DNA from: Phytohabitans maris
Lineage (GTDB): Bacteria; Actinomycetota; Actinomycetes; Mycobacteriales; Micromonosporaceae
Assembly: GCF_031085175.1 (NCBI RefSeq)
Contig: NZ_JAVHUY010000014.1
Coordinates: forward strand, 124,001 to 188,000
DNA: 64,000 nucleotides
Direction: 5' to 3'
Made by a program: the position numbers and the translations under genes. Shown here piece by piece: positions 1-64,000 of this stretch; the first letter of the stretch is position 1; each line of letters starts with the position of its first letter. The notes below the pieces were generated by a model. The model did no database searches and was not told the DNA's origin. It saw only the letters and a program-made list of their open reading frames with translations.

Positions 1-58
1 GTGATCGTGGTATTTCAGTGCCCCTCTGTGGGCACCTAGATACCACGATCTGATTCCG
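1..58. repeat. Dispersed palindromic element, copy A
   Basis: An imperfect inverted repeat with about 20-bp arms that begin GATCGTGGTA and end TACCACGATC, closed by a short loop. It matches copy B at 57042-57099 along its whole length, including the trailing CTGATTCCG. The arms differ between copies in ways that partly keep pairing: a T-A pair here is C-G in copy B. It may extend left of the window. It lies downstream of the leftward gene at 86-502 and could act as a terminator or a mobile REP-like unit. Confidence 0.8.
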
Positions 59-85
59 GAGGGTGAGGGGCGCCGAGGGCGCGGC

Positions 86-502
86 TCAGCGGAGGCGGCG
101 CAGGACGACGACCGGGATGGTGCGGGTGGCGGCCTTGGCCTGGTGGTCGGCGAAGAACGGGTACCGCTCGACCACGCCGGCGAAGATCTCGTCGCGCTCG
201 GCGCCGCGCGGGACCACGGCGGTGGCCTGGTACCTCTCGCCCTCGACCTCCACCGTGACCTCGGGGTGGGCGACCAGGTTGCGGTACCAGTCGGGGTGTT
301 TCGGTGCGCCCGCGTTGGAGGCGATGACCAGCAGGTCGTCTCCGTGCGGAAGGAACATCATCGGGGCGGTGTGTGGCGTGCCGGTGCGGGCGCCGGTGGT
401 GGTCAGCAGCAGCATCGGCCGGCCGTGCGCGCTGCCGCCGGCGGCCCGGAACTCCTCGATGACCTGGCGGTTGTGGGCCTTCATGTCGGCGGGAATGGTC
501 AT
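86..502 (-). CDS. Nitroreductase/deazaflavin-dependent oxidoreductase family protein
   Basis: A 138-residue protein of the Ddn-like split-barrel family (PF04075). Visible family marks are the stretch RPMLLLTTTGARTGTPHTAP near residues 28-47, then a hydrophobic strand (DDLLVIAS) and the segment KHPDWYRNLVAHPEVTVEV near residues 68-86. The family uses F420H2 to reduce quinones, nitro compounds or similar acceptors; the substrate here cannot be told. Length is typical for the family. It is transcribed alone, leftwards, towards the palindrome at position 1. Confidence 0.85.
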   Translation of the reverse strand: MTIPADMKAHNRQVIEEFRAAGGSAHGRPMLLLTTTGARTGTPHTAPMMFLPHGDDLLVIASNAGAPKHPDWYRNLVAHPEVTVEVEGERYQATAVVPRGAERDEIFAGVVERYPFFADHQAKAATRTIPVVVLRRLR

Positions 503-611
503 GCTTCCTCCGTGGTCATCCGGCTGGCGCGCAGGACCCCGAAACTAGCCGAGGTCCCTGACAGGGCGTGTCAGGGACCGGCCGGCGCCGCGCCGCTGGG
601 ATGATCTAGGC

Positions 612-1574
612 ATGTATCCGGCTGTGCCACGGGTGGACATCGAGGTCGCCGCCGGCGGTCACGACTTCACCGAGGCGTGGCTGCGCAACCGGCGGCTCTC
701 CGAGCACACCCGCGCCGCGTACCGCCGGGACATCGCCGGCTGGCTCGCCTGGTGCACGGCCCGCGACCTGGAGCCGCTGCGCGCGTCGTTCCTGGACGTC
801 AACGCGTACGGCCGGGACCTGGAGGCGACCGTCGACCCGCGCAGCGGCCGCCCGCTCACTCCGGCCACCGTGGCGCGCAAGCTCTCCGCGCTGTCCAGCT
901 GGTACGACTTCCTCACCAAGCTCCGCGCGGTCGAGGCCAACCCGGTCGCCGGCGCCGACCGCCCCAAGGTCGCCCGCGACCACTCCAGCACCGTCGGCCT
1001 CACCCCGGAGGAGGTGGACGCGCTGCTCGCGGCCGCGGACGCCGACACCGGGCCGCATGCGGCCCGCAACCGGGCCGCCGTCGCGCTCCTGGCCGACCTG
1101 GGGCTGCGGGTGGGTGAGCTGGTCAGCTTGGATCTTTCGGACATCGGGTACGAGCGGGGGCATCGCAGCGTCCGTTTCGTGGGCAAGGGCGGCAAGCCGC
1201 GCCGGCGGGCCCTGACCCCGGGCACGTCCGCCGCGCTCGATGCCTACCTGCGGGTGCGGCCCGGCCCGGGCGAGGGCGCGGTGTTCCTGACCGCCAGCGG
1301 TGCCCGCCTGGACCGGCACGCGGTGTTCCGCCTGGTGCGGCGCCTGGCCCGGCTGGCCGGGATCCCGGCGTGGGCGAAGCTGTCGCCGCACTCGCTGCGG
1401 CACGCGTTCGCCACGACCGCCCGCGCCGAGGGGGTGCCGCTGGAGGACGTGCAGGACGCGATGGGGCACGCCGACCCGCGCACGACCCGCCGCTACGACC
1501 GCGACCGGCACAACCTGGACCGCGACCCCGCGTACGCGATCTGGGCCGCCCGCGCCCGCCGCACCGCCCGCTGA
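612..1574 (+). CDS. Tyrosine-type recombinase/integrase
   Basis: A 320-residue XerC/D-like recombinase. The N-terminal SAM-like DNA-binding domain covers about residues 17-110 and the catalytic domain about 125-310. Candidate active-site residues are Arg166 (GLRVGEL), Lys in GKGGK near 191-195, His260 and Arg263 (HSLRHAF), His286 (GHAD) and the nucleophile Tyr295 (TTRRYDR), so it looks intact. No phage or plasmid genes and no obvious attachment site lie beside it. It may be a chromosomal XerC/D paralogue or an integrase left behind by a lost element. Confidence 0.9.
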   Translation: MYPAVPRVDIEVAAGGHDFTEAWLRNRRLSEHTRAAYRRDIAGWLAWCTARDLEPLRASFLDVNAYGRDLEATVDPRSGRPLTPATVARKLSALSSWYDFLTKLRAVEANPVAGADRPKVARDHSSTVGLTPEEVDALLAAADADTGPHAARNRAAVALLADLGLRVGELVSLDLSDIGYERGHRSVRFVGKGGKPRRRALTPGTSAALDAYLRVRPGPGEGAVFLTASGARLDRHAVFRLVRRLARLAGIPAWAKLSPHSLRHAFATTARAEGVPLEDVQDAMGHADPRTTRRYDRDRHNLDRDPAYAIWAARARRTAR

Positions 1575-1640
1575 CCGGCCGCGGGTGCCCCGCCGGTGCG
1601 GGCAGCTCCAGAGCGTCGCGCACGCACAGCCCGGGTCCGG

Positions 1641-1979
1641 TCAGGTGTTGTCGAGGTGTCGCTCCAGCCGGTCGAGGCTTTGCGACCACAGCCGCCGGTA
1701 GGGGGCCAGCCACGTGTCGATCTCGGCGAGGGGCTCGGGGCGCAGCTCGTACCAGCGGCGCTGGGCGTCCTGCCGCACTCGCACCAGGCCGGCCTCGCGG
1801 AGCACCCGCAGGTGCTTGGAGGTGCCCGGCTGGGTCAGCCCGAGCCGCTCGACCAGCTCGCCGACCGGGCGGGGGCGCTCCAGCAGCAGGTCGAGGATGC
1901 GGCGGCGGGTCGGCTCGGCCAGGACGTCAAAGGTCGACAGCACCCATCGAATATAACCCGCCCCGCATATACCGGTCAC
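1641..1979 (-). CDS. ArsR-family winged-helix transcriptional regulator
   Basis: A regulator of about 100-112 residues. The HTH is clear: FDVLAEPTRRRILDLL, then VGELVERLGLTQPGTSKHLR with the recognition helix, then a wing with RRWYELRPEPL. The C-terminal WLAPYRRLWSQSLDRLERHL is typical of the ArsR subgroup that regulates SRPBCC/AHSA1 proteins. Two GTG starts are possible: 1979, just past the stop of the upstream gene (coupled), or 1943, which begins directly at the conserved domain. No Cys metal site is seen, so metal sensing is unlikely. Confidence 0.88.
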   Translation of the reverse strand: MTGICGAGYIRWVLSTFDVLAEPTRRRILDLLLERPRPVGELVERLGLTQPGTSKHLRVLREAGLVRVRQDAQRRWYELRPEPLAEIDTWLAPYRRLWSQSLDRLERHLDNT

Positions 1980-1980
1980 G

Positions 1981-3120
1981 TCAGGCGTGGCCGCCCACGG
2001 TGACCTCGCCGAGCGTCAGCGTGGGGGTGGCTTCGAGGATCTCCCCCAGCCGCTCGACCTGCTCCCCCAGCGCCTTGAGCCGCGCCGGGCTGAGCGTGCC
2101 GAACGCCTCGACCGTCACCGCGATCCGCTTGCCGGAGCGGCGCTGGTGCCAGATCCCGGCGACCGTGCCGTCGACGAGCAGGACCGCGAAGTTGCCGGCC
2201 TGGCCGCGGTTGAGCGCCCGCTCGCCGGCGCGGCCGGGGAAGACCTTGTCGCGGGGGTGGCAGCCGATCGCGTACGCGTCGAAGTAGGGCAGCAGCCGCA
2301 CCCCGCGCGGCCGCCCGGCGGGCATGTCCGTGTCGCCGGCCACCACCCAGGCGGGCGCGCCGTCGACGGTGACCTCCTCCAGTCCCGCGGCGGCGAACAG
2401 CTCCTGGGCGGTGCGCTGCCCGATCGCCAGCCACTTGGCGAAGTGGGCGGGCGTGGCCGGCCCGTACCCGTGCAGGTAGTGCCGGACCAGCGTGGACAGC
2501 GCCTGGTCCGGCGGCGCGGCCTGGAAGCCGGGCAGCCAGCGGGCCGGGCTGGTGTACGTGGTCTGCCGTCCCCGGTTGGGGCCGAAGCACATCGCCCCGC
2601 GCCGCGTGGCGACCTCCATCGCCTGCATCCACCGCGGCCACCGGTCCTGGAATGCCTCCATCACCCGTTCGCCGGCCCACGGCCCGCACCGGGCGACCAC
2701 CTCGGCGGTCAGCTCCTCGCTGGTCAGCTCGGCGTCGGCGAGCGCCGCGCCGACCGCGGCGACGACCCGGTCGACCTGGGCGGGGGTCATGAGCGCGTTG
2801 GCGCCGGTCGCGTACGGCGGGGACGGCAGCGCGCCGAGCGCACCGGTCCACATCGGCAGGTCGGCGGTGGCGAGCAGGTGCACGGTGCCGCGCGGGCCGC
2901 GGGTCTTGACCAGCGTGCGCTCGGCCCACAGCGCCCGCCGCACGTCGAGGCGGGTGGCGCCGGCGACCCGTACCCCGATCGACGCCTCGGCGGCGGACAT
3001 GACCTGGGCGTGCGCGCCGCACATCGCGCTCACCGCGGCGGGCAGGTCGGTGGCGGGGGCGGCCAGCCCGTGCCGTTCGAGGCGGCGGGCGACCACCTGC
3101 GCCCAGGTGAGCGCCTTCAC
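1981..3120 (-). CDS. Winged-helix DNA-binding domain protein (AlkZ-like, PF06224)
   Basis: About 379 residues of the HTH_42/AlkZ-like family. Marks are the N-terminal LTWAQVVARRLERHGL, the segment TLVKTRGPRGTVHLLATADL and the C-terminal KIAVTVEAFGTLSPARLKAL. Some members are DNA glycosylases that unhook crosslinks or alkylated bases; others have no known role. I chose the GTG at 3120 because family members begin just before LTWAQ; the frame is open to 3204. The ArsR gene follows immediately, so the two are probably co-transcribed. Confidence 0.78.
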   Translation of the reverse strand: MKALTWAQVVARRLERHGLAAPATDLPAAVSAMCGAHAQVMSAAEASIGVRVAGATRLDVRRALWAERTLVKTRGPRGTVHLLATADLPMWTGALGALPSPPYATGANALMTPAQVDRVVAAVGAALADAELTSEELTAEVVARCGPWAGERVMEAFQDRWPRWMQAMEVATRRGAMCFGPNRGRQTTYTSPARWLPGFQAAPPDQALSTLVRHYLHGYGPATPAHFAKWLAIGQRTAQELFAAAGLEEVTVDGAPAWVVAGDTDMPAGRPRGVRLLPYFDAYAIGCHPRDKVFPGRAGERALNRGQAGNFAVLLVDGTVAGIWHQRRSGKRIAVTVEAFGTLSPARLKALGEQVERLGEILEATPTLTLGEVTVGGHA

Positions 3121-3317
3121 CGCGCCACCGTGGCGGCGGGCGGCCGGGGGGGTACGGGCGAGGCGGTCGGGGATGTCGGTCCGCAAGGGCGTCATGCCCT
3201 CCACGGTAGGAGCGAGTTAGGACAGGTCCGGTCACGGTTGGCGCCGTGACCCGGCGCCGCGCTGGCCGGCCGGGGCACGCGGGCCGCCGGCGCGCTCGGC
3301 GGTCCGCAGGAGGTGCA

Positions 3318-3368
3318 CTAGCAGCAGCCGCCGCCACAGCAGCCACCGCAGCAGTCCCGCTTGGTCAT
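3318..3368 (-). CDS. 16-residue cysteine-rich micropeptide (candidate metal binder)
   Basis: A tiny open frame that encodes MTKRDCCGGCCGGGCC: six cysteines as three CC pairs spaced by glycines. Its ATG overlaps the TGA of the MerR gene (TGATG), and a near-perfect Shine-Dalgarno (GGAGGAGGTGA) lies about 7-10 nt upstream, inside the last MerR codons. Together these favour real, coupled translation. The CC-GG-CC-GGG-CC pattern is metallothionein-like, and the upstream gene is a Cys-containing MerR regulator, so a metal-binding or buffering role is inferred. I know of no named family for it. Confidence 0.6.
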   Translation of the reverse strand: MTKRDCCGGCCGGGCC

Positions 3369-3796
3369 CACACGCTCACCTCCTCCCGCTCCGGTCCGCA
3401 CCAGGTCCCCGGCGCCGGCGGCGGGCATTGCCGGGACGGCAGCGCTTCGACCATCGCCGCCATCTCCTCCCGCAGCGCGGAGAGCCGGGCCATCTCGGCG
3501 TCGACCTCGGCCAGCCGCCGGCGCAGCAGCTGCTCGGCCGGCTCGCACGGGCAGGTGCCGGTGTCGCGGATGGCGAGCAGGTCGGCGATGTCCCGCAGCC
3601 GCAGCCCGAGCCGCTGGCAGCCCTGGATGAACCTCAGCCGGTCCAGCGCGCCCCCGTCGTACGCGCGGTAGCCGCCGGCGGTGCGCCGCGGCGCCGGCAG
3701 CAGCCCGGCCCGCTCGTAGTACCGCACCGTGTCGGCCGGCACCCCGGCCACTTTCGCCAGCTCACCGACCCGCAGCCCGCGCAACGTCGTGGTCAT
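3368..3796 (-). CDS. MerR-family heavy-metal-type regulator
   Basis: A 142-residue MerR protein. The winged HTH is residues 8-45 (VGELAKVAGVPADTVRYYER, GGYRAY), followed by the dimerization helix at about 86-118. Cysteines at 60, 82, 84, 124 and 133, with a CPC pair where the helix begins, suggest a thiol metal site like those of heavy-metal MerR regulators; which metal is unknown. Its promoter (3804-3834) has the stretched spacer and dyad typical of MerR control, and the ATG lies about where transcription should start, so the mRNA may be leaderless. It is coupled to the downstream Cys-rich micropeptide. Confidence 0.88.
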   Translation of the reverse strand: MTTTLRGLRVGELAKVAGVPADTVRYYERAGLLPAPRRTAGGYRAYDGGALDRLRFIQGCQRLGLRLRDIADLLAIRDTGTCPCEPAEQLLRRRLAEVDAEMARLSALREEMAAMVEALPSRQCPPPAPGTWCGPEREEVSV

Positions 3797-3803
3797 GTGA
3801 CCA

Positions 3804-3834
3804 ACGTAAACCTTGGAGTATGGTCCAACGTCAA
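3804..3834 (-). promoter_or_regulatory. MerR-type promoter/operator of the merR-micropeptide unit
   Basis: On the minus strand a -35 TTGACG (3834-3829) is followed by a 19-bp spacer holding the dyad TTGGA-N6-TCCAA, then a weak -10 (TTACGT, or TACGTT with a 20-bp spacer). A 19-20 bp spacer with a central dyad is the classical layout of promoters twisted open by MerR proteins. The carbonic anhydrase gene starts 60 bp away on the other strand. Confidence 0.7.
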
Positions 3835-3893
3835 GCCCGAACCGGCAGACTCCTTGGAGACGGGACCGGACTGGCGGCGCGGGAGTGTGCGGG

Positions 3894-4523
3894 ATGGACG
3901 ACGGCATCGGCAGTGAGTGGCCGGCGACGCCGGCGTCGGCGCTGCAGCTGCTGGTGGAGGGAAACAAGCGGTTCGTGGCCGGCGAGCGGCTCCACCCCCA
4001 CCAGGACGCCGACCACCGGGCGGCGCTCGCGCCGGCGCAGCGGCCGTTCGCGGTGCTGTTCGGGTGCAGCGACTCCCGGCTCGCCGCCGAGATCATCTTC
4101 GACCGCGGGCTGGGTGACCTCTTCGTCGTCCGCACCGCCGGGCAGGTGGTCGGGGCGGAGGTGCTGGGCAGCATCGAGTACGCGGTGGCGGCCCTGGACA
4201 CGCCGCTGATCGCGGTGCTCGGGCACGACTCGTGCGGGGCGATCGCGGCCGCGTACGACGCGGTGCGGCACGGCACCACCCCGGACGGGTTCGTCCGGGA
4301 CGTGGTGGAGCGGGTGATGCTGAGCGTGCTCGCGGTCCGCGGCCAGGCCCTCGCCGACGCCGACGCGGCCGTGGAGGAGCACATCCGGTACACGGTCGAC
4401 CTGCTGGTCCGCCGCTCCCAGGTGATCGCCGACCGGCTCGCCGAGGGCCGCCTCGGCGTGGTCGGCCTCTCCTACGGCCTGGCCGAGGGGACGGTGCGCC
4501 GGGTCTCCGGTCACGGCGTCTGA
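3894..4523 (+). CDS. Beta-carbonic anhydrase
   Basis: A 209-residue beta-class carbonic anhydrase, which interconverts CO2 and bicarbonate. The zinc ligands are Cys58, His111 and Cys114, in CSDSR and GHDSCGA, with the Asp60-Arg62 dyad. The VVRTAGQV and EYAVAALDTPLIAVLGH stretches are also conserved. I chose the ATG at 3894; the frame is open upstream to a TTG inside the MerR operator, which is unlikely. Its last codons overlap an antisense remnant at 4511-4621. Confidence 0.93.
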   Translation: MDDGIGSEWPATPASALQLLVEGNKRFVAGERLHPHQDADHRAALAPAQRPFAVLFGCSDSRLAAEIIFDRGLGDLFVVRTAGQVVGAEVLGSIEYAVAALDTPLIAVLGHDSCGAIAAAYDAVRHGTTPDGFVRDVVERVMLSVLAVRGQALADADAAVEEHIRYTVDLLVRRSQVIADRLAEGRLGVVGLSYGLAEGTVRRVSGHGV

Positions 4524-4621
4524 AACCGTCGCAGCGCGTCCAGGCAGGCTTCGGCCAGCCCGGGGTGGCCGTCGCCGGCGTCGAGCAGCCCGTGCGCGTA
4601 CGGCTCGATGTGCGGGTACAT
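4511..4621 (-). pseudogene. Internally deleted proline iminopeptidase (36 codons)
   Basis: The minus strand has an open frame starting MYPHIEPYAHGLLDAGDG, the hallmark N-terminus of proline iminopeptidases (alpha/beta hydrolases of about 310-320 residues). It then jumps straight to HPGLAEACLDALRRFQTP, which resembles the extreme C-terminus of such enzymes. The catalytic Ser, Asp and His are all missing. The reading frame is still open and a GGGGGAG ribosome site precedes the ATG. I read it as a large in-frame internal deletion; a very short unrelated peptide is the alternative. Confidence 0.65.
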
Positions 4622-4634
4622 CACTCCCCCAATC

Positions 4635-4648
4635 TAACAGCGCTGTTA
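4635..4648. promoter_or_regulatory. Palindromic operator, probable MarR site
   Basis: A perfect 14-bp palindrome, TAACAGCGCTGTTA, lies 10 bp before the MarR start and 13 bp before the divergent iminopeptidase remnant. MarR regulators commonly bind such sites to repress themselves and the divergent gene. Confidence 0.75.
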
Positions 4649-4658
4649 CATTAGCCGG

Positions 4659-5132
4659 GTGACACCGGACCGCGACGCCGTGGGCACTCTGATGCGGCAC
4701 GTGCTGGAGCTGCTCGACGGCGACGTGGCCGCCGTCTACCGCGACGCCGGCCTGCCCGACTACCGGCCGCGCTTCTCCCCGCCGATCCGCGCACTGGTCG
4801 CCGCCGGCCCGATGCCGATCCGCGACCTGGCCGCGGCGGTCGGCGTCACCCACTCGGCGGCCAGCCAGACGGTCGCCCAGATGACCCGCGCCGGCCTGGT
4901 CGAGCTGGCGCCCGGCACCGACGCGCGGCAGCGGATCGTGACGCTCACCGGCCGCGCCCGCTCGCTGCTGCCGGCGATCGAGGCCGAGTGGGCCGCCACC
5001 AGCGCCGCGATGCGCGAGCTCGACGCCGAGCTGCCGATGCCCGTGGCCGACCTGCTCACGGCCGTGCTCGCCGCACTGTCGCGGCGCCCGTTCCGGGAGC
5101 GGATCCGGGCCTTCGAAGGCACCCCGATCTGA
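4659..5132 (+). CDS. MarR-family transcriptional regulator
   Basis: A 157-residue winged-helix regulator. The HTH is IRDLAAAVGVTHSAASQTVAQM near residues 49-70 and the wing is DARQRIVTLT near 88-97. The helical ends would form the dimer interface. The GTG start is set by the palindromic operator just upstream. Its likely divergent target is the deleted iminopeptidase, so it may be an orphan regulator now. The stop codon overlaps the first bases of a 58-bp dispersed repeat. Confidence 0.88.
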   Translation: MTPDRDAVGTLMRHVLELLDGDVAAVYRDAGLPDYRPRFSPPIRALVAAGPMPIRDLAAAVGVTHSAASQTVAQMTRAGLVELAPGTDARQRIVTLTGRARSLLPAIEAEWAATSAAMRELDAELPMPVADLLTAVLAALSRRPFRERIRAFEGTPI

Positions 5133-5188
5133 GCTACCGCGACGCCCGCCGTGGTCCGGACCGTCGCTCCCGCGGCCTCACCCTCCGC
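5131..5188 (+). repeat. 58-bp dispersed repeat, copy 1
   Basis: Begins within the MarR stop codon. It matches 46468-46411 (minus strand) at 56 of 58 positions. A 22-bp piece recurs at 14388-14409 and a 19-bp piece at 14689-14707. It encodes nothing I can recognise. Confidence 0.85.
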
Positions 5189-5260
5189 CGTGGGCGATCT
5201 CACCCCGCCGGTCCCGCCCGGATCGCGACGTTCACGGCTCAGCACCGGACCGTCCCAGCA

Positions 5261-5308
5261 GATCGTGGTACGGATCCGCCCGCGCGGGGGCTGTTGCGTA
5301 CCACGATC
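5261..5308. repeat. Palindromic element with GATCGTGGTA ends, copy C
   Basis: Perfect 12-bp arms GATCGTGGTACG/CGTACCACGATC around a 24-bp GC-rich spacer. It shares only the arm tips with the 58-bp palindromes at 1 and 57042, so it is a divergent relative. It lies between the MarR gene and the phosphoesterase gene. Confidence 0.75.
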
Positions 5309-5370
5309 TCGACGGCCGCTCGCCCGCCCGGCGGTGCCGGGTCGTCCGGGGCGGGTCCTAGGCTGGCGGG

Positions 5371-5868
5371 GTGCGCCTGGTCATCACGTCGGACACCCAC
5401 CTGCCGGCCCGGGCCCGCGACCTGCCCGCACCGCTGTGGGCCGCGGTCGACGCGGCCGACGTCGTCGTCCATGCCGGCGACTGGGTGTCGGTGGACGCGC
5501 TCGACACCCTGCGCAGCCGGGCCGCCCGGCTGATCGGCGTGTACGGCAACAACGACGGTCCCGCCCTGCGGGCCCGGCTGCCCGAGGTCGCCCGCGCCGA
5601 CCTGGGCGGCCTGCGGCTGGCGGTGGTGCACGAGACCGGTCCCGCCGCCGGCCGGGAGGCACGCTGCGCGGCCCGCTTCCCCGATGTCGACGTGCTGGTC
5701 TTCGGCCACTCCCACATCCCGTGGGACACCGTCGCCCCGGGCGGCCCGCGGCTGCTCAACCCCGGCTCGCCGACGGACCGCCGCCGCCAGCCGTATGCGA
5801 CATTCCTGACCGCGACGGTGCGGTCCGGTCTGCTCGGTGACGTCCAGCTGCACCGGATCGGTCAGTAG
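5371..5868 (+). CDS. YfcE/MJ0936-type metallophosphoesterase
   Basis: A 165-residue calcineurin-like phosphodiesterase. All metal motifs are in order: SDTH (7-10), GDW (36-38), GNND (54-57), VVH (86-88) and GHSH (110-113), ending with the LLNPGS turn. Family members hydrolyse phosphodiesters with Mn or Ni; the natural substrate is unknown. The GTG start gives the canonical MRLVITSDTH opening. It overlaps the convergent DinB gene by 7 bp. Confidence 0.92.
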   Translation: MRLVITSDTHLPARARDLPAPLWAAVDAADVVVHAGDWVSVDALDTLRSRAARLIGVYGNNDGPALRARLPEVARADLGGLRLAVVHETGPAAGREARCAARFPDVDVLVFGHSHIPWDTVAPGGPRLLNPGSPTDRRRQPYATFLTATVRSGLLGDVQLHRIGQ

Positions 5869-6380
5869 TAGCCCGTTTCCCCGTCGAGCAGCTCGCGGAT
5901 CGCGTCGAGGTGCCCGGCGTGCCGCGCGGTCTCCTCGACCATGTGGATGAGCATCCACCGCAGCGTGGCCTGCGCCGACCGGAACCGCGGGTGGCGGCCC
6001 ACCTCGTCCAGCGGGTGCGCGGCCACGATCTCGTTGGAGCGCTGGCACTGCCGGTCGTACTCGTCGAGCAGCTTCGCCAGGGACGCCCCGGCCTCGACGC
6101 GCATGTCGGCGTCCTCGGGCTCCTCCAGGTACTGCGGGTTGTCCGCGTACGACCCGCCGAGGAACAGCACCTCGAACCAGCCGTGCTCGGTCCACCGCAG
6201 GTGCGAGATCAGCCCGGCGACGGTCATCAGCGGCGAGGTGGGCAGCACGATCCGGTGGGCGTCCACCTCGGACAGTCCCGCGCACTTGTAGTGGACGATC
6301 GCGCGCTGCATGTCGAGCCAGCCGACGAGCTGGGTGCGCTCGTCCGCGACGAACGGCGGTCGATCTCTGGGTGGCGGCAT
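5862..6380 (-). CDS. DinB/DUF664 family protein
   Basis: A 172-residue four-helix-bundle protein of the DinB/DUF664 type. Putative metal histidines are in ISHLRWTEHGWFEVLF (near 59-74), in MLIHMVEETARHAGHLDAIRE near the C-terminus. Some relatives are thiol (mycothiol or bacillithiol) S-transferases. I chose the ATG that begins MPPPRDRP. Its tail overlaps the phosphoesterase gene on the other strand. Confidence 0.87.
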   Translation of the reverse strand: MPPPRDRPPFVADERTQLVGWLDMQRAIVHYKCAGLSEVDAHRIVLPTSPLMTVAGLISHLRWTEHGWFEVLFLGGSYADNPQYLEEPEDADMRVEAGASLAKLLDEYDRQCQRSNEIVAAHPLDEVGRHPRFRSAQATLRWMLIHMVEETARHAGHLDAIRELLDGETGYY

Positions 6381-6438
6381 GCCGGCGACCGTACCGGACC
6401 GGCGTGGCGCCGGGCACCGCATTTCCCGGCCGTGGCTC

Positions 6439-6939
6439 ATGCTGGAGGGCGTGCTCGACCACGTCGGCGGAGTGTCCCGGCATCACACGCCGGAGTCGCT
6501 GCGCGCCCTGTTGCTGGCCCGCTCGACGCGGCGCCCGGACGGCTGCCTGATCGTGCGGGGCTACGGAAGCCAGCGCGGCGTCCACCAGAAGATCGCCGGG
6601 CGGGCCTGGGCGCACATAGTGGCGTACGCGGTCTTCGTCGGCCCGATCGACCCTCACCTCGAGGTCGACCACACCTGCGGGGTCAAGGACTGCGTCGAGC
6701 CCACCCACCTTCGCCAGGTCAGCCACGCGGAAAACTGCCGGTCCCGCGCGCAGGCCCCCACCTGCCGCAACGGTCACCAGCGCGAGCTCGACCCGTCGAC
6801 CGGCCGGCTACGCCGGCAGTGCGGGGTCTGCAACGCCGAGGCCCAGCGGCGGTGGCGCGCCCGCCAGGCGGCCGAACGCGCCGCGTCCCAAACGCCCGAG
6901 GGTCTGGCCGAGTCGAAGGCCCGGTGGGACGCCCGCTGA
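6439..6939 (+). CDS. HNH endonuclease, phage-type
   Basis: A protein of about 166 residues. The HNH nuclease motif is EVDHTCGVKDCVEPTHLRQV, with CxxC-like Zn ligands around it. A second zinc-knuckle-like piece, CRNGHQ...CGVCN, lies before a basic helix (AQRRWRARQ). The layout is that of homing-type or phage HNH enzymes, although no phage genes are near. The start is uncertain: ATG 6439 is used here, and a GTG at 6451 follows a GGAGG. Confidence 0.8.
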   Translation: MLEGVLDHVGGVSRHHTPESLRALLLARSTRRPDGCLIVRGYGSQRGVHQKIAGRAWAHIVAYAVFVGPIDPHLEVDHTCGVKDCVEPTHLRQVSHAENCRSRAQAPTCRNGHQRELDPSTGRLRRQCGVCNAEAQRRWRARQAAERAASQTPEGLAESKARWDAR

Positions 6940-7064
6940 CGCCCCCGGCCGCGGCCAGCGGGTGAGCGATACGAGTCACGCACCCCGACTACTACACCAG
7001 CCTGAGTCTTTACGCTTCATAGCCGTCATTATGATGCGCGCCCCGCAACGCTCTATTTGGATTG

Positions 7065-7098
7065 TTGGATTACCGGTAATGGCAATGCGGTAATCCAA
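7065..7098. promoter_or_regulatory. Inverted repeat upstream of the MMPL gene
   Basis: Perfect 11-bp arms TTGGATTACCG/CGGTAATCCAA separated by 12 bp, in the most AT-rich part of the 285-bp interval before the MMPL gene. A dimeric repressor site is likely; a leader hairpin is the alternative. The rest of the interval shows no gene. Confidence 0.65.
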
Positions 7099-7224
7099 GA
7101 GCGGCGTTTGACGGACGGCACAGGGACGAACGCTCAGGCAACCGTCAGGTTGGTGGGCGGCGGACCGTCAGCCACCGGCGGTGCGATGGGGGCTCCTCGA
7201 CCCACGACCACGGGAGTCCACCGC

Positions 7225-9378
7225 ATGGCCGCATCGCTCTACCGGCTCGGTGCCTGGGCGCACCGGCGGCGCCGGCTCGTCCTGGTGGCCTGGCTGGCCG
7301 TCCTCGCCGCCGGCGCGCTCGCCGCCACCGCCGGCGGCTCGTACCAGGACGACTTCTCGATCCCCGGCTCGCGCGCCCAGCGGACCCTGGACACCGTCGA
7401 CGAGCGGTTCCCGGCCACGGCCGGCACCTCGGCGCAGGTGGTGTTCGTCGCCCCCGCCGGCCAGCGGGTCGCGCGGCACCGGGCCGTCATTGAGCGAACC
7501 CTGGCCGCCGCCGCCAAGGTGCCGCAGGTGGCCGGGGTGGTGGACCCGTTCGCCGCCAACCTGGTCTCGCCGGACGGCCGGGTCGCCCTGGCCACGGTGG
7601 ACTACCAGCGGGAGCGCGCCGACCTGGCGGACGGTTCCCTCGACGCGCTGCGGGAGGTGTTCGGGCCGGCCCGGGCGGCCGGGCTGCGGGTGGAGCTCGG
7701 CGGGCCGGCGTACACCGACGCCGAGGAGGGTCAGGGCACCGAGGCCGCCGGCCTGCTGATCGCGCTGGTCGTGCTGGTCATCACGTTCGGTTCGCTGGTG
7801 GCGGCCGGGCTGCCGCTGCTCACCGCGCTGCTCGGGGTGGGCGCGACGGTCGCCGGCCTGGCCGCGGTCACCGGCGTGCTGACGTTGCCGACGACCGCGC
7901 CGGCCCTGGCCCTGATGCTCGGGCTGGCGGTCGGCATCGACTACGCGCTGTTCATCGTCGCGCGGCACCGGTCGCAGCTGGCGTCCGGCCTGAGCGTGGC
8001 GCAGTCCGCGGCCCGCGCGGTCGGCACGGCCGGTACCGCCGTGGTCTTCGCCGGTCTCACCGTGGTCATCGCCCTGGCCGGGCTGGCCGTCGTCCGGATC
8101 CCGTTCCTGACCGCGATGGGACTGGCCGCGGCCGCCGCCGTGGTCGTCGCGGTGCTGGTCGCGGTCACCCTGATCCCGGCCGTGCTGGGGCTGGCCGGGG
8201 AGCGGCTGCGCCCGAAGCCCGGCTCGCGGACCGTCCGGCGCGAGGCCGCGGACGCCCGCCCCACGATGGGCGAACGCTGGGTCCGGCTGGTCACCCGCCG
8301 GCCGCTGGTCACCACCCTCGCCGTCGTCGCGGCGCTCGGCGTGCTGGCCGTACCGGCGGCGGGGTTGCGGCTCGCGCTGACCGACAACGGTTCGGCTCCG
8401 GCGGGCAGCACGCAGCGGCAGGCGTACGACCTGACGGCCGAGGCGTTCGGACCGGGCTTCAACGGCCCGCTGCTGGTCCTGGCCGACCTGGCGGACGAAC
8501 CCGACAAGCGGGCCGCCGCCACGGCGCTGGCCGGCAAGCTCGGCGCGGTGGACGGGGTGGCCGCCACCGGACGCCCGCAGCTGTCGGCCGACGGCCGGTA
8601 CGCGCTGCTGACGGTGATCCCGCGGACCGGGCCGCAGGACGAACGCACCGAACGGGTGGTGGCCGACCTGGAGGCCGCCGGCGGGCCGTCGGTGGGGGTG
8701 ACCGGTGTGACCGCGATCGGCATCGACATCTCCGAGCTGCTGAGCGCGTCGCTCGTACCCTTCGCTCTGCTCGTCGTGGGTCTGGCGTTCCTGCTGCTGA
8801 TGGTGGCCTTCCGGTCGCTGGTGGTGCCGCTGAAGGCGACGGCGGGTTTCCTGCTGTCGGTCGGCGCGACGCTCGGCGCGGTGGTCGCGGTGTTCCAGTG
8901 GGGCTGGTTCGCCGACGCGGTCGGGGTGCCGCGCACCGGGCCGGTGATCAGCTTCATGCCGATCATCCTGATGGCGGTGCTGTTCGGCCTGGCGATGGAT
9001 TACGAGGTCTTCCTGGTCAGCCGGATGCACGAGGAGTACGCCCGGGGCGGCGACCCGGGACGCGCGGTCACCCGCGGGTTCCGGGCCTCGGCGCGGGTGG
9101 TCGCGGCCGCCGCCCTGATCATGGTCTCGGTCTTCGCGGGCTTCATCCCGGGTGGCGACGCCACGCTGAAGCCGATCGCCTTCGCGCTCACGGTGGGCGT
9201 GCTGCTGGACGCGTTCCTGATCCGGATGACGCTCGTACCGGCGGTGCTGGCGCTGGCCCGGCACGGCGGCTGGTGGCTGCCGCGGTGGCTCGACCGGCTG
9301 CTGCCCGACCTCGACGTGGAGGGTGCGCGGCTGGGCGGGCCGGCGCCCGCTACGGCGGAGAGCGTGATGGTGAGATAG
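7225..9378 (+). CDS. MMPL-family (RND-type) transporter
   Basis: A 717-residue integral membrane protein with the duplicated MMPL architecture. TM1 lies near residues 17-36, with a first extracytoplasmic loop (SYQDDFSIPGSRAQRTLD...). Six TMs follow, with the GIDYALF proton-relay motif. A second loop and a second TM set carry AMDYEVFLVSRMHEEY. Such proteins export lipids, siderophores or drugs by proton antiport; the cargo is unknown. I chose the ATG at 7225. A response regulator follows 5 bp after the stop, so exporter and regulator are probably one operon. Confidence 0.92.
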   Translation: MAASLYRLGAWAHRRRRLVLVAWLAVLAAGALAATAGGSYQDDFSIPGSRAQRTLDTVDERFPATAGTSAQVVFVAPAGQRVARHRAVIERTLAAAAKVPQVAGVVDPFAANLVSPDGRVALATVDYQRERADLADGSLDALREVFGPARAAGLRVELGGPAYTDAEEGQGTEAAGLLIALVVLVITFGSLVAAGLPLLTALLGVGATVAGLAAVTGVLTLPTTAPALALMLGLAVGIDYALFIVARHRSQLASGLSVAQSAARAVGTAGTAVVFAGLTVVIALAGLAVVRIPFLTAMGLAAAAAVVVAVLVAVTLIPAVLGLAGERLRPKPGSRTVRREAADARPTMGERWVRLVTRRPLVTTLAVVAALGVLAVPAAGLRLALTDNGSAPAGSTQRQAYDLTAEAFGPGFNGPLLVLADLADEPDKRAAATALAGKLGAVDGVAATGRPQLSADGRYALLTVIPRTGPQDERTERVVADLEAAGGPSVGVTGVTAIGIDISELLSASLVPFALLVVGLAFLLLMVAFRSLVVPLKATAGFLLSVGATLGAVVAVFQWGWFADAVGVPRTGPVISFMPIILMAVLFGLAMDYEVFLVSRMHEEYARGGDPGRAVTRGFRASARVVAAAALIMVSVFAGFIPGGDATLKPIAFALTVGVLLDAFLIRMTLVPAVLALARHGGWWLPRWLDRLLPDLDVEGARLGGPAPATAESVMVR

Positions 9379-9383
9379 GACGC

Positions 9384-10073
9384 GTGGACAGGATCCTGGT
9401 GGTGGACGACGATCCGGGGCTGCGCGAGCTGCTGCTGTCCGCGCTGCGGTTCGCCGGGTTCGAGGTCGAGGCGGCCGCCGACGTGCCGGCCGCCCTGGCC
9501 GCGATCCGGGCCCGCCCGCCCGACGCGGTCGTGCTGGACGTGATGCTGCCCGGCACGGACGGCTTCGACCTGCTGCACCTGCTGCGTACGCGCGGCGTCC
9601 ACGTACCGGTGATGTTCCTGACCGCCCGCGACGAGCTCGACGACCGGGTACGCGGGCTGCGCCTGGGCGGCGACGACTACCTCACCAAGCCGTTCAACGT
9701 GGTGGAGGTCGCCGCGCGGCTGGAGGCGCTGCTGCGGCGGGCCCGGCGGGTGCCGCCGGAGGTACCGGAGGGGGTGCTGCGCTGCGGCGACCTGGAGATG
9801 GACGAGGCCCGGCACGTGGTGACCCGGGGCGGGCGTCCGGTCGAGCTGTCCCCCACCGAGTTCCGGCTGCTGCGCTACCTGCTGGCCAACAGCGGGCGGG
9901 TGGTCTCCAAGGCGCAGATCCTGGACCACGTCTGGCAGTACGACTTCGGCGGCGACGCGGGCGTGGTCGAGCGGTTCGTCTCCAACCTCCGCCGCAAGAT
10001 CGACTTTGGTGGGCCGTCGCTGATCCACACCGTGCGGGGGTTCGGGTACAGCCTGCGGCCGGTGCCGCGATGA
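9384..10073 (+). CDS. OmpR-family response regulator
   Basis: A 229-residue regulator. The receiver domain covers about residues 1-118, with acidic residues in VVDDD, the phospho-acceptor Asp52 (VVLDVMLPG) and the Lys of TKPF. The winged-helix DNA-binding domain runs from about 130 to 227. The GTG start follows the MMPL stop closely. Its end overlaps the kinase start (ATGA). Confidence 0.93.
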   Translation: MDRILVVDDDPGLRELLLSALRFAGFEVEAAADVPAALAAIRARPPDAVVLDVMLPGTDGFDLLHLLRTRGVHVPVMFLTARDELDDRVRGLRLGGDDYLTKPFNVVEVAARLEALLRRARRVPPEVPEGVLRCGDLEMDEARHVVTRGGRPVELSPTEFRLLRYLLANSGRVVSKAQILDHVWQYDFGGDAGVVERFVSNLRRKIDFGGPSLIHTVRGFGYSLRPVPR

Positions 10074-10870
10074 ACCGTTCCTCGCGGTGGCGGCTGGCCT
10101 TGATCGCGCTGCTGGCCGGCCCGGAAGCCGCGGTCGCCGTGGCGGTCAAGCAGGCGTTCGACGCCCAGCGGCGGGCCGAGGAGCGGCTGCGCAGCTTCGT
10201 CGCCGACGCCAGCCACGAGCTGCGTACGCCGCTGACGACGATGCACGGCTGGATCGACCTGTACGTGCAGGGCGGCCTGCGCGACCCCGACCAGCTCGAC
10301 CACGCCATGGAACGGATGCAGGCCGAGGTGGGCCGGATGCGGCTGCTCGTCAACGAACTGGCGCTGCTGGCCCACCTCGACGCGGCCCGGCCGCTGGACC
10401 GCGCTCCGGTCGACGTGGTCGCGCTGGCCGGCGAGGTGGTGGACGACGCCCGGGTGGTCAGCGCCGACCGCGCCATCACCCTGGACGGCGTCGCCGAGGC
10501 GGTCGTCGACGGGGACGGCCCGCGCATCCAGCAGGTGCTGCGCAACCTCGTCGGCAACGCGGTGCAGCACACCCCGCCCGGCACGCCGGTCACCGTCACC
10601 GTCACCGCCGGCGAGGGCGAGGGCGAGGTGGTCGTGGCGGTACGCGACGCGGGGGACGGGATCGCGGCGGAGCATCTGCCGCGCGTGTTCGAGCGTTTCT
10701 ACCGCGCCGATCCCAGCCGCGGCCGTGACGGCGGCGGCTCGTCCGGTCTGGGGCTGGCGATCGTGGAGGCGATCGTGACCGCGCACGGCGGCACCGCCGG
10801 GGTCACCTCGGCGCCCGGGCGGGGCACCACCGTGCGGGTCACGTTCCCGCTGCCGGACCGCGGTCAGTAG
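10070..10870 (+). CDS. Sensor histidine kinase lacking its sensor and HAMP regions
   Basis: A 266-residue kinase. The core is complete: phospho-acceptor His49 in ASHELRTPL, then the N box (NLVGNAVQH), G1 (RDAGDGI), F box (FERFYRAD) and G2 (GLGLAI). Upstream there is only one short hydrophobic stretch (RLALIALLAG), after which the sequence passes at once into what looks like the tail of a HAMP helix (AFDAQRRAEERLR). Normal kinases of this type have two TMs, an extracytoplasmic sensor and HAMP before the His. An in-frame deletion of about 200 residues is inferred; signal input must be altered or lost. Confidence 0.85.
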   Translation: MNRSSRWRLALIALLAGPEAAVAVAVKQAFDAQRRAEERLRSFVADASHELRTPLTTMHGWIDLYVQGGLRDPDQLDHAMERMQAEVGRMRLLVNELALLAHLDAARPLDRAPVDVVALAGEVVDDARVVSADRAITLDGVAEAVVDGDGPRIQQVLRNLVGNAVQHTPPGTPVTVTVTAGEGEGEVVVAVRDAGDGIAAEHLPRVFERFYRADPSRGRDGGGSSGLGLAIVEAIVTAHGGTAGVTSAPGRGTTVRVTFPLPDRGQ

Positions 10871-11286
10871 TAGCCGGCGACGACCGCGCTGGCCTCGTCG
10901 TACAGGGCCGGGCCCTCCTGCGGCACCAGCGGCCAGCCGCCGCCGGGCTTGAGGGCGTCGAGCTGCTCGCCGGCCAGGGCGAACACGACCCGGCCCAGCC
11001 CGGACCGGACGATCGCGCCGCCGCACATCGGGCAGGGCTGGCAGCTGGTGTACATCGTGGTGGCCGCCGCCGTCTCCGCGTCGAGGTGCCGGGCGGCCCA
11101 GCGGGCGAGCTTGAGCTCGGGGTGGGCGGTGATGTCGTCGTCGGTGATGCTGGAGTTGCGCTCCTCGGCGAGCACCTCGCCGCCCGGCCCGACCAGCAGC
11201 GACCCGAACGGTGGGTCGCCGCCGCGCCGCGCCTCGGCGGCGAGGGCGATGGCGCGGCGCAGGAAGGCTTCGGCGTCGGGGGTCAC
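10864..11286 (-). CDS. Nucleoside/nucleobase deaminase (CDA fold)
   Basis: A 140-residue zinc deaminase. The zinc ligands are His in TAHPELKLA and the two Cys of CQPCPMCGGA; the Glu of HPE is the proton shuttle. The sequence resembles guanine deaminase or cytosine-type deaminases more than tRNA-specific TadA, but the substrate is unclear. It is coupled by ATGA overlap to the small protein upstream and converges on the histidine kinase gene, overlapping by 7 bp. Confidence 0.88.
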   Translation of the reverse strand: MTPDAEAFLRRAIALAAEARRGGDPPFGSLLVGPGGEVLAEERNSSITDDDITAHPELKLARWAARHLDAETAAATTMYTSCQPCPMCGGAIVRSGLGRVVFALAGEQLDALKPGGGWPLVPQEGPALYDEASAVVAGYY

Positions 11287-11516
11287 GGGTCACTCCGTTC
11301 GGTCAGTTCGGTGAACGCGGCCAGCTCCCGCCCGTCGGCCGCGTAGGCGGTGAGCCGGCCGTGGGTGAGGTTGGCGCTGCGAAACGAGAACTCCCGCGGC
11401 CCGGGCGCCACCACCGCCAGCAGCGGGATCGTGCGGGCCGCCCCACACTCCCGCCGCCCCGCGCCCGACCACGCTGCCACCGTAGCGTCCTCTGGCCCCA
11501 CCCGGGGTGAGGCCAT
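11283..11516 (-). CDS. Small uncharacterised protein, coupled to the deaminase
   Basis: A 77-residue frame beginning MASPRVGPED and ending ELAAFTELTERSDP. Its stop overlaps the deaminase start (ATGA), which supports translation. No domain is recognised. The second half (REFSFRSANLTHGRLTAYAADGRE) looks like a beta-hairpin with normal amino-acid use. A longer upstream extension of the frame is GC-shadow sequence. Confidence 0.5.
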   Translation of the reverse strand: MASPRVGPEDATVAAWSGAGRRECGAARTIPLLAVVAPGPREFSFRSANLTHGRLTAYAADGRELAAFTELTERSDP

Positions 11517-11612
11517 ACGGTCACGGCGTGGGAGACGGTGGGAGTACATGAAACGCGCCTTCGCCGTGGGATGCCGGCCTTGGCCGCGTTTCGGCACTAG
11601 ACTGCGGGCCCG

Positions 11613-12704
11613 ATGGACGCTCCTGTCGAGACCCGCCCCTGTACGCACTGCGGCAAGCCGGTGCCGCAGCGGGCCAGCGCCGGCCGGCCGTTCCGGTACT
11701 GCCGCGACAACGACGGCGCCTGCCAGAAGGCCTCCCGCAACGTCCGGATGCGGCACCGCAACGCGCCCGGCCTGGCCGGGCAGGTGTCCCGGGCCTGGGA
11801 GGTGGTCGACCGGCTCGACCAGGCGGTGGAGACGCTGACCGAGGCGCTGCACGCCGAGCTCTCCCCGGCCGGCGTCGACCGGCAGGTCGCCGAGGTGCGG
11901 GCGGAGGCGGCCGCCGAGATCGCCGCCGCCCAGGCCGAACGCGACGAGGCCCGCCGCGACGCCGACGGCGCCGCCGAGCGGCTCGCCCGGGCGCAGCAGG
12001 AGCGGGCCACCGCCGTACACGAGAAGGAGCGTGCCCGCACCGCGCAGGGCGAGGCGGCGCGGGCCGCCGCGACGGCGGGTGAGCTGGCCGCGGCGGCCGA
12101 GGCGGCACGGGAGCAGGCCCAGCGGGCGGCGACCGCGGCGGACGCGCTGCGGCTGCAGGCCGAGCGGGACCGGGACGCGGCCCGGGCGGAGGCGGCGACG
12201 CTACGGCAGGAACGTGACGTGGATCGCCACCAGCTCGCCGAGACCATCCGCGAGCGGGACGCGATGCGCGTCCACGCCGAGCAGGTGTCCCGGGCGGCGG
12301 CGGAGGCGGTGGAGCAGGCCGACGCGTTCCGGGCCGAGAGCGAGGCGGCGGCCGCGGCGGCCGGGCAGGCCCGCTCCGAGGCGCAGACGGCGCGGTCGGC
12401 GGCCGAGGGCTTCCGGGCCGAGGCGGAGGCCGCGAACGCCGCCGCCGAGCAGTCCCGCGCCCGCCTCGCCGCCGCCGAGGCGGAGAAAGACCGGATCTCC
12501 GCGCAGCTGCGGCTCATCCGCGACAAGGCCACCTCCGCCGAGGGGCGCGCCGCCGACCTGGGGGTACGCCTCACCGCCGCGCTCGCCGAGCGGGACGCCG
12601 CCCAGGCCCGGGCGACCCAACTGTCGGCCCAGGTGACCGACCTGGCCTCAGCGCTGGCCAACCTGGCCCCGGCGGGACCAGCCCCCGGCCCCATCAGCGG
12701 TTGA
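11613..12704 (+). CDS. Zinc-ribbon plus long coiled-coil protein
   Basis: A 363-residue protein. Residues 1-40 hold a possible zinc ribbon (PCTHCGKPV... then RYCRDNDGACQ). From about residue 50 to 350 it is an Ala/Glu/Arg-rich continuous coiled coil with few prolines. The C-terminus (LAPAGPAPGPISG) is flexible. It has no enzyme motif and no signal peptide, so it is a cytoplasmic structural or DNA-associated protein (KfrA-like in general shape). Function is unknown. A large dyad overlaps its stop codon. Confidence 0.8.
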   Translation: MDAPVETRPCTHCGKPVPQRASAGRPFRYCRDNDGACQKASRNVRMRHRNAPGLAGQVSRAWEVVDRLDQAVETLTEALHAELSPAGVDRQVAEVRAEAAAEIAAAQAERDEARRDADGAAERLARAQQERATAVHEKERARTAQGEAARAAATAGELAAAAEAAREQAQRAATAADALRLQAERDRDAARAEAATLRQERDVDRHQLAETIRERDAMRVHAEQVSRAAAEAVEQADAFRAESEAAAAAAGQARSEAQTARSAAEGFRAEAEAANAAAEQSRARLAAAEAEKDRISAQLRLIRDKATSAEGRAADLGVRLTAALAERDAAQARATQLSAQVTDLASALANLAPAGPAPGPISG

Positions 12705-12757
12705 TCAGGGACCTGGTGGGTGTGTCGCCCGGCGGTTCGCCCACGAACTCCCTGATC
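12703..12757. terminator. Dyad at the coiled-coil gene stop
   Basis: Outer arms GATCAGGGA/TCCCTGATC (9 bp, perfect) enclose inner arms GTGGG/CCCAC. The first arm overlaps the TGA. There is no U-tract, as usual in actinomycetes. The rest of the interval to 12904 shows no gene. Confidence 0.6.
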
Positions 12758-12904
12758 GACTCCCTCGAAGGGGTGCGCTGTAGAACGGGAAAATCGGACG
12801 AATAGGTCGTAGCTGTCCGAGCGTCACCGCGGTGTCGCTCAACACGAAGATCCACCCGCTACCCTCGATAGCGTTCACCGAGTCGAAACACCTGGGGGCC
12901 GGTC

Positions 12905-12933
12905 GGGAATCGTCCGACCGACCCCTGTCGTTA
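12905..12933 (+). promoter_or_regulatory. SigR/SigH-like promoter of rbpA
   Basis: GGGAAT, a 19-bp spacer, then GTTA, 43 bp before the rbpA start. It fits the GGAAT-N18/19-GTT consensus of actinobacterial thiol-stress sigma factors (SigR/SigH). In Streptomyces rbpA belongs to the SigR regulon, so the match is expected. Confidence 0.65.
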
Positions 12934-12975
12934 CAAAAGTGAAGACCAGCACCACGACCGAGGGGAAAGCCGATC

Positions 12976-13320
12976 ATGGGCGAGCGCATGCTGCGCGGGA
13001 GCCGTCTGGGAGCAGTCAGCTACGAGTCCGACCGCAACACCGAGCTGGCCCCGCGACAGACCCGCGAGTACCTCTGCGCCAAGGGACACCAGTTCGAGGT
13101 GCCCTTCGCCGTTGACGCCGAGGTCCCGATGACCTGGGAGTGCAAGTTCGACGGCAGCGTGGCACGCCTGGTGGACGGCAGTGAGCCGGAGCAGAAGAAG
13201 GCCAAGCCCCCGCGCACCCACTGGGACATGCTGCTGGAGCGGCGTTCGATCGCCGAGCTCGAGGACATCCTGGCCGAGCGCCTGGAGGAGGTCCGCGCCC
13301 GGCGCGGCCGTTCCGCCTGA
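12976..13320 (+). CDS. rbpA: RNA polymerase-binding protein RbpA
   Basis: A 114-residue actinobacterial transcription factor that binds RNA polymerase and group 1/2 sigma factors and stabilises the open complex. Full length, with RGSRLGAVSYESDRNTELAP at the N-terminus, the zinc-ribbon-like core (YLCAKGHQFEVPF..., MTWECKF), and the sigma-interaction helix THWDMLLERRSIAELEDILAER. A SigR-like promoter lies upstream and a strong hairpin downstream, so it is a single-gene unit. Confidence 0.97.
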   Translation: MGERMLRGSRLGAVSYESDRNTELAPRQTREYLCAKGHQFEVPFAVDAEVPMTWECKFDGSVARLVDGSEPEQKKAKPPRTHWDMLLERRSIAELEDILAERLEEVRARRGRSA

Positions 13321-13334
13321 CGCCAACCGCGTCT

Positions 13335-13363
13335 AATGGCCCCCGCCACTGGCGGGGGCCATT
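13335..13363. terminator. Intrinsic terminator after rbpA
   Basis: A perfect 13-bp stem (AATGGCCCCCGCC and its complement) with a 3-nt loop, 15 bp after the stop. A short T-run follows on the plus strand. Confidence 0.85.
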
Positions 13364-13484
13364 TTCGTGCCATCCGGGCCGGCCCTTGTCACGCCGCTGC
13401 TCCCCTCGCTGCGGGACCTCGGTGCCGACCCCGCTGCGAGGCTGCGGACCCCGCTGCGAGGCAAGGAGACGCGCGCCCGGCGGG

Positions 13485-13943
13485 TCAGACGATCTCGCCT
13501 TCGATGGCGTCGTCGGTGTCCGGGGCGCCGCGCTGCACCTTGACCTTGCGCGGGCCGAACAGGTCGCCGGCGACCGCGGCGGAGACGCGCCGCTCGGTCC
13601 AGCGCTGCACGCCGCGCCGGGCGACCGAACGCGCCGGCGGGGTGAGCAGGAGCAGGCCGGCCAGGGCGGTCAGGAAGCCGGGCACGGTCAGCAGCACGCC
13701 GGCGCCCAGCCCGACGATGCCGTCGATGACCCGCTCGCCCGGGTGCTGGCCGGCGTTGGCGGCGGCGATGAAGCCCCGCCAGGCGCGCATGCCCTCGCGG
13801 CGCAGCAGCATCATGCCCAGGAACGAGGCGGCCAGCACCGCCAGCAGCGCCCAGCCGTAGCCGATCCCGGTGCCGACCAGGACGAAGACGACGATCTCCG
13901 CGATCGCCACCAGCGGCACGCCCAACGCGATTGCCCGTCCCAT
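13485..13943 (-). CDS. FxsA family membrane protein
   Basis: A 152-residue inner-membrane protein of the FxsA family. It has two N-terminal helices (about 7-27 and 30-47), then RREGMRAWRGF, then a hydrophobic pair near 75-100 (GIVGLGAGVLLTVPGFLTAL). In E. coli FxsA overproduction relieves exclusion of phage T7; the actinobacterial role is not established. The tail is charged and cytoplasmic. The IS110 remnant begins just upstream of its start. Confidence 0.88.
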   Translation of the reverse strand: MGRAIALGVPLVAIAEIVVFVLVGTGIGYGWALLAVLAASFLGMMLLRREGMRAWRGFIAAANAGQHPGERVIDGIVGLGAGVLLTVPGFLTALAGLLLLTPPARSVARRGVQRWTERRVSAAVAGDLFGPRKVKVQRGAPDTDDAIEGEIV

Positions 13944-13990
13944 CCATCAAGGATGCCACGCTCCGCGCGCCGCGGCCGTCCCCGCGCGGC

Positions 13991-14377
13991 CGGCTGGCCG
14001 AGATCGGCGACGCCCGCGGCCGGTTCCCCACCGCCAACTCCCTGGCCTGCCTAGCCGGCGTGGCCCCGTCCACCCGCGAATCCGGCAGACAACGCATCGT
14101 CTCGTTCCGCTGGGCCGTCGACAAACAACTACGCGACGCCGTCTGCGACTTCGCCGGCGACAGCCGCCACGCCAACGCCTGGGCCGCCCAACTCTACGAC
14201 CGCGCCCGCGCCCGCGGATGCGACCACCCCCACGCGGTCCGCATCCTCGCCCGCGCCTGGCTCGACGTGATCTGGAAATGCTGGACCACCAACACCGCCT
14301 ACGACCCCGACCAACACCGCGCCCTCCAACACCTGATCAACCCAGACAAAACCAGCAAGACCAACAAGGGAGGTTGA
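13991..14377 (+). pseudogene. IS110-family transposase, C-terminal fragment
   Basis: About 128 codons of the Transposase_20 (PF02371) end of an IS110 enzyme: GRFPTANSLACLAGVAPSTR, then the conserved basic-aromatic stretch and the tail LARAWLDVIWKCW. The N-terminal RuvC-like DEDD catalytic half is missing, so it cannot act. Codon use is visibly looser than in neighbours (acaa, aca codons), which fits transfer. The intact element would have extended left, where the FxsA gene now begins. Confidence 0.8.
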
Positions 14378-14387
14378 CACAGGGCAA

Positions 14388-14409
14388 CTCCCGCGGCCTC
14401 ACCCTCCGC
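14388..14409 (+). repeat. 58-bp dispersed repeat, 22-bp fragment
   Basis: Identical over 22 bp to 5167-5188. It starts about 11 bp after the IS110 remnant stop. Confidence 0.75.
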
Positions 14410-14491
14410 ACTCGGCAACCACACCCCCGGCCCGACGGGCCCGCCCGGGGCGTCAGGGCGGCAATGGCCGTCGATCAAGGACCGAGTCTCT

Positions 14492-14552
14492 GCTCAGCGG
14501 TACTGGAAGTACGTTATGAGGCCGCCATAACGTACTTCCAGTACCGCTGAGC
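14492..14552. repeat. Perfect inverted repeat with 27-bp arms
   Basis: The arms at 14492-14518 and 14526-14552 are exact complements (they begin GCTCAGCGGTACTGGAAGTA). The loop is the 7-nt AGGCCGC. It is the most perfect hairpin in the window and is unusually AT-rich for this genome. It could be a terminator, a small palindromic mobile element, or a site for a structure-specific protein. Confidence 0.9.
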
Positions 14553-14688
14553 GAACCCACCCTTGGAGTAGATCATCTAGAGGTACAGCGAAGTACATGA
14601 TCTCCGCCTCGGGCCCATCTCGGCGAGCCGATCATGGGATCGTCCCGGTCGTTCGGGGTGCACACCGAGTGGCATTGGGCCTGGACCA

Positions 14689-14707
14689 CCGCGGCCGCAC
14701 CCTCCGC
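14689..14707 (+). repeat. 58-bp dispersed repeat, 19-bp fragment
   Basis: Identical over 19 bp to the minus-strand copy at 46411-46468 (its G variant). Confidence 0.6.
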
Positions 14708-14833
14708 GGTTCGTATCCCGCGCCGGTCCGCTGCGGCCCGGGGGTTTCGACGTCGGGTCGCGGAAACGGCCGTGTCGGCCACGGGCCGCCGAACGGTGGC
14801 CAGCGAGGGTTCGGGCCATCCGTGGTAGGTCAG

Positions 14834-15598
14834 CTAGCGCGCCACGCGCGGTACCCGGTCCAGGGCCAGGCCGAAACGCTCCCGGTACGCGGCCAGGACC
14901 GCGGCGTCGCCGTCCAGGCGCTGCTCGTCGCGGCCGCCGGCGGGATCGGTGACGATGAGGCGGTCGCCGCTCAACGTCACCCGGCCGCCGTCCGGGGTGA
15001 GCATCGAGCAGGTCAGCGAGCGGGTGAAGTGCGCGTCCGGTGAGGTGGACTGCCACCAGCAGGTGGGGGCGAAGTCGGCCAGCTGGTACGGGCGCGGGTC
15101 GATCCGGTACTGCGGTTCGCCGTCCAGCACGACCTCGATGTCGCCGACGTCACGCTCGACGAACGTGAACGTCCCCGCCGGATCCAGCCAGGGCGCCGGC
15201 GACCGCCACACCATCGGGTAGTGCGCGAACCGGCCGAAGCCCACGTCCACCAGCCACGGCTCGGCCAGCTCCACCCGCAGCACCAGGTGGTCGAAGGGCG
15301 GCCCCCACCGGCCGCCGCCCCACACCCGGGCCGAGTGCAGCGTCACCCTGTACCCGAGGGCGGTCAGCAGCTGCGCGAACGCGCCGTTGAGCTCGTAGCA
15401 GAACCCGCCCCGCCGCCGCGCCACGATCTTGTCGGGCAGCGTGGCGAGGTCGATCGGCTCGCCGAGGTGGATGGAGAGGTTTTCGAACGGCACCGTCCCC
15501 AGGTGCGCCCGCTGCAACACCCGCAGCCCGTCGGCGTCCGGCACCGGGCGGGCGGCGCCGATCCGGGCCAGGTAGGCGTCCACAAGGGAGTCAGCCAC
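14834..15598 (-). CDS. nat: Arylamine N-acetyltransferase (NAT)
   Basis: A 254-residue NAT, which moves an acetyl group from acetyl-CoA to arylamines or hydrazines. The triad is Cys67 (RRGGFCYELN), His104 (PFDHLVL) and Asp118 (LVDVGFG). The length is slightly short of the usual 270-280, lost at the C-terminal CoA lid. The GTG start overlaps the end of the lnt gene by 8 bp, so the two are translationally coupled. Some actinomycete NATs form amides in ansamycin biosynthesis, but no such genes are near. Confidence 0.93.
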   Translation of the reverse strand: MADSLVDAYLARIGAARPVPDADGLRVLQRAHLGTVPFENLSIHLGEPIDLATLPDKIVARRRGGFCYELNGAFAQLLTALGYRVTLHSARVWGGGRWGPPFDHLVLRVELAEPWLVDVGFGRFAHYPMVWRSPAPWLDPAGTFTFVERDVGDIEVVLDGEPQYRIDPRPYQLADFAPTCWWQSTSPDAHFTRSLTCSMLTPDGGRVTLSGDRLIVTDPAGGRDEQRLDGDAAVLAAYRERFGLALDRVPRVAR

Positions 15599-17201
15599 GG
15601 CGCACCACGACCGCCCCGGCGAGCAACACGATCCCCAGCCCCACCAGCAGCACCTCCGGCCACACGCCCAGCCGGGTCGCGAGCGTGCGCGCGTCGGCGG
15701 TGCGCAGCTGGCGTACCACGACCTCCTGGGTGTTGAACCCGGTGTCCTGGTGCACCTTTCCGTCGGCGGTGACGAAGCCGGACACCCCGACGGTCGAGGC
15801 CATCAACGACTCCCGGCCGTGCTCGACCGCACGCAGCCGTACCATCGCCATCTGCTGGCGCGCCTCCGCGACGTCGAACGTCGCGTTGTTGGTCTGCACG
15901 GCCAGGATCCCGGCGCCGTTGGTGACGGTGTCCCGGACGATGCCGTCGTAGGCGACCTCGAAGCAGATGACGTCGCCGACCGCGACCGGCCCGGTCCGCA
16001 CGACGCCGGGACGGTCGCCGGCCACCATGTCCGCCACCCGGTCGACCTCCTTGCTGACCAGGCGGGCGACGTCGCGCAGCGGCATGTACTCGGCGAACGG
16101 CACCGGATGCCGCTTCACGTACGTCTGGTCCAGGTCGGGGCCGGCGCCGGGCCGCCACAGGATGCCGACGTTGCGGACCTCGCCCGTGGCCGGGCCGCGC
16201 AGGATGCCGCCGACCAGGATCGGGGCGCGGATCGCGGCGGCGGCGTCGGAGATGCGGGCGGCGGCGGTGGCGTCGCGCAGCGGGTCGACGTCGCTGGCGT
16301 TCTCCGGCCAGACGACCAGGTCCGGCTGCGGCTCCTGCCCGGCGGCGACCCGCCCGGCGAGCGCGATGGTGGCGGTGACGTGGTTTTCCAGGACGGCGCG
16401 GCGCTGGGCGTTGAAGTCCAACCCCATCCGGGGCACGTTGCCCTGCACGATGGCGACGGTGACCGGGGCGCCGCCCGGCGTCGCGGTGGGTACGAGCAGC
16501 CCGGCGGCGGGCACCGCGACGGCGCCGGCGGCCAGCGCGGCGGCGGAGAGCACCAGCCGGCCGCGGGCCAGGCGGGCCGGCCACAGGTTCCACGGCCGCC
16601 AGGCGGCGGTGACCAGCAGCCCGCCGGCGAGCGCCACCCCGAACGTGACCAGCGGCGCCCCACCCAGCGCGGCCAGCCGCACCAGCGGGGAGCCGTCCTG
16701 GCTGAACGCGAGCCGCCCCCACGGGAAACCGCCGTACGGGGCGCGGTCGCGCAGCGCCTCCTGCGCCACCCACAGCAGCGCGGTCGCCGGCGGCCACGCC
16801 CAGCGGAAGCGGTCGACGAGCGGCGAGACGTAGGCGCCGGCGCCGCCGAGCAGCGCGACGAACGCGGCCTGCAGACCCGACAGCAGCAGCCACGGCGCCA
16901 GCCCGGTGTGCAGGTTGGTCCAGCTCAGCAGCATCAGGAACAGCACCAGCCCGGCGAGCGCCCCCAGCCCCAGCCCGGCCCGGAACCGGCGCCGGTGCAC
17001 GGCCGCGGCCAGCAGCGCGACACCGGCCGGGGCCAGCCACCACACCCCGTAGGTGGGGAAGGACAGCAGCAGCGCCACCCCGGCCGCGACCGCCATCGCC
17101 GCGCCCGCGGCCAGCGGGAGGGGATGCGGGGCCTCCCGCCGCTGCGATTCGGGAGAGTCGGCCTCGGACGCCGCAGTCTCGGCGGGCTCCACCATGGTCA
17201 C
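15591..17201 (-). CDS. lnt: Apolipoprotein N-acyltransferase
   Basis: A 536-residue membrane enzyme that adds the third acyl chain to lipoproteins. About six TMs fill residues 30-235; the nitrilase-like catalytic domain runs from about 245 to 505, and a final TM lies near 512-532. The triad is Glu in VVWPENASD, Lys in TYVKRHPVPF and Cys in GDVICFEVAYDG. The first 28 residues are charged and Ser/Glu-rich, longer than usual. It heads a unit with the NAT gene. Confidence 0.94.
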   Translation of the reverse strand: MTMVEPAETAASEADSPESQRREAPHPLPLAAGAAMAVAAGVALLLSFPTYGVWWLAPAGVALLAAAVHRRRFRAGLGLGALAGLVLFLMLLSWTNLHTGLAPWLLLSGLQAAFVALLGGAGAYVSPLVDRFRWAWPPATALLWVAQEALRDRAPYGGFPWGRLAFSQDGSPLVRLAALGGAPLVTFGVALAGGLLVTAAWRPWNLWPARLARGRLVLSAAALAAGAVAVPAAGLLVPTATPGGAPVTVAIVQGNVPRMGLDFNAQRRAVLENHVTATIALAGRVAAGQEPQPDLVVWPENASDVDPLRDATAAARISDAAAAIRAPILVGGILRGPATGEVRNVGILWRPGAGPDLDQTYVKRHPVPFAEYMPLRDVARLVSKEVDRVADMVAGDRPGVVRTGPVAVGDVICFEVAYDGIVRDTVTNGAGILAVQTNNATFDVAEARQQMAMVRLRAVEHGRESLMASTVGVSGFVTADGKVHQDTGFNTQEVVVRQLRTADARTLATRLGVWPEVLLVGLGIVLLAGAVVVRRG

Positions 17202-17335
17202 CTGCCGAAGCCTAGCGCCCGCGGGCGGCGGGAGCCGGTCGTGGGACGCTGGCGAGCGAAGCGAGCGGGACCAGCCCAGCCCCGCGGGCGGCGACCGCTG
17301 GTCCCGGGAACGACGCGACGGGGGCGGGCCGAGAC

Positions 17336-17621
17336 GGAAAATCGGGGCGCCGCCGTAGCGGCACCCCGATGCTCCCAGGCCCTACCCGGGTCCGGTGCGA
17401 CAGTTGATCTCCACGACCTTCGGACCGACGGGACGAATGCTGGCTGCCCCCGCGCCGCCGTTGTCTACTGGCCGCGGTCACCCCCCTGCCGTAGCACCGA
17501 CTCAGCTCCTCGGCCGGTCCGCGCCGCCCCGCCGACCCCCGCCCGCTGGACCTGGTGTCGGCTTGCTTGGCCAGCTGGCGAAGGGACGAAGCGAACAACA
17601 GCCGCTCCCCGTTGTAGGACC
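17336..17621 (-). ncRNA. Candidate structured non-coding RNA, about 286 nt
   Basis: The minus strand between the GlmL-like gene and lnt has a promoter (17657-17627), an expected start near 17621, and a strong hairpin with a T-tract ending near 17336. The first bases of the RNA (AGGUCCUAC, 17622-17614) pair exactly, with one G-U, with GUAGGGCCU at 17385-17377, so the two ends close on each other, with the terminator right after. This is the plan of 6S-like and Ms1-like polymerase-binding RNAs. I do not see the conserved cores of RNase P RNA, tmRNA, SRP RNA or a cobalamin riboswitch. Identity is not established. Confidence 0.7.
17341..17370 (-). terminator. Terminator of the candidate ncRNA
   Basis: Stem of ATCGGGG/CCCCGAT plus GCCGC/GCGGC with a 1-nt internal mismatch and a 4-nt loop. 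It is followed on the minus strand by TTTTCC. Confidence 0.8.
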
Positions 17622-17626
17622 TAAAG

Positions 17627-17657
17627 ACGGTACGTGCCGCCCCCCGTGCGCTGTCAA
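17627..17657 (-). promoter_or_regulatory. Promoter of the candidate ncRNA
   Basis: Consensus -35 TTGACA (17657-17652), 19-bp spacer, -10 TACCGT (17632-17627). It is one of the few perfect -35 boxes in the window. The predicted start is at the closing stem of the RNA. Confidence 0.7.
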
Positions 17658-17694
17658 CCACTGCGGCGTGTCGACGCCCGGCGTGTTTCAGCGG

Positions 17695-19125
17695 TCACCC
17701 GCCGCACAGGTGATCATGCAGGAGAGCGAACGCGGCCGCCGGGTGGTCGGCCGCCAGCAGGCCCGCCGCCGCCAGCACACACTCCCGATCGACCACTGTG
17801 GCCGCTGCCCGCGGCAGCGGCCACCCGCCGCCGTGGTCGGACAAAACCGCATCGAGTACGCCGCGCGCGTCCCCGGCCGGCGAATGGCGAAGGACACCGC
17901 CCGAGCCGACCACCACGGACACCTCGCGCAGGTCCCGCCGCCCGAAGCCGCCCGCCTCCCCGCGCGCGTGCCGCCGCACCGCCACGGTCGCCGCGATGGT
18001 GGCGAGCCGCAGGTCCACGCCGGCCGCTGAGCCGCGACTCAAAGCTGACCCACCGCTCAGCGCTGAGCCGCCAGTCAGGCTTGAGCGGCCGGTCAGTGCT
18101 GACCCACCGCTCAGGCTCGGGTCACCGGCCGAGGTTGGGTCACCGGCCGGGGTTGATTCGGCGCTCAGGGTTGAGTCGCCGATCAGGGCCGGGTCGGCGG
18201 CGCGGAGCCGGGCGGCCTCGGCGAGCGCGGCGTCGTGCGGCAACTTCTCCGCCGCGGCGGCCGCCACGACGCCCGGCGCGCTCCACCGCACGCCCAGGTC
18301 CCCTTCGACGGTACGGGCCCGGGGGAGGGTGCCGGCCGCCTCGGCGGGCCGCTCCGCCCCCGGCGGCAGCGCCGAGTACACGTCGGTGGTGGCCCCGCCC
18401 ACGTCGACCACGAGCAGCCCGCGGCCGGTGCGGTCGGCGAGCAGCTCCACGCCGGCCAGGACCGCGTCCGGGGTCGCCGCCCGCACCAGCCGCGCGAACC
18501 GCGCCCCGAACCGCCCGCCGATCACGTGCCGCAGGAACACCTCCCGGATCGCCGCCCGCGCCGGCCCCGCCCGCAGCACACCGATCCGCGGCAGCACATT
18601 GTCCACAATGCTCGCTCCACCGAGGACGGCCCCGACCTCGCCGGCGGCGTCCGCGTTGCCGGCCACCACCACCGGTACCCGCCACCGGCTACGGGCCAGC
18701 CGCCGCGCGTTGTGCACCAGCACCTCGGCGTCACCGCCGTCCGTACCACCGGCCAGCAGGACCACGTCGGGGCGGGCGGCACGCAGGTCCCGCACCCCCG
18801 CGGCGTCCAGCGGCCCGGCGGCGACGTGCACCACACGGGCCCCCGCCGACAGGCCCACCCGGTGTCCCGCCTCCGCGGTGACCAGCCGCTCGAAGCCCAC
18901 CACCGCGAGCCGCAGACCGCCACCGGCGGACGAACACACGTACCAGGGAATCGACGCGGCCCGCAGCCCCGCGGTGGCGGCCCGGACCGCGGCGCCGAGC
19001 CCGGTCATGACATCGGGGACGGTCGTGGGGTGGGCGGCGGTCGCCACCAGCCGGCCGTCGCCGGCGTCGACGACGGCCACCTTCGTGTAGGTGGAGCCGA
19101 CGTCCGCGCAGGCGACGACGCTCAC
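17695..19125 (-). CDS. GlmL/MutL-type ATPase of the lysine aminomutase cluster
   Basis: A 476-residue protein of the glutamate mutase L family (actin-like ATPase). Phosphate motifs are DVGSTYTKVAVVD at residues 8-20 and VVDVGGATTDVYSAL mid-protein; GGTDGG and VGSGGVLRH are also conserved. Related ATPases accompany B12-dependent carbon-skeleton and amino mutases and are thought to reactivate them, so it probably serves KamD/KamE. An insertion of about nine 6-residue repeats (GGSALS-like) splits the conserved body. It overlaps the kal gene by 4 bp and ends the operon. Confidence 0.88.
   Translation of the reverse strand: MSVVACADVGSTYTKVAVVDAGDGRLVATAAHPTTVPDVMTGLGAAVRAATAGLRAASIPWYVCSSAGGGLRLAVVGFERLVTAEAGHRVGLSAGARVVHVAAGPLDAAGVRDLRAARPDVVLLAGGTDGGDAEVLVHNARRLARSRWRVPVVVAGNADAAGEVGAVLGGASIVDNVLPRIGVLRAGPARAAIREVFLRHVIGGRFGARFARLVRAATPDAVLAGVELLADRTGRGLLVVDVGGATTDVYSALPPGAERPAEAAGTLPRARTVEGDLGVRWSAPGVVAAAAAEKLPHDAALAEAARLRAADPALIGDSTLSAESTPAGDPTSAGDPSLSGGSALTGRSSLTGGSALSGGSALSRGSAAGVDLRLATIAATVAVRRHARGEAGGFGRRDLREVSVVVGSGGVLRHSPAGDARGVLDAVLSDHGGGWPLPRAAATVVDRECVLAAAGLLAADHPAAAFALLHDHLCGG
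18019..18180 (-). repeat. Coding 18-bp tandem repeats in the GlmL-like gene
   Basis: About nine degenerate 18-bp units encode GDSTLS, GDPTSA, GGSALT, GGSALS and similar hexapeptides. They lie between the second phosphate motif and the C-terminal lobe. Unit variation keeps the frame. It is likely a flexible surface loop that varies in copy number. Confidence 0.8.
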
Positions 19126-19487
19126 GGCACGACGACGGTGCCCACGGCGGTGACCGCCACCACCGGCGGGTCGAGCACGGCCGCGCCGGACCCGCCGGAC
19201 CCGCGGCAGACGACCACGCAGGAGAACTCGAGCGTGCGGCTGCGCGTGCCCACCCGGGTCACGGTGGCGGTGGCCTCCACGACGTCACCGGCCCGCACCG
19301 GAGCCCGGAACTGCACGTCCGAATAGGACGCGAACAGCCCCTCGTCGCCGTCCATCCGGATGCACACCTCGGTGGCGACGTCGCCGAAGAGCCCCAGCGC
19401 GTACGCCCCGTCGACCAGGTCACCGGCGTAGTGCGCGTTCGCGTACGGCACGTACCGCCGGTGGGTGACCGTCAGCCCGACGCTCAC
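19122..19487 (-). CDS. kal: 3-aminobutyryl-CoA ammonia-lyase
   Basis: A 121-residue hotdog-fold protein. It opens with RRYVPYANAHYAGDLVDGAYALGLFGD, typical of Kal, followed by the hotdog strands (YSDVQFRAPVRAGDVVEATATV). Kal releases ammonia from L-3-aminobutyryl-CoA to give crotonyl-CoA, the last amino-loss step of the 3,5-diaminohexanoate route. It overlaps kamE and the GlmL-like gene by 4 bp on each side, so all are one tightly coupled operon. Confidence 0.88.
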   Translation of the reverse strand: MSVGLTVTHRRYVPYANAHYAGDLVDGAYALGLFGDVATEVCIRMDGDEGLFASYSDVQFRAPVRAGDVVEATATVTRVGTRSRTLEFSCVVVCRGSGGSGAAVLDPPVVAVTAVGTVVVP

Positions 19488-20251
19488 GCCGCCACCACCT
19501 TCTTCTCGGCTGCCTTCTTCTCGGCAGCCAGGGCGTGCACCAGGTAGCTGGCCACCTCCCGCGGGGTGGTGCCACGTCCGAAGATCCGATCCACACCCAG
19601 CTCCCCGGCCATCATCTCGTCGAAACGCGGCCCACCCGCCACCAGCAGCGGCCGCCGCCCGGCCGGGAACGCCTCACGGAACGCCGCCGACATCTCCCGC
19701 ACGTTGTGCAGGTGCGCGTCCCGCTGCGTGACCACCTGTGAGACGAGCACCGCGTCGGCCCGCTCCACCCGGGCCGCCTCCACCAGCTCCGGCACCGTCA
19801 CCTGGGCGCCGAGGTTGAGCACCCGCAGCTCCCGGTAGTACTCCAGACCCTTCTCACCGGCGATCCCCTTGACGTTGAGGATCGCGTCGATCCCCACCGT
19901 GTGCGCGTCCGTGCCGATACAGGCGCCGACCACGGACAGCTTGCGCCGCAGCCGCCGCTTCACCGCCGTGTTGACCTCCTTGGCCGACAGCAACGGATAG
20001 TCCCGCTCCGCCACCCGCACCGCCCCCAGGTCGACCAGGTGGTGCACCCGCCCGTACACGACGAAGAACGTGTAACCGTCCCCCATCTGCCGCGCGTGCA
20101 CCAGCATCGCCGGATCCAGACCCATCTTCCCGGCCAACTGCAGCGCCGCCCCCTCGGCCCGCTTGTCGTGCGCCACCGGCAGCGTGAACGACACCTGCAC
20201 CATCCCGTCCCCGGTCGTATCCCCGTACGGCCGCACGACCCGCCCAGTCAC
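19484..20251 (-). CDS. kamE: Lysine 5,6-aminomutase beta subunit
   Basis: A 255-residue B12-binding subunit. The cobalamin motif is Asp115-x-His117-x-x-Gly120 (GTDAHTVGID). Lys128 lies 11 residues after His117, the same spacing as the His133/Lys144 pair of the Clostridium sticklandii enzyme, so it is the likely PLP lysine. The N-terminal dimer region has HARQMGDGYTFFVVYG. With KamD it moves the terminal amino group of beta-lysine from C6 to C5. GTG start within a GTGA overlap with kamD. The Lys/Ala-rich tail is extra. Confidence 0.95.
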   Translation of the reverse strand: MTGRVVRPYGDTTGDGMVQVSFTLPVAHDKRAEGAALQLAGKMGLDPAMLVHARQMGDGYTFFVVYGRVHHLVDLGAVRVAERDYPLLSAKEVNTAVKRRLRRKLSVVGACIGTDAHTVGIDAILNVKGIAGEKGLEYYRELRVLNLGAQVTVPELVEAARVERADAVLVSQVVTQRDAHLHNVREMSAAFREAFPAGRRPLLVAGGPRFDEMMAGELGVDRIFGRGTTPREVASYLVHALAAEKKAAEKKVVAA

Positions 20252-21795
20252 GCCGCCTCCAGAAGCTCGGTCGCCGGGTTGTAGTAGTCGGCCTCGTGGG
20301 CGGCCACCCCGTCCAGGCCCTTGCCCCGGTCCGCCGGGCGCTTCATGATGCCGAACGTCCCGTCCGCGATCGCGTCCAGCAGCGAACCCTCGGCGATCCG
20401 CCCCAGCAGCGCCACCGCCTCCCGCAACACCTCGTGCGCCCGCCGCTGGATGAACCCACCCGGCGCCGGCACGAAGTCCTCGTGCAAGCCACCGGCCGCG
20501 CCCAGCACGTAGCGCACGTTCTGCAGGGCGATGTCCCGGTCGGACAGCCACGGCGTCACCACCGCCTCCGTCATCATCCCCACCAGCAGGATCCCCTGCC
20601 CGGTCAGCGCACCCACCAGGTTGAAGAAGCCGTCCAGCAGGTTGCCCCGAAACACGTCACCGGTCATGTGCCGGGTCGGCGGCATCCACTTCAGCGGCGC
20701 GTCCGGGAACAGCTCCCGGGCCAGCAGCGCGTGCGCCAGCTCCAACCGGAACGACTCCGGCAGATCCGGGTCGATCTCGAACGCGTGCCCCAGCCCCAGC
20801 TGCCAGTCCGCCAACCCCGCCTCGTGCGCGAAGTACTCGTTCAACAACTGGCTGACCGTCACCGTGTGCGCCGCCTCGACCGCGTCCGCTGTCGTCAGGT
20901 AGTTGTCCTCACCGGTGTTGATGACGATCCCGGCCCGCGCGTGCACCTGCCGCGAGAAGCGCTGGTCCACGAACGTACGGACCGGGTTGATGTCACGAAA
21001 CAGGATCCCGTACATCGAGTCGTTCAACATCATGTCCAGCCGCTCCAGCCCGGCCAGCACCGCCATCTCCGGCATGCACAGCCCCGACGCGTAGTTCGTC
21101 AGCCGCACGTACCGGCCCAGCTCCCGCGACGTCTCGTCCAGCGCCGCCCGCATCAGCCGGAAGTTCTCCCGCGTCGCATACGTGCCGGCGAACCCCTCCC
21201 GCGTCGCCCCCTCCGGCACGTAGTCCAGCAGCGACTGCCCCGTCGACCGGATCACCGCGATCACGTCCGCGCCCGCCCGGGCCGCCGCCTGCGCCTGCGG
21301 GATGTCCTCGAAGATGTCACCGGTCGCCACGATCAGGTAGATCCACGGCCGGCGCGGCGCGTCGCCGAGGCGCCTGACCAGCCGCTCCCGCTCGGCCCGC
21401 CGCCGGTCCACCAGACGCAGACCGGCCCGCACCTGCCGCAGCGCCGCCCGCCGGGACGCGGCGGCCCGGGCCGGCACCGCGAACCGCACCGAACCGGCCG
21501 CCGCCTTCTGCGCCAGCAGCGTCACGTCGTCCAGACCCTCGCGCAGCAGCGCGTCGAACACCGGCAACGCCACCCCGTGCCCCAACCCCACGTCGGCCGC
21601 GACCGCGTCGACCAGCCGGTTGACCCACGGGATCCCGTCCGGGTCGGCGCCGGTCACCCCCGCCAGCCGTAGCACCGCCCGCTCCACCGACACCGTCGTG
21701 TGCGAGCGCGCCAACTCCACCACGGGCCGCCCGACCTCCGCCGCGAGCGCCCGCGCCCGCGCCACGGTCACTGGATCGAGACCGAGCTTGCCCAT
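20248..21795 (-). CDS. kamD: Lysine 5,6-aminomutase alpha subunit
   Basis: A 515-residue TIM-barrel subunit of the adenosylcobalamin- and PLP-dependent mutase. Full length; marks are the start KLGLDPVTVARARALA, ATGDIFEDIPQAQAAARAGADVIAVIRSTGQSLLDYVPEG near 155-195, NYASGLCMPEMAVLAGLERLDMMLND, and the end GIMKRPADRGKGLDGVAAHEADYYNP. It is coupled to kamE. The ATG at 21795 opens the standard protein, and a 100-bp hairpin-rich gap separates it from the amidohydrolase gene upstream. Confidence 0.96.
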   Translation of the reverse strand: MGKLGLDPVTVARARALAAEVGRPVVELARSHTTVSVERAVLRLAGVTGADPDGIPWVNRLVDAVAADVGLGHGVALPVFDALLREGLDDVTLLAQKAAAGSVRFAVPARAAASRRAALRQVRAGLRLVDRRRAERERLVRRLGDAPRRPWIYLIVATGDIFEDIPQAQAAARAGADVIAVIRSTGQSLLDYVPEGATREGFAGTYATRENFRLMRAALDETSRELGRYVRLTNYASGLCMPEMAVLAGLERLDMMLNDSMYGILFRDINPVRTFVDQRFSRQVHARAGIVINTGEDNYLTTADAVEAAHTVTVSQLLNEYFAHEAGLADWQLGLGHAFEIDPDLPESFRLELAHALLARELFPDAPLKWMPPTRHMTGDVFRGNLLDGFFNLVGALTGQGILLVGMMTEAVVTPWLSDRDIALQNVRYVLGAAGGLHEDFVPAPGGFIQRRAHEVLREAVALLGRIAEGSLLDAIADGTFGIMKRPADRGKGLDGVAAHEADYYNPATELLEAA

Positions 21796-21835
21796 GCCGC
21801 ACCCTCCTGCCCGCTCCCCGGGCTCCGCCCGGAAG

Positions 21836-21889
21836 ACCAGGCCCCTCGTCCGCAACCCGGAAGCGCCTGGTCCCCGGGCGAAGCCCGGG
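21836..21889 (-). promoter_or_regulatory. Intercistronic hairpins before kamD
   Basis: Two dyads fill the only real gap in the operon: ACCAGGC/GCCTGGT with a 22-bp spacer, and CCCGGGC-GAA-GCCCGGG. A further CCCGGGC...GCCCGG dyad lies at about 21817-21832. They could stabilise or attenuate the downstream message. Confidence 0.5.
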
Positions 21890-21895
21890 AACATC

Positions 21896-23446
21896 TCACT
21901 CCTCGTAGATGACCCGGCCGCGCAGCACCGTGCGGCGGCACACCGGCAGCTCGTCCAGCACCGGCAACCCGTGCGACAGCCCCGCCGGCACCGACCACAC
22001 CGCGAACGTCGCCGGCGCACCCGGCACCAGCACCCCCTCCGAGCCCCGCTGGTCGCGACTGCGGGGCTCGCTCCTCGCGCCCTCGATGTCCCTGGGCAAC
22101 GCCCGCCAACCACCCCGGGTATGCGCCGCGAACGCCGCCCGCACGCTCATCCGGTGCACCGGGTTGAAGTGCCGCACCGCCGCCCGCACACCGCCCCACG
22201 GATCCAGCGGCGTCACCGGCGAATCCGACCCGAACGCCAGCGCCACCCCCACCCCGTGCATCGCACCCATCGGGTTCGACTCCAGCGACCGGGCCACCCC
22301 CAGCCGCTGCGCGTACATCTGCGACTCCCCACCCCACAACCGGTCGAACGCCGGCTGCATGCTCGCCACGATCCCGTACTCGACGAAACCCGCGATCAGC
22401 CGCTTGTTGACGATCTCGGCGTGCTCGACCCGGTGACGGGCATCCCGCAGCCGCTCCACCCCCAGCTTTCGCGCCGCCTCCGCGAACCCGGCCAGCACCG
22501 TGCCGATCGCCGCGTCACCGATCGCGTGGAACCCGCCCTGCACCCCGTGCGCCGCGCAGTCCAGCAGATGGTCCCGGACCTGCTCGACGCTCACGTACCC
22601 GTGACCACACCCGTCCGTGTCCAGATAGGACTCCGACAGGTGCGCCGTCTGCGAACCCAACGCCCCGTCCGCGAACAGGTCACCCCCGGCACCGACCGCA
22701 CCGAGCTCCTTCGCCTTCGCCGCCGACAGCAGCTCCCCCCAGTACCCGTACACCTCGGGAAACCCCTGACCGGACAGGGCGAGCAACCCGGTGAAATCCG
22801 CCTCCCCCGACGTGCCCGGTCCACCGCACTCGTGCACCGCCGCGATCCCCAACTCCGCCGCCCGCGCCAGCGCCACCCGCTGCGCCCGCCCCCGCTGGAC
22901 CGCCGGGACCGAGCCGAGCGCCAGCTCCCGCACCACGTGGTGCGCCTCCCGCCGCACCCAACCGGACTCGTCGAAACCCGGCCTACCGCGCGCCGCCGCG
23001 AGCAGCGAAGGCGTACAGAGCGCCGAGTGGATCGAGGCCTGCGACAGGTACGCCCGGCGCCCACCCGCGGCCCGCTCCAGCGCCGCCGCCTCCGGCTTGG
23101 CCTGGTCGTCCCACGTCGTCTCGTCCCACCCGTGCCCCAGCACCACCGCGTCACCCGGCAGCTTGCCCGCGAACGCCGCCACCGCGGCCAACACCTCGCC
23201 CGCCGAACGCGCACCACTCAGGTCGAGCCCGGACAGCGCCAGCCCGGTATCGGTCAGATGCACGTGCGCGTCGACGAACGCCGGCGTGACCAGCGCACCG
23301 TCGAGATCCACGGTGACATCGGCGGAAGGGGCCTCGGCGTCCGGCCCGACCCACGCGATCACGCCGTCGCGCGCCAGCAGGGCGGTCGCCGTCGGGTCCG
23401 CGGGGCTGTAGACGGACCCGTTCCGGTACAAGGTGGAGTCGCTCAT
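21896..23446 (-). CDS. YtcJ-type amidohydrolase inside the lysine operon
   Basis: A 516-residue amidohydrolase_3 protein. It has the metal motif DAHVHL near residues 59-64, GHGWDET, FADGALGSQTAHL, the metal His residues in GFHAIGDAAI and RVEHAEIV, and GSDSPVTPLDPW. Such enzymes open amides, cyclic amides or related C-N bonds. It starts within the kdd stop (ATGA) and so is coupled. It is not a known step of the lysine route; it may hydrolyse a lactam side product. A palindrome-bearing in-frame insert (RSEPRSRDQRGSEG, 22025-22070) interrupts the C-terminal region. Confidence 0.88.
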   Translation of the reverse strand: MSDSTLYRNGSVYSPADPTATALLARDGVIAWVGPDAEAPSADVTVDLDGALVTPAFVDAHVHLTDTGLALSGLDLSGARSAGEVLAAVAAFAGKLPGDAVVLGHGWDETTWDDQAKPEAAALERAAGGRRAYLSQASIHSALCTPSLLAAARGRPGFDESGWVRREAHHVVRELALGSVPAVQRGRAQRVALARAAELGIAAVHECGGPGTSGEADFTGLLALSGQGFPEVYGYWGELLSAAKAKELGAVGAGGDLFADGALGSQTAHLSESYLDTDGCGHGYVSVEQVRDHLLDCAAHGVQGGFHAIGDAAIGTVLAGFAEAARKLGVERLRDARHRVEHAEIVNKRLIAGFVEYGIVASMQPAFDRLWGGESQMYAQRLGVARSLESNPMGAMHGVGVALAFGSDSPVTPLDPWGGVRAAVRHFNPVHRMSVRAAFAAHTRGGWRALPRDIEGARSEPRSRDQRGSEGVLVPGAPATFAVWSVPAGLSHGLPVLDELPVCRRTVLRGRVIYEE

Positions 23447-24450
23447 GCGCCCAGTCTGCCCTCGAACAACTCCCGCACGGCTGAGACTTCGCGCACCAGG
23501 TCGAGCGCGTACGCCGCGTGCCCCGGCACATACCCGTTGCCGATCAGCATCGTCACGTCCGCCGCCAGCCCCTCCGCGCCCAACGCCGCCGCCGCGAAGC
23601 TCGTCGCCATCGAGAAGAACACCACCGTGCCGCCGGCCGCGGTCGCCAGGATCGCCCCGTGCTCGCACCCCGGCACGTCCACGCAGACCACCGTCACGTC
23701 CACCGGCTCACCCACCGCCGCCGCGACCGCCACCGGGTCACGGGCGTCCGCGACGACCACCTCGTCGGCCAGGCCGGCACCGCGCAACAGCGCGGCCTCC
23801 GCCTCGTCCACGACCACAGCCGTGGTACGGGCAGCGCCCGCGGCCCGGGCCGCGGCCAGTGACAGCGAGCCACTCTTGCCCGCCCCGCCCAGCACCGCCA
23901 CGGCTCCGCCGGGTCGCACCACCCGCGCCGTCAACGCCGGCGCCCCGCACACGTCCAGCACCGCCAGCGCCAGCCGGGAGTCCAGATCCTCCGGCAGCAC
24001 CGCCGCCACCGAGCGGGCGAACAGGATCGCGTGCCCCGTACACGGCACCTGCTCACCGCCGCCGTCCCAGGTCGTACCGGCGATGTGCAGCGGGGTGAGC
24101 GTGAGCGAGACGAGCGTGGCCACCCGGTCACCGACCTTCAGCCCCAGCGGCGACGCCGGACCCACCTCGTCGACGGTGCCGATCAGCATCCCGCCCGACC
24201 CGGTCACCGGATTGTGCATCTTGCCCCGCCGCCCGACGATGTCGAGCACCTCGGCCCGCACCGCCGCACCGTCACCGCCGTGCTTCTCCCGCAGCTGGCG
24301 AAAGCTCGCCGCGTCCAGGTTGAGCCGCTCGACCGCGATCCGCACCTCGTCCGCGCCCACCTCCGCACGCGCGTCCAGCCGCTGCGCCGCCTGCGGGAGC
24401 ACCCCCGCCGGCGCCAGCACGCGATGCAGCCCAACCGGTGAAGTAATCAA
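23443..24450 (-). CDS. kdd: L-erythro-3,5-diaminohexanoate dehydrogenase
   Basis: A 335-residue NAD-dependent oxidative deaminase that turns 3,5-diaminohexanoate into 5-amino-3-oxohexanoate. Family marks are SPVGLHRVLAPAGVLPQAA at the N-terminus, NPVTGSGGMLIG, LHIAGTTWDGGGEQVPCTGHAILFA, and the Rossmann stretch VAVLGGAGKSGSLSLAAARAAGA. The start is TTG at 24450 behind a GAGGGCAAGG site; an internal GTG is the alternative. It is the first gene of the leftward operon and diverges from kamA across 50 bp. Confidence 0.93.
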   Translation of the reverse strand: MITSPVGLHRVLAPAGVLPQAAQRLDARAEVGADEVRIAVERLNLDAASFRQLREKHGGDGAAVRAEVLDIVGRRGKMHNPVTGSGGMLIGTVDEVGPASPLGLKVGDRVATLVSLTLTPLHIAGTTWDGGGEQVPCTGHAILFARSVAAVLPEDLDSRLALAVLDVCGAPALTARVVRPGGAVAVLGGAGKSGSLSLAAARAAGAARTTAVVVDEAEAALLRGAGLADEVVVADARDPVAVAAAVGEPVDVTVVCVDVPGCEHGAILATAAGGTVVFFSMATSFAAAALGAEGLAADVTMLIGNGYVPGHAAYALDLVREVSAVRELFEGRLGA

Positions 24451-24452
24451 CC

Positions 24453-24486
24453 TTGCCCTCTTCCACGGGAAATCTTACGGTAGATT
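24453..24486 (+). promoter_or_regulatory. kamA promoter with operator dyad
   Basis: -35 TTGCCC (24453-24458), 17-bp spacer, -10 TACGGT (24476-24481). The -10 sits exactly in the centre of the dyad AATCT-N6-AGATT. A repressor here would control kamA and, because the region is only 50 bp, also kdd. No cobalamin riboswitch fits in this gap. Confidence 0.6.
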
Positions 24487-24500
24487 AACTAGATCACAGG

Positions 24501-25850
24501 ATGATTTCTAGCATGGGGGCCGAAGTGGGGCAGCCGTACGAGTACCGCCGCCGCGAGCTCGTGGAGCCCGACTGGGCCCGCTTCCCCGGCTGGCGCGACA
24601 TCACCCGCGACCAGTGGGAATCCGCCCAATGGCAGCGCGCCCACTGCGTCAAAAATCCCCGACAGCTCCACGCCGTCCTCGGCGACCTGGTCCCCGACGC
24701 GTTCTACGACGACCTGGCCACCGACCAGACCCAGCGCGCCACCATGTCGATGCTCGTACCGCCCCAGATGCTCAACACGATGTCGACCGAAGACTTCTAC
24801 GCCGACCCCATCCGGCGATACATGATCCCGGTCGCCTCCGACCGCCGCACCGACTGGCCCGCACACCCCCACGCCACCCGCGACTCCCTCCACGAGCACG
24901 ACATGTGGGTCGCCGAAGGCCTCACCCACCGCTACCCCACCAAGGTCCTCGCCGAACTGCTCTCCACCTGCCCCCAGTACTGCGGCCACTGCACCCGCAT
25001 GGACCTCGTCGGCAACTCCACACCCACCGTCGACAAGCTCAAACTCACCCTCAAACCCACCGACCGGTACGACGCCCACATCACCTACCTGCGCGCCCAC
25101 CCCGGCGTCCGCGACGTCGTCGTCTCCGGCGGCGACGTCGCCAACATCCCCTGGCGACACCTCGAGTCGTACCTCATGCGCCTGCTCGACATCGAGACCA
25201 TCCGCGACATCCGCCTCGCCACCAAGGCGCTCATGGGCCTACCGCAGCACTGGCTCCAGCCCGACGTCGTCGAAGGCCTCGAACGCGTCGCCCGCACCGC
25301 CGCCCGCCGCGGCGTCAACCTCGCCATCCACACCCACGTCAACCACGCCAACTCACTCACCCCGCTGGTCGCCCGCGCCGCGCAGACCGCACTCGAAGTG
25401 GGCGTACGCGACGTGCGCAACCAGGGCGTGCTCATGCGCGGCGTCAACGCCACCGGCGCCGACCTGCTCGACCTCTGCTTCGCGCTCCAGGGCGAGGCCG
25501 GCATCCTGCCCTACTACTTCTACATGTGCGACATGATCCCCAACGCCGAGCACTGGCGGGTACCGGTCTGGCAGGCCCAGGAGCTGCAGCACGACATCAT
25601 GGGCTACCTGCCCGGCTACGCCACGCCCCGGATCGTCTGCGACGTGCCGCTGGTCGGCAAGCGCTGGGTCCACATGGTCACCGAGTACGACCGCGAGCAC
25701 GGCATCTCGTACTGGACCAAGAACTACCGCACCTCCATCGAGCCCGAAGACGACGAGGCGCTGGCCCGCCGCTACCCGTACTACGACCCGATCGACACCC
25801 TGCCCGAGTCCGGCCAGAAATGGTGGCGCAAGCAGCAACAGGGCGCATAG
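24501..25850 (+). CDS. kamA: Lysine 2,3-aminomutase (radical SAM)
   Basis: A 449-residue PLP- and SAM-dependent mutase that converts L-lysine to L-beta-lysine. The cluster cysteines are Cys157, Cys161 and Cys164 (CPQYCGHC). DVVVSGGDVANIPW, TKALMGLPQHW and NLAIHTHVNHANSLTP follow the family. It differs from clostridial KamA: the motif is STCPQYCGHCTRMD instead of CRHCTRR, and the PLP-lysine region reads CDVPLVGKRWVHM rather than PGGGGK. It is therefore a divergent clade. ATG 24501 is used; ATG 24513 is possible. Confidence 0.9.
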   Translation: MISSMGAEVGQPYEYRRRELVEPDWARFPGWRDITRDQWESAQWQRAHCVKNPRQLHAVLGDLVPDAFYDDLATDQTQRATMSMLVPPQMLNTMSTEDFYADPIRRYMIPVASDRRTDWPAHPHATRDSLHEHDMWVAEGLTHRYPTKVLAELLSTCPQYCGHCTRMDLVGNSTPTVDKLKLTLKPTDRYDAHITYLRAHPGVRDVVVSGGDVANIPWRHLESYLMRLLDIETIRDIRLATKALMGLPQHWLQPDVVEGLERVARTAARRGVNLAIHTHVNHANSLTPLVARAAQTALEVGVRDVRNQGVLMRGVNATGADLLDLCFALQGEAGILPYYFYMCDMIPNAEHWRVPVWQAQELQHDIMGYLPGYATPRIVCDVPLVGKRWVHMVTEYDREHGISYWTKNYRTSIEPEDDEALARRYPYYDPIDTLPESGQKWWRKQQQGA

Positions 25851-25899
25851 CGACGCGGGGCGTCCGAAGTGGACACCCCGCGCGCGTCAGCTGGTGGGC

Positions 25900-26094
25900 T
25901 CAGCCCCGAAACGCGTCCCGCGCGTCCTGGCCGGCGTCCTTCACGTGCTCACCGGCCTGCTTGGCCCTGGCCGTCGCCCGCTCACCGGCGCCCTCGGCCC
26001 GCATGCTCTCGTTGTCCGTGGCGTCGCCGATGCGCTCCTTGACGGTGCCCTTCAGCTCCTCGGCCTTGTTACGCGCCTTATCCGCGAAGCTCAT
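25900..26094 (-). CDS. CsbD-like stress protein
   Basis: A 64-residue hydrophilic protein of the CsbD family: MSFADKARNKAEELKGTVKERIGDATDNE, then an Ala/Glu/Lys-rich helix. CsbD proteins are general-stress genes in many bacteria; biochemical role unknown. The start is set by an AGGAGG site 8 nt upstream. Two copies of a 24-bp repeat lie in its long promoter region. Confidence 0.9.
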   Translation of the reverse strand: MSFADKARNKAEELKGTVKERIGDATDNESMRAEGAGERATARAKQAGEHVKDAGQDARDAFRG

Positions 26095-26183
26095 CGTCAG
26101 TCCTCCTAGGTAGTTCACCTCTGACCTTGAGGTGTCCTCTCCCCCGACGTTGAAGCCGGTCTTTGTGCGCGGTGGCACACCCC

Positions 26184-26207
26184 GTAAGGCATCCTAGGAA
26201 GCTAGGT
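26184..26207. repeat. 24-bp direct repeat, copy 1
   Basis: Shares 21 of 24 bp with 26246-26269, with the palindromic core TCCTAGGA. It lies between csbD and the divergent phosphatase gene. A third CCTAGGA coincides with the csbD ribosome site at about 26104. Confidence 0.8.
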
Positions 26208-26245
26208 ACGGTCCGTAGGCGCGATCCAGGAGCAGGTCACATCCT

Positions 26246-26269
26246 GTAGGGCGTCCTAGGAGGCTAGGT
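26246..26269. repeat. 24-bp direct repeat, copy 2
   Basis: Partner of 26184-26207; the starts are 62 bp apart, close to six helical turns, which suits cooperative binding by a regulator. It lies just before the phosphatase start. Confidence 0.8.
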
Positions 26270-26275
26270 GGTCAG

Positions 26276-26881
26276 GTGGCGGCGCCGGAGAAGGGGCTCT
26301 GGTTGACTGTGCGGGTGGGGGAAGTCGTTCTCGTGCGCCACGGGCAGACCGAGTGGAGCGCGGCGCACCGGCACACGTCGTACACGGACATCGACCTGAC
26401 GCCCGACGGGGTGGAACAGGCCCGGGTCATCGGGCGCCGCCTCGCCGGCCGGGCGTTCGTGGCGGTGTTCTGCAGCCCGCGCAAGCGGGCCCTGCGCACC
26501 GCGGAGCTGGCCGGCCTCACCGTGAGCGAGGTGGACGCCGACCTGGTGGAGTGGGACTACGGGGAGTACGAGGGGATCACCACCGGCGAGATCCACCGCA
26601 CCCGCGATCCACATTGGAACCTCTGGACCGACGGCTGCCCCGGCGGCGAGTCCCCCGACCAGGTGGGCGCGCGCCTGGACCGGGTCCTGGCCAAGGCGCG
26701 CGTGGCCGCCGAGCGGGGCGACGTGGCGCTGGTCGGGCACGGGCACGCGCTGCGGGTCGCCGGCGCGCGCTGGGTGGAGCTACCCCCGAGCGGGGGCGGC
26801 AAGCTGCGGCTGGACACCGCCACGGTCTCGGTCCTGGGATACGAGCACCGCCGCCCGGTCATCCACCACTGGAACTCGTGA
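26276..26881 (+). CDS. Histidine phosphatase family protein
   Basis: A phosphoglycerate-mutase-like phosphatase of up to 201 residues. The phospho-histidine motif is VLVRHGQTEWS; others are CSPRKRALRTAEL, EWDYGEYEG (acid Glu) and GHGHALR. Substrate is unknown. The first 14 residues are not conserved, and internal GTGs at 26309 and 26315 fit the usual start better. Its 3' end overlaps the convergent Lrp gene by 23 bp. Confidence 0.9.
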   Translation: MAAPEKGLWLTVRVGEVVLVRHGQTEWSAAHRHTSYTDIDLTPDGVEQARVIGRRLAGRAFVAVFCSPRKRALRTAELAGLTVSEVDADLVEWDYGEYEGITTGEIHRTRDPHWNLWTDGCPGGESPDQVGARLDRVLAKARVAAERGDVALVGHGHALRVAGARWVELPPSGGGKLRLDTATVSVLGYEHRRPVIHHWNS

Positions 26882-27317
26882 CCCGCGGCGGCCGCCCCTC
26901 GTAGGGGGTGGAGAGGACGACGGTGGTGCGGGTGGTGACGTTCGCCGCGGTGCGGATCTGCTGCAGCAGCCGCTCCAGCGCGGCCGGGCTGGCGACCCGC
27001 ACCAGCAGCAGGTAGAAGTCCTCCCCCGCCACCGAGTAGCAGGAGTCGATCTCCGGCAGGTGGGCCAGCCGGTCCGGCGCGTCGTCGGGCTGCGACGGGT
27101 CGAGCGGGCGGATCGCGATGAACGCGGTCAGCGGCAGCTCCAGCGCCTCGTACGACACGCGGGCGCCGTAGCCCTTGATGACGCCGCGCTGCTCCAGCCG
27201 CCGCACCCGCTGGTGCACCGCCGACACCGACAGCCCCACCCGCTCCGCCAGGTCCGTGTACGACAGGCGGCCGTCAGCGGTCAACGCCGCGACGATGGCG
27301 CGGTCGATCTCCTCCAC
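26859..27317 (-). CDS. Lrp/AsnC-family regulator
   Basis: A 152-residue regulator. The HTH is IDRAIVAALTADGRLSYTDLAERVGLSVSAVHQRVRRLEQRGVI at residues 4-47, and the RAM ligand domain follows (LTAFIAI, CYSVAGEDFYLLLVRV). Such proteins sense amino acids. It could plausibly control the nearby lysine genes, but that is only inference. The GTG start lies about 8 nt after a TAGTTT box, so the message may have a very short leader. Confidence 0.92.
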   Translation of the reverse strand: MEEIDRAIVAALTADGRLSYTDLAERVGLSVSAVHQRVRRLEQRGVIKGYGARVSYEALELPLTAFIAIRPLDPSQPDDAPDRLAHLPEIDSCYSVAGEDFYLLLVRVASPAALERLLQQIRTAANVTTRTTVVLSTPYEGRPPRVTSSSGG

Positions 27318-27493
27318 GGCGAGAAAACTACACCGCCGCGAGGTGTCGAACGGCCCGCGGCGCGCTTCGTCGACCCGACAGTCGCCGCGCGCCGAGGCGG
27401 CGGGACAGCAGCTCCCGTTCGGCCGGATTGGTGGCCAGCGCGAGCGCCCGCCGCGGTGCCCGCTGGCGCGGACCGGGGCACATCCGTCCGGGG

Positions 27494-28678
27494 TTACAGG
27501 GACTTGGCGACGACCAGGCGCTGGATCTGGTTGGTGCCCTCGACGATCTGCAGGACCTTGGCCTCGCGCATGTACCGCTCGACCGGGTGGTCCGCCACGT
27601 AGCCGTAGCCGCCCAGGACCTGGACGGCGTCGGTGGTGACGCGCATCGCGGTGTCGGTGGCGAAGAGCTTGGCCTTGGCGGCCTCGGCCGAGTACGGGCG
27701 GCCGGCGTCCTTGAGCCGCGCGGCGGCCAGGACCAGGGCCCGCGCGGCGGCGATGCCGGTCGCGGCGTCGGCCAGCATGAAGCGGATTCCCTGGAAGTCC
27801 AGGATGGACCTGCCGAACTGCTCGCGTTCGCGGGCGTAGGCCACGGCGTAGTCGAGCGCGCCCTGGGCCAGGCCGACCGCGCACGCCGCGATGCCGAGCC
27901 GGCCGGAGTCGAGCGCCTCCATAGCGATCTTGAAGCCACCACCCAACGGGCCGACCAGGCGGTCGGCGGGGACGGGGGCCGCGTCGAAGGCGATCTGGGC
28001 GACCGGCGACGAGCGCAGGCCCATGGTCTTCTCCGGCGCCTGCGGCGCGATGCCGGGCGTGGCCGCGTCGGCGAGCAGGCAGGAGATGCCGGCCGCGCCC
28101 GGGATGTACCTGATGGCGCCCGCTGCGCCCTCCTCGGACCGGCGGTCGCCGCCGTCCGGGACCCCGGTGCGGCAGAAGACGTTGTAGAAGTCGGCCGCCG
28201 CGGCGTGTGTGATCCAGGCCTTGGTGCCGGTGACCAGGTACGTCTCGCCGTCGAGGACCGCCTTCGTGGCCAGCGACGCGGCGTCGGAACCGCCCTGCGG
28301 CTCGCTCAGGCAGTACGCGCCGAGCAGCTCGCCGCCGAGCATGTCGGGCAGGAGCTTGCGCAGCTGCTCGCCGCCGTGCGCGTACACCGGATAGCAGGAC
28401 AGCGTGTGCACGCTGACCGCCTCCGCGACGGCCAGCCACCGGCTGGCCAGCAGCTCGACCACCTGGAGGTAGACCTCGTACGGCTGGCCGGCGCCGCCGA
28501 CCTCCTCCGGGTACGGCAGGCCGAGCAGGCCGGCGCGGCCGATCGTGCGGATCACCTCGCGCGGGAACTCGCCGCGCGCCTCGAAGTCGTCCACCCGCGG
28601 GGCCAGCTCGCCGTCGGCCAGCTCACGGGTGAGTTCCAGCAGCTCGTACGCCTCGGGGGTGGGTAGGAGACGATCCAT
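27494..28678 (-). CDS. Acyl-CoA dehydrogenase
   Basis: A 394-residue FAD enzyme that forms the 2,3-double bond of acyl-CoA. Marks are AYCLSEPQGGSDAAS (flavin and substrate contact), GTKAWITHA, REREQFGRSILDFQ, and the catalytic base Glu in IVEGTNQIQRLVVAKSL at the C-terminus. The chain-length preference cannot be read. It might act on crotonyl/butyryl-CoA from the lysine route (inference). A TetR-like operator lies 12 bp upstream of the ATG. Confidence 0.93.
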   Translation of the reverse strand: MDRLLPTPEAYELLELTRELADGELAPRVDDFEARGEFPREVIRTIGRAGLLGLPYPEEVGGAGQPYEVYLQVVELLASRWLAVAEAVSVHTLSCYPVYAHGGEQLRKLLPDMLGGELLGAYCLSEPQGGSDAASLATKAVLDGETYLVTGTKAWITHAAAADFYNVFCRTGVPDGGDRRSEEGAAGAIRYIPGAAGISCLLADAATPGIAPQAPEKTMGLRSSPVAQIAFDAAPVPADRLVGPLGGGFKIAMEALDSGRLGIAACAVGLAQGALDYAVAYAREREQFGRSILDFQGIRFMLADAATGIAAARALVLAAARLKDAGRPYSAEAAKAKLFATDTAMRVTTDAVQVLGGYGYVADHPVERYMREAKVLQIVEGTNQIQRLVVAKSL

Positions 28679-28689
28679 GCCCACAAGCT

Positions 28690-28701
28690 TAACGGTCGTT
28701 A
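28690..28701. promoter_or_regulatory. TAACG-GT-CGTTA operator
   Basis: A 5-2-5 palindrome just upstream of the acyl-CoA dehydrogenase start. The spacing and sequence resemble sites of TetR-type acyl-CoA-responsive repressors; the regulator is not in this window. Confidence 0.55.
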
Positions 28702-28703
28702 GG

Positions 28704-28788
28704 GTCACCGCTCCACAAACACGGGTCACGGCTCGACAAACGCGGGTTACAGCTCCACCACCGCGGGGCTACAGCTCCACCAACGCGG
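28704..28788. repeat. Fourfold 21-22 bp repeat made from a gene 3' end
   Basis: Units at 28704-28724, 28725-28745, 28746-28766 and 28767-28788. The last unit holds the final codons and stop of the M24 peptidase gene (TALVEL-stop). The other three repeat it beyond the stop; each still carries a stop codon (TAA, TGA, TGA) in the same place. Confidence 0.85.
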
Positions 28789-29884
28789 TGGAAAGCGTGT
28801 TGAGGCGCTCGACGCCGCCGGCCGTGCAGACCACGATGTCTTCGATCCGCGCCCCGTGCCGCCCGTCGAGGTAGATGCCGGGCTCCACCGAGAACGCCAT
28901 GCCCGGCTCCAGCGGCAGCCCGTTGCCGGCCACGATGTACGGCTCCTCGTGCCCGTCCAGCCCGATCCCGTGGCCGGTGCGGTGCAGGAACGCCTCCCCG
29001 TACCCGGCCTCGGCGATCGGCGCGCGGGCCGCCGCGTCGACGGACCGCGCCGGCACGCCCGGGCGGACCGCGGCGACCGCCGCCCGCTGGGCCGCGTGCA
29101 GCACCTCGTAGTACGCGGCGAAGTCGGCCGGCGGCGAGCCCACGACGTAGGTCCTGGTCGAGTCGGAGCAGTAGCCGGAGGGCATCGTGCCGCCGATGTC
29201 GACGACCACCGGATCGCCCGGCGCGACCACCCGGTCGGAGGTGGCGTGGTGCGGGCTGGCGCCGTTCGGACCGGAGGCGACGATCACGAAGTCGACGGTC
29301 TCGTGGCCGGCCTCCCGGATCGCCCGCGCGATGTCCGCGCCCACCTCGGCCTCGGTGCGGCCGGCCCGCAGCCACTCGCCCATCCGGGCGTGCACCGCGT
29401 CGATCGCCGCGCCGGCCTCGCGCAGCGCCGCCACCTCCGCCGGCGTCTTGCGCATCCGCAGCGGCGCGAGGACCTCGCTGGCCAGCCGCTGCGCCGCCGC
29501 CGGCAGCGCCGCGCGCAGGGCCAGGACCTGCGCGGCCCACATCCGGTCCGCCAGGCCGACGGCACGTGCCGGTCCGCCGAGCGCCCGCTTCACCAGGGGG
29601 TACGGGTCGTCGCCGTCCTGGTGGTCGACGATGGCGACTCCCGTGCCGGGTGCCGGCGACGCCTCGGCCGCGGGGCGCTCCAGGCGCGGCACGATCAGCG
29701 TGGCCCGCCCCTGCGCCGGCAGCACGAGGCAGGTCAGCCGCTCCAGGGCGTGGGCGTGGTAGCCGGTCAGGTAGCGCAGGTCGGAGCCGGGGGTGAGCAG
29801 GAGCGCGTCGAGCCCCGCCGCGGCGACCGCCCGCTGGGCGTGGGCAAGGCGTTCCGGCGGGTACAGCGCGGGTGGGTAGAGCAC
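28769..29884 (-). CDS. M24-family metallopeptidase (Xaa-Pro aminopeptidase-like)
   Basis: A 371-residue two-domain pita-bread peptidase. The N-terminal creatinase-like domain is about residues 10-135. The catalytic domain has metal ligands Asp (VVVDIGGTM), Asp (YCSDSTRTYV), His (HRTGHGIGLDGHEEP), Glu (SVEPGIYL) and Glu (ARIEDIVV), so it is complete. It probably removes N-terminal residues before proline. Its last seven codons have been copied three times downstream. Confidence 0.93.
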   Translation of the reverse strand: MLYPPALYPPERLAHAQRAVAAAGLDALLLTPGSDLRYLTGYHAHALERLTCLVLPAQGRATLIVPRLERPAAEASPAPGTGVAIVDHQDGDDPYPLVKRALGGPARAVGLADRMWAAQVLALRAALPAAAQRLASEVLAPLRMRKTPAEVAALREAGAAIDAVHARMGEWLRAGRTEAEVGADIARAIREAGHETVDFVIVASGPNGASPHHATSDRVVAPGDPVVVDIGGTMPSGYCSDSTRTYVVGSPPADFAAYYEVLHAAQRAAVAAVRPGVPARSVDAAARAPIAEAGYGEAFLHRTGHGIGLDGHEEPYIVAGNGLPLEPGMAFSVEPGIYLDGRHGARIEDIVVCTAGGVERLNTLSTALVEL

Positions 29885-29998
29885 GAGCCGAGCGTAATGT
29901 ACGCTCCCTCCTACGCATCACGTGAGCGCGGCCGGGCGGCGTCGCTCACCACCGGTCTCGCACCGGTTCCGCCCGGTCCCCCTCGTAGGAGTCACACG

Positions 29999-32900
29999 AT
30001 GCGCAAACCCCTCGCAGCGGGCGTGGTCGCCGTCGTTACGGCCGCGCTGTTGGCGTCTCCCGCCAGCGCCGCGCAGACGATCGGCCTACCCACCTTCTCC
30101 GGCCCCGCGGTCCCGCAGCCGCCGGTCGGATACAACAGCGGCAACATGATGCGGGCGATCTACGACGCCGAAGCCTCCGGCACCGACTTCTGGGTCGACC
30201 GGCTGCTGTCCCGCTCGGGCAGCGACCCGTCCGACGCCGACGGCGGCATCCTGATGACCCGCGGCCGCGGGGCGTTCATGAAGGTGCACTCCCCCTCGGT
30301 CATCGGCTTCGGCGGCCGGGTCGCGTACTTCGAGAGCATCAGCGACCAGAACGCGTACTCGGTCGCGGTCACCCCCGGCACGTTCACCGAGCAGGTGTCG
30401 CAGCGCTGGCAGGCGCCCAGCCACTGGAAGAGCGTGCACACCGCAGGCTCGATCCGGGTCAACCAGACCAAGTTCATCACCGACAACAACGTGCTGGTGA
30501 CGAACCTGTCGATCACCAACACCGGCTCCGCCTCGACGACGCTGCAACTGCGGGCCACCTCGCCGTACGCCACCACGGCCAGCGGCAGCGAGCTCACCGG
30601 GCAGCGCGCCTCGTTCAACAGCCTGACCACGCTCTTCCCGCGGCTGAGCGGCGACAGCGGCTTCGCCGTCTCCAGCGGCGGCCTCAACCGGTCGGTGACC
30701 GTCGGCGCCGGGCAGACCGTCGAGGCCAAGGTGCAGCTGGGCTTCGTGACCGACGAGATCCCGGAGTCGCTGAGCGAGTACAACGCCTACCGCGGCTACA
30801 CCAACGCCACCGCGTTCGCCACCCACGTGCGGGCGTACAACCGTTGGTGGGCCGACAACGTGCCGTACATCGACGTGCCCGAGGCGGCCATCAAGAAGAA
30901 CGTCTACTACCGCTGGTGGCTGATGCGCTTCAACAACTTCGACGGCGACATCCCCGGGCAGACGTTCCAGTTCCCCACCTCGGTCGAGGGGGCGCTGGGC
31001 TACAACAACGCGATCGTGCTGACCCAGCCGATGCACATCGACGACCTGAAGTACCTGCGCGACCCGAAGTACGCGTACGGGAACTGGCTCAACGTCGGCA
31101 CCGTCTCCCGCAACGGGCGGTACATGGACAACCCCGGTGACCCGGCGAACTGGAACAACTCCTACACCCAGTACATCTCCGAGGCCGGCTGGCGGGCGTA
31201 CCAGATCCACGGTGGACAGCCGGCGATGCTGGCCAACTTCGCCCGGTACGCCGAGCAGGACGTCAAGGGTCAGCTCTCCTTCTACGACCACGACAACGAC
31301 GGCGTCATCGAGTACGACTGGGGCGCGCTGACCGGCAACGACGCGGACGCCGTCTCGTTCCACTGGCGCTCGGGCTGGCTCGACCGGGCCGAGGGCGCGT
31401 ACGTGTACAGCAACGCGCTCGCCGCCGTGCAGGCGTACACGATGCTCGGCAACACCGCCAAGGCGAACGAGATGCAGACGATCGCCAACCGGGTGCGCGA
31501 CGGGATCATCAACCAGCTCTGGAACTCCTCCAGCCAGCTGCTGCAGCACCGGCACGTGGCCACCAACACGCTGGTGCCGTGGAAGGAGATCAACAACTAC
31601 TACCCGTACGCGGTCGGGCTGATGCCGAACACCGACCAGTACCGGCAGGCGCTGCGCCTGTTCGACAGCCCCGCCGAGTACCCGATCTTCCCGTTCTACA
31701 CCGCGAACCAGGTGGACAAGGCGGCGGCCGCCGCGGCCGGGCAGCCGGGCAGCAACAACTTCTCCACCATCAACTCGACCGTGCAGTTCCGGCTCTACTC
31801 GTCCGCGCTGCGCAACTACCCGAACCAGTGGATGACCGCCGACAACTACAAGCAGCTGCTCTACTGGAACGTCTGGGCGCAGTACGTCGGCGGCAACACC
31901 GCCTGGCCGGACGCGAACGAGTTCTGGGCCGACTGGAACGGCTCGTCCCGCACCATCCAGTACCGCTCGTGGATCCACCACAACATCCTGGGCAGCAGCA
32001 ACTGGACGGTCATCGAGGACGTCGCCGGGCTGCGGCCGCGCAACGACGCGCAGGTCGAGCTCTGGCCGATCAACATCGGCTGGTCGTACTTCGCGGTCAA
32101 CAACCTGCGGTACCGCGACAGCGACCTCTCCATCGTCTGGGACGACCCGGCCGACGGCGTCACCCGGTACGCGGGCGTGCCGCAGGGCTACTCGGTCTTC
32201 GTCAACGGGCAGCGGGCGTTCACCGTGGACCGGCTGACCCGGGTGGTCTACAACCCGGCGACCGGCGCGGTGTCGCTGCCGGCCGGCGGCTCGGTCAGCT
32301 TCAACACCACCGCGCCGGTGAAGGCGCCGAACGCGGTCGCGCAGGGCGGCACGCGGATCGTGGACATGTTCGCCAAGGCGGGCGTCGACCTCACCTCGAC
32401 GCTGCCCAACCTGGCGCAGGGCGCGACCGCGACCGCGTCGTTCACCGCCTCGGGCACCTCGACCGGCGCGGCGGTCGACGGCTTCACCATCAACGACCCG
32501 ATCTGGGGCGCGGCCGGCTCGCCGAACAGCCAGGACTGGTACGAGATCAACTTCGGTCAGGCGCGGACGGTGGACGAGCTGCGGCTCCACTTCCGCGACA
32601 GCCGCCCGCAGAACTCCACCTACCGGGCGCCCTCCTCCTACAACGTGCAGTACCTCTCCGGCAGCACCTGGACCAACGCCGGCTCGCAGGTGAAGTCGCC
32701 GGCCGCCCCGCGGGCCAACTACAACAACGTGCGGTTCGCGCCGGTGACCACGCAGCGGATCCGGGTGCAGCTCACCCACGCGTCCGGGTCGAAGGCCGGG
32801 CTGACCGAGGTGAAGGCGTACAACCGGGGCGGCACCGTGCCCGACCCCGACCCGGACCCGGACCCGCCGACCGGCAACCTCGCCGGCTCGGCGACGCCCT

Positions 32901-33295
32901 CCGCCTCGTACACGTCGTCGTGGGAGAGCGTCAACGCGATCAACGACGGCGTCGACCCGCCCTCCTCCAACGACACGGTCAACCCGCGCTGGGGCACCTG
33001 GCCGAACGAGGGCGAGCAGTGGGCCCAGCTCACCTGGCCCTCGGCGGTCTCGCTCAACCGGGCCGAGGTGTACTTCTTCGACGACGGCCAGGGCATCGAC
33101 CTGCCCGCCTCGTGGAAGCTCCAGTACTGGAACGGCAGCGCGTTCGTCGACATCGCCGCGAGCTACCCGGTGGCGGCGAACCAGTACAACGCCGTCTCCT
33201 TCCCCACGGTGAGCACGACCCAGCTGCGGGTGGTGCTGCAGAGCGCGGCGGACTCGGTGGGCCTGCTCGAGGTGAAGGCGTTCGCACCCGCATAG
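29999..33295 (+). CDS. Secreted glycoside hydrolase with two discoidin domains
   Basis: A 1098-residue exported protein. Residues 1-28 are a signal peptide ending ASPASA. A beta-rich N-terminal part precedes an (alpha/alpha)6 barrel at about 280-690 of the MGH1-like/GH63-like type (NVYYRWWLMRFNN, HWRSGWLDRAEGAYVYSNALAAVQAY, PYAVGLMP). Two F5/8-type discoidin modules follow, near 800-950 and 960-1098, joined by a PDPDPDPDPP linker. The substrate is probably a plant or fungal glycan. The ATG has an AGGAG site. Aromatic and Asn content is high, as is usual for secreted enzymes. Confidence 0.85.
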   Translation: MRKPLAAGVVAVVTAALLASPASAAQTIGLPTFSGPAVPQPPVGYNSGNMMRAIYDAEASGTDFWVDRLLSRSGSDPSDADGGILMTRGRGAFMKVHSPSVIGFGGRVAYFESISDQNAYSVAVTPGTFTEQVSQRWQAPSHWKSVHTAGSIRVNQTKFITDNNVLVTNLSITNTGSASTTLQLRATSPYATTASGSELTGQRASFNSLTTLFPRLSGDSGFAVSSGGLNRSVTVGAGQTVEAKVQLGFVTDEIPESLSEYNAYRGYTNATAFATHVRAYNRWWADNVPYIDVPEAAIKKNVYYRWWLMRFNNFDGDIPGQTFQFPTSVEGALGYNNAIVLTQPMHIDDLKYLRDPKYAYGNWLNVGTVSRNGRYMDNPGDPANWNNSYTQYISEAGWRAYQIHGGQPAMLANFARYAEQDVKGQLSFYDHDNDGVIEYDWGALTGNDADAVSFHWRSGWLDRAEGAYVYSNALAAVQAYTMLGNTAKANEMQTIANRVRDGIINQLWNSSSQLLQHRHVATNTLVPWKEINNYYPYAVGLMPNTDQYRQALRLFDSPAEYPIFPFYTANQVDKAAAAAAGQPGSNNFSTINSTVQFRLYSSALRNYPNQWMTADNYKQLLYWNVWAQYVGGNTAWPDANEFWADWNGSSRTIQYRSWIHHNILGSSNWTVIEDVAGLRPRNDAQVELWPINIGWSYFAVNNLRYRDSDLSIVWDDPADGVTRYAGVPQGYSVFVNGQRAFTVDRLTRVVYNPATGAVSLPAGGSVSFNTTAPVKAPNAVAQGGTRIVDMFAKAGVDLTSTLPNLAQGATATASFTASGTSTGAAVDGFTINDPIWGAAGSPNSQDWYEINFGQARTVDELRLHFRDSRPQNSTYRAPSSYNVQYLSGSTWTNAGSQVKSPAAPRANYNNVRFAPVTTQRIRVQLTHASGSKAGLTEVKAYNRGGTVPDPDPDPDPPTGNLAGSATPSASYTSSWESVNAINDGVDPPSSNDTVNPRWGTWPNEGEQWAQLTWPSAVSLNRAEVYFFDDGQGIDLPASWKLQYWNGSAFVDIAASYPVAANQYNAVSFPTVSTTQLRVVLQSAADSVGLLEVKAFAPA

Positions 33296-33304
33296 GGTAG
33301 GCGC

Positions 33305-34285
33305 ATGGACTACGCACGACTCGGCTCGACCGGCCTCAAGGTCTCGCGGATCTGTCTCGGCATGATGAGCTACAGCTCGCGGCCGTGGCGGGAGTGGACG
33401 CTCGACTACGAGGGGGCCGAGCCGATCGTGCGCCGCGCGGTCGAGCTCGGTGTGACCTTCTTCGACACCGCCGACATGTACTCGGTCGGCGGCAGCGAGG
33501 AGGTGACCGGCAAGCTGCTCGACACGTTCTTCGGCCGGCGCGACGACTACGTGCTCGCCACCAAGGTGTACAACCCGATGGGCGAGGGCCCCAACGACCG
33601 GGGCCTGTCCCGCAAGCACATCATGGCGTCGATCGACGACTCGCTGCGCCGGCTCGGCACCGACCACGTCGACCTGTACCAGATCCACCGCTGGGACTAC
33701 GACACGCCGATCGAGGAGACGATGTCGGCGCTGCACGACGTCGTGAAGGCCGGCAAGGCCCGCTACCTCGGGGCGTCGAGCATGTGGGCGTGGCAGTTCG
33801 CCCGGGCCCAGGAGGTGGCCCGGGCGAACGGGTGGACCCCGTTCGTGGCGATGCAGAACCACTACAACCTGCTGTACCGGGAGGAGGAGCGGGAGATGCT
33901 CCCGCTCTGCCTCGACGAGGGCGTCGGCGTCATCCCGTGGAGCCCGCTCGCCCGCGGCCTGCTGGCCCGCGCCCGCACCGACGCCACCGCCCGCTCCGGC
34001 AGCGACCAGTACGCCCGCGAGCTCTACCAGTCCGCCACCGGCGCCGCCGACGCCGCGGTCGTCGACGCGGTCGCCGCCGTCGCGACCGCCCGCGGGGTAC
34101 CGGCGGCCCAGGTCGCGCTCGCCTGGCTGCTGCGCCAGCCGGCGGTCACCGCACCGATCGTCGGCGCCACCAAGCTCCCGCACATCGAGGACGCGGTGGC
34201 CGCCGCCGACCTGGAGCTCACCGACGAGGAGGTCGCCACGCTGGAGGCGCCCTACGTCCCGCACGCCGTCGCCGGCCACGCCTGA
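33305..34285 (+). CDS. Aldo/keto reductase
   Basis: A 326-residue NADPH-dependent oxidoreductase of the YajO/YhdN type. The tetrad is Asp and Tyr in FFDTADMYSVG, Lys in LATKVYNP and His in YQIHRWDYD; the cofactor tail motif is IVGATKLPHIEDAV. It starts 9 bp after the glycoside hydrolase stop, so it may be co-transcribed and reduce a released sugar or aldehyde (inference). The region just after its stop is probably corrupted by poly-G. Confidence 0.93.
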   Translation: MDYARLGSTGLKVSRICLGMMSYSSRPWREWTLDYEGAEPIVRRAVELGVTFFDTADMYSVGGSEEVTGKLLDTFFGRRDDYVLATKVYNPMGEGPNDRGLSRKHIMASIDDSLRRLGTDHVDLYQIHRWDYDTPIEETMSALHDVVKAGKARYLGASSMWAWQFARAQEVARANGWTPFVAMQNHYNLLYREEEREMLPLCLDEGVGVIPWSPLARGLLARARTDATARSGSDQYARELYQSATGAADAAVVDAVAAVATARGVPAAQVALAWLLRQPAVTAPIVGATKLPHIEDAVAAADLELTDEEVATLEAPYVPHAVAGHA

Positions 34286-34323
34286 GCCAACCGCCTGAAG
34301 AAGCGTCGCGGGGCCGGGCCCCC

Positions 34324-34382
34324 GGGGGGGGGGGGGGGGGCCCGGCCGGGGGGGGGGGGGGCGGGGCGGGGCGCCGGGGGGG
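34324..34382. other. Poly-G tract and imperfect 3' duplication, probable artefact
   Basis: Runs of 17 and 14 G, with little else but G and a few C between and after. The tract is flanked by two imperfect copies of the aldo/keto reductase 3' end (about 34266-34320 and 34385-34441, sharing GCCAACCGCCTGAA). It looks like low-quality reads through the terminator hairpin. Confidence 0.65.
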
Positions 34383-34428
34383 TGGCGTCGCCGCCCACCC
34401 CTGCGCCAACCGCCTGAACACGCGGCGC

Positions 34429-34461
34429 GGGCCGCGCCCCTCGGTTCGCGGGGCGCGGCCC
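34429..34461. terminator. Bidirectional terminator between convergent genes
   Basis: A perfect 12-bp stem, GGGCCGCGCCCC and its complement, with a 9-nt loop. It lies between the reductase and chitinase genes, whose stops face each other. Confidence 0.85.
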
Positions 34462-34478
34462 TTCCGGCGGCGCCGTGT

Positions 34479-35858
34479 CTACGGCAGGCGCCACTGCTGG
34501 TTGGCGCCGCCGAAGCAGTCCCAGATCTGCAGCCGGGTGCCGTCCGCCGAGCTGTTGCCGGTGGCGTCGAGGCACTTGTTGGACGCGGGGTTGCGCAGGG
34601 TCAGGTTGCTCTGCGCCTGCCACACCTGCGCGCCGGTGCCGTTGCAGTCGTAGAGCTGGACCACCGTGCCGTTGGCGGTGCCGGCCGCGGCCACGTCCAT
34701 GCACTTGCCGAGCGCGCGGAGCGTCCCGTCGCCGCCGACCGTCCACTGTTGAGCGTTGGTGCCGTTGCAGGCGTAGAGCTGGACGGCCGTGCCGTTGGCC
34801 GAGCTGGCGCCGGCGACGTCGACGCACTTGCCGGCGATACCGGTGATCTGGCCGGTGCGGCCGCCCGGCGGCGGGGTGGTCGGGTTGCCGCCACCGCCCG
34901 TGGCCACCTCGTAGATGGCGCTGACCAGCGAGTTGGCGCCGGTGGCGTCCTGGGACAGCTCCCAGTTCATCATGCCGCCGCCGTTGGCCATCATGTACTG
35001 CGTCTTGCGCTTCACCGTCGGGATGCCGTTGTAGCACTGCTGCGCGCCGCCGGCGGTGGTGCAGTCGCGGTTGGCGTTGGCCGGGTCCATCGAGACCAGG
35101 TTCGCGTACGTGTAGTAGCCCGGCCGGCTGTAGAACGGCACGCCCATCACGGTCTTGCCGGCCGGCAGGCCGCGTGACTTCCACTCGTTGACGTTGCTGA
35201 CCGCCCAGTCGTAGTTGGCGTGCGGGCTGCCGCCGTCGTAGGTCATGATGTTGAGCCAGTCGACGTACCCGAAGACGGCCGGCTGCACGCCCTGCGCGGT
35301 GCCGCCGCCGGAGACGACCGCCGCGGTGAGCAGCTTGCCGCGGCTGTGCATGGCGGTGCTGAGCTGCTGCATCAGCGCGGTGAAGTTGTTGCCCGAGGTG
35401 CCCGGGTCGGGGTACTCCCAGTCGATGTCGACACCGTCCAGGTTGTACTGGGTGACGAAGCTGACCAGGCTGTTGACGAACGTGGTCCGCCCGCCCGAGC
35501 TGGCCGCCAGCGCCTCGAACGCGGAGTCGTCGCCGTTGTTCCAGCCGCCGACCGCGATCAGCACCTTGACGTTGCCCGCGTGGCCGAGCGAGACGAGCTG
35601 CTGGAGCTTGGGGATGTTCTCCACCGGCTGGAGCGTGCCGTTGGCGTTCGGCAGCGCGAACGCGTAGTTGACGTGGGTCAGCTTCCCGTACTGGACGCTG
35701 CTCACGTTGCCGGACCAGGACGGCATGTAGCCGACGCTCTTGAACCCGTTCGGCAGCACGGCCGCGCTGGAGGCGGCCGGGTGGAGCACCGCGACGAGGG
35801 CGGCGGCCGCGACGGTCGCGACCGCGCCGAACGCGGCCGTGAGTCCCCTTCGTGACAT
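34479..35858 (-). CDS. GH18 chitinase with CBM13 (ricin-B) domain
   Basis: A 459-residue secreted enzyme. The signal peptide is residues 1-33. The GH18 barrel covers about 36-320, with catalytic DGVDIDWEYP (acid Glu148), GGWNNGDDSAF and YDGGSPHANYDW. A Gly/Pro linker leads to a ricin-B trefoil at about 335-459 with three QxW-type repeats (NAQQWT, GAQVWQ, NQQWRLP). It cleaves chitin in soil. Its promoter carries a perfect palindrome that the upstream ROK protein probably binds. Confidence 0.95.
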   Translation of the reverse strand: MSRRGLTAAFGAVATVAAAALVAVLHPAASSAAVLPNGFKSVGYMPSWSGNVSSVQYGKLTHVNYAFALPNANGTLQPVENIPKLQQLVSLGHAGNVKVLIAVGGWNNGDDSAFEALAASSGGRTTFVNSLVSFVTQYNLDGVDIDWEYPDPGTSGNNFTALMQQLSTAMHSRGKLLTAAVVSGGGTAQGVQPAVFGYVDWLNIMTYDGGSPHANYDWAVSNVNEWKSRGLPAGKTVMGVPFYSRPGYYTYANLVSMDPANANRDCTTAGGAQQCYNGIPTVKRKTQYMMANGGGMMNWELSQDATGANSLVSAIYEVATGGGGNPTTPPPGGRTGQITGIAGKCVDVAGASSANGTAVQLYACNGTNAQQWTVGGDGTLRALGKCMDVAAAGTANGTVVQLYDCNGTGAQVWQAQSNLTLRNPASNKCLDATGNSSADGTRLQIWDCFGGANQQWRLP

Positions 35859-35927
35859 CGACGATCCTTTCGGTAGTCGTCCGGTCGCGGGGCCGCCCGC
35901 CGACGGCGGAACCGCGCAGATGCACGA

Positions 35928-35957
35928 AGGTTAGGAAGGTTTACTATTAATAGTCAA
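35928..35957 (-). promoter_or_regulatory. Chitinase promoter with ROK-type operator
   Basis: Minus-strand -35 TTGACT (35957-35952), 18-bp spacer, -10 TAACCT (35933-35928). The perfect 12-bp palindrome ACTATTAATAGT (35943-35954) overlaps the -35 and spacer. This is a strikingly AT-rich site for the genome and lies 34 bp after the ROK gene stop. No DasR-type site is visible. Confidence 0.72.
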
Positions 35958-35987
35958 TACAAGCATTGAAATAAGTGAACGGAACTC

Positions 35988-37184
35988 TCAGCGGGAGCCG
36001 CCATCGGCGAGGAGCTTGGCGACCGGCAGCGTCGCCGCGCCCACCGAGACCGCGTCCGGGCCGAGCCGGCACAGCTCGATCGAGGCCTGCCCGTACGGGT
36101 GGCGCAGCGCGTGCGCGGCCGCCACCTCCCGGATCCGGGGCAGCAGCACATCGCCGAGCGCGAGCCCCGCCCAGCCGCCGAGCACGATCCGCTCCGGGTT
36201 GAACAGGTTGATCAGGTTGGCGATGCCGGCGCCGAGGTACCCGGCGGTCTCCTCCAGGACCCGCGCGGCGGACTCGGAGCGTTCGGCACCGGCGACCAGC
36301 GCGGCGATCCCGCTCTCCTCGTCCGGCCCCGGGACGCGCCCGCGCCGGGCCACCCGCCAGCGGTCGAGCACCGCCTCCGCCCCGACGTACGCCTCCAGGC
36401 AGCCCTCCGCGCCGCAGCGGCACCGGCGGCCGCCGTACACGATCGTGGTGTGCCCCCACTCGCTGGCGCTGCTGCTCACACCGCGGTAGCTGACGCCGTC
36501 GGTGAGCACGGCGGCGCCGACGCCGGAGCCGACCAGGGCGACCACCACGTGCCGGGCGCCGCGCCCCGCGCCGAACCACATCTCCGCGCGGCCGAGCGTC
36601 TTGGCGCCGTTGTCGAAGTAGAGGCTGGCGCCGGTGCCCGCGCGGAGCATCGCCTCCAGCGGCACCCCCTCCCAGCCGAGCGTCTGCGCGTGTACGACCG
36701 CCGAGGCGCCCTGCTCGACCACGCCGGGCACCCCGACGCCGACGCCGAGCAGCGCGTCGGGCGCGATCCCGGCCGCGGCGGTCACGGCGTCCAGGCCGGC
36801 GAGGATGTGCCGGACCACGGTCTCCGGGGCGGGCCGGGCCGACTCGATCGGGTGGTCCGCCTTGGCCAGACCGGTCATCGCCAGGTCGAACAGCTCCACC
36901 CGCACCCGGGTCTCGCCGACGTCGACGCCGACCACGTACGCGTACCCGGGGCGGACCCGCAGCAGCGTGCGCGGCCGGCCGCCGTCCGAGTCGACCGCGC
37001 CGGCCTCCTCGACCAGGCCCTGCTCCAGCATCTCGCCGACCAGGTTGCTGACGCTGGCCGCGCTCAGGCCGGTGACGCCGGTGAGCTCCTGCCGGCTCGA
37101 CGGCCCGTCGTGGTACAGCCGCGACAGCAGCACCGCCCGGTTGCGGCGGCGCATGTCCCGGACCGTCGCTCGCTTCGCCTCCAC
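35988..37184 (-). CDS. ROK-family transcriptional regulator
   Basis: A 398-residue regulator. The N-terminal HTH is residues 10-55 (RRRNRAVLLSRLYHDGPSSRQELTGVTGLSAASVSNLV). The ROK sugar-binding body follows, with the ATPase-like GVDVGETRV, the ligand motif ASEWGHTTIV and the zinc motif CRCGAEGCLE. It is likely a sugar-responsive repressor, plausibly for N-acetylglucosamine or chitobiose given the chitinase directly downstream. Confidence 0.93.
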   Translation of the reverse strand: MEAKRATVRDMRRRNRAVLLSRLYHDGPSSRQELTGVTGLSAASVSNLVGEMLEQGLVEEAGAVDSDGGRPRTLLRVRPGYAYVVGVDVGETRVRVELFDLAMTGLAKADHPIESARPAPETVVRHILAGLDAVTAAAGIAPDALLGVGVGVPGVVEQGASAVVHAQTLGWEGVPLEAMLRAGTGASLYFDNGAKTLGRAEMWFGAGRGARHVVVALVGSGVGAAVLTDGVSYRGVSSSASEWGHTTIVYGGRRCRCGAEGCLEAYVGAEAVLDRWRVARRGRVPGPDEESGIAALVAGAERSESAARVLEETAGYLGAGIANLINLFNPERIVLGGWAGLALGDVLLPRIREVAAAHALRHPYGQASIELCRLGPDAVSVGAATLPVAKLLADGGSR

Positions 37185-37250
37185 CGACCCCGCACTTTCG
37201 TCACCCGCTGAAATAAGGGATCCAATCTAGCGCGGGCCTCAGCGCGGGCC

Positions 37251-37838
37251 TCAGCGCGGGGTGGCGTCGAGGAGGCGTTGCATCTGCTCGATCTGGGCGG
37301 TGCGGGACCGCTCGATCCGCCCGGCGAGGTCGACCAGGCGCGGGTCGGCGCCGCTGGCCAGCTCCATCTTGGCCAGCGCGATGGCGTCGCCCTGGTGGGC
37401 CATCATCGTGTTGAGGAAGCGCCGCTCGAACTCCGTACCGGTCGACGCGCGCAGCGCCGCGACCTGCTGCTCGCCGGTGCCGGGCAGGCCGCCGTGCGCG
37501 GCGTGCGGGTCCGGTCCGCCCGGCGGCGCGGGCGCGGACGCCGGTGCGCCCGAGTCGGCCAGGATGCCGGCCATCAGCTCGACCTCGTCCCGCTGGGTGG
37601 CCTCGATGGCGGCGGCGAGCTGGACCAGCTCGGCCCGGCCGCCCTTGGCCCGCCCGAGGCCGGCCAGCTCCACGCCCTGCCGGTGGTGCGGCAGGATCAT
37701 CTGCAGGAACATCACGTCGGTGTTGCCGAGGCCGCCGCTCGCCGCCCCCGGGGTATCCACTGTGGAGGGCGCCGCCGGGCTCGCCGTGCAACCGGCCAGC
37801 AGCACCGCCATCAGCGCGACCGCGACGCGACGGGACAT
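37251..37838 (-). CDS. DUF305 lipoprotein
   Basis: A 195-residue exported protein. The lipobox is LLAGC at about residues 13-17. The DUF305 body carries paired histidines (MILPHHRQGVEL and MMAHQGDAIALAK), typical of this four-helix, possibly copper-related family. The GTG/ATG choice is made on the MSRRVAVALMAV signal. It diverges from the LPMO gene, which needs copper, so a role in copper supply is possible but not shown. Confidence 0.88.
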   Translation of the reverse strand: MSRRVAVALMAVLLAGCTASPAAPSTVDTPGAASGGLGNTDVMFLQMILPHHRQGVELAGLGRAKGGRAELVQLAAAIEATQRDEVELMAGILADSGAPASAPAPPGGPDPHAAHGGLPGTGEQQVAALRASTGTEFERRFLNTMMAHQGDAIALAKMELASGADPRLVDLAGRIERSRTAQIEQMQRLLDATPR

Positions 37839-37862
37839 CGACACCCCCAACCGTTAAGACGA

Positions 37863-37891
37863 TTAAGAGTAAAGCGCACATCTTCTCTTAA
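37863..37891. promoter_or_regulatory. Inverted repeat between DUF305 and LPMO genes
   Basis: TTAAGAG/CTCTTAA arms with a 15-bp spacer, plus a further TTAAGA 11 bp to the left. It sits in a short AT-rich divergent promoter region (37839-37976). Confidence 0.5.
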
Positions 37892-37976
37892 CAATATTTA
37901 CAGATAGCGTCGCACCGATGTAACCTCTCGCTACCCACGGCCGGAATCCCCTGTTTCCCCCACAAGGAGTGCCTGG

Positions 37977-38717
37977 ATGAACCTACGACGAAAGGTGGCG
38001 GCGCTCGCCGGTGGCATCGCGGCCGTGCCGCTGGTGCTCATCGCGCTGCCGTCGAGCCCGGCCAGCGGGCACGGTTGGATCACCTCGCCCCCCAGCCGCC
38101 AGGACATGTGCGCCACCGGCCGGGTCGCCAACTGCGGCCCGATCCAGTACGAGCCGCAGAGCGTCGAAGGCCCCAAGGGGCAGCGCAACTGCAACGCCGG
38201 CCTCGCCCAGTTCGCGGTGCTCAACGACGCCTCCCGCTTCCCGGCCACCAGCACCGGCAGCACGGTCACCTTCAACTGGCGGCTCACCGTCAACCACCGC
38301 ACCACCACGTGGGAGTACTGGCTGGGCAGCCGCCTGCTGGCCTCGTTCAACCAAAACAACCAGCAGCCGCCGATGACGCTGTCGCACACGGTCAGCGGCA
38401 TCCCCAGCGGCCGCCAGACCGTCCTCGCGATCTGGAACATCGCCGACACCCCCATGGCGTTCTACGCCTGCGTCGACCTGCAGGTCGGCGGCGGCAACCC
38501 CAACCCCAACCCGACCACCCCGCCACCCAACCCCACGACCCCGCCGCCCAACCCGACCACGCCCCCGCCGCAGGGCGGCACCTGGGCGGCCGGCACGGCG
38601 TACGCGGTCGGCGCCCGCGTGACCTACGGCGGCCGCAGCTACCAGTGCCTCCAGGCCCACACCGCCATCCCCGGCTGGGAACCCCCGAACGTCCCCGCCC
38701 TCTGGCGCGCCCTGTAA
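37977..38717 (+). CDS. AA10 lytic polysaccharide monooxygenase with CBM5/12
   Basis: A 246-residue secreted copper enzyme. Signal peptide 1-31; cleavage leaves His32 (HGWITSPPSR), the N-terminal half of the histidine brace. The AA10 body ends near residue 172 with AFYACVDLQV. Repeated PNPTTPP linkers lead to a chitin-binding CBM5/12 at about 200-246 (WAAGTAYAVGARVTYGGRSYQC...W). It cleaves crystalline chitin oxidatively and would help the GH18 chitinase. An AAGGAG site precedes the ATG. Confidence 0.95.
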   Translation: MNLRRKVAALAGGIAAVPLVLIALPSSPASGHGWITSPPSRQDMCATGRVANCGPIQYEPQSVEGPKGQRNCNAGLAQFAVLNDASRFPATSTGSTVTFNWRLTVNHRTTTWEYWLGSRLLASFNQNNQQPPMTLSHTVSGIPSGRQTVLAIWNIADTPMAFYACVDLQVGGGNPNPNPTTPPPNPTTPPPNPTTPPPQGGTWAAGTAYAVGARVTYGGRSYQCLQAHTAIPGWEPPNVPALWRAL

Positions 38718-38728
38718 CCCCACGACCC

Positions 38729-38769
38729 GGGCCGGCACCGACGGCGATGGCCCCCGCCGGTGCCGGCCC
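38729..38769. terminator. Terminator after the LPMO gene
   Basis: A perfect 12-bp stem, GGGCCGGCACCG and its complement, with a 17-nt loop, between the convergent LPMO and 38784-39581 genes. Confidence 0.8.
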
Positions 38770-38783
38770 GCCCCACGCGGGCG

Positions 38784-39581
38784 TCACGCGGTGGCGACCC
38801 GGTCGAGCAGGCGGTGGGCGGACGGGACGTCGTGCGGGATCTCCGTGGTGACCACGACGCTGCCGGTGTCGCCGTCGTCGGGGAGGCGCGCGGCCAGGTC
38901 GGCCACCACGGACGGCAGCGCCTCGGTACGGCGTACCAGGGTGCCGACCCGCCCCGGCGAGAACGTGACGACGAGCGCGTGGGCCGGCAGCACCGGCAGC
39001 AGCGCCGGCCCGAGGTCGAGCAGCAGCGTGACCGGCTCCCACCCGGTCCCGCCCGCGGAGGGCGGCACGTCGACGACCAGCACGATGAACTCGTCCGACA
39101 GGGGCGGACCGTCCTCGCCGCCGAGCTGGTACACGCCGCCGAGCAGCGAGGCCAGGTAGCCGGCGGTCACCGAACCCCGGCGCGGGTCGCCGCAGAGCGT
39201 GACGTCGGTCGGTGCGAGGACCGCCTCCGCCCAGGCCTCGACCACCGCGCGGACCAGCCGCGACGGCGGGCCGGCCAAGGGCATCCGCCGGTACAGGGCG
39301 AAGATGTCGTCGACCGTCCGCCGCAGCTCCCACCCCGCCCGAGCCCGGGCGTGCCCCAGCCGGGTGCCGGCCGGCCGCACGTCCTGACGGCGGGCGATGG
39401 CACGGGCAAGCGCCTCCACGGACGGGTGCCACCAATCCTCGGGGCGTACCCACCCCTGGTGCTCGACGGCCGCCCGCCAGGCGTCCCGGACCCCGCCGGC
39501 CGGCGTGCGGTGGCGGCGCAGCGACCGCGACCGCTGCTCGATGGCCGCCGCCGGTGGCCGGCGTACCGTGCCGTCGCCCAT
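38784..39581 (-). CDS. Hypothetical protein, weak GGDEF-like resemblance
   Basis: A 265-residue soluble protein without signal peptide or clear domain. The helical N-terminal half (residues 30-130, [54 protein letters not shown]) is like that of small actinomycete proteins that continue with a DPLTGL motif. Here the matching place reads CGDPRRGSVTAGYL, so a degenerate, non-catalytic GGDEF-like domain is possible. Low certainty; function unknown. Confidence 0.7.
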   Translation of the reverse strand: MGDGTVRRPPAAAIEQRSRSLRRHRTPAGGVRDAWRAAVEHQGWVRPEDWWHPSVEALARAIARRQDVRPAGTRLGHARARAGWELRRTVDDIFALYRRMPLAGPPSRLVRAVVEAWAEAVLAPTDVTLCGDPRRGSVTAGYLASLLGGVYQLGGEDGPPLSDEFIVLVVDVPPSAGGTGWEPVTLLLDLGPALLPVLPAHALVVTFSPGRVGTLVRRTEALPSVVADLAARLPDDGDTGSVVVTTEIPHDVPSAHRLLDRVATA

Positions 39582-39731
39582 CCGCTCGTACCTCCCCCAC
39601 TCACCACAACGCCCCGGACACCAGACGATGACGCGTTCCGCCCATACTGCCCGGTCCCGGCCACCCCCGCTGCCGGGGCGGGCGGTAACCCGCCCGCGGG
39701 CGGCGCGGGACGCCGGCGGGCGGGCGGTGCG

Positions 39732-39759
39732 GTGCCCGGGCCCGGCCGGCCCCGGGCAC
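39732..39759 (-). terminator. Terminator of the efflux operon
   Basis: GTGCCCGGG/CCCGGGCAC arms around 10 bp, 43 bp beyond the permease stop. The surrounding 39582-39801 interval is almost pure GC and shows no gene. Confidence 0.55.
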
Positions 39760-39801
39760 GGTGGCCCGGAGCGGCCGGCCCCCGAGGGCCCGGGCCCCCG
39801 C

Positions 39802-41013
39802 TCAGGGTGTGGCCAGCGCCTCCGTGGGTGGGAGGCGGGCCGCGCGGATCGCCGGGTACAGGCCGGCGATCGCGCCGATCACCAGCGTGGCCCCGATCCC
39901 GCCGGCCGCGGCCCACGGCGGTACCACCGCCGGCCAGTCCTGGGTCGCGGCGTAGAAGGCGGTCACGGCCGTGCCCAGTACCACGCCGCCGGCGCCGCCC
40001 AGGGCGGAGAGCAGCAGCGACTCGGCGAGGAACTGGACCCGCACCTGGCCGCGGGTGGCGCCCAGGGAGCGGCGCAGGCCGATCTCGGCGCGGCGTTCGA
40101 GCACCGAGATGACCATCGTGTTGGCCACCCCGACGCCGCCGACCAGCAGGGCCACCGCGCCCAGCCCCAGCAGCAGGCCGGTGAACGCGCGGTCCGCGGC
40201 CTGCTTGGCGGCCAGGGCATCGGACGGGCGGGAGACCTCGACCTCGCTCGGCGTCTCCGGGTTGGCCGTGGCCGCCAGCACCCCGCGCACGTCGGTGACG
40301 TACTCCTCGCGGGCCCGGGCGTACACGGTGGTCGGATGGCCGTCGAAGTCCAGATAGGACTCCGCCGCCGCCCAGCCGATCAGGGCCGCCGAGTCGAGCT
40401 CCGGGGCGAGTGGGGCCGGGTCGAGCACCCCGACCACGGTGAACCACTCGCCGCCGACGTAGACCCGTACGTCCTGGCCGGCCGCCCCGATGCCGAGCCG
40501 GTCGGCCGCCGCGCTGCCCAGTACCACCGCCGGGTAGCGCGCCGTCGCCTCGTTGAGCCAGGTGCCGCTCGCCACCGTGGCGCTCACCGTCGACAGCAGG
40601 TCCACCCGGGCGGCGAGGCAGAGCAGCCCGTTCGTCTCGATCTCCGGGATGCGGTCCGACCGGTACACCTTGGCGTCCGGCACCTTGCCCACCGCGGACG
40701 CCGCCGTGACCGGTCCGATCCGCCGGATCATCTCGACCGACCCGTCGGGGAGGGTGGCCGCGTCGCCGAAGATGTCGTTGCCCGGACCGGCGGTGAGCAG
40801 GTTGGTGCCGAGGCGGTCGAGGGTCTGCCGCAGGTCGGCGCGGCTGGACGTGGAGACGCCGACGACCGCGACCATCGCGGCGATGCCGATCGCGATGCCC
40901 AGCGCGGACAGGAACGCCCGCAGCGGCCGGGTACGCAGGCCGGCCCCGCCCACCATGAGGACGTCGGACGCCCGCATTCGGGCGGGGGCCAGCCGGTGGG
41001 TCGCCGCCGTCAT
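39802..41013 (-). CDS. MacB/FtsX-type ABC permease
   Basis: A 403-residue permease. TM1 is near residues 30-52 ([21 protein letters not shown]), a large extracytoplasmic MacB-PCD domain covers about 55-270, and three C-terminal TMs follow ([29 protein letters not shown]..., near 285-395). The [13 protein letters not shown]-like coupling helix reads [17 protein letters not shown]. It works with the ATPase and adaptor encoded upstream, probably exporting a peptide or lipid. Start overlaps the ATPase stop. Confidence 0.92.
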
Positions 41014-41690
41014 ACCGGCACCACCGCCGTCTCGACCTGGCCGTCGCGCATCCGCACCTGCCGGGGCACGCTCGCGGCGATCTCCAGGTCGTGGGTGATG
41101 ACGACGATGGTGGTACCGGCCGCGTGCAGGTCGCGCAGCAGCGCCATCACCGCCGTGCCGGAGGCGGTGTCGAGGTTGCCGGTCGGCTCGTCCGCGAGCA
41201 GCAGCGCCGGCTCCCCCACCACCGCGCGGGCGATCGCCACCCGCTGCCGTTCGCCGCCGGAGAGCTCGTGCGGGCGGTGGTCGAGGCGGTGGCCGAGGCC
41301 GACCCGTTCCAGCGCGGCCGCGGCCCGCTTGCGCCGCTCCCGCCGCGACACGCCCGCGTAGAGCAGCCCGTCGGCGACGTTGTCCACCGCGCGCACGCCG
41401 GCCGCGAGGTGGAACTGCTGGAAGACGAACCCGATCCGGGACGCCCGCAGCGCGGAGAGCTCCCGGTCGGAGAGGCGGGCCACGTCGAAGCCGTCGACCC
41501 GCACGGTGCCGGTGGTGGGGCGGTCCAGCGTGCCGATCAGGTGCAGCATCGTCGACTTTCCGGAGCCGGAAGGGCCGACGATCGCCACCATCTCGCCGCG
41601 GAGGACGGCCAGCGACACGCCGCGCACGGCCGCGACGCCGCCCGGGTACGTCTTCGTGACCTCCGCCAGCTCCAGGACAGGCTGGTTCAC
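41010..41690 (-). CDS. MacB/LolD-type ABC ATP-binding protein
   Basis: A 226-residue ATPase. Walker [11 protein letters not shown] loop FVFQQFHL, signature [14 protein letters not shown], Walker [13 protein letters not shown] and the switch His in ITHDLEIA are all present. It powers the adjacent MacB-like permease. ATGA-type overlaps on both sides place it inside a four-gene operon. Confidence 0.96.
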
Positions 41691-42757
41691 GAGGCGACGC
41701 CCACGGTCATGCCCTCGGCGACGCCGTCACCGGAGACCTCGACCCGACCGCCGGAGAACATCCCGGTCTCCACCGGCACGATCCGGGTGGTCGTGCCCTC
41801 GACGACCTGCACGCCGTACCCGCCCTCGGCGAGGGCGAGCAGCGCGGCGACCGGCACGCTCAGCACGTTCTCCCGCTTCTGCGCGGTGAACGACACGTCC
41901 ACCGCGGCCTGGTCGAGCGTGCCGAGCCCCTTCTGGTCGGCGAGCGACACGGTCACCTCGAGCTTGGTCTCCGGCTCCTGCTCCTGGCCGGTGCCGCCGC
42001 TGCCCAGCTCGATCACGGTCTCGACCGAGGCGACCTTCCCCTGGGCGGTACGCCCGTCGGGCAGCTCGACGCCGACCGCGGCTCCCGTGCCGGCCAGCCG
42101 CTGCTGGTCGACGTCGAGGTCGACGGTCACCACCCGGGTGGTACCGGTGTAGGAGAGCACCGCCTGCCCGCCGGCCGGGTCGCCGACCTGCCCGCGCACC
42201 TCGTAGATCCGCACGTCGCCGGCGGCGTACGCGACCCGGCCGACCTCGACGGTGCCGGTCTGCTCGATGCCGAGGTCCTCCTGCCACTCGCGGACCGCGT
42301 CGGCGGTGGAGTCGCTGTACTCCTCGTCGACGGTGAAGCCGTCGTAGCCGAGCGCGGCCAGGTTCTGCTCGAACTGCTTCACGTCCGCCCCCTCCACGCC
42401 CGGCGTCAGCGGCCGGTACAGCGGGAGCGTGCCGCGCAGCAGCACCACCGGCGTGTCGTCGACCCCGTAGAGCCGCCCGCCCCGCTTGATCGTGGAGCCG
42501 GCCGGCGGGAGCCAGGTGACCGTGCCGCGGAGGCGGGGCGTCACGGCGGTCTCGGTGCCGTACCCGAGCGTGCCGTCGACCGTCTCCGCGTCGACCAGGG
42601 TGGAGCGCTGGACCTGGGCGGTGGCCGGCGGCAGGGTGCTGCCGGCCGCGGTGCCGCTGTCGCCGCGGTCGAGGGCGACGGCCGCCGCCGTGCCACCCGC
42701 CGCGGCGACCGCGACCCCGGCCGCGAGGAGGACCCGGCCTCGTCTGCGCCGGCTCAC
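41687..42757 (-). CDS. Efflux periplasmic-adaptor-like protein with peptidoglycan-binding domain
   Basis: A 356-residue membrane-anchored protein. One TM lies at residues 9-29. Then come an adaptor-like start ([19 protein letters not shown]), an embedded PG_binding_1 domain near 120-165 ([16 protein letters not shown]... [16 protein letters not shown]), and beta-barrel parts with [15 protein letters not shown] and the C-terminal [12 protein letters not shown]. It links the ABC pump to the cell envelope. The GTG start overlaps the lipoprotein stop. Confidence 0.9.
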
Positions 42758-43293
42758 GAACCACTCCCCGGCGGTACCGGACGCAGCTTCTCGCAGGTCT
42801 TCTGGGCGGCCTGGAACGCCGCGGAGTTCGGGTCGAGCCCGCTGTCCGGTCCGGCGCGGAGCATGAGGTTGCCGGTCTCCGGGTCCGGGTCGGGGAAGTT
42901 CGGCACGCCGTTCTCGCGCATGCACTTGGAGTACTGGCGGGCCTTCTCGATCCGTTCCGGGTCGGCCTTGGGCATCTCGCCGCCGTTCGGCATGAGGTGG
43001 CGGCACTTGGCCATGGCGGCCTCGGTCTTGGCCGGGTCGCCGCCGCGCAGCCGCAGCTGGACGCCGCCGCCCGGCTCGGGGTCCTCCATCTGGATGCCCT
43101 CGCCCCGCATGCACTCGGTGAACTCGAGCATCGCCTGGTAGTTGTCCTTGCTGGCCGAAGGGCTGGCGCCCGCCGCCGGCGCGGCCGTACCGCCCGCCGA
43201 GGCGATCCCGCCGTCGTCGCCGCCCCCGCCGCAGCCGGCGAGCGCGAGGGCGAACAGCGCCGCCGCGACCGCCCCTGCCATCCGTCGTCTCAT
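42754..43293 (-). CDS. Lipoprotein with paired CMRxxG motifs
   Basis: A 179-residue lipoprotein (lipobox LALAGC, residues 16-21). After a Gly/Ala/Ser linker it has two similar units: FTECMRGEGIQMEDPEP and YSKCMRENGVPNFPDPDP, followed by EKLRPVPP. This unnamed actinobacterial family often sits upstream of adaptor/MacB pumps, as here. It is the first gene of the efflux operon and diverges from the response regulator across 128 bp. Confidence 0.85.
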   Translation of the reverse strand: MRRRMAGAVAAALFALALAGCGGGGDDGGIASAGGTAAPAAGASPSASKDNYQAMLEFTECMRGEGIQMEDPEPGGGVQLRLRGGDPAKTEAAMAKCRHLMPNGGEMPKADPERIEKARQYSKCMRENGVPNFPDPDPETGNLMLRAGPDSGLDPNSAAFQAAQKTCEKLRPVPPGSGS

Positions 43294-43421
43294 CCATCAC
43301 TCCCGTTTCGGCCGGCGAAAGGCGCCGGCGACCGGGGACGAGTCAACGCGCCGCCGCGTTACCCGGCGGTTTCCGCGGGCGTTAACGCGGAACGAACACG
43401 ACCGTCGGCAATCATGGGGCG

Positions 43422-44078
43422 ATGCGTGTACTGGTCGTCGAGGACGAGCGGCTGCTCGCCGACCTGATCGCCCGCTGGCTGCGGGGTGAGGCCCACGCGG
43501 TGGACGTCGCGTACGACGGCGACGCCGCGCTGGAACGGCTGGGCGTCAACGACTACGACGTGGTGGTGCTCGACCGCGACCTGCCGGTCGTGCACGGCGA
43601 CGACGTGTGCCGGGCGCTGGTCGACTCCGGCGCGGAGGCCCGGGTGCTGATGCTCACCGCCGCGGCCGAGATCGGCGACCGGGTGGCCGGGCTCTCCCTC
43701 GGCGCGGACGACTACCTGCCCAAACCGTTCGCCTTCGCCGAGCTCGCCGCCCGCGTGCTGGCCCTGGGGCGGCGGGCCCGGCCGGCCGCGCCGCCGGTGC
43801 TCAGCCGCGCCGGCATCACGGTCGACCTGCCGCGGCGGGAGGTGCACCGCGACGGGCGGTACGTGTCGCTGTCCCGCAAGGAGTTCGCGACGCTGGCCGA
43901 GCTGATGCGGGCGGACGGGGCGGTGGTGAGCGCCGAGCACCTGCTGGAGAAGGTGTGGGACGAGCACGCCGACCCGTTCACGGCGGCGGTGCGGGTGACG
44001 ATCCTCAAGCTGCGCCGCAAGCTCGGCGACCCGCCGGTCGTGGAGACCGTGCCCGGCGACGGGTACGTGATTCGATGA
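43422..44078 (+). CDS. OmpR-family response regulator
   Basis: A 218-residue regulator. The receiver has Asp51 as phospho-acceptor (VVLDRDLPV) and the PKPF lysine. The winged helix covers about 125-216 (LSRKEFATLAELMRADGAVVSAEHLLEKVWDEH). Divergent from the efflux operon, its likely target. The stop overlaps the kinase start (ATGA). Confidence 0.94.
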   Translation: MRVLVVEDERLLADLIARWLRGEAHAVDVAYDGDAALERLGVNDYDVVVLDRDLPVVHGDDVCRALVDSGAEARVLMLTAAAEIGDRVAGLSLGADDYLPKPFAFAELAARVLALGRRARPAAPPVLSRAGITVDLPRREVHRDGRYVSLSRKEFATLAELMRADGAVVSAEHLLEKVWDEHADPFTAAVRVTILKLRRKLGDPPVVETVPGDGYVIR

Positions 44079-45259
44079 TCAGCCGGCTGACGATCCGCGC
44101 GCGTCTCACCGTCCTCTACGGCGGGCTGCTCTTCGTCGCGGGCGTGGTGCTGCTCGCCGTCACGTACGTGCTCGTCGGCCAGCGGATGCCGACCGCCGTC
44201 CGGATCCTCGCGACCCACACCCGCGGGCCGAACGACGACCCGTCGGTGGCGCTGCCCAGCGGCGACCAGGTGTACCTGTCGGACCTGCCGGAGAAGCTGC
44301 GCGACGCCGCCCTGCAGGACATGCTCACCACCGGCACGATCGCGCTGGTGCTGGTCACGGTCGTGGCGGTGGGGTTCGGGTGGCTGCTGGCCGGGCGGGC
44401 GCTGCAGCCGCTGCACCGGATCACCGAGACCGCGCACCGGATCGCCGCCGCGCCCGCCGCCGACCGGGGGCTGCACGAGCGGATCGCGCTCGCCGGCCCG
44501 CGCGACGAGGTCAAGGAGCTGGCGGACACGTTCGACACGATGCTGGAACGGCTGGACCGCTCCTTCGACGGCCAGCGCCGCTTCGTGGCGAACGCCTCGC
44601 ATGAGCTGCGCACCCCGCTGACGCTGAGCCGGGCGGTGCTGGAGTACGCGGCGCACCGCGACACCCTCCCGCCCGAGGTGCGGCAGCTGACCGAGCTGCT
44701 GCTCGACATCAACCTGCGGCACGAGCGGCTGATCAACGGGCTGCTGCTGCTCGCCCGTACCGACAACGAGATGCTCGACTCCAGCCCGGTCGACCTCGCC
44801 GACGTCGTCGCGCACACGGTCACCCATCTGGCGCCGGAGGCGGAGAAGGCGGGCGTGAGCGTCGGCGGCGAGCCCGCGCCCGCCCCCACGCTCGGCGACC
44901 CGGTCCTGCTGGAACGCCTCGTGCAGAACCTGGTCGAGAACGGCATCCGCCACAACACCGGCACCTCCGAGGGCTGGGTGCGGGTCGCCTGCCGCACCGT
45001 CCCGGGTGGCCTCGTCGAGCTCACCGTGAGCAACTCCGGGCCGGTCATCCCCCGGTACGAGATCCCCGGGCTGTTCGAGCCGTTCCGCCGGTACGGCTCC
45101 GAGCGGGTCGACCGGGACCGCGGCGCCGGGCTCGGCCTGTCGATCGTGCGGTCGGTCGCCCGGGCCCACGGCGGCGACGTCACGGCCGAGCCGCGCGACG
45201 GCGGTGGCCTGCTCGTACGCGTGACTCTGCCCCTCGCGACCGGGCCGGGCGTGGCATGA
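44075..45259 (+). CDS. Sensor histidine kinase
   Basis: A 394-residue kinase with normal layout: TM1 near residues 13-35, a short extracytoplasmic loop (36-86), TM2 near 87-106, HAMP 108-160, His176 in NASHELRTPL, then the N box (VENGIRHN), F box (FEPFRRYG) and G2 (GAGLGLSIV). The small loop suggests it senses envelope stress or a drug in or near the membrane. Its intact form contrasts with the truncated kinase at 10070. Confidence 0.94.
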   Translation: MISRLTIRARLTVLYGGLLFVAGVVLLAVTYVLVGQRMPTAVRILATHTRGPNDDPSVALPSGDQVYLSDLPEKLRDAALQDMLTTGTIALVLVTVVAVGFGWLLAGRALQPLHRITETAHRIAAAPAADRGLHERIALAGPRDEVKELADTFDTMLERLDRSFDGQRRFVANASHELRTPLTLSRAVLEYAAHRDTLPPEVRQLTELLLDINLRHERLINGLLLLARTDNEMLDSSPVDLADVVAHTVTHLAPEAEKAGVSVGGEPAPAPTLGDPVLLERLVQNLVENGIRHNTGTSEGWVRVACRTVPGGLVELTVSNSGPVIPRYEIPGLFEPFRRYGSERVDRDRGAGLGLSIVRSVARAHGGDVTAEPRDGGGLLVRVTLPLATGPGVA

Positions 45260-45266
45260 TCGGCGG

Positions 45267-46340
45267 ATGTCGCCCACTGTGGACGGGCAGCGGCGCCTCG
45301 ACCTGTTCGCGGCCGGCATCGTCTACCTCGACATCATCTTCACCGGCCTGCCGGCGCTGCCCGCGCCCGGCACCGAGGTGTGGACGCTCGGCATGGGCTC
45401 CAGCCCCGGCGGCATCGCCAACCTGGCCGTCGCCGCCAGCCGGCTCGGCGTCCACACCGGGCTGAGCTCGCCGTTCAGCTCCGACGCGTACGGCGACTTC
45501 TGCTGGCAGATCCTGCACGGCGAGGAGAACGTCGACCTCTCCGCCTCCCGCCGCTTCGACGGCTGGCACTCGCCGGTGACGGTGTCGCTGGCGTACGAGC
45601 GGGACCGCAGCATGATCACGCACGGTCACCCCGCCCCGGCCACCGTCGAGGGCCTGGTCGGCGACCTGCCGGCGGCGCGCAGCGCGTACGTGAGCCTGGA
45701 GCGGGAGCCGATGCCCTGGGTACGCCGCGCCCACGCGGCCGGCACGATGGTCTTCGCCGACGCCGGCTGGGACGCCACCGGCTCCTGGTCCGCCGAGGCG
45801 CTGTCGGTGCTCGACCACTGCCACGCGTTCCTGCCCAACGCGGTCGAGGCGATGCGCTACACCCACACCGACACCCCGGCCGCCGCGCTGCGCGCCCTCG
45901 CCGCACGGGTGCCGGTCACCGTGGTCACCTGCGGCCCGGCCGGCGCGCTGGCGCTGGACGCCGGCACCGGCGAGGAGGCCTCCGTGCCCGGCGTCCCGGT
46001 CGAGGCCCTCGACCCGACCGGCGCCGGCGACGTCTTCGGCGCCGGCTTCATCGCCGGTACGCTCGCCGGCTGGCCCCTGACCGACCGGCTCGCCTTCGCC
46101 AACCTGGTGGCCGCGCTCTCGGTGCAGCACTTCGGCGGCTCGCTGTCGGCCCCCGGCTGGGGCGACATCGGCGACTGGTGGCGCGCCACGAAGGACCGCG
46201 CCGCCACCGGCCACGCCGACTCCACGGACGCCGAGGTCGCCCGCCGCTACGCCTTCCTCGACGACGCCATCCCCACTGGCCGGATCCGCCAGGTCCGCCG
46301 GGCAACGGCCACGATCGCCAAACTCTCCGACGCCCAGTAA
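45267..46340 (+). CDS. PfkB-family carbohydrate kinase
   Basis: A 357-residue ribokinase-fold kinase. Marks are GMGSSPGGIANLAVAASRLG (sugar-binding loop), TVVTCGPAGALAL and the anion-hole motif DPTGAGDVFGAGF with the catalytic Asp. The tail (about 300-357) is extra. Substrate unknown. It starts 7 bp after the kinase gene, so it may be in the same transcript. Confidence 0.92.
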   Translation: MSPTVDGQRRLDLFAAGIVYLDIIFTGLPALPAPGTEVWTLGMGSSPGGIANLAVAASRLGVHTGLSSPFSSDAYGDFCWQILHGEENVDLSASRRFDGWHSPVTVSLAYERDRSMITHGHPAPATVEGLVGDLPAARSAYVSLEREPMPWVRRAHAAGTMVFADAGWDATGSWSAEALSVLDHCHAFLPNAVEAMRYTHTDTPAAALRALAARVPVTVVTCGPAGALALDAGTGEEASVPGVPVEALDPTGAGDVFGAGFIAGTLAGWPLTDRLAFANLVAALSVQHFGGSLSAPGWGDIGDWWRATKDRAATGHADSTDAEVARRYAFLDDAIPTGRIRQVRRATATIAKLSDAQ

Positions 46341-46410
46341 GACCCTGTTTCGGGATACCGCGGCGTCCGGAGTGGCCCCGCCGGAGGCGGAGGGGTGACC
46401 GCGACCAGGC

Positions 46411-46468
46411 GCGGAGGGTGCGGCCGCGGGAGCGACGGTCTGGACCACGGCGGGCGTCGCGGTAGCTC
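46411..46468 (-). repeat. 58-bp dispersed repeat, copy 2
   Basis: The minus strand matches 5131-5188 with two mismatches. It lies in the 166-bp gap between the convergent PfkB and penicillin acylase genes, which holds no gene. Confidence 0.85.
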
Positions 46469-46506
46469 GAATGTTTGGAATCGGGCGCGGACCCGCCGGT
46501 GGGTGG

Positions 46507-48996
46507 CTAGGCCGGCTGGAGGCGGAGGGTGTCTTCGGCTTCGCGGCGGATGGTCGCGGGGTCCCAGCGCATCGGGAGCAGCTCGCCGCGGCGCCAGGGG
46601 CCGAACTGGTCGGCGTAGTGGGCGCTGAAGGCGTGCCCTGAGTTTCCGCTCAGCTGCACCCAGCGCGACCCGTCCAGGTTGCCGAGGTCGACCACCATGC
46701 GCATGGACGGGACGGCGTCCACCTCGTAGCCGGCGGCGGCGTCCCAGCCGGTGGCGTTGACGATGGAGGAGCCGCCGGCGACCGGCTCGGGGCCCTCGTT
46801 GAAGAGCCACTCGACCGGGCCGACACCGGACTCGCCGAAGCTCTGGTTGCGCAGTTCGAGGGTGTGCAGGTCGCCCCAGCGCCAGCCGGACGGGTCGTCG
46901 CCGAGCCGGCCGGTCAGCTCGGCCGACGCGTCCGCGAGGGCGGCCGACAGGATCTGGTCCATGGTCTCCGCGGCGGGGGTCGAGCGGTCGTCCCACCACG
47001 GCGACGACGGCTTCTCCAGCAGGCCGCGGACCACCTCCCACCAGCGGTCGCCGCCGTCCGCCCGGTAGTCCTCCGGCAGCTCGTCGAACGTCCGGGCGAG
47101 CAGCGCCCGCCACACCGCGTTGAAGTACGCGGCCGGGGCCGAGTCGACCGGCTGCTGGTAGTCCCAGCCGCGGAGCAGGTCGACCGCGCGGGACGAGGAG
47201 GGTACGCGCAGCAGGTGCGGCACGAGCAGCGGCCCGAGCGCGTTGTACCCGTCCGTCTGCATCCGCCGCACGTCGTCCACGGTGACCATCCGGCCGGCCC
47301 GCTCGACGAGCTGGTTGATGCGTTCGGAGCGGTAGCCGTAGGACCAGTCGTGGGTGAGCGGGTACGGGTAGCCCGGGCCGACCACCGCCTGGTTGGCGGT
47401 CACGATGTACCCCTGGGCCGGGTTGAGCACGCTGGGCAGCGCGTCGAAGGGGATGTAGGAGCGCCAGTCGTACCCGGTGTCCCAGCCCGGCGCCGGATAC
47501 CGCCCGTCGCCCTCGCCGCGCACCGGGATGCGCCCCGGCGCCTGGTAGCCGATGTTGCCGGCCACGTCCGCGTACACCAGGTTCTGCGCGGGCACCTCGA
47601 AGAGCGCGGCCGCCGCCCGGAAGCTCGCCCAGTCGCGGGCCCGGTTGAGCGCGAAGAGCGCGTCGATCGTGCGGCCCGGGTCGAGGGCGGTCCAGCGCAG
47701 CGCCACCGCGTACCGGTCGCCGGCGTCCCGCAGCTCGGCCGAGGCGTCGGAGAGCAGCGGCCCGTTCCGGCTGGCCCGGACGGTGACCGTCACCGGCCCG
47801 CCGCCGGCGACCTTGATGGTCTCGGTGCGTTTGTCGAGGTCCCGCCAGCCGTCGCCGACCCGGACCCGGTCGCCGGCGACCTCCTCCAGGTAGAGGTCGG
47901 TGACGTCCGGGCCCAGGTTGGTGAAGCCCCAGGCGATCGCGTCGTTGTGGCCGATCACCACGCCCGGCACCCCGGCGAACGTGAATCCGGACAGGTCGAA
48001 CCCGCATTCGCAGTGCAGCCCGGCCTGAAACCAGATGCCCGGCATGCTCGGCGACAGGTGCGGGTCGTTGGCGAGCAGCGGCTTGCCGCCGGCGGTGCGG
48101 GTGCCGGCGATCACCCACGAGTTGGAGCCCAGGTCGGGGCCGGGCCGGCCGAGGAGGGCGGGCAGCCCCGCGAGCCCGTCGCGCACCGCGGCGAGCGCCG
48201 GCAGCCAGCCGCCTCCGGCGCCACCGGCGTCCGCGGCCACGAAGGCGCCGCCGGTCACCCGCCCGCCGCCGACGATCGGCCGGTTCAGACCCATCGGGTA
48301 CGGCGGGAACAGCTCGTCGATCTCCGGACGGGTGAGCCCGCTGCCGGCGAGGATGGCCCGCTCGGTCTCGTCGGCCATGTTGCCGCGCAGGTCCCAGGCC
48401 ATCGCCTTGAGCCAGGCGAGGCTGTCGACGGGGCTCCACCGTTCGATGCGGTAGCCGCGGTTGGTCAGCCCCAGCACCGTGTACTCCAGGCTGACCTCGC
48501 CGCTCGGGTCGCCGCCGCCGTGCTGGTCGAGCCAGGCGTTGACCCCGTCCGCGTACGCCTGCAGGAAGCCCCGGCTCTCCTCCGAGATGATCCCCCACTC
48601 CTGCTCGGCGACCCGGCGCCAGCCGAGCGTGCGCAGGTACGTGTCGGTCTCCAGCTGGTCGCGGCCGAACAGCTCGCTGAGCCGCCCGGCGGTCACGTGC
48701 CGGCGGAAGTCCATCTCCCAGAAGCGCTCCTGGGCGGTCACGTACCCCTGCGCGCGGAACAGGTCGGTGGAGCTGCCGGCGTAGATCTGCGGCACCCCGT
48801 ACGCGTCGCGGTGCACGGTCACCTCGGCGGCGAGCCCGGGCAGCGTCAGCTCCCCGCCGTACTCGGCGAAGGAGCGGCGGACCGACCACACCCCGAGCAG
48901 CCCGCCCACGACGGCGAGGACGGTGAACCCGGCGAGCAGCGCGAGCGCGACCCGCCGGATCCGCCGCCACCCGATCCGCCCGCTCCGCTCGCCCAT
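46507..48996 (-). CDS. Penicillin acylase family (Ntn hydrolase)
   Basis: An 829-residue Ntn hydrolase precursor. It has one N-terminal TM anchor (residues 15-38). The A chain contains VTVHRDAYGVPQIYAG and YVTAQERFWEMDFRRH. Autocleavage at Gly290/Ser291 (LGSNSWVIAG) would make Ser291 the nucleophile; NDPHLSPSMPG and the oxyanion Asn in VTANQAVV are conserved. Substrates could be beta-lactams, acyl-homoserine lactones or cyclic lipopeptides. The ATG at 48996 is chosen because it opens the TM anchor. Confidence 0.93.
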   Translation of the reverse strand: MGERSGRIGWRRIRRVALALLAGFTVLAVVGGLLGVWSVRRSFAEYGGELTLPGLAAEVTVHRDAYGVPQIYAGSSTDLFRAQGYVTAQERFWEMDFRRHVTAGRLSELFGRDQLETDTYLRTLGWRRVAEQEWGIISEESRGFLQAYADGVNAWLDQHGGGDPSGEVSLEYTVLGLTNRGYRIERWSPVDSLAWLKAMAWDLRGNMADETERAILAGSGLTRPEIDELFPPYPMGLNRPIVGGGRVTGGAFVAADAGGAGGGWLPALAAVRDGLAGLPALLGRPGPDLGSNSWVIAGTRTAGGKPLLANDPHLSPSMPGIWFQAGLHCECGFDLSGFTFAGVPGVVIGHNDAIAWGFTNLGPDVTDLYLEEVAGDRVRVGDGWRDLDKRTETIKVAGGGPVTVTVRASRNGPLLSDASAELRDAGDRYAVALRWTALDPGRTIDALFALNRARDWASFRAAAALFEVPAQNLVYADVAGNIGYQAPGRIPVRGEGDGRYPAPGWDTGYDWRSYIPFDALPSVLNPAQGYIVTANQAVVGPGYPYPLTHDWSYGYRSERINQLVERAGRMVTVDDVRRMQTDGYNALGPLLVPHLLRVPSSSRAVDLLRGWDYQQPVDSAPAAYFNAVWRALLARTFDELPEDYRADGGDRWWEVVRGLLEKPSSPWWDDRSTPAAETMDQILSAALADASAELTGRLGDDPSGWRWGDLHTLELRNQSFGESGVGPVEWLFNEGPEPVAGGSSIVNATGWDAAAGYEVDAVPSMRMVVDLGNLDGSRWVQLSGNSGHAFSAHYADQFGPWRRGELLPMRWDPATIRREAEDTLRLQPA

Positions 48997-49032
48997 GGCG
49001 CCGCATCCTAGCCCGCGCGTCGCTCCCCGCCG

Positions 49033-49086
49033 GTGATCGAAGCTCCCCTCATGTCGTTCCAGCGACGTGGGAGGAGCTTCGATCAC
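49033..49086. repeat. Inverted repeat with GTGATCGAAGCTCC arms
   Basis: Perfect 14-bp arms with a 26-bp spacer that itself has weak dyads. It lies between the hydrolase pseudogene and the penicillin acylase gene. It shares the GTGATCG tip with the palindromes at 1 and 57042 but is otherwise different. Confidence 0.75.
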
Positions 49087-49095
49087 TCCGGCTCG

Positions 49096-49842
49096 CTAGG
49101 CGGCGCGGAGGACGGCGTCGAGGCGGCCGGCGAACGCCGGGACGTCCAGCCCGAACCCGCCGTGGTCGCCCGGGAACGTCGCCACCGGCACGCCGAGCAA
49201 CCCGCCCACCGCGTACGCGGCCCGGGCCGGCGGCTCCCCCTCGGAGGCCGCCCCGGCCGCCGGCACCACGACCGTGGTGGCGCCCTTGAGCGCGTCGGCC
49301 GTCCGGCACGTACCCGGCGAACGCCGGCACCTCGAACTCCAGGAAGAACTCGTTGTTGACCGCGAACCGGGCCAGCATCGCCGCCGTCTCCGGGTCGAGC
49401 TCGGCGGGCGCCTCGCCCCCGCCCGGTACCCGGTCCACGCTCTCGCCGTCGCCTTCCGCGGTGGGCGACCCGCTCATGGCGAGGGCCGCGCCGAGCACCT
49501 GCCCGGCCGCCGCCGAACCGCCCTCCCGGTACGCGGCCTCGACCTCGCGGATGACGCCCCGCCAGTGGTCCCGCTCCGGCAGCAGCTCGAACAGGGGCGG
49601 CTCGTGCGCGACCAGCACCCGTACCAGCTCCGGGTGCCGCGCGGCCAGCTCGAGCCCGATGACCGCGCCCGAGCTGTTGCCGAATACGTATGCGGGCGCC
49701 CGCTCCGACACCCCGACCGCGGCCAGCACCCGGTACGCGTCGTCCCCGTGCTCGGCGATGCTCTGCGGTCCGGGCGCCCCGTCGAGCCGGCTGCGCGAGT
49801 TCCCCCGCTCGCCCCCGGCACGGCAACGGTCTTCGTCTCCAT
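49096..49842 (-). pseudogene. Alpha/beta hydrolase broken by deletion and frameshift
   Basis: A good start (GAGGAG site, METKTVAVPG) is followed by a jump in another frame to GNSRSRLDGAPGPQSIAEH, so the oxyanion-loop half (about 40 residues) is missing. The nucleophile elbow FGNSSGAVIG and AHEPPLFELLPERD follow. Near 49310 a +1 shift moves the ending to DALKGATTVVVPAAG..., GDHGGFGLDVPAFAGRL, stop at 49096. The catalytic Ser and His are preserved in pieces, but no single frame joins them. Confidence 0.8.
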
Positions 49843-50080
49843 CACTCACTCCTCCTCAGCCGACCATCCACGACTACGGTTCCGTCTTTCTGACGGATCC
49901 GGAAAGGGAGTCGGAGCGGCGGACCGGTTCTCGACACCCGGCCGCGCTCGCGCGGCGATACGACCGTGAAAAGCGCCCTTCGACGGAGTTGTGCCCCGTT
50001 CGGGCGATAGTTGCCCGGAAGCGACGATCGCTAGAGTGAGCGCTCCCAACCACGCTGCGTAGCCATCTGGAAGGTGTGCC

Positions 50081-51607
50081 ATGCCCACGCACCGGTTCAA
50101 CCCGCCGCCTGGCTGGCCCGTGCCACCGCCCGGCTGGCAGCCGCCGGCGGGTTGGCACCCCGACCCGAGCTGGCCGCCCGCGCCGCCCGGCTGGCAGTTC
50201 TGGGTGGCGGAACCGGCGGCCACGACGCGCGGCGCGGCGGTTGTCCCGGTCGTCCCCGGCCACCAGCCCTCACCCGCCTCCGGATCCGCCCCGGTCGCTT
50301 TCCCGCCGGCGTCCGGCACGACCGGCCGAAACGGCGCGCTCGGTGGCCTCTTCGGCGGCAAGAAGCGCCTGGAGGACGAGAACGACGAGCTACGCCGCCA
50401 GCTCAACGCGCTGATGGGGATGGACGCCGCCGCGGTCGCGGCCGAGGCGGCGGCGCTGCGGGACCAACTGCACGCGCTGCGCGCCGAGCACGCGTCGCTG
50501 CAGGCCGAGCTGGCGACGGCGCGGGCCGAGCTGGTCCGCACGACGGACGAGGCCACGCTGCAGGAGGTCGGCATCTACCGGTACCAGCATCCGCTCGCGG
50601 ACGCGGTGGCCTACAAAGCGAGGCTGGCGGACCTGTCCGACCGGATCAAGGCCATGGCGCGCGGCGGGACCGCGGTCCTCGCCAACACCGGCTGGACGGT
50701 GAACGGGTCGGCCGCGGAGGGCCGCAAGATGATCACGCAGTACTCGAAGCTGATGCTGCGGGCGTACAACGCGGAGGCGGACAGCTGCGTGGCGCGGGTC
50801 CAGCCGCACAAGGTGCACACGACCATCGAGCGGCTCGACAAGGTGGCCACGACGATCGCCCGCCTCGGCAACACGATGGGCATCCGCATCGGGCCGGACT
50901 ACCACTGGCTGCGCGTACAGGAGATCACGCTCACCGCGGACTACCGGGCCAAGGTCGAGGAGGAGAAGGAGCGGGTCCGCGAGGAGCGGGAACGCCAGCG
51001 CGAGGAGCGGGCCGCGTTGCAGGAGTTCGAGCGGGAGAAGGCGCGGCTGGCCAAGGAACAGTCGCACTACCTCGCCGCGCTGGCGAAGCTCCAGGCCAAG
51101 GGTGACCTCACCGGTGCCGCCGACCTGGAGGCCAGGCTCGCCGAGATCGGTGAGGCGATCGCGGGCGTCGAGGCCCGGGAGGCGAACATCCGCGCCGGCT
51201 ACGTCTACGTGATCTCCAACATCGGCGCCTTCGGCCCCAACATGGTCAAGATCGGCATGACGCGCCGCCTCGACCCGGAGGACCGGGTGCGCGAGCTCGG
51301 GGACGCGTCCGTCCCGTTCCGCTTCGACACGCACGCCCTGATCTTCAGCGACGACGCCGTGGGCCTGGAGGGGAAGCTGCACGCGGCTCTCGACAAGCAG
51401 CGGGTCAACAAGGTCAACGTCCGCCGCGAGTTCTTCTACGCCGACCCCGCCCAGGTGCGCGACCTGCTCCAGCAGATCGCCGGCCAGCACCTGCTGGAGT
51501 ACCACGAGACGCCGCAGGCGCTGGAGTGGCGGGCCAGCGGCACGCACGAGCAGCAGACCCCGCCGCCGGCCGACGCCCCGCCGCCAGCCGTGGCCGCGGC
51601 GGCCTGA
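50081..51607 (+). CDS. DUF4041 plus T5orf172 (GIY-YIG) protein
   Basis: A 508-residue protein. Residues 1-40 are a Pro/Trp-rich PPPGW repeat, like the DUF2510 peptide of actinomycete membrane-associated proteins. A coiled coil (about 90-150) precedes the DUF4041 core (about 160-290, ending near PDYHWLRVQEITLTADYRAK). A charged helix follows (EEEKERVREERERQREERA). A T5orf172 GIY-YIG-like nuclease domain ends the protein (about 370-480: GYVYVISNIGAFGPNMVKIGMTRR...FYADPAQVRDLLQQI). This domain order recurs in phage- and defence-linked genes; the role here is not known. It heads a two-gene unit. Confidence 0.88.
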   Translation: MPTHRFNPPPGWPVPPPGWQPPAGWHPDPSWPPAPPGWQFWVAEPAATTRGAAVVPVVPGHQPSPASGSAPVAFPPASGTTGRNGALGGLFGGKKRLEDENDELRRQLNALMGMDAAAVAAEAAALRDQLHALRAEHASLQAELATARAELVRTTDEATLQEVGIYRYQHPLADAVAYKARLADLSDRIKAMARGGTAVLANTGWTVNGSAAEGRKMITQYSKLMLRAYNAEADSCVARVQPHKVHTTIERLDKVATTIARLGNTMGIRIGPDYHWLRVQEITLTADYRAKVEEEKERVREERERQREERAALQEFEREKARLAKEQSHYLAALAKLQAKGDLTGAADLEARLAEIGEAIAGVEAREANIRAGYVYVISNIGAFGPNMVKIGMTRRLDPEDRVRELGDASVPFRFDTHALIFSDDAVGLEGKLHAALDKQRVNKVNVRREFFYADPAQVRDLLQQIAGQHLLEYHETPQALEWRASGTHEQQTPPPADAPPPAVAAAA

Positions 51608-51623
51608 GGCCGGGAGGCCGGGC

Positions 51624-52670
51624 ATGGGCTTCTACCTGGGTACGAGCCTCACCGCGGGCCCGTTCCGGCTCAACCTCTCGCCATCGGGCATCGGTATCTC
51701 CGCCGGCGTGCCGGGCTTCCGGATCGGAACCGGCCCGCGCGGCAACGTCGTACGCGTCAGCGGGCTGGGCACCTACTACTCGGGGCCACCGCGCCCTCTC
51801 GCGGCCGTACCGCACGAGCCGTACCCGCCCGCGCTGGCCCAGCCCGGCGACGTGGTCCTCCGGGAGCTGGACGGCGCCTCGGTCCAGCACCTCGTGGCGG
51901 TGCACCCGTCCGACATCGTGAGCCAGCTGCGGGCCGCGACCCGCCGGGTGCCCCTGTGGCCGTTCGCGGCGGGGGCGACGGCCCTGCTGGCGCTACTGAC
52001 CATCCCCTTCGGACTGGCGCTGCTCGTGCCCGGCGTACCGGCCGTCGTGTGGCTGTACCTGCGCGACCGCGCCCGCCGTTCGGTGGTCGTCTTCTACCAG
52101 GTCGACGGCGAGCCGGCGGCGTGCTTCGAGCGGCTCGCGGCGGCGCACCAGTTCTCCGCCCAGGCGCATCGCGCCTGGCACGTCGAGGCGCGATCCGGCA
52201 CGCTCACGCCGTACCAGCAGAAGGTCAACGCGGGCGCGCACACCGTCGTGCGCCACGTGCCCGGGCGCCTGACGACCGGTGGACCGCCGGTGCTGGTCAC
52301 CAACGTGCTCGTCCCCAGCCTCCACACCCGGACGCGCTCGGTGTATTTCCTGCCGGACCGCGCGTTGCTGCGCCAGGGCAGCGAGTACGCGGAGCTGCCG
52401 TACGCGTCGCTGCGGGTGAGCGCGGCCCCGCAACGATTCATCGAGGGTGGGGCCGTGCCCCGCGACTCCCGTGTCGTCGACACCACCTGGCAGTACACGA
52501 ACGTGCGAGGTGGCCCCGACCGGCGGTTCAAGAACAACCGCCAGCTGCCGGTGATGCTGTACGGGCGCCTGACCCTCAGCACGCCGCAGGGCTTCTACAT
52601 GGCCTGGGACTTCTCCCGGCCGGAGGCCGCCGAGGCGCTCGCCGACGGCATCCGGCGGATGGCGCGGTGA
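51624..52670 (+). CDS. DUF4236 N-terminal membrane protein
   Basis: A 348-residue protein. It opens with a clear DUF4236 module (FYLGTSLTAGPFRLNLSPSG, GIGISAGVPGFRIGTGPRG). Two TMs lie at about 113-148 (LWPFAAGATALLALLTIPFG and LLVPGVPAVVWLYL). A cytoplasmic domain of about 195 residues has no named family. It starts 16 bp after the T5orf172 gene behind GGGAGG, so the two are probably translated together. Function unknown. Confidence 0.85.
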   Translation: MGFYLGTSLTAGPFRLNLSPSGIGISAGVPGFRIGTGPRGNVVRVSGLGTYYSGPPRPLAAVPHEPYPPALAQPGDVVLRELDGASVQHLVAVHPSDIVSQLRAATRRVPLWPFAAGATALLALLTIPFGLALLVPGVPAVVWLYLRDRARRSVVVFYQVDGEPAACFERLAAAHQFSAQAHRAWHVEARSGTLTPYQQKVNAGAHTVVRHVPGRLTTGGPPVLVTNVLVPSLHTRTRSVYFLPDRALLRQGSEYAELPYASLRVSAAPQRFIEGGAVPRDSRVVDTTWQYTNVRGGPDRRFKNNRQLPVMLYGRLTLSTPQGFYMAWDFSRPEAAEALADGIRRMAR

Positions 52671-52680
52671 CCCGCGTCCG

Positions 52681-53019
52681 CTAGGAGTGCCGGGTGAGGG
52701 CGCGGCGGGCGGTGCGGTGGGCGCGGCGTAGCTGGAGGATCCGGGCGCTGCCCGGGACCGCCACGACCAGGGCGCCGGCCACGGCCGCGAGCAGCAGGGC
52801 CACGCCGAGCGGGACGGTGCTGTCGCCGCTGATGAAGGAGACCCGCACGTCCTGCAGGTTCTGCAGCACGAAGATCAGCAGCAGGATCAGCACGACCGCG
52901 CCGAGGACCAGGCCGACCCAGGCGCCGCCGGCGCGGGAACGGCCGGGTTTCGGTGGCGGCTCGGCCGGCTCGGTGTCCGCGGGGCGTGGCGGTGCTTCGC
53001 CTTCCCGTGGCTCCCCCAT
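52681..53019 (-). CDS. LapA-like (DUF1049) small membrane protein
   Basis: About 112 residues. A Pro/Glu-rich N-terminus (1-28) is followed by two TMs (about 34-55 and 66-88) with the linking stretch QNLQDVRVSFISGDSTVPLGVALL, typical of LapA domains, then a basic tail. LapA proteins help assemble envelope components in other bacteria. I chose the ATG behind GGTAGGTG; a GTG at 53028 is possible. Confidence 0.87.
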   Translation of the reverse strand: MGEPREGEAPPRPADTEPAEPPPKPGRSRAGGAWVGLVLGAVVLILLLIFVLQNLQDVRVSFISGDSTVPLGVALLLAAVAGALVVAVPGSARILQLRRAHRTARRALTRHS

Positions 53020-53158
53020 GTCGATCACCTACCCCTGTGCGACTTGCCCGTATCGTCCCACTACCCACTACCCACTCACCCCGTCCTCCAACCCGGACCG
53101 ACTGCCCGGAGACCGCCCACCTCGCCCGGGAGACGGGCCGCCCCCTTGGAGGTAGCAG

Positions 53159-53217
53159 CAAAATCCCTGACTTTGCTGCTACGTCGACGGGTGGAAGCAG
53201 CAAAGTCAGGGATTTTG
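53159..53217. repeat. Inverted repeat with 22-bp arms
   Basis: Perfect arms at 53159-53180 and 53196-53217 (core AATCCCTGACTTTGCTGCT) with a 15-bp spacer. It lies in the 292-bp gap between divergent LapA and PNPOx-like genes, which has no other feature I can name. Low GC for the region. It is either a strong operator or an inserted palindromic unit. Confidence 0.88.
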
Positions 53218-53311
53218 TCGAGATCTCCCCCGCGCGCCTAGCGCTCCGGCGGGCGTCCACCCAGCGGAATCGGCCGCGACCGGCGGGCCGCGCGCGGCGA
53301 TAATCGTGATC

Positions 53312-53908
53312 ATGGGGAAGGTTCACGAGCGTATCGACGGGCGGCTGCGGGAGTTCATCGAGGCGCAGCCGATGTTCTTCACGGCGACCGCGCCGCTGGC
53401 CGGCGACGGCACGGTCAACCTCTCGCCGAAGGGGCTGCGCGGGTCGTTCGCCGTGCTCGACGAGCTGACCGTCGCCTACCTGGACTTCGCCGGCAGCAAC
53501 GCGGAGACCGTCGCCCACCTGCGGGAGAACGGGCGGATCACGCTCATGTGGTGCGCGTTCCAGGGGCCGCCCAACATCGTGCGGGTACACGGGCGGGGTG
53601 AGCCGGTCTTCCGCGACGACCCGCGCTGGGGCGACCTGGTGGCGCGCTTCCCGGACATCGACCCGAGCGTCCACGGGCTGCGCGCGATCATCGTGGTGCG
53701 GGCCGAGCTGATCCGCGACACCTGCGGCTACGGGGTGCCGTTCATGCGCTACGAGGAGGACCGCGACCTGCACGGCAAGCGGTTCGCGCGGGAGGACGAC
53801 GCGTCGCTGAGCGCCTACTTCGAGAAGAAGGAGCACATCGCGACCAGCATCGACGGCCTGCCCGGCCTGCCGCTCCCCCTGCCGCCGACGCCGGCCACCA
53901 CCCACTGA
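53312..53908 (+). CDS. Pyridoxamine 5'-phosphate oxidase-like protein
   Basis: A 198-residue split-barrel flavoprotein-like protein: FFTATAPLAGDGTVNLSPKG (residues 23-42), TVAYLDFAGSNAETVAHLRENGRITLMWCAF, and VRVHGRGEPVF. This family binds FMN, F420 or haem; the cofactor is not evident. The Pro-rich tail (LPLPLPPTPATTH) is not conserved. ATG 53312 fits the family; a GTG two codons earlier is possible. Confidence 0.88.
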   Translation: MGKVHERIDGRLREFIEAQPMFFTATAPLAGDGTVNLSPKGLRGSFAVLDELTVAYLDFAGSNAETVAHLRENGRITLMWCAFQGPPNIVRVHGRGEPVFRDDPRWGDLVARFPDIDPSVHGLRAIIVVRAELIRDTCGYGVPFMRYEEDRDLHGKRFAREDDASLSAYFEKKEHIATSIDGLPGLPLPLPPTPATTH

Positions 53909-53957
53909 GCGACCACCCGCCGCCACGCTGACGGTCGCCGGGCCGAGGGGCCGGCGG

Positions 53958-54680
53958 CTAGGCGGGCACCGGGAGGCCGGCCGCCTCGGCGGCGAGGCGG
54001 AGCTGGCCCAGGAAGAGCGCGTCCCGCGCCTCGGGGTCCATCCAGGCGAAGTGGCCGTTGGCCTCCAGCGACGTGAACCCGTGCAGCGCCGCCCAGGCGT
54101 GCATCATCGCCTGGAAGTGGGCCGGGCCGACCGCGACCTCGTGCTGCTCGTGCTTGATCCGGGCGCAGAGCTCCACCGCCGGATGCACCTCGCGGATCCG
54201 CGGCGGCCCGAGCCGCCCCTGGTGGAGCGCCTCGACGAACAGGGACGACAGCTGGGCCATCGCCCGGCCGGCGGCCTCGCTGGTGCTGCCGTCCGGCGGC
54301 GCCGCGTAGTCGGGCAGCGGCATGCCGAGGATCAGCGCGAACTGCTGCGGCTCCTCGTGCGCCCACCGCCGGTACGCCTGGCCGGCGGCGACCCAGGCGG
54401 CCGCGATGTCGCCGGGCGGCGCCTCGGCGCGGGCCTTGGCGACGGCCTCACCGAGCCCCTCGTACGCGTCCTTGATGAGCGCGCTGACCAGCTCGTCGCG
54501 GTCGGCGAAGTAGCGGTAGAGCGCGGGCGGTGTCATGTCCATCACGCGGGCGATGTCGGTGAACCGCACCTCCACCGTCCCGCGCTCCCGCATGAGGGCG
54601 AGGGCGGTCTGCTTGATCTCGTCGATCGTGGCTGCTCGCGCCCGTTCGCGGCGGGGGGCGCTCCGCGGGTTCGGGCTCAT
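53958..54680 (-). CDS. TetR-family regulator with WHG-type C-terminal domain
   Basis: A 240-residue repressor. The HTH is residues 17-63 (ATIDEIKQTALALMRERG...FTDIARVMDMTPPALYRYFADRDEL). The helical ligand domain contains AWAALHGFTSLEANGHFAW. GGAGGAAAC precedes the ATG. It diverges from the MMPL exporter and probably represses it and itself from the inverted repeats in between. Confidence 0.93.
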   Translation of the reverse strand: MSPNPRSAPRRERARAATIDEIKQTALALMRERGTVEVRFTDIARVMDMTPPALYRYFADRDELVSALIKDAYEGLGEAVAKARAEAPPGDIAAAWVAAGQAYRRWAHEEPQQFALILGMPLPDYAAPPDGSTSEAAGRAMAQLSSLFVEALHQGRLGPPRIREVHPAVELCARIKHEQHEVAVGPAHFQAMMHAWAALHGFTSLEANGHFAWMDPEARDALFLGQLRLAAEAAGLPVPA

Positions 54681-54732
54681 GTTTCCTCCAGATTATGCGT
54701 TGCGTTAAGCATCGTTACAGACGTGAAGGCGC

Positions 54733-54792
54733 TTGACAAGTGACGAGCCATCGTGTTTGTTATGGAGCTTAACGAAGCTGAGTATCCATAAC
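54733..54792 (+). promoter_or_regulatory. MMPL promoter with TetR-type operator
   Basis: -35 TTGACA (54733-54738) and -10 TGTTAT (54758-54763, 19-bp spacer). The -10 overlaps the left arm of GTTATGGA/TCCATAAC (54759-54766 and 54785-54792), an inverted repeat with an 18-bp spacer. CTTAACG inside it has an inverted partner CGTTAAG near the TetR start. Confidence 0.7.
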
Positions 54793-54805
54793 CCGGGGGA
54801 AGAGG

Positions 54806-57025
54806 ATGAACGACGCAGGACCGCTGGGCCGGCTCGCCCGGCTCGCCTATCGCAACCGCGGCCGCACCGTGCTCGTGTGGCTGGCCGCCCTCATGCTCGC
54901 CGCCGGCCTCTCGGCGGCCTTCGGCGGTGACTTCGCCGCCGACTACTCGGCGCCCGGCTCCGACTCCAAGGCCGCGGAGCAGCTGCTGCGGGAGCGGTTC
55001 CCGGCCCAGTCCGGCGAGGTCGTCGACGTGGTGGTACGGGTCGACGGCGGCGTCGCGGCCGCGCGCGGCGACGTCCAGGCGCTGCTCGACGAGATGAAGG
55101 CCGTGCCGCACGTGGCGAGCGTCGACGACCCGTTCGCCTCCCCGGGCGGGATCTCGCCGGACGGCGGCACGCTCGTCGCCCACCTGCGCCTGGACGTCAC
55201 CAACCCCAACGACATGCCGCACGCGGACAGCGAACGGCTCCTCGCCATCGCCGACGCCGCCGACCGGCCCGGCCTCGACGTCGCGCTCGGCGGCCAGTCG
55301 ATCCAGCTCGCCGAGCAGGGCGAGATCGGCTCGGAGGGGATCGGCCTGCTCGCGGCCGCGGTGATCCTGCTGCTCACGTTCGGCTCGGTGGTCGCCGCCG
55401 GCCTGCCGATCCTCACCGCCGTCGCCGGGCTCGCCGTGAGCAGCACGCTCACCGGACTGGCGCTGCGCTTCGTGGACGCGCCCGACTGGTCCACCGCCCT
55501 CGCCACGATGATGGGCATCGGGATCGGCATCGACTACGTGCTGCTGATGGTCACCCGCTTCCGCGAGTGGCGGGCCGCCGGGCTGGCCCCGGAGGCGGCC
55601 ACGGTCGCGACGCTCGACACCGCCGGCCGCGCGGTCATGGTCGCCGGCAGCACGGTCGTGGTGAGCATGCTCGGGCTGTTCGCGATGGGGCTGTCGTTCA
55701 TGCGCGGCGCCGCGGTGGTCACGATCCTCGGCGTCCTGGTCGTGATGGCGGCGAGCGTCACGCTCTTCCCCGCCCTGCTCGGCTACCTCGGCAGGCACGT
55801 CGACCGGCTCCGCCTGCCGCTCGGCCGGCGCCGCCGGGCCGAGGTCGCGGTCGGCGGGCACATCGAGCCGGGCCGCGGCTGGCTGGCCTGGAGCCGCCTC
55901 GTGCAGCGCCACCGGGTGGTCGCGGCGCTCGCCGGCGTGGCCATCCTGCTCGCGCTCGCCTCGCCGTTCCTCGGCGTCCGCTACGGCTTCCCGGACGCGG
56001 GCAACAACCGGGAGGAGACCTCCACCCGCCAGGCGTACGACATGCAGGCCGCCGGCTTCGGTCCGGGTGCCAACGGCCCGCTCGTCCTGGCCGCGGAGCT
56101 GTCCCGGCCGGGCGACGCCGCCGCGCTCGACGGGCTCCGCGCGGCCGTCGCGGCCACCCAGGGCGTCGCCATGGTCGCGCCGCCGCAGCTCAACCCCGCC
56201 GGCGACACCGCGGTGCTCACCGTGCTGCCGGCCACCGGGCCGCAGGACGGCAAGACCGAGGACCTGGTACACCGCCTGCGTGACGAGACCATCCCGGCCG
56301 CGACCGCCGGTTCGGGTACGACGGTGCGGGTCGGCGGCGTCACGGCCGCCTCGATCGACAGCACCGAGAACACCGCCCGCCGCCTCCCGCTGCTCATCGC
56401 CGGCGTGGTGCTGCTGTCGATGGTGCTGCTGCTCGCGTCGTTCCGCAGCGTGGCGGTGGCGCTCAAGGCCGCCGCGATGAACCTGCTCTCCGTCGCCGCC
56501 GCCTACGGCGTGGTCGCGTACGTGCTCCAGGGCGGCTGGGCCGGCAAGCTGATCGGGATCGACACCGAGACGCCGCTGCCGTCGTTCGTGCCGGTGCTGA
56601 TGTTCGCCGTCCTGTTCGGACTGTCGATGGACTACGAGGTGTTCCTGGTCAGCCGGATGCGCGAGGCGTGGACCCGCACGCGGGACAACAGCCGCGCGAT
56701 CACCGAAGGGCTGGCCGGCACCGGGCGGGTGGTCACAGCCGCGGCGGCCATCATGATCGCGGTGTTCGCGGCCTTCGTACCCAGCCCCGACCTGGTACTC
56801 AAGGTGATCGGCATCGGCATGGCCGCCGCCATCCTCGTGGACGCGACCGTGGTACGCATGCTGCTGGTGCCCTCGGTCATGCACCTGCTCGGCCGCGCCA
56901 ACTGGTGGATGCCGCGCTGGCTCGGCCGGCTCCTGCCCGAGCTGCACGTCGAGGGCGAGCCGGAGCGGCACCTGCCGGTCCCGCCCGAGCCCGAGCTGGA
57001 GCTGGCCGGCACCGCCGCCCGCTAG
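54806..57025 (+). CDS. MMPL-family transporter
   Basis: A 739-residue exporter, second MMPL of the window. Marks are RTVLVWLAALMLAAGLSAAF (TM1), the GIGIGIDYVLLMVTRFREWR motif, and SMDYEVFLVSRMREAW in the second half, with about 12 TMs in all. The C-terminal tail (EPERHLPVPPEPELELAG) is acidic. Cargo unknown; TetR control suggests a response to its own substrate. It ends just before the palindrome at 57042. Confidence 0.95.
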   Translation: MNDAGPLGRLARLAYRNRGRTVLVWLAALMLAAGLSAAFGGDFAADYSAPGSDSKAAEQLLRERFPAQSGEVVDVVVRVDGGVAAARGDVQALLDEMKAVPHVASVDDPFASPGGISPDGGTLVAHLRLDVTNPNDMPHADSERLLAIADAADRPGLDVALGGQSIQLAEQGEIGSEGIGLLAAAVILLLTFGSVVAAGLPILTAVAGLAVSSTLTGLALRFVDAPDWSTALATMMGIGIGIDYVLLMVTRFREWRAAGLAPEAATVATLDTAGRAVMVAGSTVVVSMLGLFAMGLSFMRGAAVVTILGVLVVMAASVTLFPALLGYLGRHVDRLRLPLGRRRRAEVAVGGHIEPGRGWLAWSRLVQRHRVVAALAGVAILLALASPFLGVRYGFPDAGNNREETSTRQAYDMQAAGFGPGANGPLVLAAELSRPGDAAALDGLRAAVAATQGVAMVAPPQLNPAGDTAVLTVLPATGPQDGKTEDLVHRLRDETIPAATAGSGTTVRVGGVTAASIDSTENTARRLPLLIAGVVLLSMVLLLASFRSVAVALKAAAMNLLSVAAAYGVVAYVLQGGWAGKLIGIDTETPLPSFVPVLMFAVLFGLSMDYEVFLVSRMREAWTRTRDNSRAITEGLAGTGRVVTAAAAIMIAVFAAFVPSPDLVLKVIGIGMAAAILVDATVVRMLLVPSVMHLLGRANWWMPRWLGRLLPELHVEGEPERHLPVPPEPELELAGTAAR

Positions 57026-57041
57026 CCGCCGAGAGCACCCG

Positions 57042-57099
57042 GTGATCGTGGTACTTGAGTGCCTCTCTGGGGGCACTCGAGTACCACGATCTGATTCCG
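57042..57099. repeat. Dispersed palindromic element, copy B
   Basis: A near-perfect hairpin with 20-bp arms and one mismatch, starting GTGATCGTGGTACTTGAGTG. Over 58 bp it matches copy A at 1-58 at 49 positions. It follows the MMPL stop by 16 bp. Confidence 0.85.
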
Positions 57100-57167
57100 C
57101 GACACGATGCGGAGGCCGGGGATCTCGGCGAGCGCCAGCGAGCCGCCGGCCTCATACCTGAGCAAGC

Positions 57168-57199
57168 GCTTCCGGGTCCGCCACGGCGGACCCGGAAGC
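57168..57199. terminator. Terminator between MMPL and pectate lyase genes
   Basis: A perfect 14-bp stem beginning GCTTCCGGGTCCGC with a 4-nt loop, 10 bp from the pectate lyase stop. Together with the palindrome at 57042 it separates convergent genes. Confidence 0.88.
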
Positions 57200-57208
57200 G
57201 GCACCGCA

Positions 57209-58771
57209 CTAGGCGTAGGTCTCGTACTCGGCGACCCGCGGCGTGGCGCTGGAGCTGGTGATCTCGAACGTGATCTTCTTCAGCGAGGTCGCCGCGAACG
57301 TGATCACGCCCGCGCCGCTGCCGGTGGCCAGGACGGCGCCGTTGTCGGCGTTGACGACCCGCCACGAGCCGATGGCGCCGGTCGCGCCGGCCGCCTCGCG
57401 GATGTTGATCCGGGAGACCCTGGTGGCGGAGCCCCACTTGATCGAGATGGAGCCGGTCGCGCCCGCCGGTGACCAGTAGGTGCCCATGTCACCGTCGCGC
57501 ACGTTGCCGTAGCTGGTCCCGCTGGCCTTGCTGGAGCCGTCCGCCCCGGCCCCGATGCTCAGGTTGGTACCGCTGGGCGGCGGGGTCGTCGGCGCGGGCG
57601 TGGTCGGCGCCGGCGTGGTGGGTCGCGGCGTGGAGGGCGTCGGGCTCGGCGCGCCGGTGGTCGGCGGGGTCTGCGGCACGCAGTTGCCGTTCGACACCTG
57701 CAGGCCCTTGTTGGCGCCGGCCGTCTGGCTCACCACGCTCGGCACGCAGCTCGCCCCGTCCAGCGTGTACGAGTACGGGATGCTGACGGTGGTGTTGGAC
57801 TGCGGGTTGGGGCCGGCCGGCTGGTTGTCGTCGCCCGGCGCGGACCAGGTCACGTTGTCGAAGATGTTGCCGCTGACCTGCCAGTAGCCGGCCTGGTCGG
57901 TGTAGAAGGTGCCCAGGACGTCCTTGGAGTCGCGGAAGTAGTTGTTGTCCACCTTGGCCCGCCCGCCGGCCCGGGAGTTGATGCCGGACTCGTGCAGGCT
58001 CACGTAGTGGTTGTTGTAGATGTGGGCGATGCCCCCGCGCAGCAGCGGCGTGCGCGAGTCGATGTTCTCGTACAGGTTGTGGTGGAACGTGATGTAGCCG
58101 TTCGAGGTGTCGCTCTCGCTCGACCCGATGAGCCCGCCGCGGCCGGAGTTGCGCAGGATGGCGTAGGAGAGCGTGACGTACTGGACGTTGTCCTTCACGT
58201 CGAAGAGCCCGTCGAAGCCCTCCGACTCCCCGCCCGACGCCTCCAGGGTCACGTGGTCGACCCAGACGTTGCGGACGGTGCTCTCCATGCCGATCGCGTC
58301 GCCGCCGTTGGAGGTGGGCGAGCCGGACTTCTTGACGTTCCGGACCGTCACGTTCTGGATGATGATGTTGCTGGAGTCGCGGACGTGGATGCCGAGCTGG
58401 TCGAAGACGGCACCGCCGCCGACCCCGATGATCGTGACGTTGCTGATCTCCTTGAGCTCGATCTTGTCGGCGGCGGTGTTGCAGCTGTCGCCGGAGACCT
58501 TCGTCGTGTTGCCGTGGTTGATGGTCCCGGAGACCTCGATGATGATCGGGGTGCTGCTGCTGGCCCGGTTGCAGAGGGCGGTGTGGATCGCGGTGCCCGT
58601 GCTGGCGCGCACCGTCTGGCCGCCCGCGCCGCCGGTGGTCCCGCCGTTCTGGGTCGCGAAGCCGGTGACGCCGCCGACCGCCGCGGAGGCCTGGTGGGTC
58701 GGCAGCGCCAGCGCGATCGCGGCTCCGACGGCCGCCGTGGCCAGCGCCGCCAGTACGACTGGTCGTTTCAT
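57209..58771 (-). CDS. Secreted PL1 pectate lyase with C-terminal binding module
   Basis: A 520-residue exported enzyme. The signal peptide is residues 1-30 (ending HQASA). The PL1 beta-helix fills about 31-370; conserved pieces are GGDAIGMESTVRNVWVDHVTLEA, GLIGSSESDTSNGYITFHHNLYENIDSRTPLLRGG and HIYNNHY. A Thr/Pro linker (PTTPAPTTP repeats) leads to a discoidin-like carbohydrate-binding module (about 415-520). It cleaves pectate by beta-elimination. A LacI-type operator lies 240 bp upstream. Confidence 0.93.
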   Translation of the reverse strand: MKRPVVLAALATAAVGAAIALALPTHQASAAVGGVTGFATQNGGTTGGAGGQTVRASTGTAIHTALCNRASSSTPIIIEVSGTINHGNTTKVSGDSCNTAADKIELKEISNVTIIGVGGGAVFDQLGIHVRDSSNIIIQNVTVRNVKKSGSPTSNGGDAIGMESTVRNVWVDHVTLEASGGESEGFDGLFDVKDNVQYVTLSYAILRNSGRGGLIGSSESDTSNGYITFHHNLYENIDSRTPLLRGGIAHIYNNHYVSLHESGINSRAGGRAKVDNNYFRDSKDVLGTFYTDQAGYWQVSGNIFDNVTWSAPGDDNQPAGPNPQSNTTVSIPYSYTLDGASCVPSVVSQTAGANKGLQVSNGNCVPQTPPTTGAPSPTPSTPRPTTPAPTTPAPTTPPPSGTNLSIGAGADGSSKASGTSYGNVRDGDMGTYWSPAGATGSISIKWGSATRVSRINIREAAGATGAIGSWRVVNADNGAVLATGSGAGVITFAATSLKKITFEITSSSATPRVAEYETYA

Positions 58772-59010
58772 TCGTGTCTCACCTTCGTATTCGAATGCTC
58801 TGATCTCGCCGTCCGGGTGGACCCGGCGGTGAAAGTCCGGCAGAGCCGGCAGGAAAGCCCTGGTAACCGCGGGGAACGATCGCGGCGCGCGCCGGGACCG
58901 CCGGTGGCGGGCGGCGAAACCCGCGCACGGCGGCGCGCACCGCTGGTTGGGCATCGCCCGAAATGCCCTCGCCCGGCCCCAAAGCGAAACATCGACGGAA
59001 CGCCATCGTA

Positions 59011-59024
59011 GGAAAGCGTTTTCC
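59011..59024. promoter_or_regulatory. LacI-family-type operator
   Basis: GGAAAGCGTTTTCC, palindromic at 12 of 14 positions with the central CG typical of LacI-family sites. It lies in the pectate lyase upstream region and would fit sugar control of pectin use. No LacI gene is present in the window. Confidence 0.55.
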
Positions 59025-59054
59025 CCGAAGGCAAGGTCTACCGTTTGCAGGTTT

Positions 59055-59164
59055 GTTGCAGCGCCCCGGCCGCACCCCCTGGATCGCCACCCGCCGGCCG
59101 CCGCGCGCCCCGCCCGGCGTGGAACGCCCGGCGGCGATCTGAGAGTGGGTTGCAGCGCTCCGGC
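59055..59164. repeat. 16-bp direct repeat before the ECF sigma gene
   Basis: GTTGCAGCGCYCCGGC occurs at 59055-59070 and 59149-59164 with one mismatch, in the 448-bp gap between pectate lyase and sigma genes. The second copy is 55 bp before the sigma start. Apart from this and the LacI-like site, the gap shows no gene. Confidence 0.6.
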
Positions 59165-59219
59165 ACCCCTCGCTCGTCTTCGAGGGTGAGGCGGTGAGGC
59201 GCAGTGAAGGCGAGGGGTC

Positions 59220-59741
59220 GTGGGTGATTCGGAGAGTGAGCAGTTCAAGCTTTTCGTCGCCGGCCGTGGCGACCAGATGTTTCGGGTGGCGCTGGCGCTG
59301 ACCGGCGGGCACCACGCGGCCGAGGACCTGCTGCAGGACGCGCTGGCCCGCACGTACGCCCGGTGGCGGCACGTGCGCGGCGACCCGGAGGCGTACGTGC
59401 GCCGGGCCATGTACCACAGCCAGATCACCGCGTGGCGCCGCCGCGGCCGGCTCCGGGAGGTGCCGGCCAGCCACGTGCCGGACCGGGCGGACCCGCGCGA
59501 CGAGGCCGACGCCAGCGAGCGGCGGCTCCAGCTGCGGCAGGCGCTGATGCGGCTGGGGCCGAGGCAGCGGGCGGTGCTGGTCGCCCGCTTCTTCGAGGAC
59601 CTGTCCGACGTCGAAGCCGCCCAGGTCCTGGGCTGCTCGCCGAGCACCGTCCGCAGCCAGACACACCGCGCGCTGGCCCGGCTCCGGGAGATCGCGCCGG
59701 AGCTCGCCGGGCTCCACACCTTTCGGGAGAGTGTCCGATGA
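59220..59741 (+). CDS. SigE-family ECF RNA polymerase sigma factor
   Basis: A 173-residue sigma-70 protein of the actinobacterial SigE-like (Group 50-type) class. Region 2 is residues 8-75 (LFVAGRGDQMFRVALALTGGHHAAEDLLQDALARTYARW) and region 4 about 108-165 (RLGPRQRAVLVARFFEDLSDVEAAQVLGCSPSTVRSQTHRALARLR). The GTG start lies behind GAGGGG. It is coupled to the next gene, whose product probably controls it. Confidence 0.93.
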   Translation: MGDSESEQFKLFVAGRGDQMFRVALALTGGHHAAEDLLQDALARTYARWRHVRGDPEAYVRRAMYHSQITAWRRRGRLREVPASHVPDRADPRDEADASERRLQLRQALMRLGPRQRAVLVARFFEDLSDVEAAQVLGCSPSTVRSQTHRALARLREIAPELAGLHTFRESVR

Positions 59742-60997
59742 ACAGCCTTCCAGACCTGCTACGGGAAAGCCTGACCGACCTGACCGACCCGGCCGAGATG
59801 CCCGCGGGGCTGGGGGAACGGGCGCTCGCGGCCGGTAGGCGCCGCCGCCGCTGGCGGACGACGACCGTCGGGGCGGCCGCGGTGGCCGCCGCCGCGGCGG
59901 TGGCGCTGCCCTTCACGCTCCTGGCCGGCGGGGAGCCGCCCACGCCGGCGACCGCCCGACCGCAGAACGCGGTCTTCGCGGTGCGGCACACCGAGTACCT
60001 GGCCCCGTCCGCGCGGGAGTCGGACGTGCACCGCTGGGAGGTGCTCGACCCGGCGACCGGCGACTACCGGGACGCGCTGGTCAAGACGGTCTCCGAGCCG
60101 ACGAGCGACCTGCGGTACGCGGCGGTGCTCCCCAAGGGGGACGGCGCGCAGACCCAGGCCAAGCTCGGCCGGTACGAGACCACGACCGGGGCCATCCGCT
60201 GGTACGACATCCCGATCCGGCCCGACTACGCGACCATCTCCCCGGACGGGCGGTACGCCGCGGCCCGGGCTTGGAGCGACGCCGCACAGGCCGCCGACAT
60301 CGTGGTCGTCGACCTGGAGACGGGCCAGGTACGGCGGTTCGACACCGCGAGCCTCTACGCGTCCCAGGAGCAGTCCACCCCGAAAGCCGAACCCCGGACG
60401 CCCGGACTGCCGCTGCTGCCCGTCGCCATGATGGACGAGCGGACGCCGGAGGTGGCCTTCGCCCCGGACAGCCGGCACCTGCTGTTCGGCACGGGCCTCA
60501 CCGACTTCGACGGCCGCCTGGTCCGGACGCTGCCGCTGCCGGACGACACCGGGTTCGTGAGCGTCCACCGGGGCGGGGCCGGGATCCTGGTCCGGACCGG
60601 CCTCGCGACCACCGACTACGCGGTGGTGGACGAGACCGGCGCGATCCGGTACGGCACCGCGACGGGCGACCGGACCTGCGCGGAGACCCCGGCGCCCACC
60701 GCGGTCCCGCGGTGCCGCAAGCCGTGGGCGCGGTTCCTGAGCTGGCGCGGCACCGACCAGATCCTGGTACAGACCGCCCCGGACCCGTACGTGGCGCCCG
60801 GCTCGCCGTCGGCCTCCCCCGCACCGCCGCAGGAGGCCCGGTACATGGCGCTGGACCTGCGCACCGGCCGCCAGGAGGCGGTCGTCCCGCCGCACTTCGA
60901 CGGCGACGGGCCGGCCGACGACGTGGCCCACTCGTTCGTGGTGGTCATCTCCGCGGAAGCGCTCTCCCCGTCGGTCCGCGAAAGGCTGGCGTTCTGA
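59738..60997 (+). CDS. Membrane partner of the ECF sigma factor (anti-sigma-like)
   Basis: A 419-residue protein. The cytoplasmic N-terminus (1-42, MNSLPDLLRESLTDLTDPAEMPAGLGERA then RRRRRW) precedes one TM at about 43-63. The outside part has beta-propeller-like repeats (YATISPDGRYAAARAW, EVAFAPDSRHLLFGTG). This layout and the ATGA overlap are standard for SigE-family partners, so it probably holds the sigma factor at the membrane and senses outside signals. No zinc ZAS motif is visible. Confidence 0.85.
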   Translation: MNSLPDLLRESLTDLTDPAEMPAGLGERALAAGRRRRRWRTTTVGAAAVAAAAAVALPFTLLAGGEPPTPATARPQNAVFAVRHTEYLAPSARESDVHRWEVLDPATGDYRDALVKTVSEPTSDLRYAAVLPKGDGAQTQAKLGRYETTTGAIRWYDIPIRPDYATISPDGRYAAARAWSDAAQAADIVVVDLETGQVRRFDTASLYASQEQSTPKAEPRTPGLPLLPVAMMDERTPEVAFAPDSRHLLFGTGLTDFDGRLVRTLPLPDDTGFVSVHRGGAGILVRTGLATTDYAVVDETGAIRYGTATGDRTCAETPAPTAVPRCRKPWARFLSWRGTDQILVQTAPDPYVAPGSPSASPAPPQEARYMALDLRTGRQEAVVPPHFDGDGPADDVAHSFVVVISAEALSPSVRERLAF

Positions 60998-61048
60998 CGA
61001 CGTTCCGGCATGATGGTCGATACATGTCCATCTGTCGCTGGAGGACCG

Positions 61049-62965
61049 ATGATCCCGGGGCGCCCGGTCGTCAGCTCGCTCGCTGCCTGCCTGGTCCTCC
61101 TCCCCCTCGCGCCGCCCGCCGCCGCGGCGGGCGGCGCGGAGGCCGCGGTGGGCGAGCGCGGGACGGCCGCGGCCGCGTGGGTGCCGCCGTTGAGCACCCG
61201 CGGGCGGTACATCGTGGACGCCAACGGTGACCGCTTCAAGCTGAGGTCCGGCAACTGGCACGGGGCCAGCGGCACCTGGACCGGCTCGGGCGACCCGGAG
61301 CAGGACGCCAACCACCACGCCGGGGAGAACTCGGGGCGGGTGCCGCTCGGCCTCGACCGGGCGCCGATCGCGGAGATCGTCGCCGGTTTCCGGGAGATCG
61401 GCCTCAACAGCGTCCGGCTCCCGTTCTCCAACGAGATGATCCGCGACACCCGCCCGGTCACCGACGCGGCCGTGGCGGCCAACCCGCACCTGCGCGGCCG
61501 GACGCCGCTGGAGGTGTACGACGCGGTGGTCGCCGCGCTCACCGCCGCCGACCTGGCGGTGATCCTCAACAACCACACCAACACCACCCGCTGGTGCTGC
61601 GGCGTCGACGGCAACGAACGGTGGAACGCCAGCCAGAGCGCCGCCGCCTGGGAGTCGGACTGGCTGTTCATGGCCCGCCGCTACCGCGCCAACCCGCGGG
61701 TGGTCGGCGCCGACCTCTACAACGAGGTACGCCGCTCGGTGTGGGACGACCCGAACTGGGGGCTCGGCGACGACCACGACTGGTTCGCCGCGTCGCAGCG
61801 GGCCGGCGAGCGGATCCTGGCCGAGGCCAACCCCGACCTGCTGATCGTCGTGGAAGGGATCAACTGGGTGGGGATCCCGGTCGACGGGTTCTTCCACGAG
61901 CGCCCGACGCTGGCGCCGGTACGGTGGCTCTCGCACACCCTGACCGCCTCCGGCAAGCTCGTCTACTCGGCCCACTTCTACGACTACACCGGCCCCAACC
62001 ACAGCGGCGCGACCGGGGTCGGCGAGACCACCGACCCGCGCTACCGTGACCTGACCCGCGCCGAGCTGCACGACGTGCTGTACCGGCAGGCGATGTACGT
62101 GGCGGCCGAGGCCGAGCAGCACTTCACCGCGCCGGTCTGGGTCAGCGAGTTCGGCGTCGGCGGGCGGGCCGAGACCGGGGTGAAGCAGCGGGCCTGGTTC
62201 GCCAACTTCGTCGACTACCTCGTCCAGACCGACGCCGACTTCGCGTACTGGCCGCTGGTCGGCTGGCACGACGACCGCACCGGCAACGGCTGGGCGCTGC
62301 TGCACTGGGACCGGGCCGGCGGCCGGATGGGCCTCTACGACGGGGACGACTGGCGGGCCGCCGACTGGACCCGGCTGGTCGGTCACGCCGGCCGCACCGG
62401 GCACGTGGATCCGGTGCCGCGCTGGTCGATGCTGAGCCCGGACCACGGCGACTTCGTCCGGTCGGCGCGGATGCGGGCCCGGCCGGACTGGGACCCGGGC
62501 GCGCGCAAGGCCGCCTGCCCGGACGGGCAGCGGCTCGCCGGGCTGAGCCACACCGGCAACCGCGGACTCTGTACCGACACCGGCGCCGCCGGGCTCTGGC
62601 CACCCTCGGCCGGGTACGAGGTCGTCGTCGACGAGCGGCACGTGCCGCCGGGCGGCGACTGGGCCTCCGGCTACACGAAGCTGCAGTGCCCGCCGGGCGC
62701 CTTCCTCGTCGGGTACGCGGTCCGCGGCGCCGCCGTCTCCAGCGCGCTCTGCGCCGCGTCCGGCGGCGCGTTCCCGGCGGGCGGGCGCACGGTGTGGTTC
62801 GACCGCGGCGACAGCCGCCCGGCCGGCGCGCCCGGCGGCGACTTCGCGAACGGCCACTACAAGGGCCAGTGCGCCGGCGGCGAGTACGCGGCCGGGATCG
62901 CCTACACCGGCCGGCTCGGCTCCCGGAAGACGCCCGACGCGCTGTACTGCCGGCCGCTGCGCTGA
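61049..62965 (+). CDS. Secreted GH5-family glycoside hydrolase
   Basis: A 638-residue exported enzyme. The signal peptide is about residues 1-27. The GH5 barrel covers about 50-440, with the acid/base Glu226 (GADLYNEVRR) and the nucleophile Glu367 (VWVSEFGVGG), plus NNHTN and HFYDYTGP. A C-terminal domain of about 150 residues with paired Cys (CPDGQRLAGLSH, LQCPPGAFLVGY, CAGGEYAAGIAY) has threefold internal similarity and may bind carbohydrate. The ATG follows GGAGG. Confidence 0.92.
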   Translation: MIPGRPVVSSLAACLVLLPLAPPAAAAGGAEAAVGERGTAAAAWVPPLSTRGRYIVDANGDRFKLRSGNWHGASGTWTGSGDPEQDANHHAGENSGRVPLGLDRAPIAEIVAGFREIGLNSVRLPFSNEMIRDTRPVTDAAVAANPHLRGRTPLEVYDAVVAALTAADLAVILNNHTNTTRWCCGVDGNERWNASQSAAAWESDWLFMARRYRANPRVVGADLYNEVRRSVWDDPNWGLGDDHDWFAASQRAGERILAEANPDLLIVVEGINWVGIPVDGFFHERPTLAPVRWLSHTLTASGKLVYSAHFYDYTGPNHSGATGVGETTDPRYRDLTRAELHDVLYRQAMYVAAEAEQHFTAPVWVSEFGVGGRAETGVKQRAWFANFVDYLVQTDADFAYWPLVGWHDDRTGNGWALLHWDRAGGRMGLYDGDDWRAADWTRLVGHAGRTGHVDPVPRWSMLSPDHGDFVRSARMRARPDWDPGARKAACPDGQRLAGLSHTGNRGLCTDTGAAGLWPPSAGYEVVVDERHVPPGGDWASGYTKLQCPPGAFLVGYAVRGAAVSSALCAASGGAFPAGGRTVWFDRGDSRPAGAPGGDFANGHYKGQCAGGEYAAGIAYTGRLGSRKTPDALYCRPLR

Positions 62966-62980
62966 CCCGCGCCCTCGGCG

Positions 62981-63787
62981 CTACGCCTTGGTCGCGACGC
63001 CGACCAGGCCCGGTATCTCCGGCGCGCCGGCGTCGCCCGAACCGGCCGGCGGGCGCCACTGCAGCACCGGGACCACGCCCGGGTCCATCAGCCACCAGCC
63101 GGCGAACAGCGCCTCGACCTCGGCGCGGGTGCGAAAGGTCAGCGGCGCGGCGCTGGAGTTGTAGGTCTTCACGGTCTCCTTGACCTCGTCGGTCATCTTC
63201 GCCGGGTACGACATGTGCGAGATGACCAGGCCGCTGCCGCTCGGGACGGCGTCGCGGTAGGCCGCCAGGAAGCCGCACGGGTCGTCCGCGTCCGGGACGA
63301 AGTGCAGGACCGCGACCATCAGGACGCCGACCGGGCGGTCGAAGTCGATCAGCCGCCGGGTGACCGGGTCGCCGAGCACCGCCGCCGGGGCGCGCAGGTC
63401 GGCCTGGACCACGCCCACCCGGTCCGACACGTCGGCCACCAGGTGCCGGCTGTGGGTCACCGCCACCTGGTCCACGTCGACGTACACCACCCGCGCGTCC
63501 GAAGTGGCGCCGAGCGCGATGTCGTGCACGTTGCCCACGGTCGGGATGCCCGCGCCCAGGTCGATGAACTGCCGCACCCCCGCGTCCAGCAGCGCCTCGA
63601 CCGCGCGCCCCAGGAAGCCGCGGTTGGCGGCCGCCCAGCGCCGCGCGTCGGGCTCGGTCGCCAGCATCCGCTCGGCCAGCGCGCGGTCGGAGGCGAAGTT
63701 GTGCCCGCCGCCGAGCAGGTAGTCGTACACGCGGGCCGGGCTGGGTCGGGAAAGGTCGATACCTTCCGCCCACGGCGGCTGGTCCAT
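62981..63787 (-). CDS. DUF574 SAM-dependent methyltransferase
   Basis: A 268-residue protein of the actinobacterial DUF574 family (PF04672). Marks are DLSRPSPARVYDYLLGGGHNFASDR, RQFIDLGAGIPTVGNVHDIA (SAM loop), VVYVDVDQVAVTHS and GVLMVAVLHFVPD. Substrates are unknown; the family is highly expanded in Streptomyces and relatives. I chose the ATG opening MDQPPWAEG. Convergent with the GH5 gene. Confidence 0.92.
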   Translation of the reverse strand: MDQPPWAEGIDLSRPSPARVYDYLLGGGHNFASDRALAERMLATEPDARRWAAANRGFLGRAVEALLDAGVRQFIDLGAGIPTVGNVHDIALGATSDARVVYVDVDQVAVTHSRHLVADVSDRVGVVQADLRAPAAVLGDPVTRRLIDFDRPVGVLMVAVLHFVPDADDPCGFLAAYRDAVPSGSGLVISHMSYPAKMTDEVKETVKTYNSSAAPLTFRTRAEVEALFAGWWLMDPGVVPVLQWRPPAGSGDAGAPEIPGLVGVATKA

Positions 63788-63972
63788 CGGCACCCCTGCC
63801 AAGGATCGGGGACGGCGCGGAAAAAGCGACGCCCAGCTTAGCCGGTCCGGCCGGGCGGCAGCGCCGCCGCCAGCATCACGACCACCACCAGCCGGAAACT
63901 GGACACTTGGCGTCCACCCCGCGCCGATAGCTTCCGGGAGCCACGTGCCAGACTCCCCGGGAGGGCCGCGAG

Positions 63973-64000
63973 ATGAACCCGCTGGATCGCCGTCAGTTCC
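63973..64000 (+). CDS. Start of a gene cut by the window end
   Basis: An ATG behind GGGAGGG opens MNPLDRRQF and continues out of the window. Too short to identify. The 185-bp gap to the methyltransferase contains TGGAC-N7-GTCCA and no other gene. Confidence 0.45.

Follow-up and report, generated by a model that had tools for sequence, protein, structure and literature searches.

Cysteine-rich micropeptides encoded behind one clade of MerR regulators in many Actinobacteria: a probable family with inferred metal binding

Bacterial metallothioneins such as SmtA/BmtA, PmtA and MymT are small, cysteine-rich proteins with few aromatic residues that are controlled by metalloregulators, and the known ones have about 50 residues or more. 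ORFs as small as the one considered here lie below the usual gene-calling limits. In Phytohabitans maris, a 16-codon frame encoding six cysteines begins inside the stop codon of a gene for a MerR regulator, which raises the questions of whether so short a frame is a gene at all, whether it belongs with the regulator and, if so, what its product might do there. Here, we examined this locus in the 64,000-nucleotide stretch of DNA in which it lies (hereafter the window) and in relatives of its MerR, and weighed the possible readings.

The micro-ORF and its regulator in the window

The coding features of the locus, all on the minus strand, are as follows.

3368..3796, minus strand: merR, 142 aa, from sequence and Pfam; C82, C84, C124 and C133 do not vary across 18 aligned relatives.
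3376..3384, minus strand: Shine-Dalgarno sequence AGGAGGTGA of the micro-ORF, within the 3′ end of merR, from sequence; a match of at least 7 nt is found in 68/71 loci.
3318..3368, minus strand: micro-ORF of 16 codons, translation MTKRDCCGGCCGGGCC and stop, from sequence; alternative GTG start at 3371.
3284..3302, minus strand: hairpin CCGCCGAGCGCGCCGGCGG 3′ of the micro-ORF, a possible terminator, from sequence; the same or a similar motif lies behind several relatives.

The original prediction had a 16-residue, six-cysteine peptide starting in the MerR stop codon behind the best Shine-Dalgarno sequence of the region. The overlap and a strong Shine-Dalgarno sequence were borne out: the ATG (3368-3366) overlaps the merR TGA (3370-3368) as TGATG, and the ribosome-binding motif lies at 3384-3376. 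The exact start is undecided, since an alternative GTG (3371-3369), which would give 17 residues, is nearer to GGAGG (7 nt) than the ATG is (10 nt). When ORFs of 8-40 codons were scanned on both strands of the window under strict criteria (Shine-Dalgarno match of at least 6 nt, at least five cysteines, at least 22% cysteine and at most 40 aa), only two of the 887 start-codon candidates passed, and these were the two starts of this micro-ORF, i.e., it was the sole ORF to do so. Another cysteine-rich frame in the window (start 18599, minus strand) is without a Shine-Dalgarno sequence.

The regulator contains the MerR HTH and dimerisation region (PF13411, 1.4e-18; PF09278, 9.1e-17) and, as had been predicted, five cysteines (C60, C82, C84, C124 and C133). 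The last four were unchanged in 18/18 rows of the first MerR alignment; in a second one (16 rows), C82 and C84 were invariant and C124 and C133 were kept at ≥90%. C84 aligns to the helix-start cysteine of the solved MerR and CadR structures, and C124-x8-C133 resembles the C-terminal cysteine pair of MerR and CadR. Judged by alignment, the criterion of metal-ligand cysteines at the helix start and in the C-terminal loop is met. The protein is like ZntR, CadR and MerR in its HTH, dimer helix, helix-start cysteine and C-x8-C pair, and in a dyad within a 19/20-bp promoter spacer (see below). It differs from them in falling below all NCBIfam equivalog cut-offs (85-92 bits vs 143-168 for the TIGR/PRK09514 MerR, ZntR and CadR models), in the extra C82, in a longer C84-C124 spacing (40 vs 35 in MerR and CadR by structure alignment), and in that the constant partner of MerRs of its clade is the peptide, not a pump. 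The CueR equivalog was not reached either (72.5 bits vs a cut-off of 147.4). The predicted model (mean pLDDT 85.5) has a 32-residue helix at 87-118 and is consistent with a MerR fold; it does not support the ligand loop, as pLDDT is low from about residue 121 and the geometry there is not shown.

Distribution and coding status of the micro-ORF

Relatives were gathered on MerR sequence alone, so the peptide had no influence on the choice of loci. In the organism's own family, MerR matches at E ≤ 1e-20 were present in 47/250 genomes, and a short ORF with at least four cysteines followed merR in 29 of the first 30 loci (L009-L038); in the remaining one, L031, the ORF starts alike and its frame runs on. 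Among 18 further regions, the ORF was present in four close ones (L039-L042) and not in 14 with more distant MerRs. Across GTDB genomes, 16 of the best 18 (L057-L074) of 80 named loci among the matches listed carried the ORF, L068 and the truncated L074 being without it, and the other 62 of these 80 (identity of about 51% or less; for the most part from proteobacteria and acidobacteria) offered only two long, low-cysteine frames (L079 and L091) unlike the peptide. Carriers include Enemella, Knoellia, Ornithinimicrobium, Gandjariella, Actinophytocola, Amycolatopsis, Glycomyces, Lentzea and Geodermatophilus, together with MAGs of Nocardioidaceae, Micrococcus, Egibacteraceae and Acidimicrobiia. 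The peptide is also encoded on two Rhodococcus plasmids (L138 and L139), in whose records no feature is annotated at that place; the PLSDB gene tables are incomplete. In a phylum sample of 396 genomes, at least 16 had the ORF or a fusion (30 loci examined of more matching places).

The check set in advance as able to refute the prediction was whether the CC pattern and start are kept behind orthologous merR genes. The prediction survived it: 53/58 MerRs with CPC and WC motifs were followed by an ORF passing the strict criteria. The five misses were an in-frame fusion (L144), weaker Shine-Dalgarno sequences or starts (L060 and L027), the run-on frame of L031, and an ORF with only four cysteines (L064). 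Among other MerRs, the strict ORF followed 10/24 at ≥50% identity, 4/21 at 45-50% and 0/88 below 45%. Such MerRs at ≥45% identity behind which no ORF passed include L157 (a fusion), L040, L156/L160/L167, L151, L150, which has a 19-residue ORF with two cysteines behind merR, and plain absences. Of six matches added later from 394 class genomes, two were already known, and the four new loci (L251-L254) all had the ORF; three were strict and the fourth (29 aa, 6 Cys) was just under the cysteine fraction.

In a maximum-likelihood tree of 150 MerRs, from which matches with <40% identity, fewer than about 95 aligned residues or a duplicate 3′ end were left out, all 73 positives and three fusions fell in one MerR clade, where they make up 76/88 rows of the smallest clade holding them; a branch of 89 rows has support 100/92. 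L060 and L031 were scored positive by inspection. No micro-ORF or fusion was found outside the clade (0/62 tree rows).

Several loci around this clade show variations of their own. In L040, merR has a premature TAG and the downstream cysteine-rich ORF and its Shine-Dalgarno sequence are intact; in the Geodermatophilus locus L071, merR is apparently frameshifted in the dimerisation helix and the peptide is intact. L148 and L154 have a second cysteine-rich micro-ORF of another type (..CPCCGCPCGD..) after the first. Directly behind related merR genes, L156 (1970-2263), L160 (1166-1408) and L167 (1232-1420) encode cysteine-rich proteins of 63-98 aa with CGCGC-type motifs, and in L151 (1941-2216) a thioredoxin/glutaredoxin-like protein stands in the peptide's place behind a clade merR. 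None of the three longer cysteine-rich proteins reached a Pfam or NCBIfam family above cut-off: two had no Pfam match, and the third matched DUF883 at E 0.11 and NCBIfam sll1863_fam below cut-off. By inference, clade members with such longer proteins may have the same job done at another size.

Peptide statistics were taken from 71 loci with distinct merR genes and 68 distinct peptides. The peptides are 11-38 aa long (median 20) and contain 4-10 cysteines, a number that is not fixed, at a median of one third of residues; after the start, the composition is 34.5% Cys, 15% Asp, 11% Gly and 0.8% Trp, Tyr and Phe together. They are small, cysteine-rich and aromatic-poor, and so meet this criterion for a metallothionein. 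On sequence grounds, the 16-mer of the window is one of this family of 11-38 residues. At the 71 loci, the merR stop forms the last letters of the GGTGA in the Shine-Dalgarno sequence in 25 and overlaps the start in 24, and the micro-ORF starts upstream of the merR stop in 11 and downstream of it in 11.

Whether these frames are coding has to be weighed against chance in low-complexity DNA, for which the window's own GC-rich, repetitive stretch (TGC/GGC/GCT runs) gives some ground. Against this stand, first, the specificity of position: none of the 729 further genes predicted at these loci, by gene calls made in this analysis, was followed by a strict ORF, and none of 56 strict ORFs lay away from merR in 131 loci ≥5 kb (1,465,764 bases, with overlapping loci counted more than once). 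Second, 12 Glycomyces-type peptides have a mean dN of 0.104 vs a dS of 0.449 (63/66 pairs usable), with cysteine invariant at 10/10 columns and 10/14 non-cysteine columns variable, and five peptides of another type have dN 0.047 and dS 0.137 (9 pairs). Third, in three genomes (L144, L157 and L163) the merR frame continues through the Shine-Dalgarno sequence and ATG into the peptide, and by this in-frame read-through the peptide frame is there part of a protein. We give practically no credence to a chance frame, which is ruled out by the 0/729 genes, by dN<dS with cysteine conservation and by the scan of 887 candidates in the window; a coding micro-ORF frame is instead strongly supported by sequence evolution and the fusions. 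There is thus probably a MerR-linked micropeptide family in many Actinobacteria, for which translation as a free peptide and metal binding are inferred.

Promoter, neighbours and an apparent exchange of output on plasmids

The promoter region of the window comprises three further features.

3829..3834, minus strand: -35 box TTGACG of the promoter facing merR, from sequence; the pattern reaches ≥17/23 in 69/71 micro-ORF loci.
3809..3828, minus strand: putative MerR-type operator with dyad TTGGACC..CTCCAA and a 20-bp spacer (19 bp with TTACGT as -10 box), from sequence.
3803..3808, minus strand: -10 box TACGTT, 6 nt before the merR ATG, from sequence.

A 19-bp, dyad-centred spacer had been predicted here. 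The dyad and the MerR-type promoter (TTGACG-TTGGACCATACTCCAAGGTT-TACGTT, 3834-3803, minus strand) stood, but the length is more likely 20 bp, which follows with a TAnnnT -10 box, and 19 bp is obtained only with TTACGT. Spacers of 19 or 20 bp are usual at metal-sensing MerR promoters, according to the available part of PMC1526738, which also gives a ZntR consensus containing the core TGGAGTCGACTCCA; this core is exact in 5/71 loci, and a loose form, TGGAG[TC]nn[AG]CTCCA, occurs in 25/71. The pattern TTGACC-TTGGAnnnnnCTCCAAGGTn-TAnnnT faces merR in 69/71 positives and 3/3 fusions (score ≥17/23), so that the criterion of a dyad in a promoter with a 19-20 bp spacer is met in 69/71 micro-ORF loci. 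The same threshold was reached by 52/90 distant MerRs (median score 17 vs 22 in peptide loci), and the element is therefore family-typical, not diagnostic of the peptide. From the -10 end to the first in-frame ATG or GTG there are 6-8 nt in 69/72 scored loci, and the remaining three have a GTG that runs into the -10 box, with an ATG 7 nt past the box; given this short distance, merR is predicted to be, and probably is, leaderless. Since the promoter drives merR itself, merR and the micro-ORF look like an autoregulated operon.

No other gene accompanies the pair with comparable constancy: no cluster of neighbouring genes was present in more than 14 of the 78 loci, and the two largest bring together mixed genes whose position varies. 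Glycomyces-type loci have local synteny, seven of them having, by eye, a threonyl-tRNA synthetase-like gene that is transcribed divergently from merR. Also by eye, ArsC/Acr3/ArsR-like genes are close to some copies (L058, L062, L063 and L223); other copies have P-type ATPases nearby. In the window, the gene divergent from merR (3894-4523, plus strand) looks, by eye and from a motif, like a beta-carbonic anhydrase. As a partner it was rejected; it is absent from the recurrent neighbour clusters shown, and the promoter faces merR. The short, cysteine-rich and variable nature of the peptides would also suit a RiPP precursor or other secreted peptide, a reading that we find scarcely credible, because no neighbour among the 78 loci recurs widely enough to be a modifying enzyme or exporter and the one constant partner belongs to the metal-type MerRs.

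The sequence 3′ of the micro-ORF folds more strongly than background sequence does (median z -1.74, n=71, vs -0.29, n=149), with z below -2 in 29/71 vs 21/149, as would suit a terminator. Several relatives have the hairpin CCGCCGAGCGCGCCGGCGG or a near variant of it after their micro-ORF. Of 14 scorable loci, seven have the following predicted gene on the same strand and seven on the opposite one. These data bear on the possibility that the frame is a cysteine-responsive attenuator, in which the speed of translating a poly-cysteine ORF controls neighbouring genes. Leaderless poly-cysteine attenuator ORFs are known from mycobacteria (Canestrari et al. 2020, as described in the available part of PMC9031893), and as far as that description goes they share short length, adjacent cysteine codons and actinobacterial hosts with our micro-ORFs. 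However, they are leaderless and regulate downstream genes, whereas the micro-ORFs have a Shine-Dalgarno sequence and come after merR, not before it. With the strong folding behind the frame and the even split of following genes (14 loci scored), an attenuator is disfavoured and seems to us quite improbable.

Plasmids provide a view of the regulator with another output. Two plasmid lineages, of M. abscessus and Streptomyces, lack the peptide, and there the operator gets its best score in the direction of a divergent P-type ATPase. The ATPases fit a general heavy-metal model best; they score 465 and 453 bits with the Cd-family model (cut-off 313.5) and just pass the Cu model (418 and 416 bits, cut-off 397), so the metal is not settled. 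From these sequences, regulator output seems to be exchanged on plasmids, pump vs peptide. L137, L140 and L141 lack the peptide; in these, the last MerR cysteine has become Arg and the operator points to a divergent P-type ATPase. Loss of this cysteine of the W[RK] type goes with absence of the peptide in 4/4 cases (L068, L137, L141 and L189), but L139 (Rhodococcus) and L062 (a Micrococcus MAG) have also lost the cysteine and both keep the peptide, and a tree-based pair test of co-loss was not significant (median p 0.5). For these reasons, joint loss of the peptide and the last MerR cysteine is suggestive only and is not used as proof.

A proposed metal sensor with a very small chelator

The linkage of the two genes, coding conservation, promoter and its orientation, Shine-Dalgarno sequence, overlap and fusions are read from sequence, and on them we base the proposal of a two-gene metal-response operon, an autoregulated metal sensor with a micro-metallothionein as its output, to which we assign a probability of roughly three in four. 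The MerR, with its MerR/CadR/ZntR-type cysteine set, would sense a thiophilic, probably divalent metal whose identity is inferred, and the metal-bound form would switch on its own promoter. The transcript would carry merR, with leaderless transcription inferred, and then the closely coupled, SD-led micro-ORF, for which translational coupling and translation as a free peptide are likewise inferences. The cysteine-rich product, phytochelatin-sized and ribosome-made, would act as a tiny metallothionein and chelate the metal, and the drop in free metal would put MerR back into its resting state. Metal binding or buffering by the peptide is inferred as the best explanation, with no biochemical data behind it, and a role in detoxification or buffering is inferred as well.

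The alternative that deserves most care gives the peptide the part of a co-regulator or metal relay, which would pass metal from or to MerR as an off-switch or setter of sensitivity and not serve as a bulk buffer. MerR is the only constant partner found, both genes lie in one operon with a short gap or none, and the same frame is fused to the MerR C-terminus in three genomes, all of which would suit such a role. Yet a strong Shine-Dalgarno sequence beside a probably leaderless merR suggests, by inference, peptide in excess of MerR, and most non-cysteine positions are variable in 12 related peptides, so they do not have the look of a protein-protein interface. We therefore regard a relay as possible though unlikely and prefer chelation by a micro-metallothionein.

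Bacterial metallothioneins of about 50 or more residues stand against micropeptides of 11-38 residues that are paired with MerR and of which four were scanned without a Pfam match. These four were among 68 distinct peptides, short peptides rarely match, and the window's 16-mer was too short for the scan; homology to a described metallothionein family was not found among the four. Because so few members were scanned, without homology, and metal binding is only inferred, we do not claim membership of the metallothioneins but a probably metallothionein-like working. Phytochelatins, short, poly-cysteine, acidic peptides that chelate soft metals, are made enzymatically from glutathione, whereas the micropeptides are gene-encoded; shortness, poly-cysteine and acidity are common to both.

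The closest published analogue, as far as the available part of PMC12301328 allows this to be judged, is CadR-zrd of Pseudomonas aeruginosa, in which a MerR-family Cd/Zn sensor activates an unannotated small cysteine-rich protein with a proposed role in metal sequestration; SmtA and PmtA are also named there. The likeness is one of a MerR-family sensor with a small cysteine-rich protein. In that account, however, Zrd is a two-zinc-ribbon protein encoded at a separate locus, and CadR also activates cadA, whereas our micro-ORF shares nucleotides with merR or adjoins it, and the promoter before the pair points into merR. In the open-access literature, we found no earlier description of MerR-linked poly-cysteine micropeptides.

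In its wider form, the proposal is that many Actinobacteria have ribosomal, phytochelatin-sized micro-metallothioneins of at least 11 residues that form, with one MerR clade, a minimal yet complete system of metal response, a sensor-chelator operon that is self-activating, overlapping and occasionally fused, and the sequences lead us to lean towards this with some reservation. If the peptides bind metal, they would be far smaller than known bacterial metallothioneins and would be short, genetically encoded chelators. In a survey of Frankia, none of the metal-related merR genes was in an operon with metal resistance proteins, according to the available part of PMC4531530. If true, our reading would supply an output for such "orphan" metal MerRs and could explain actinobacterial metal-type merR genes that apparently lack a target operon.
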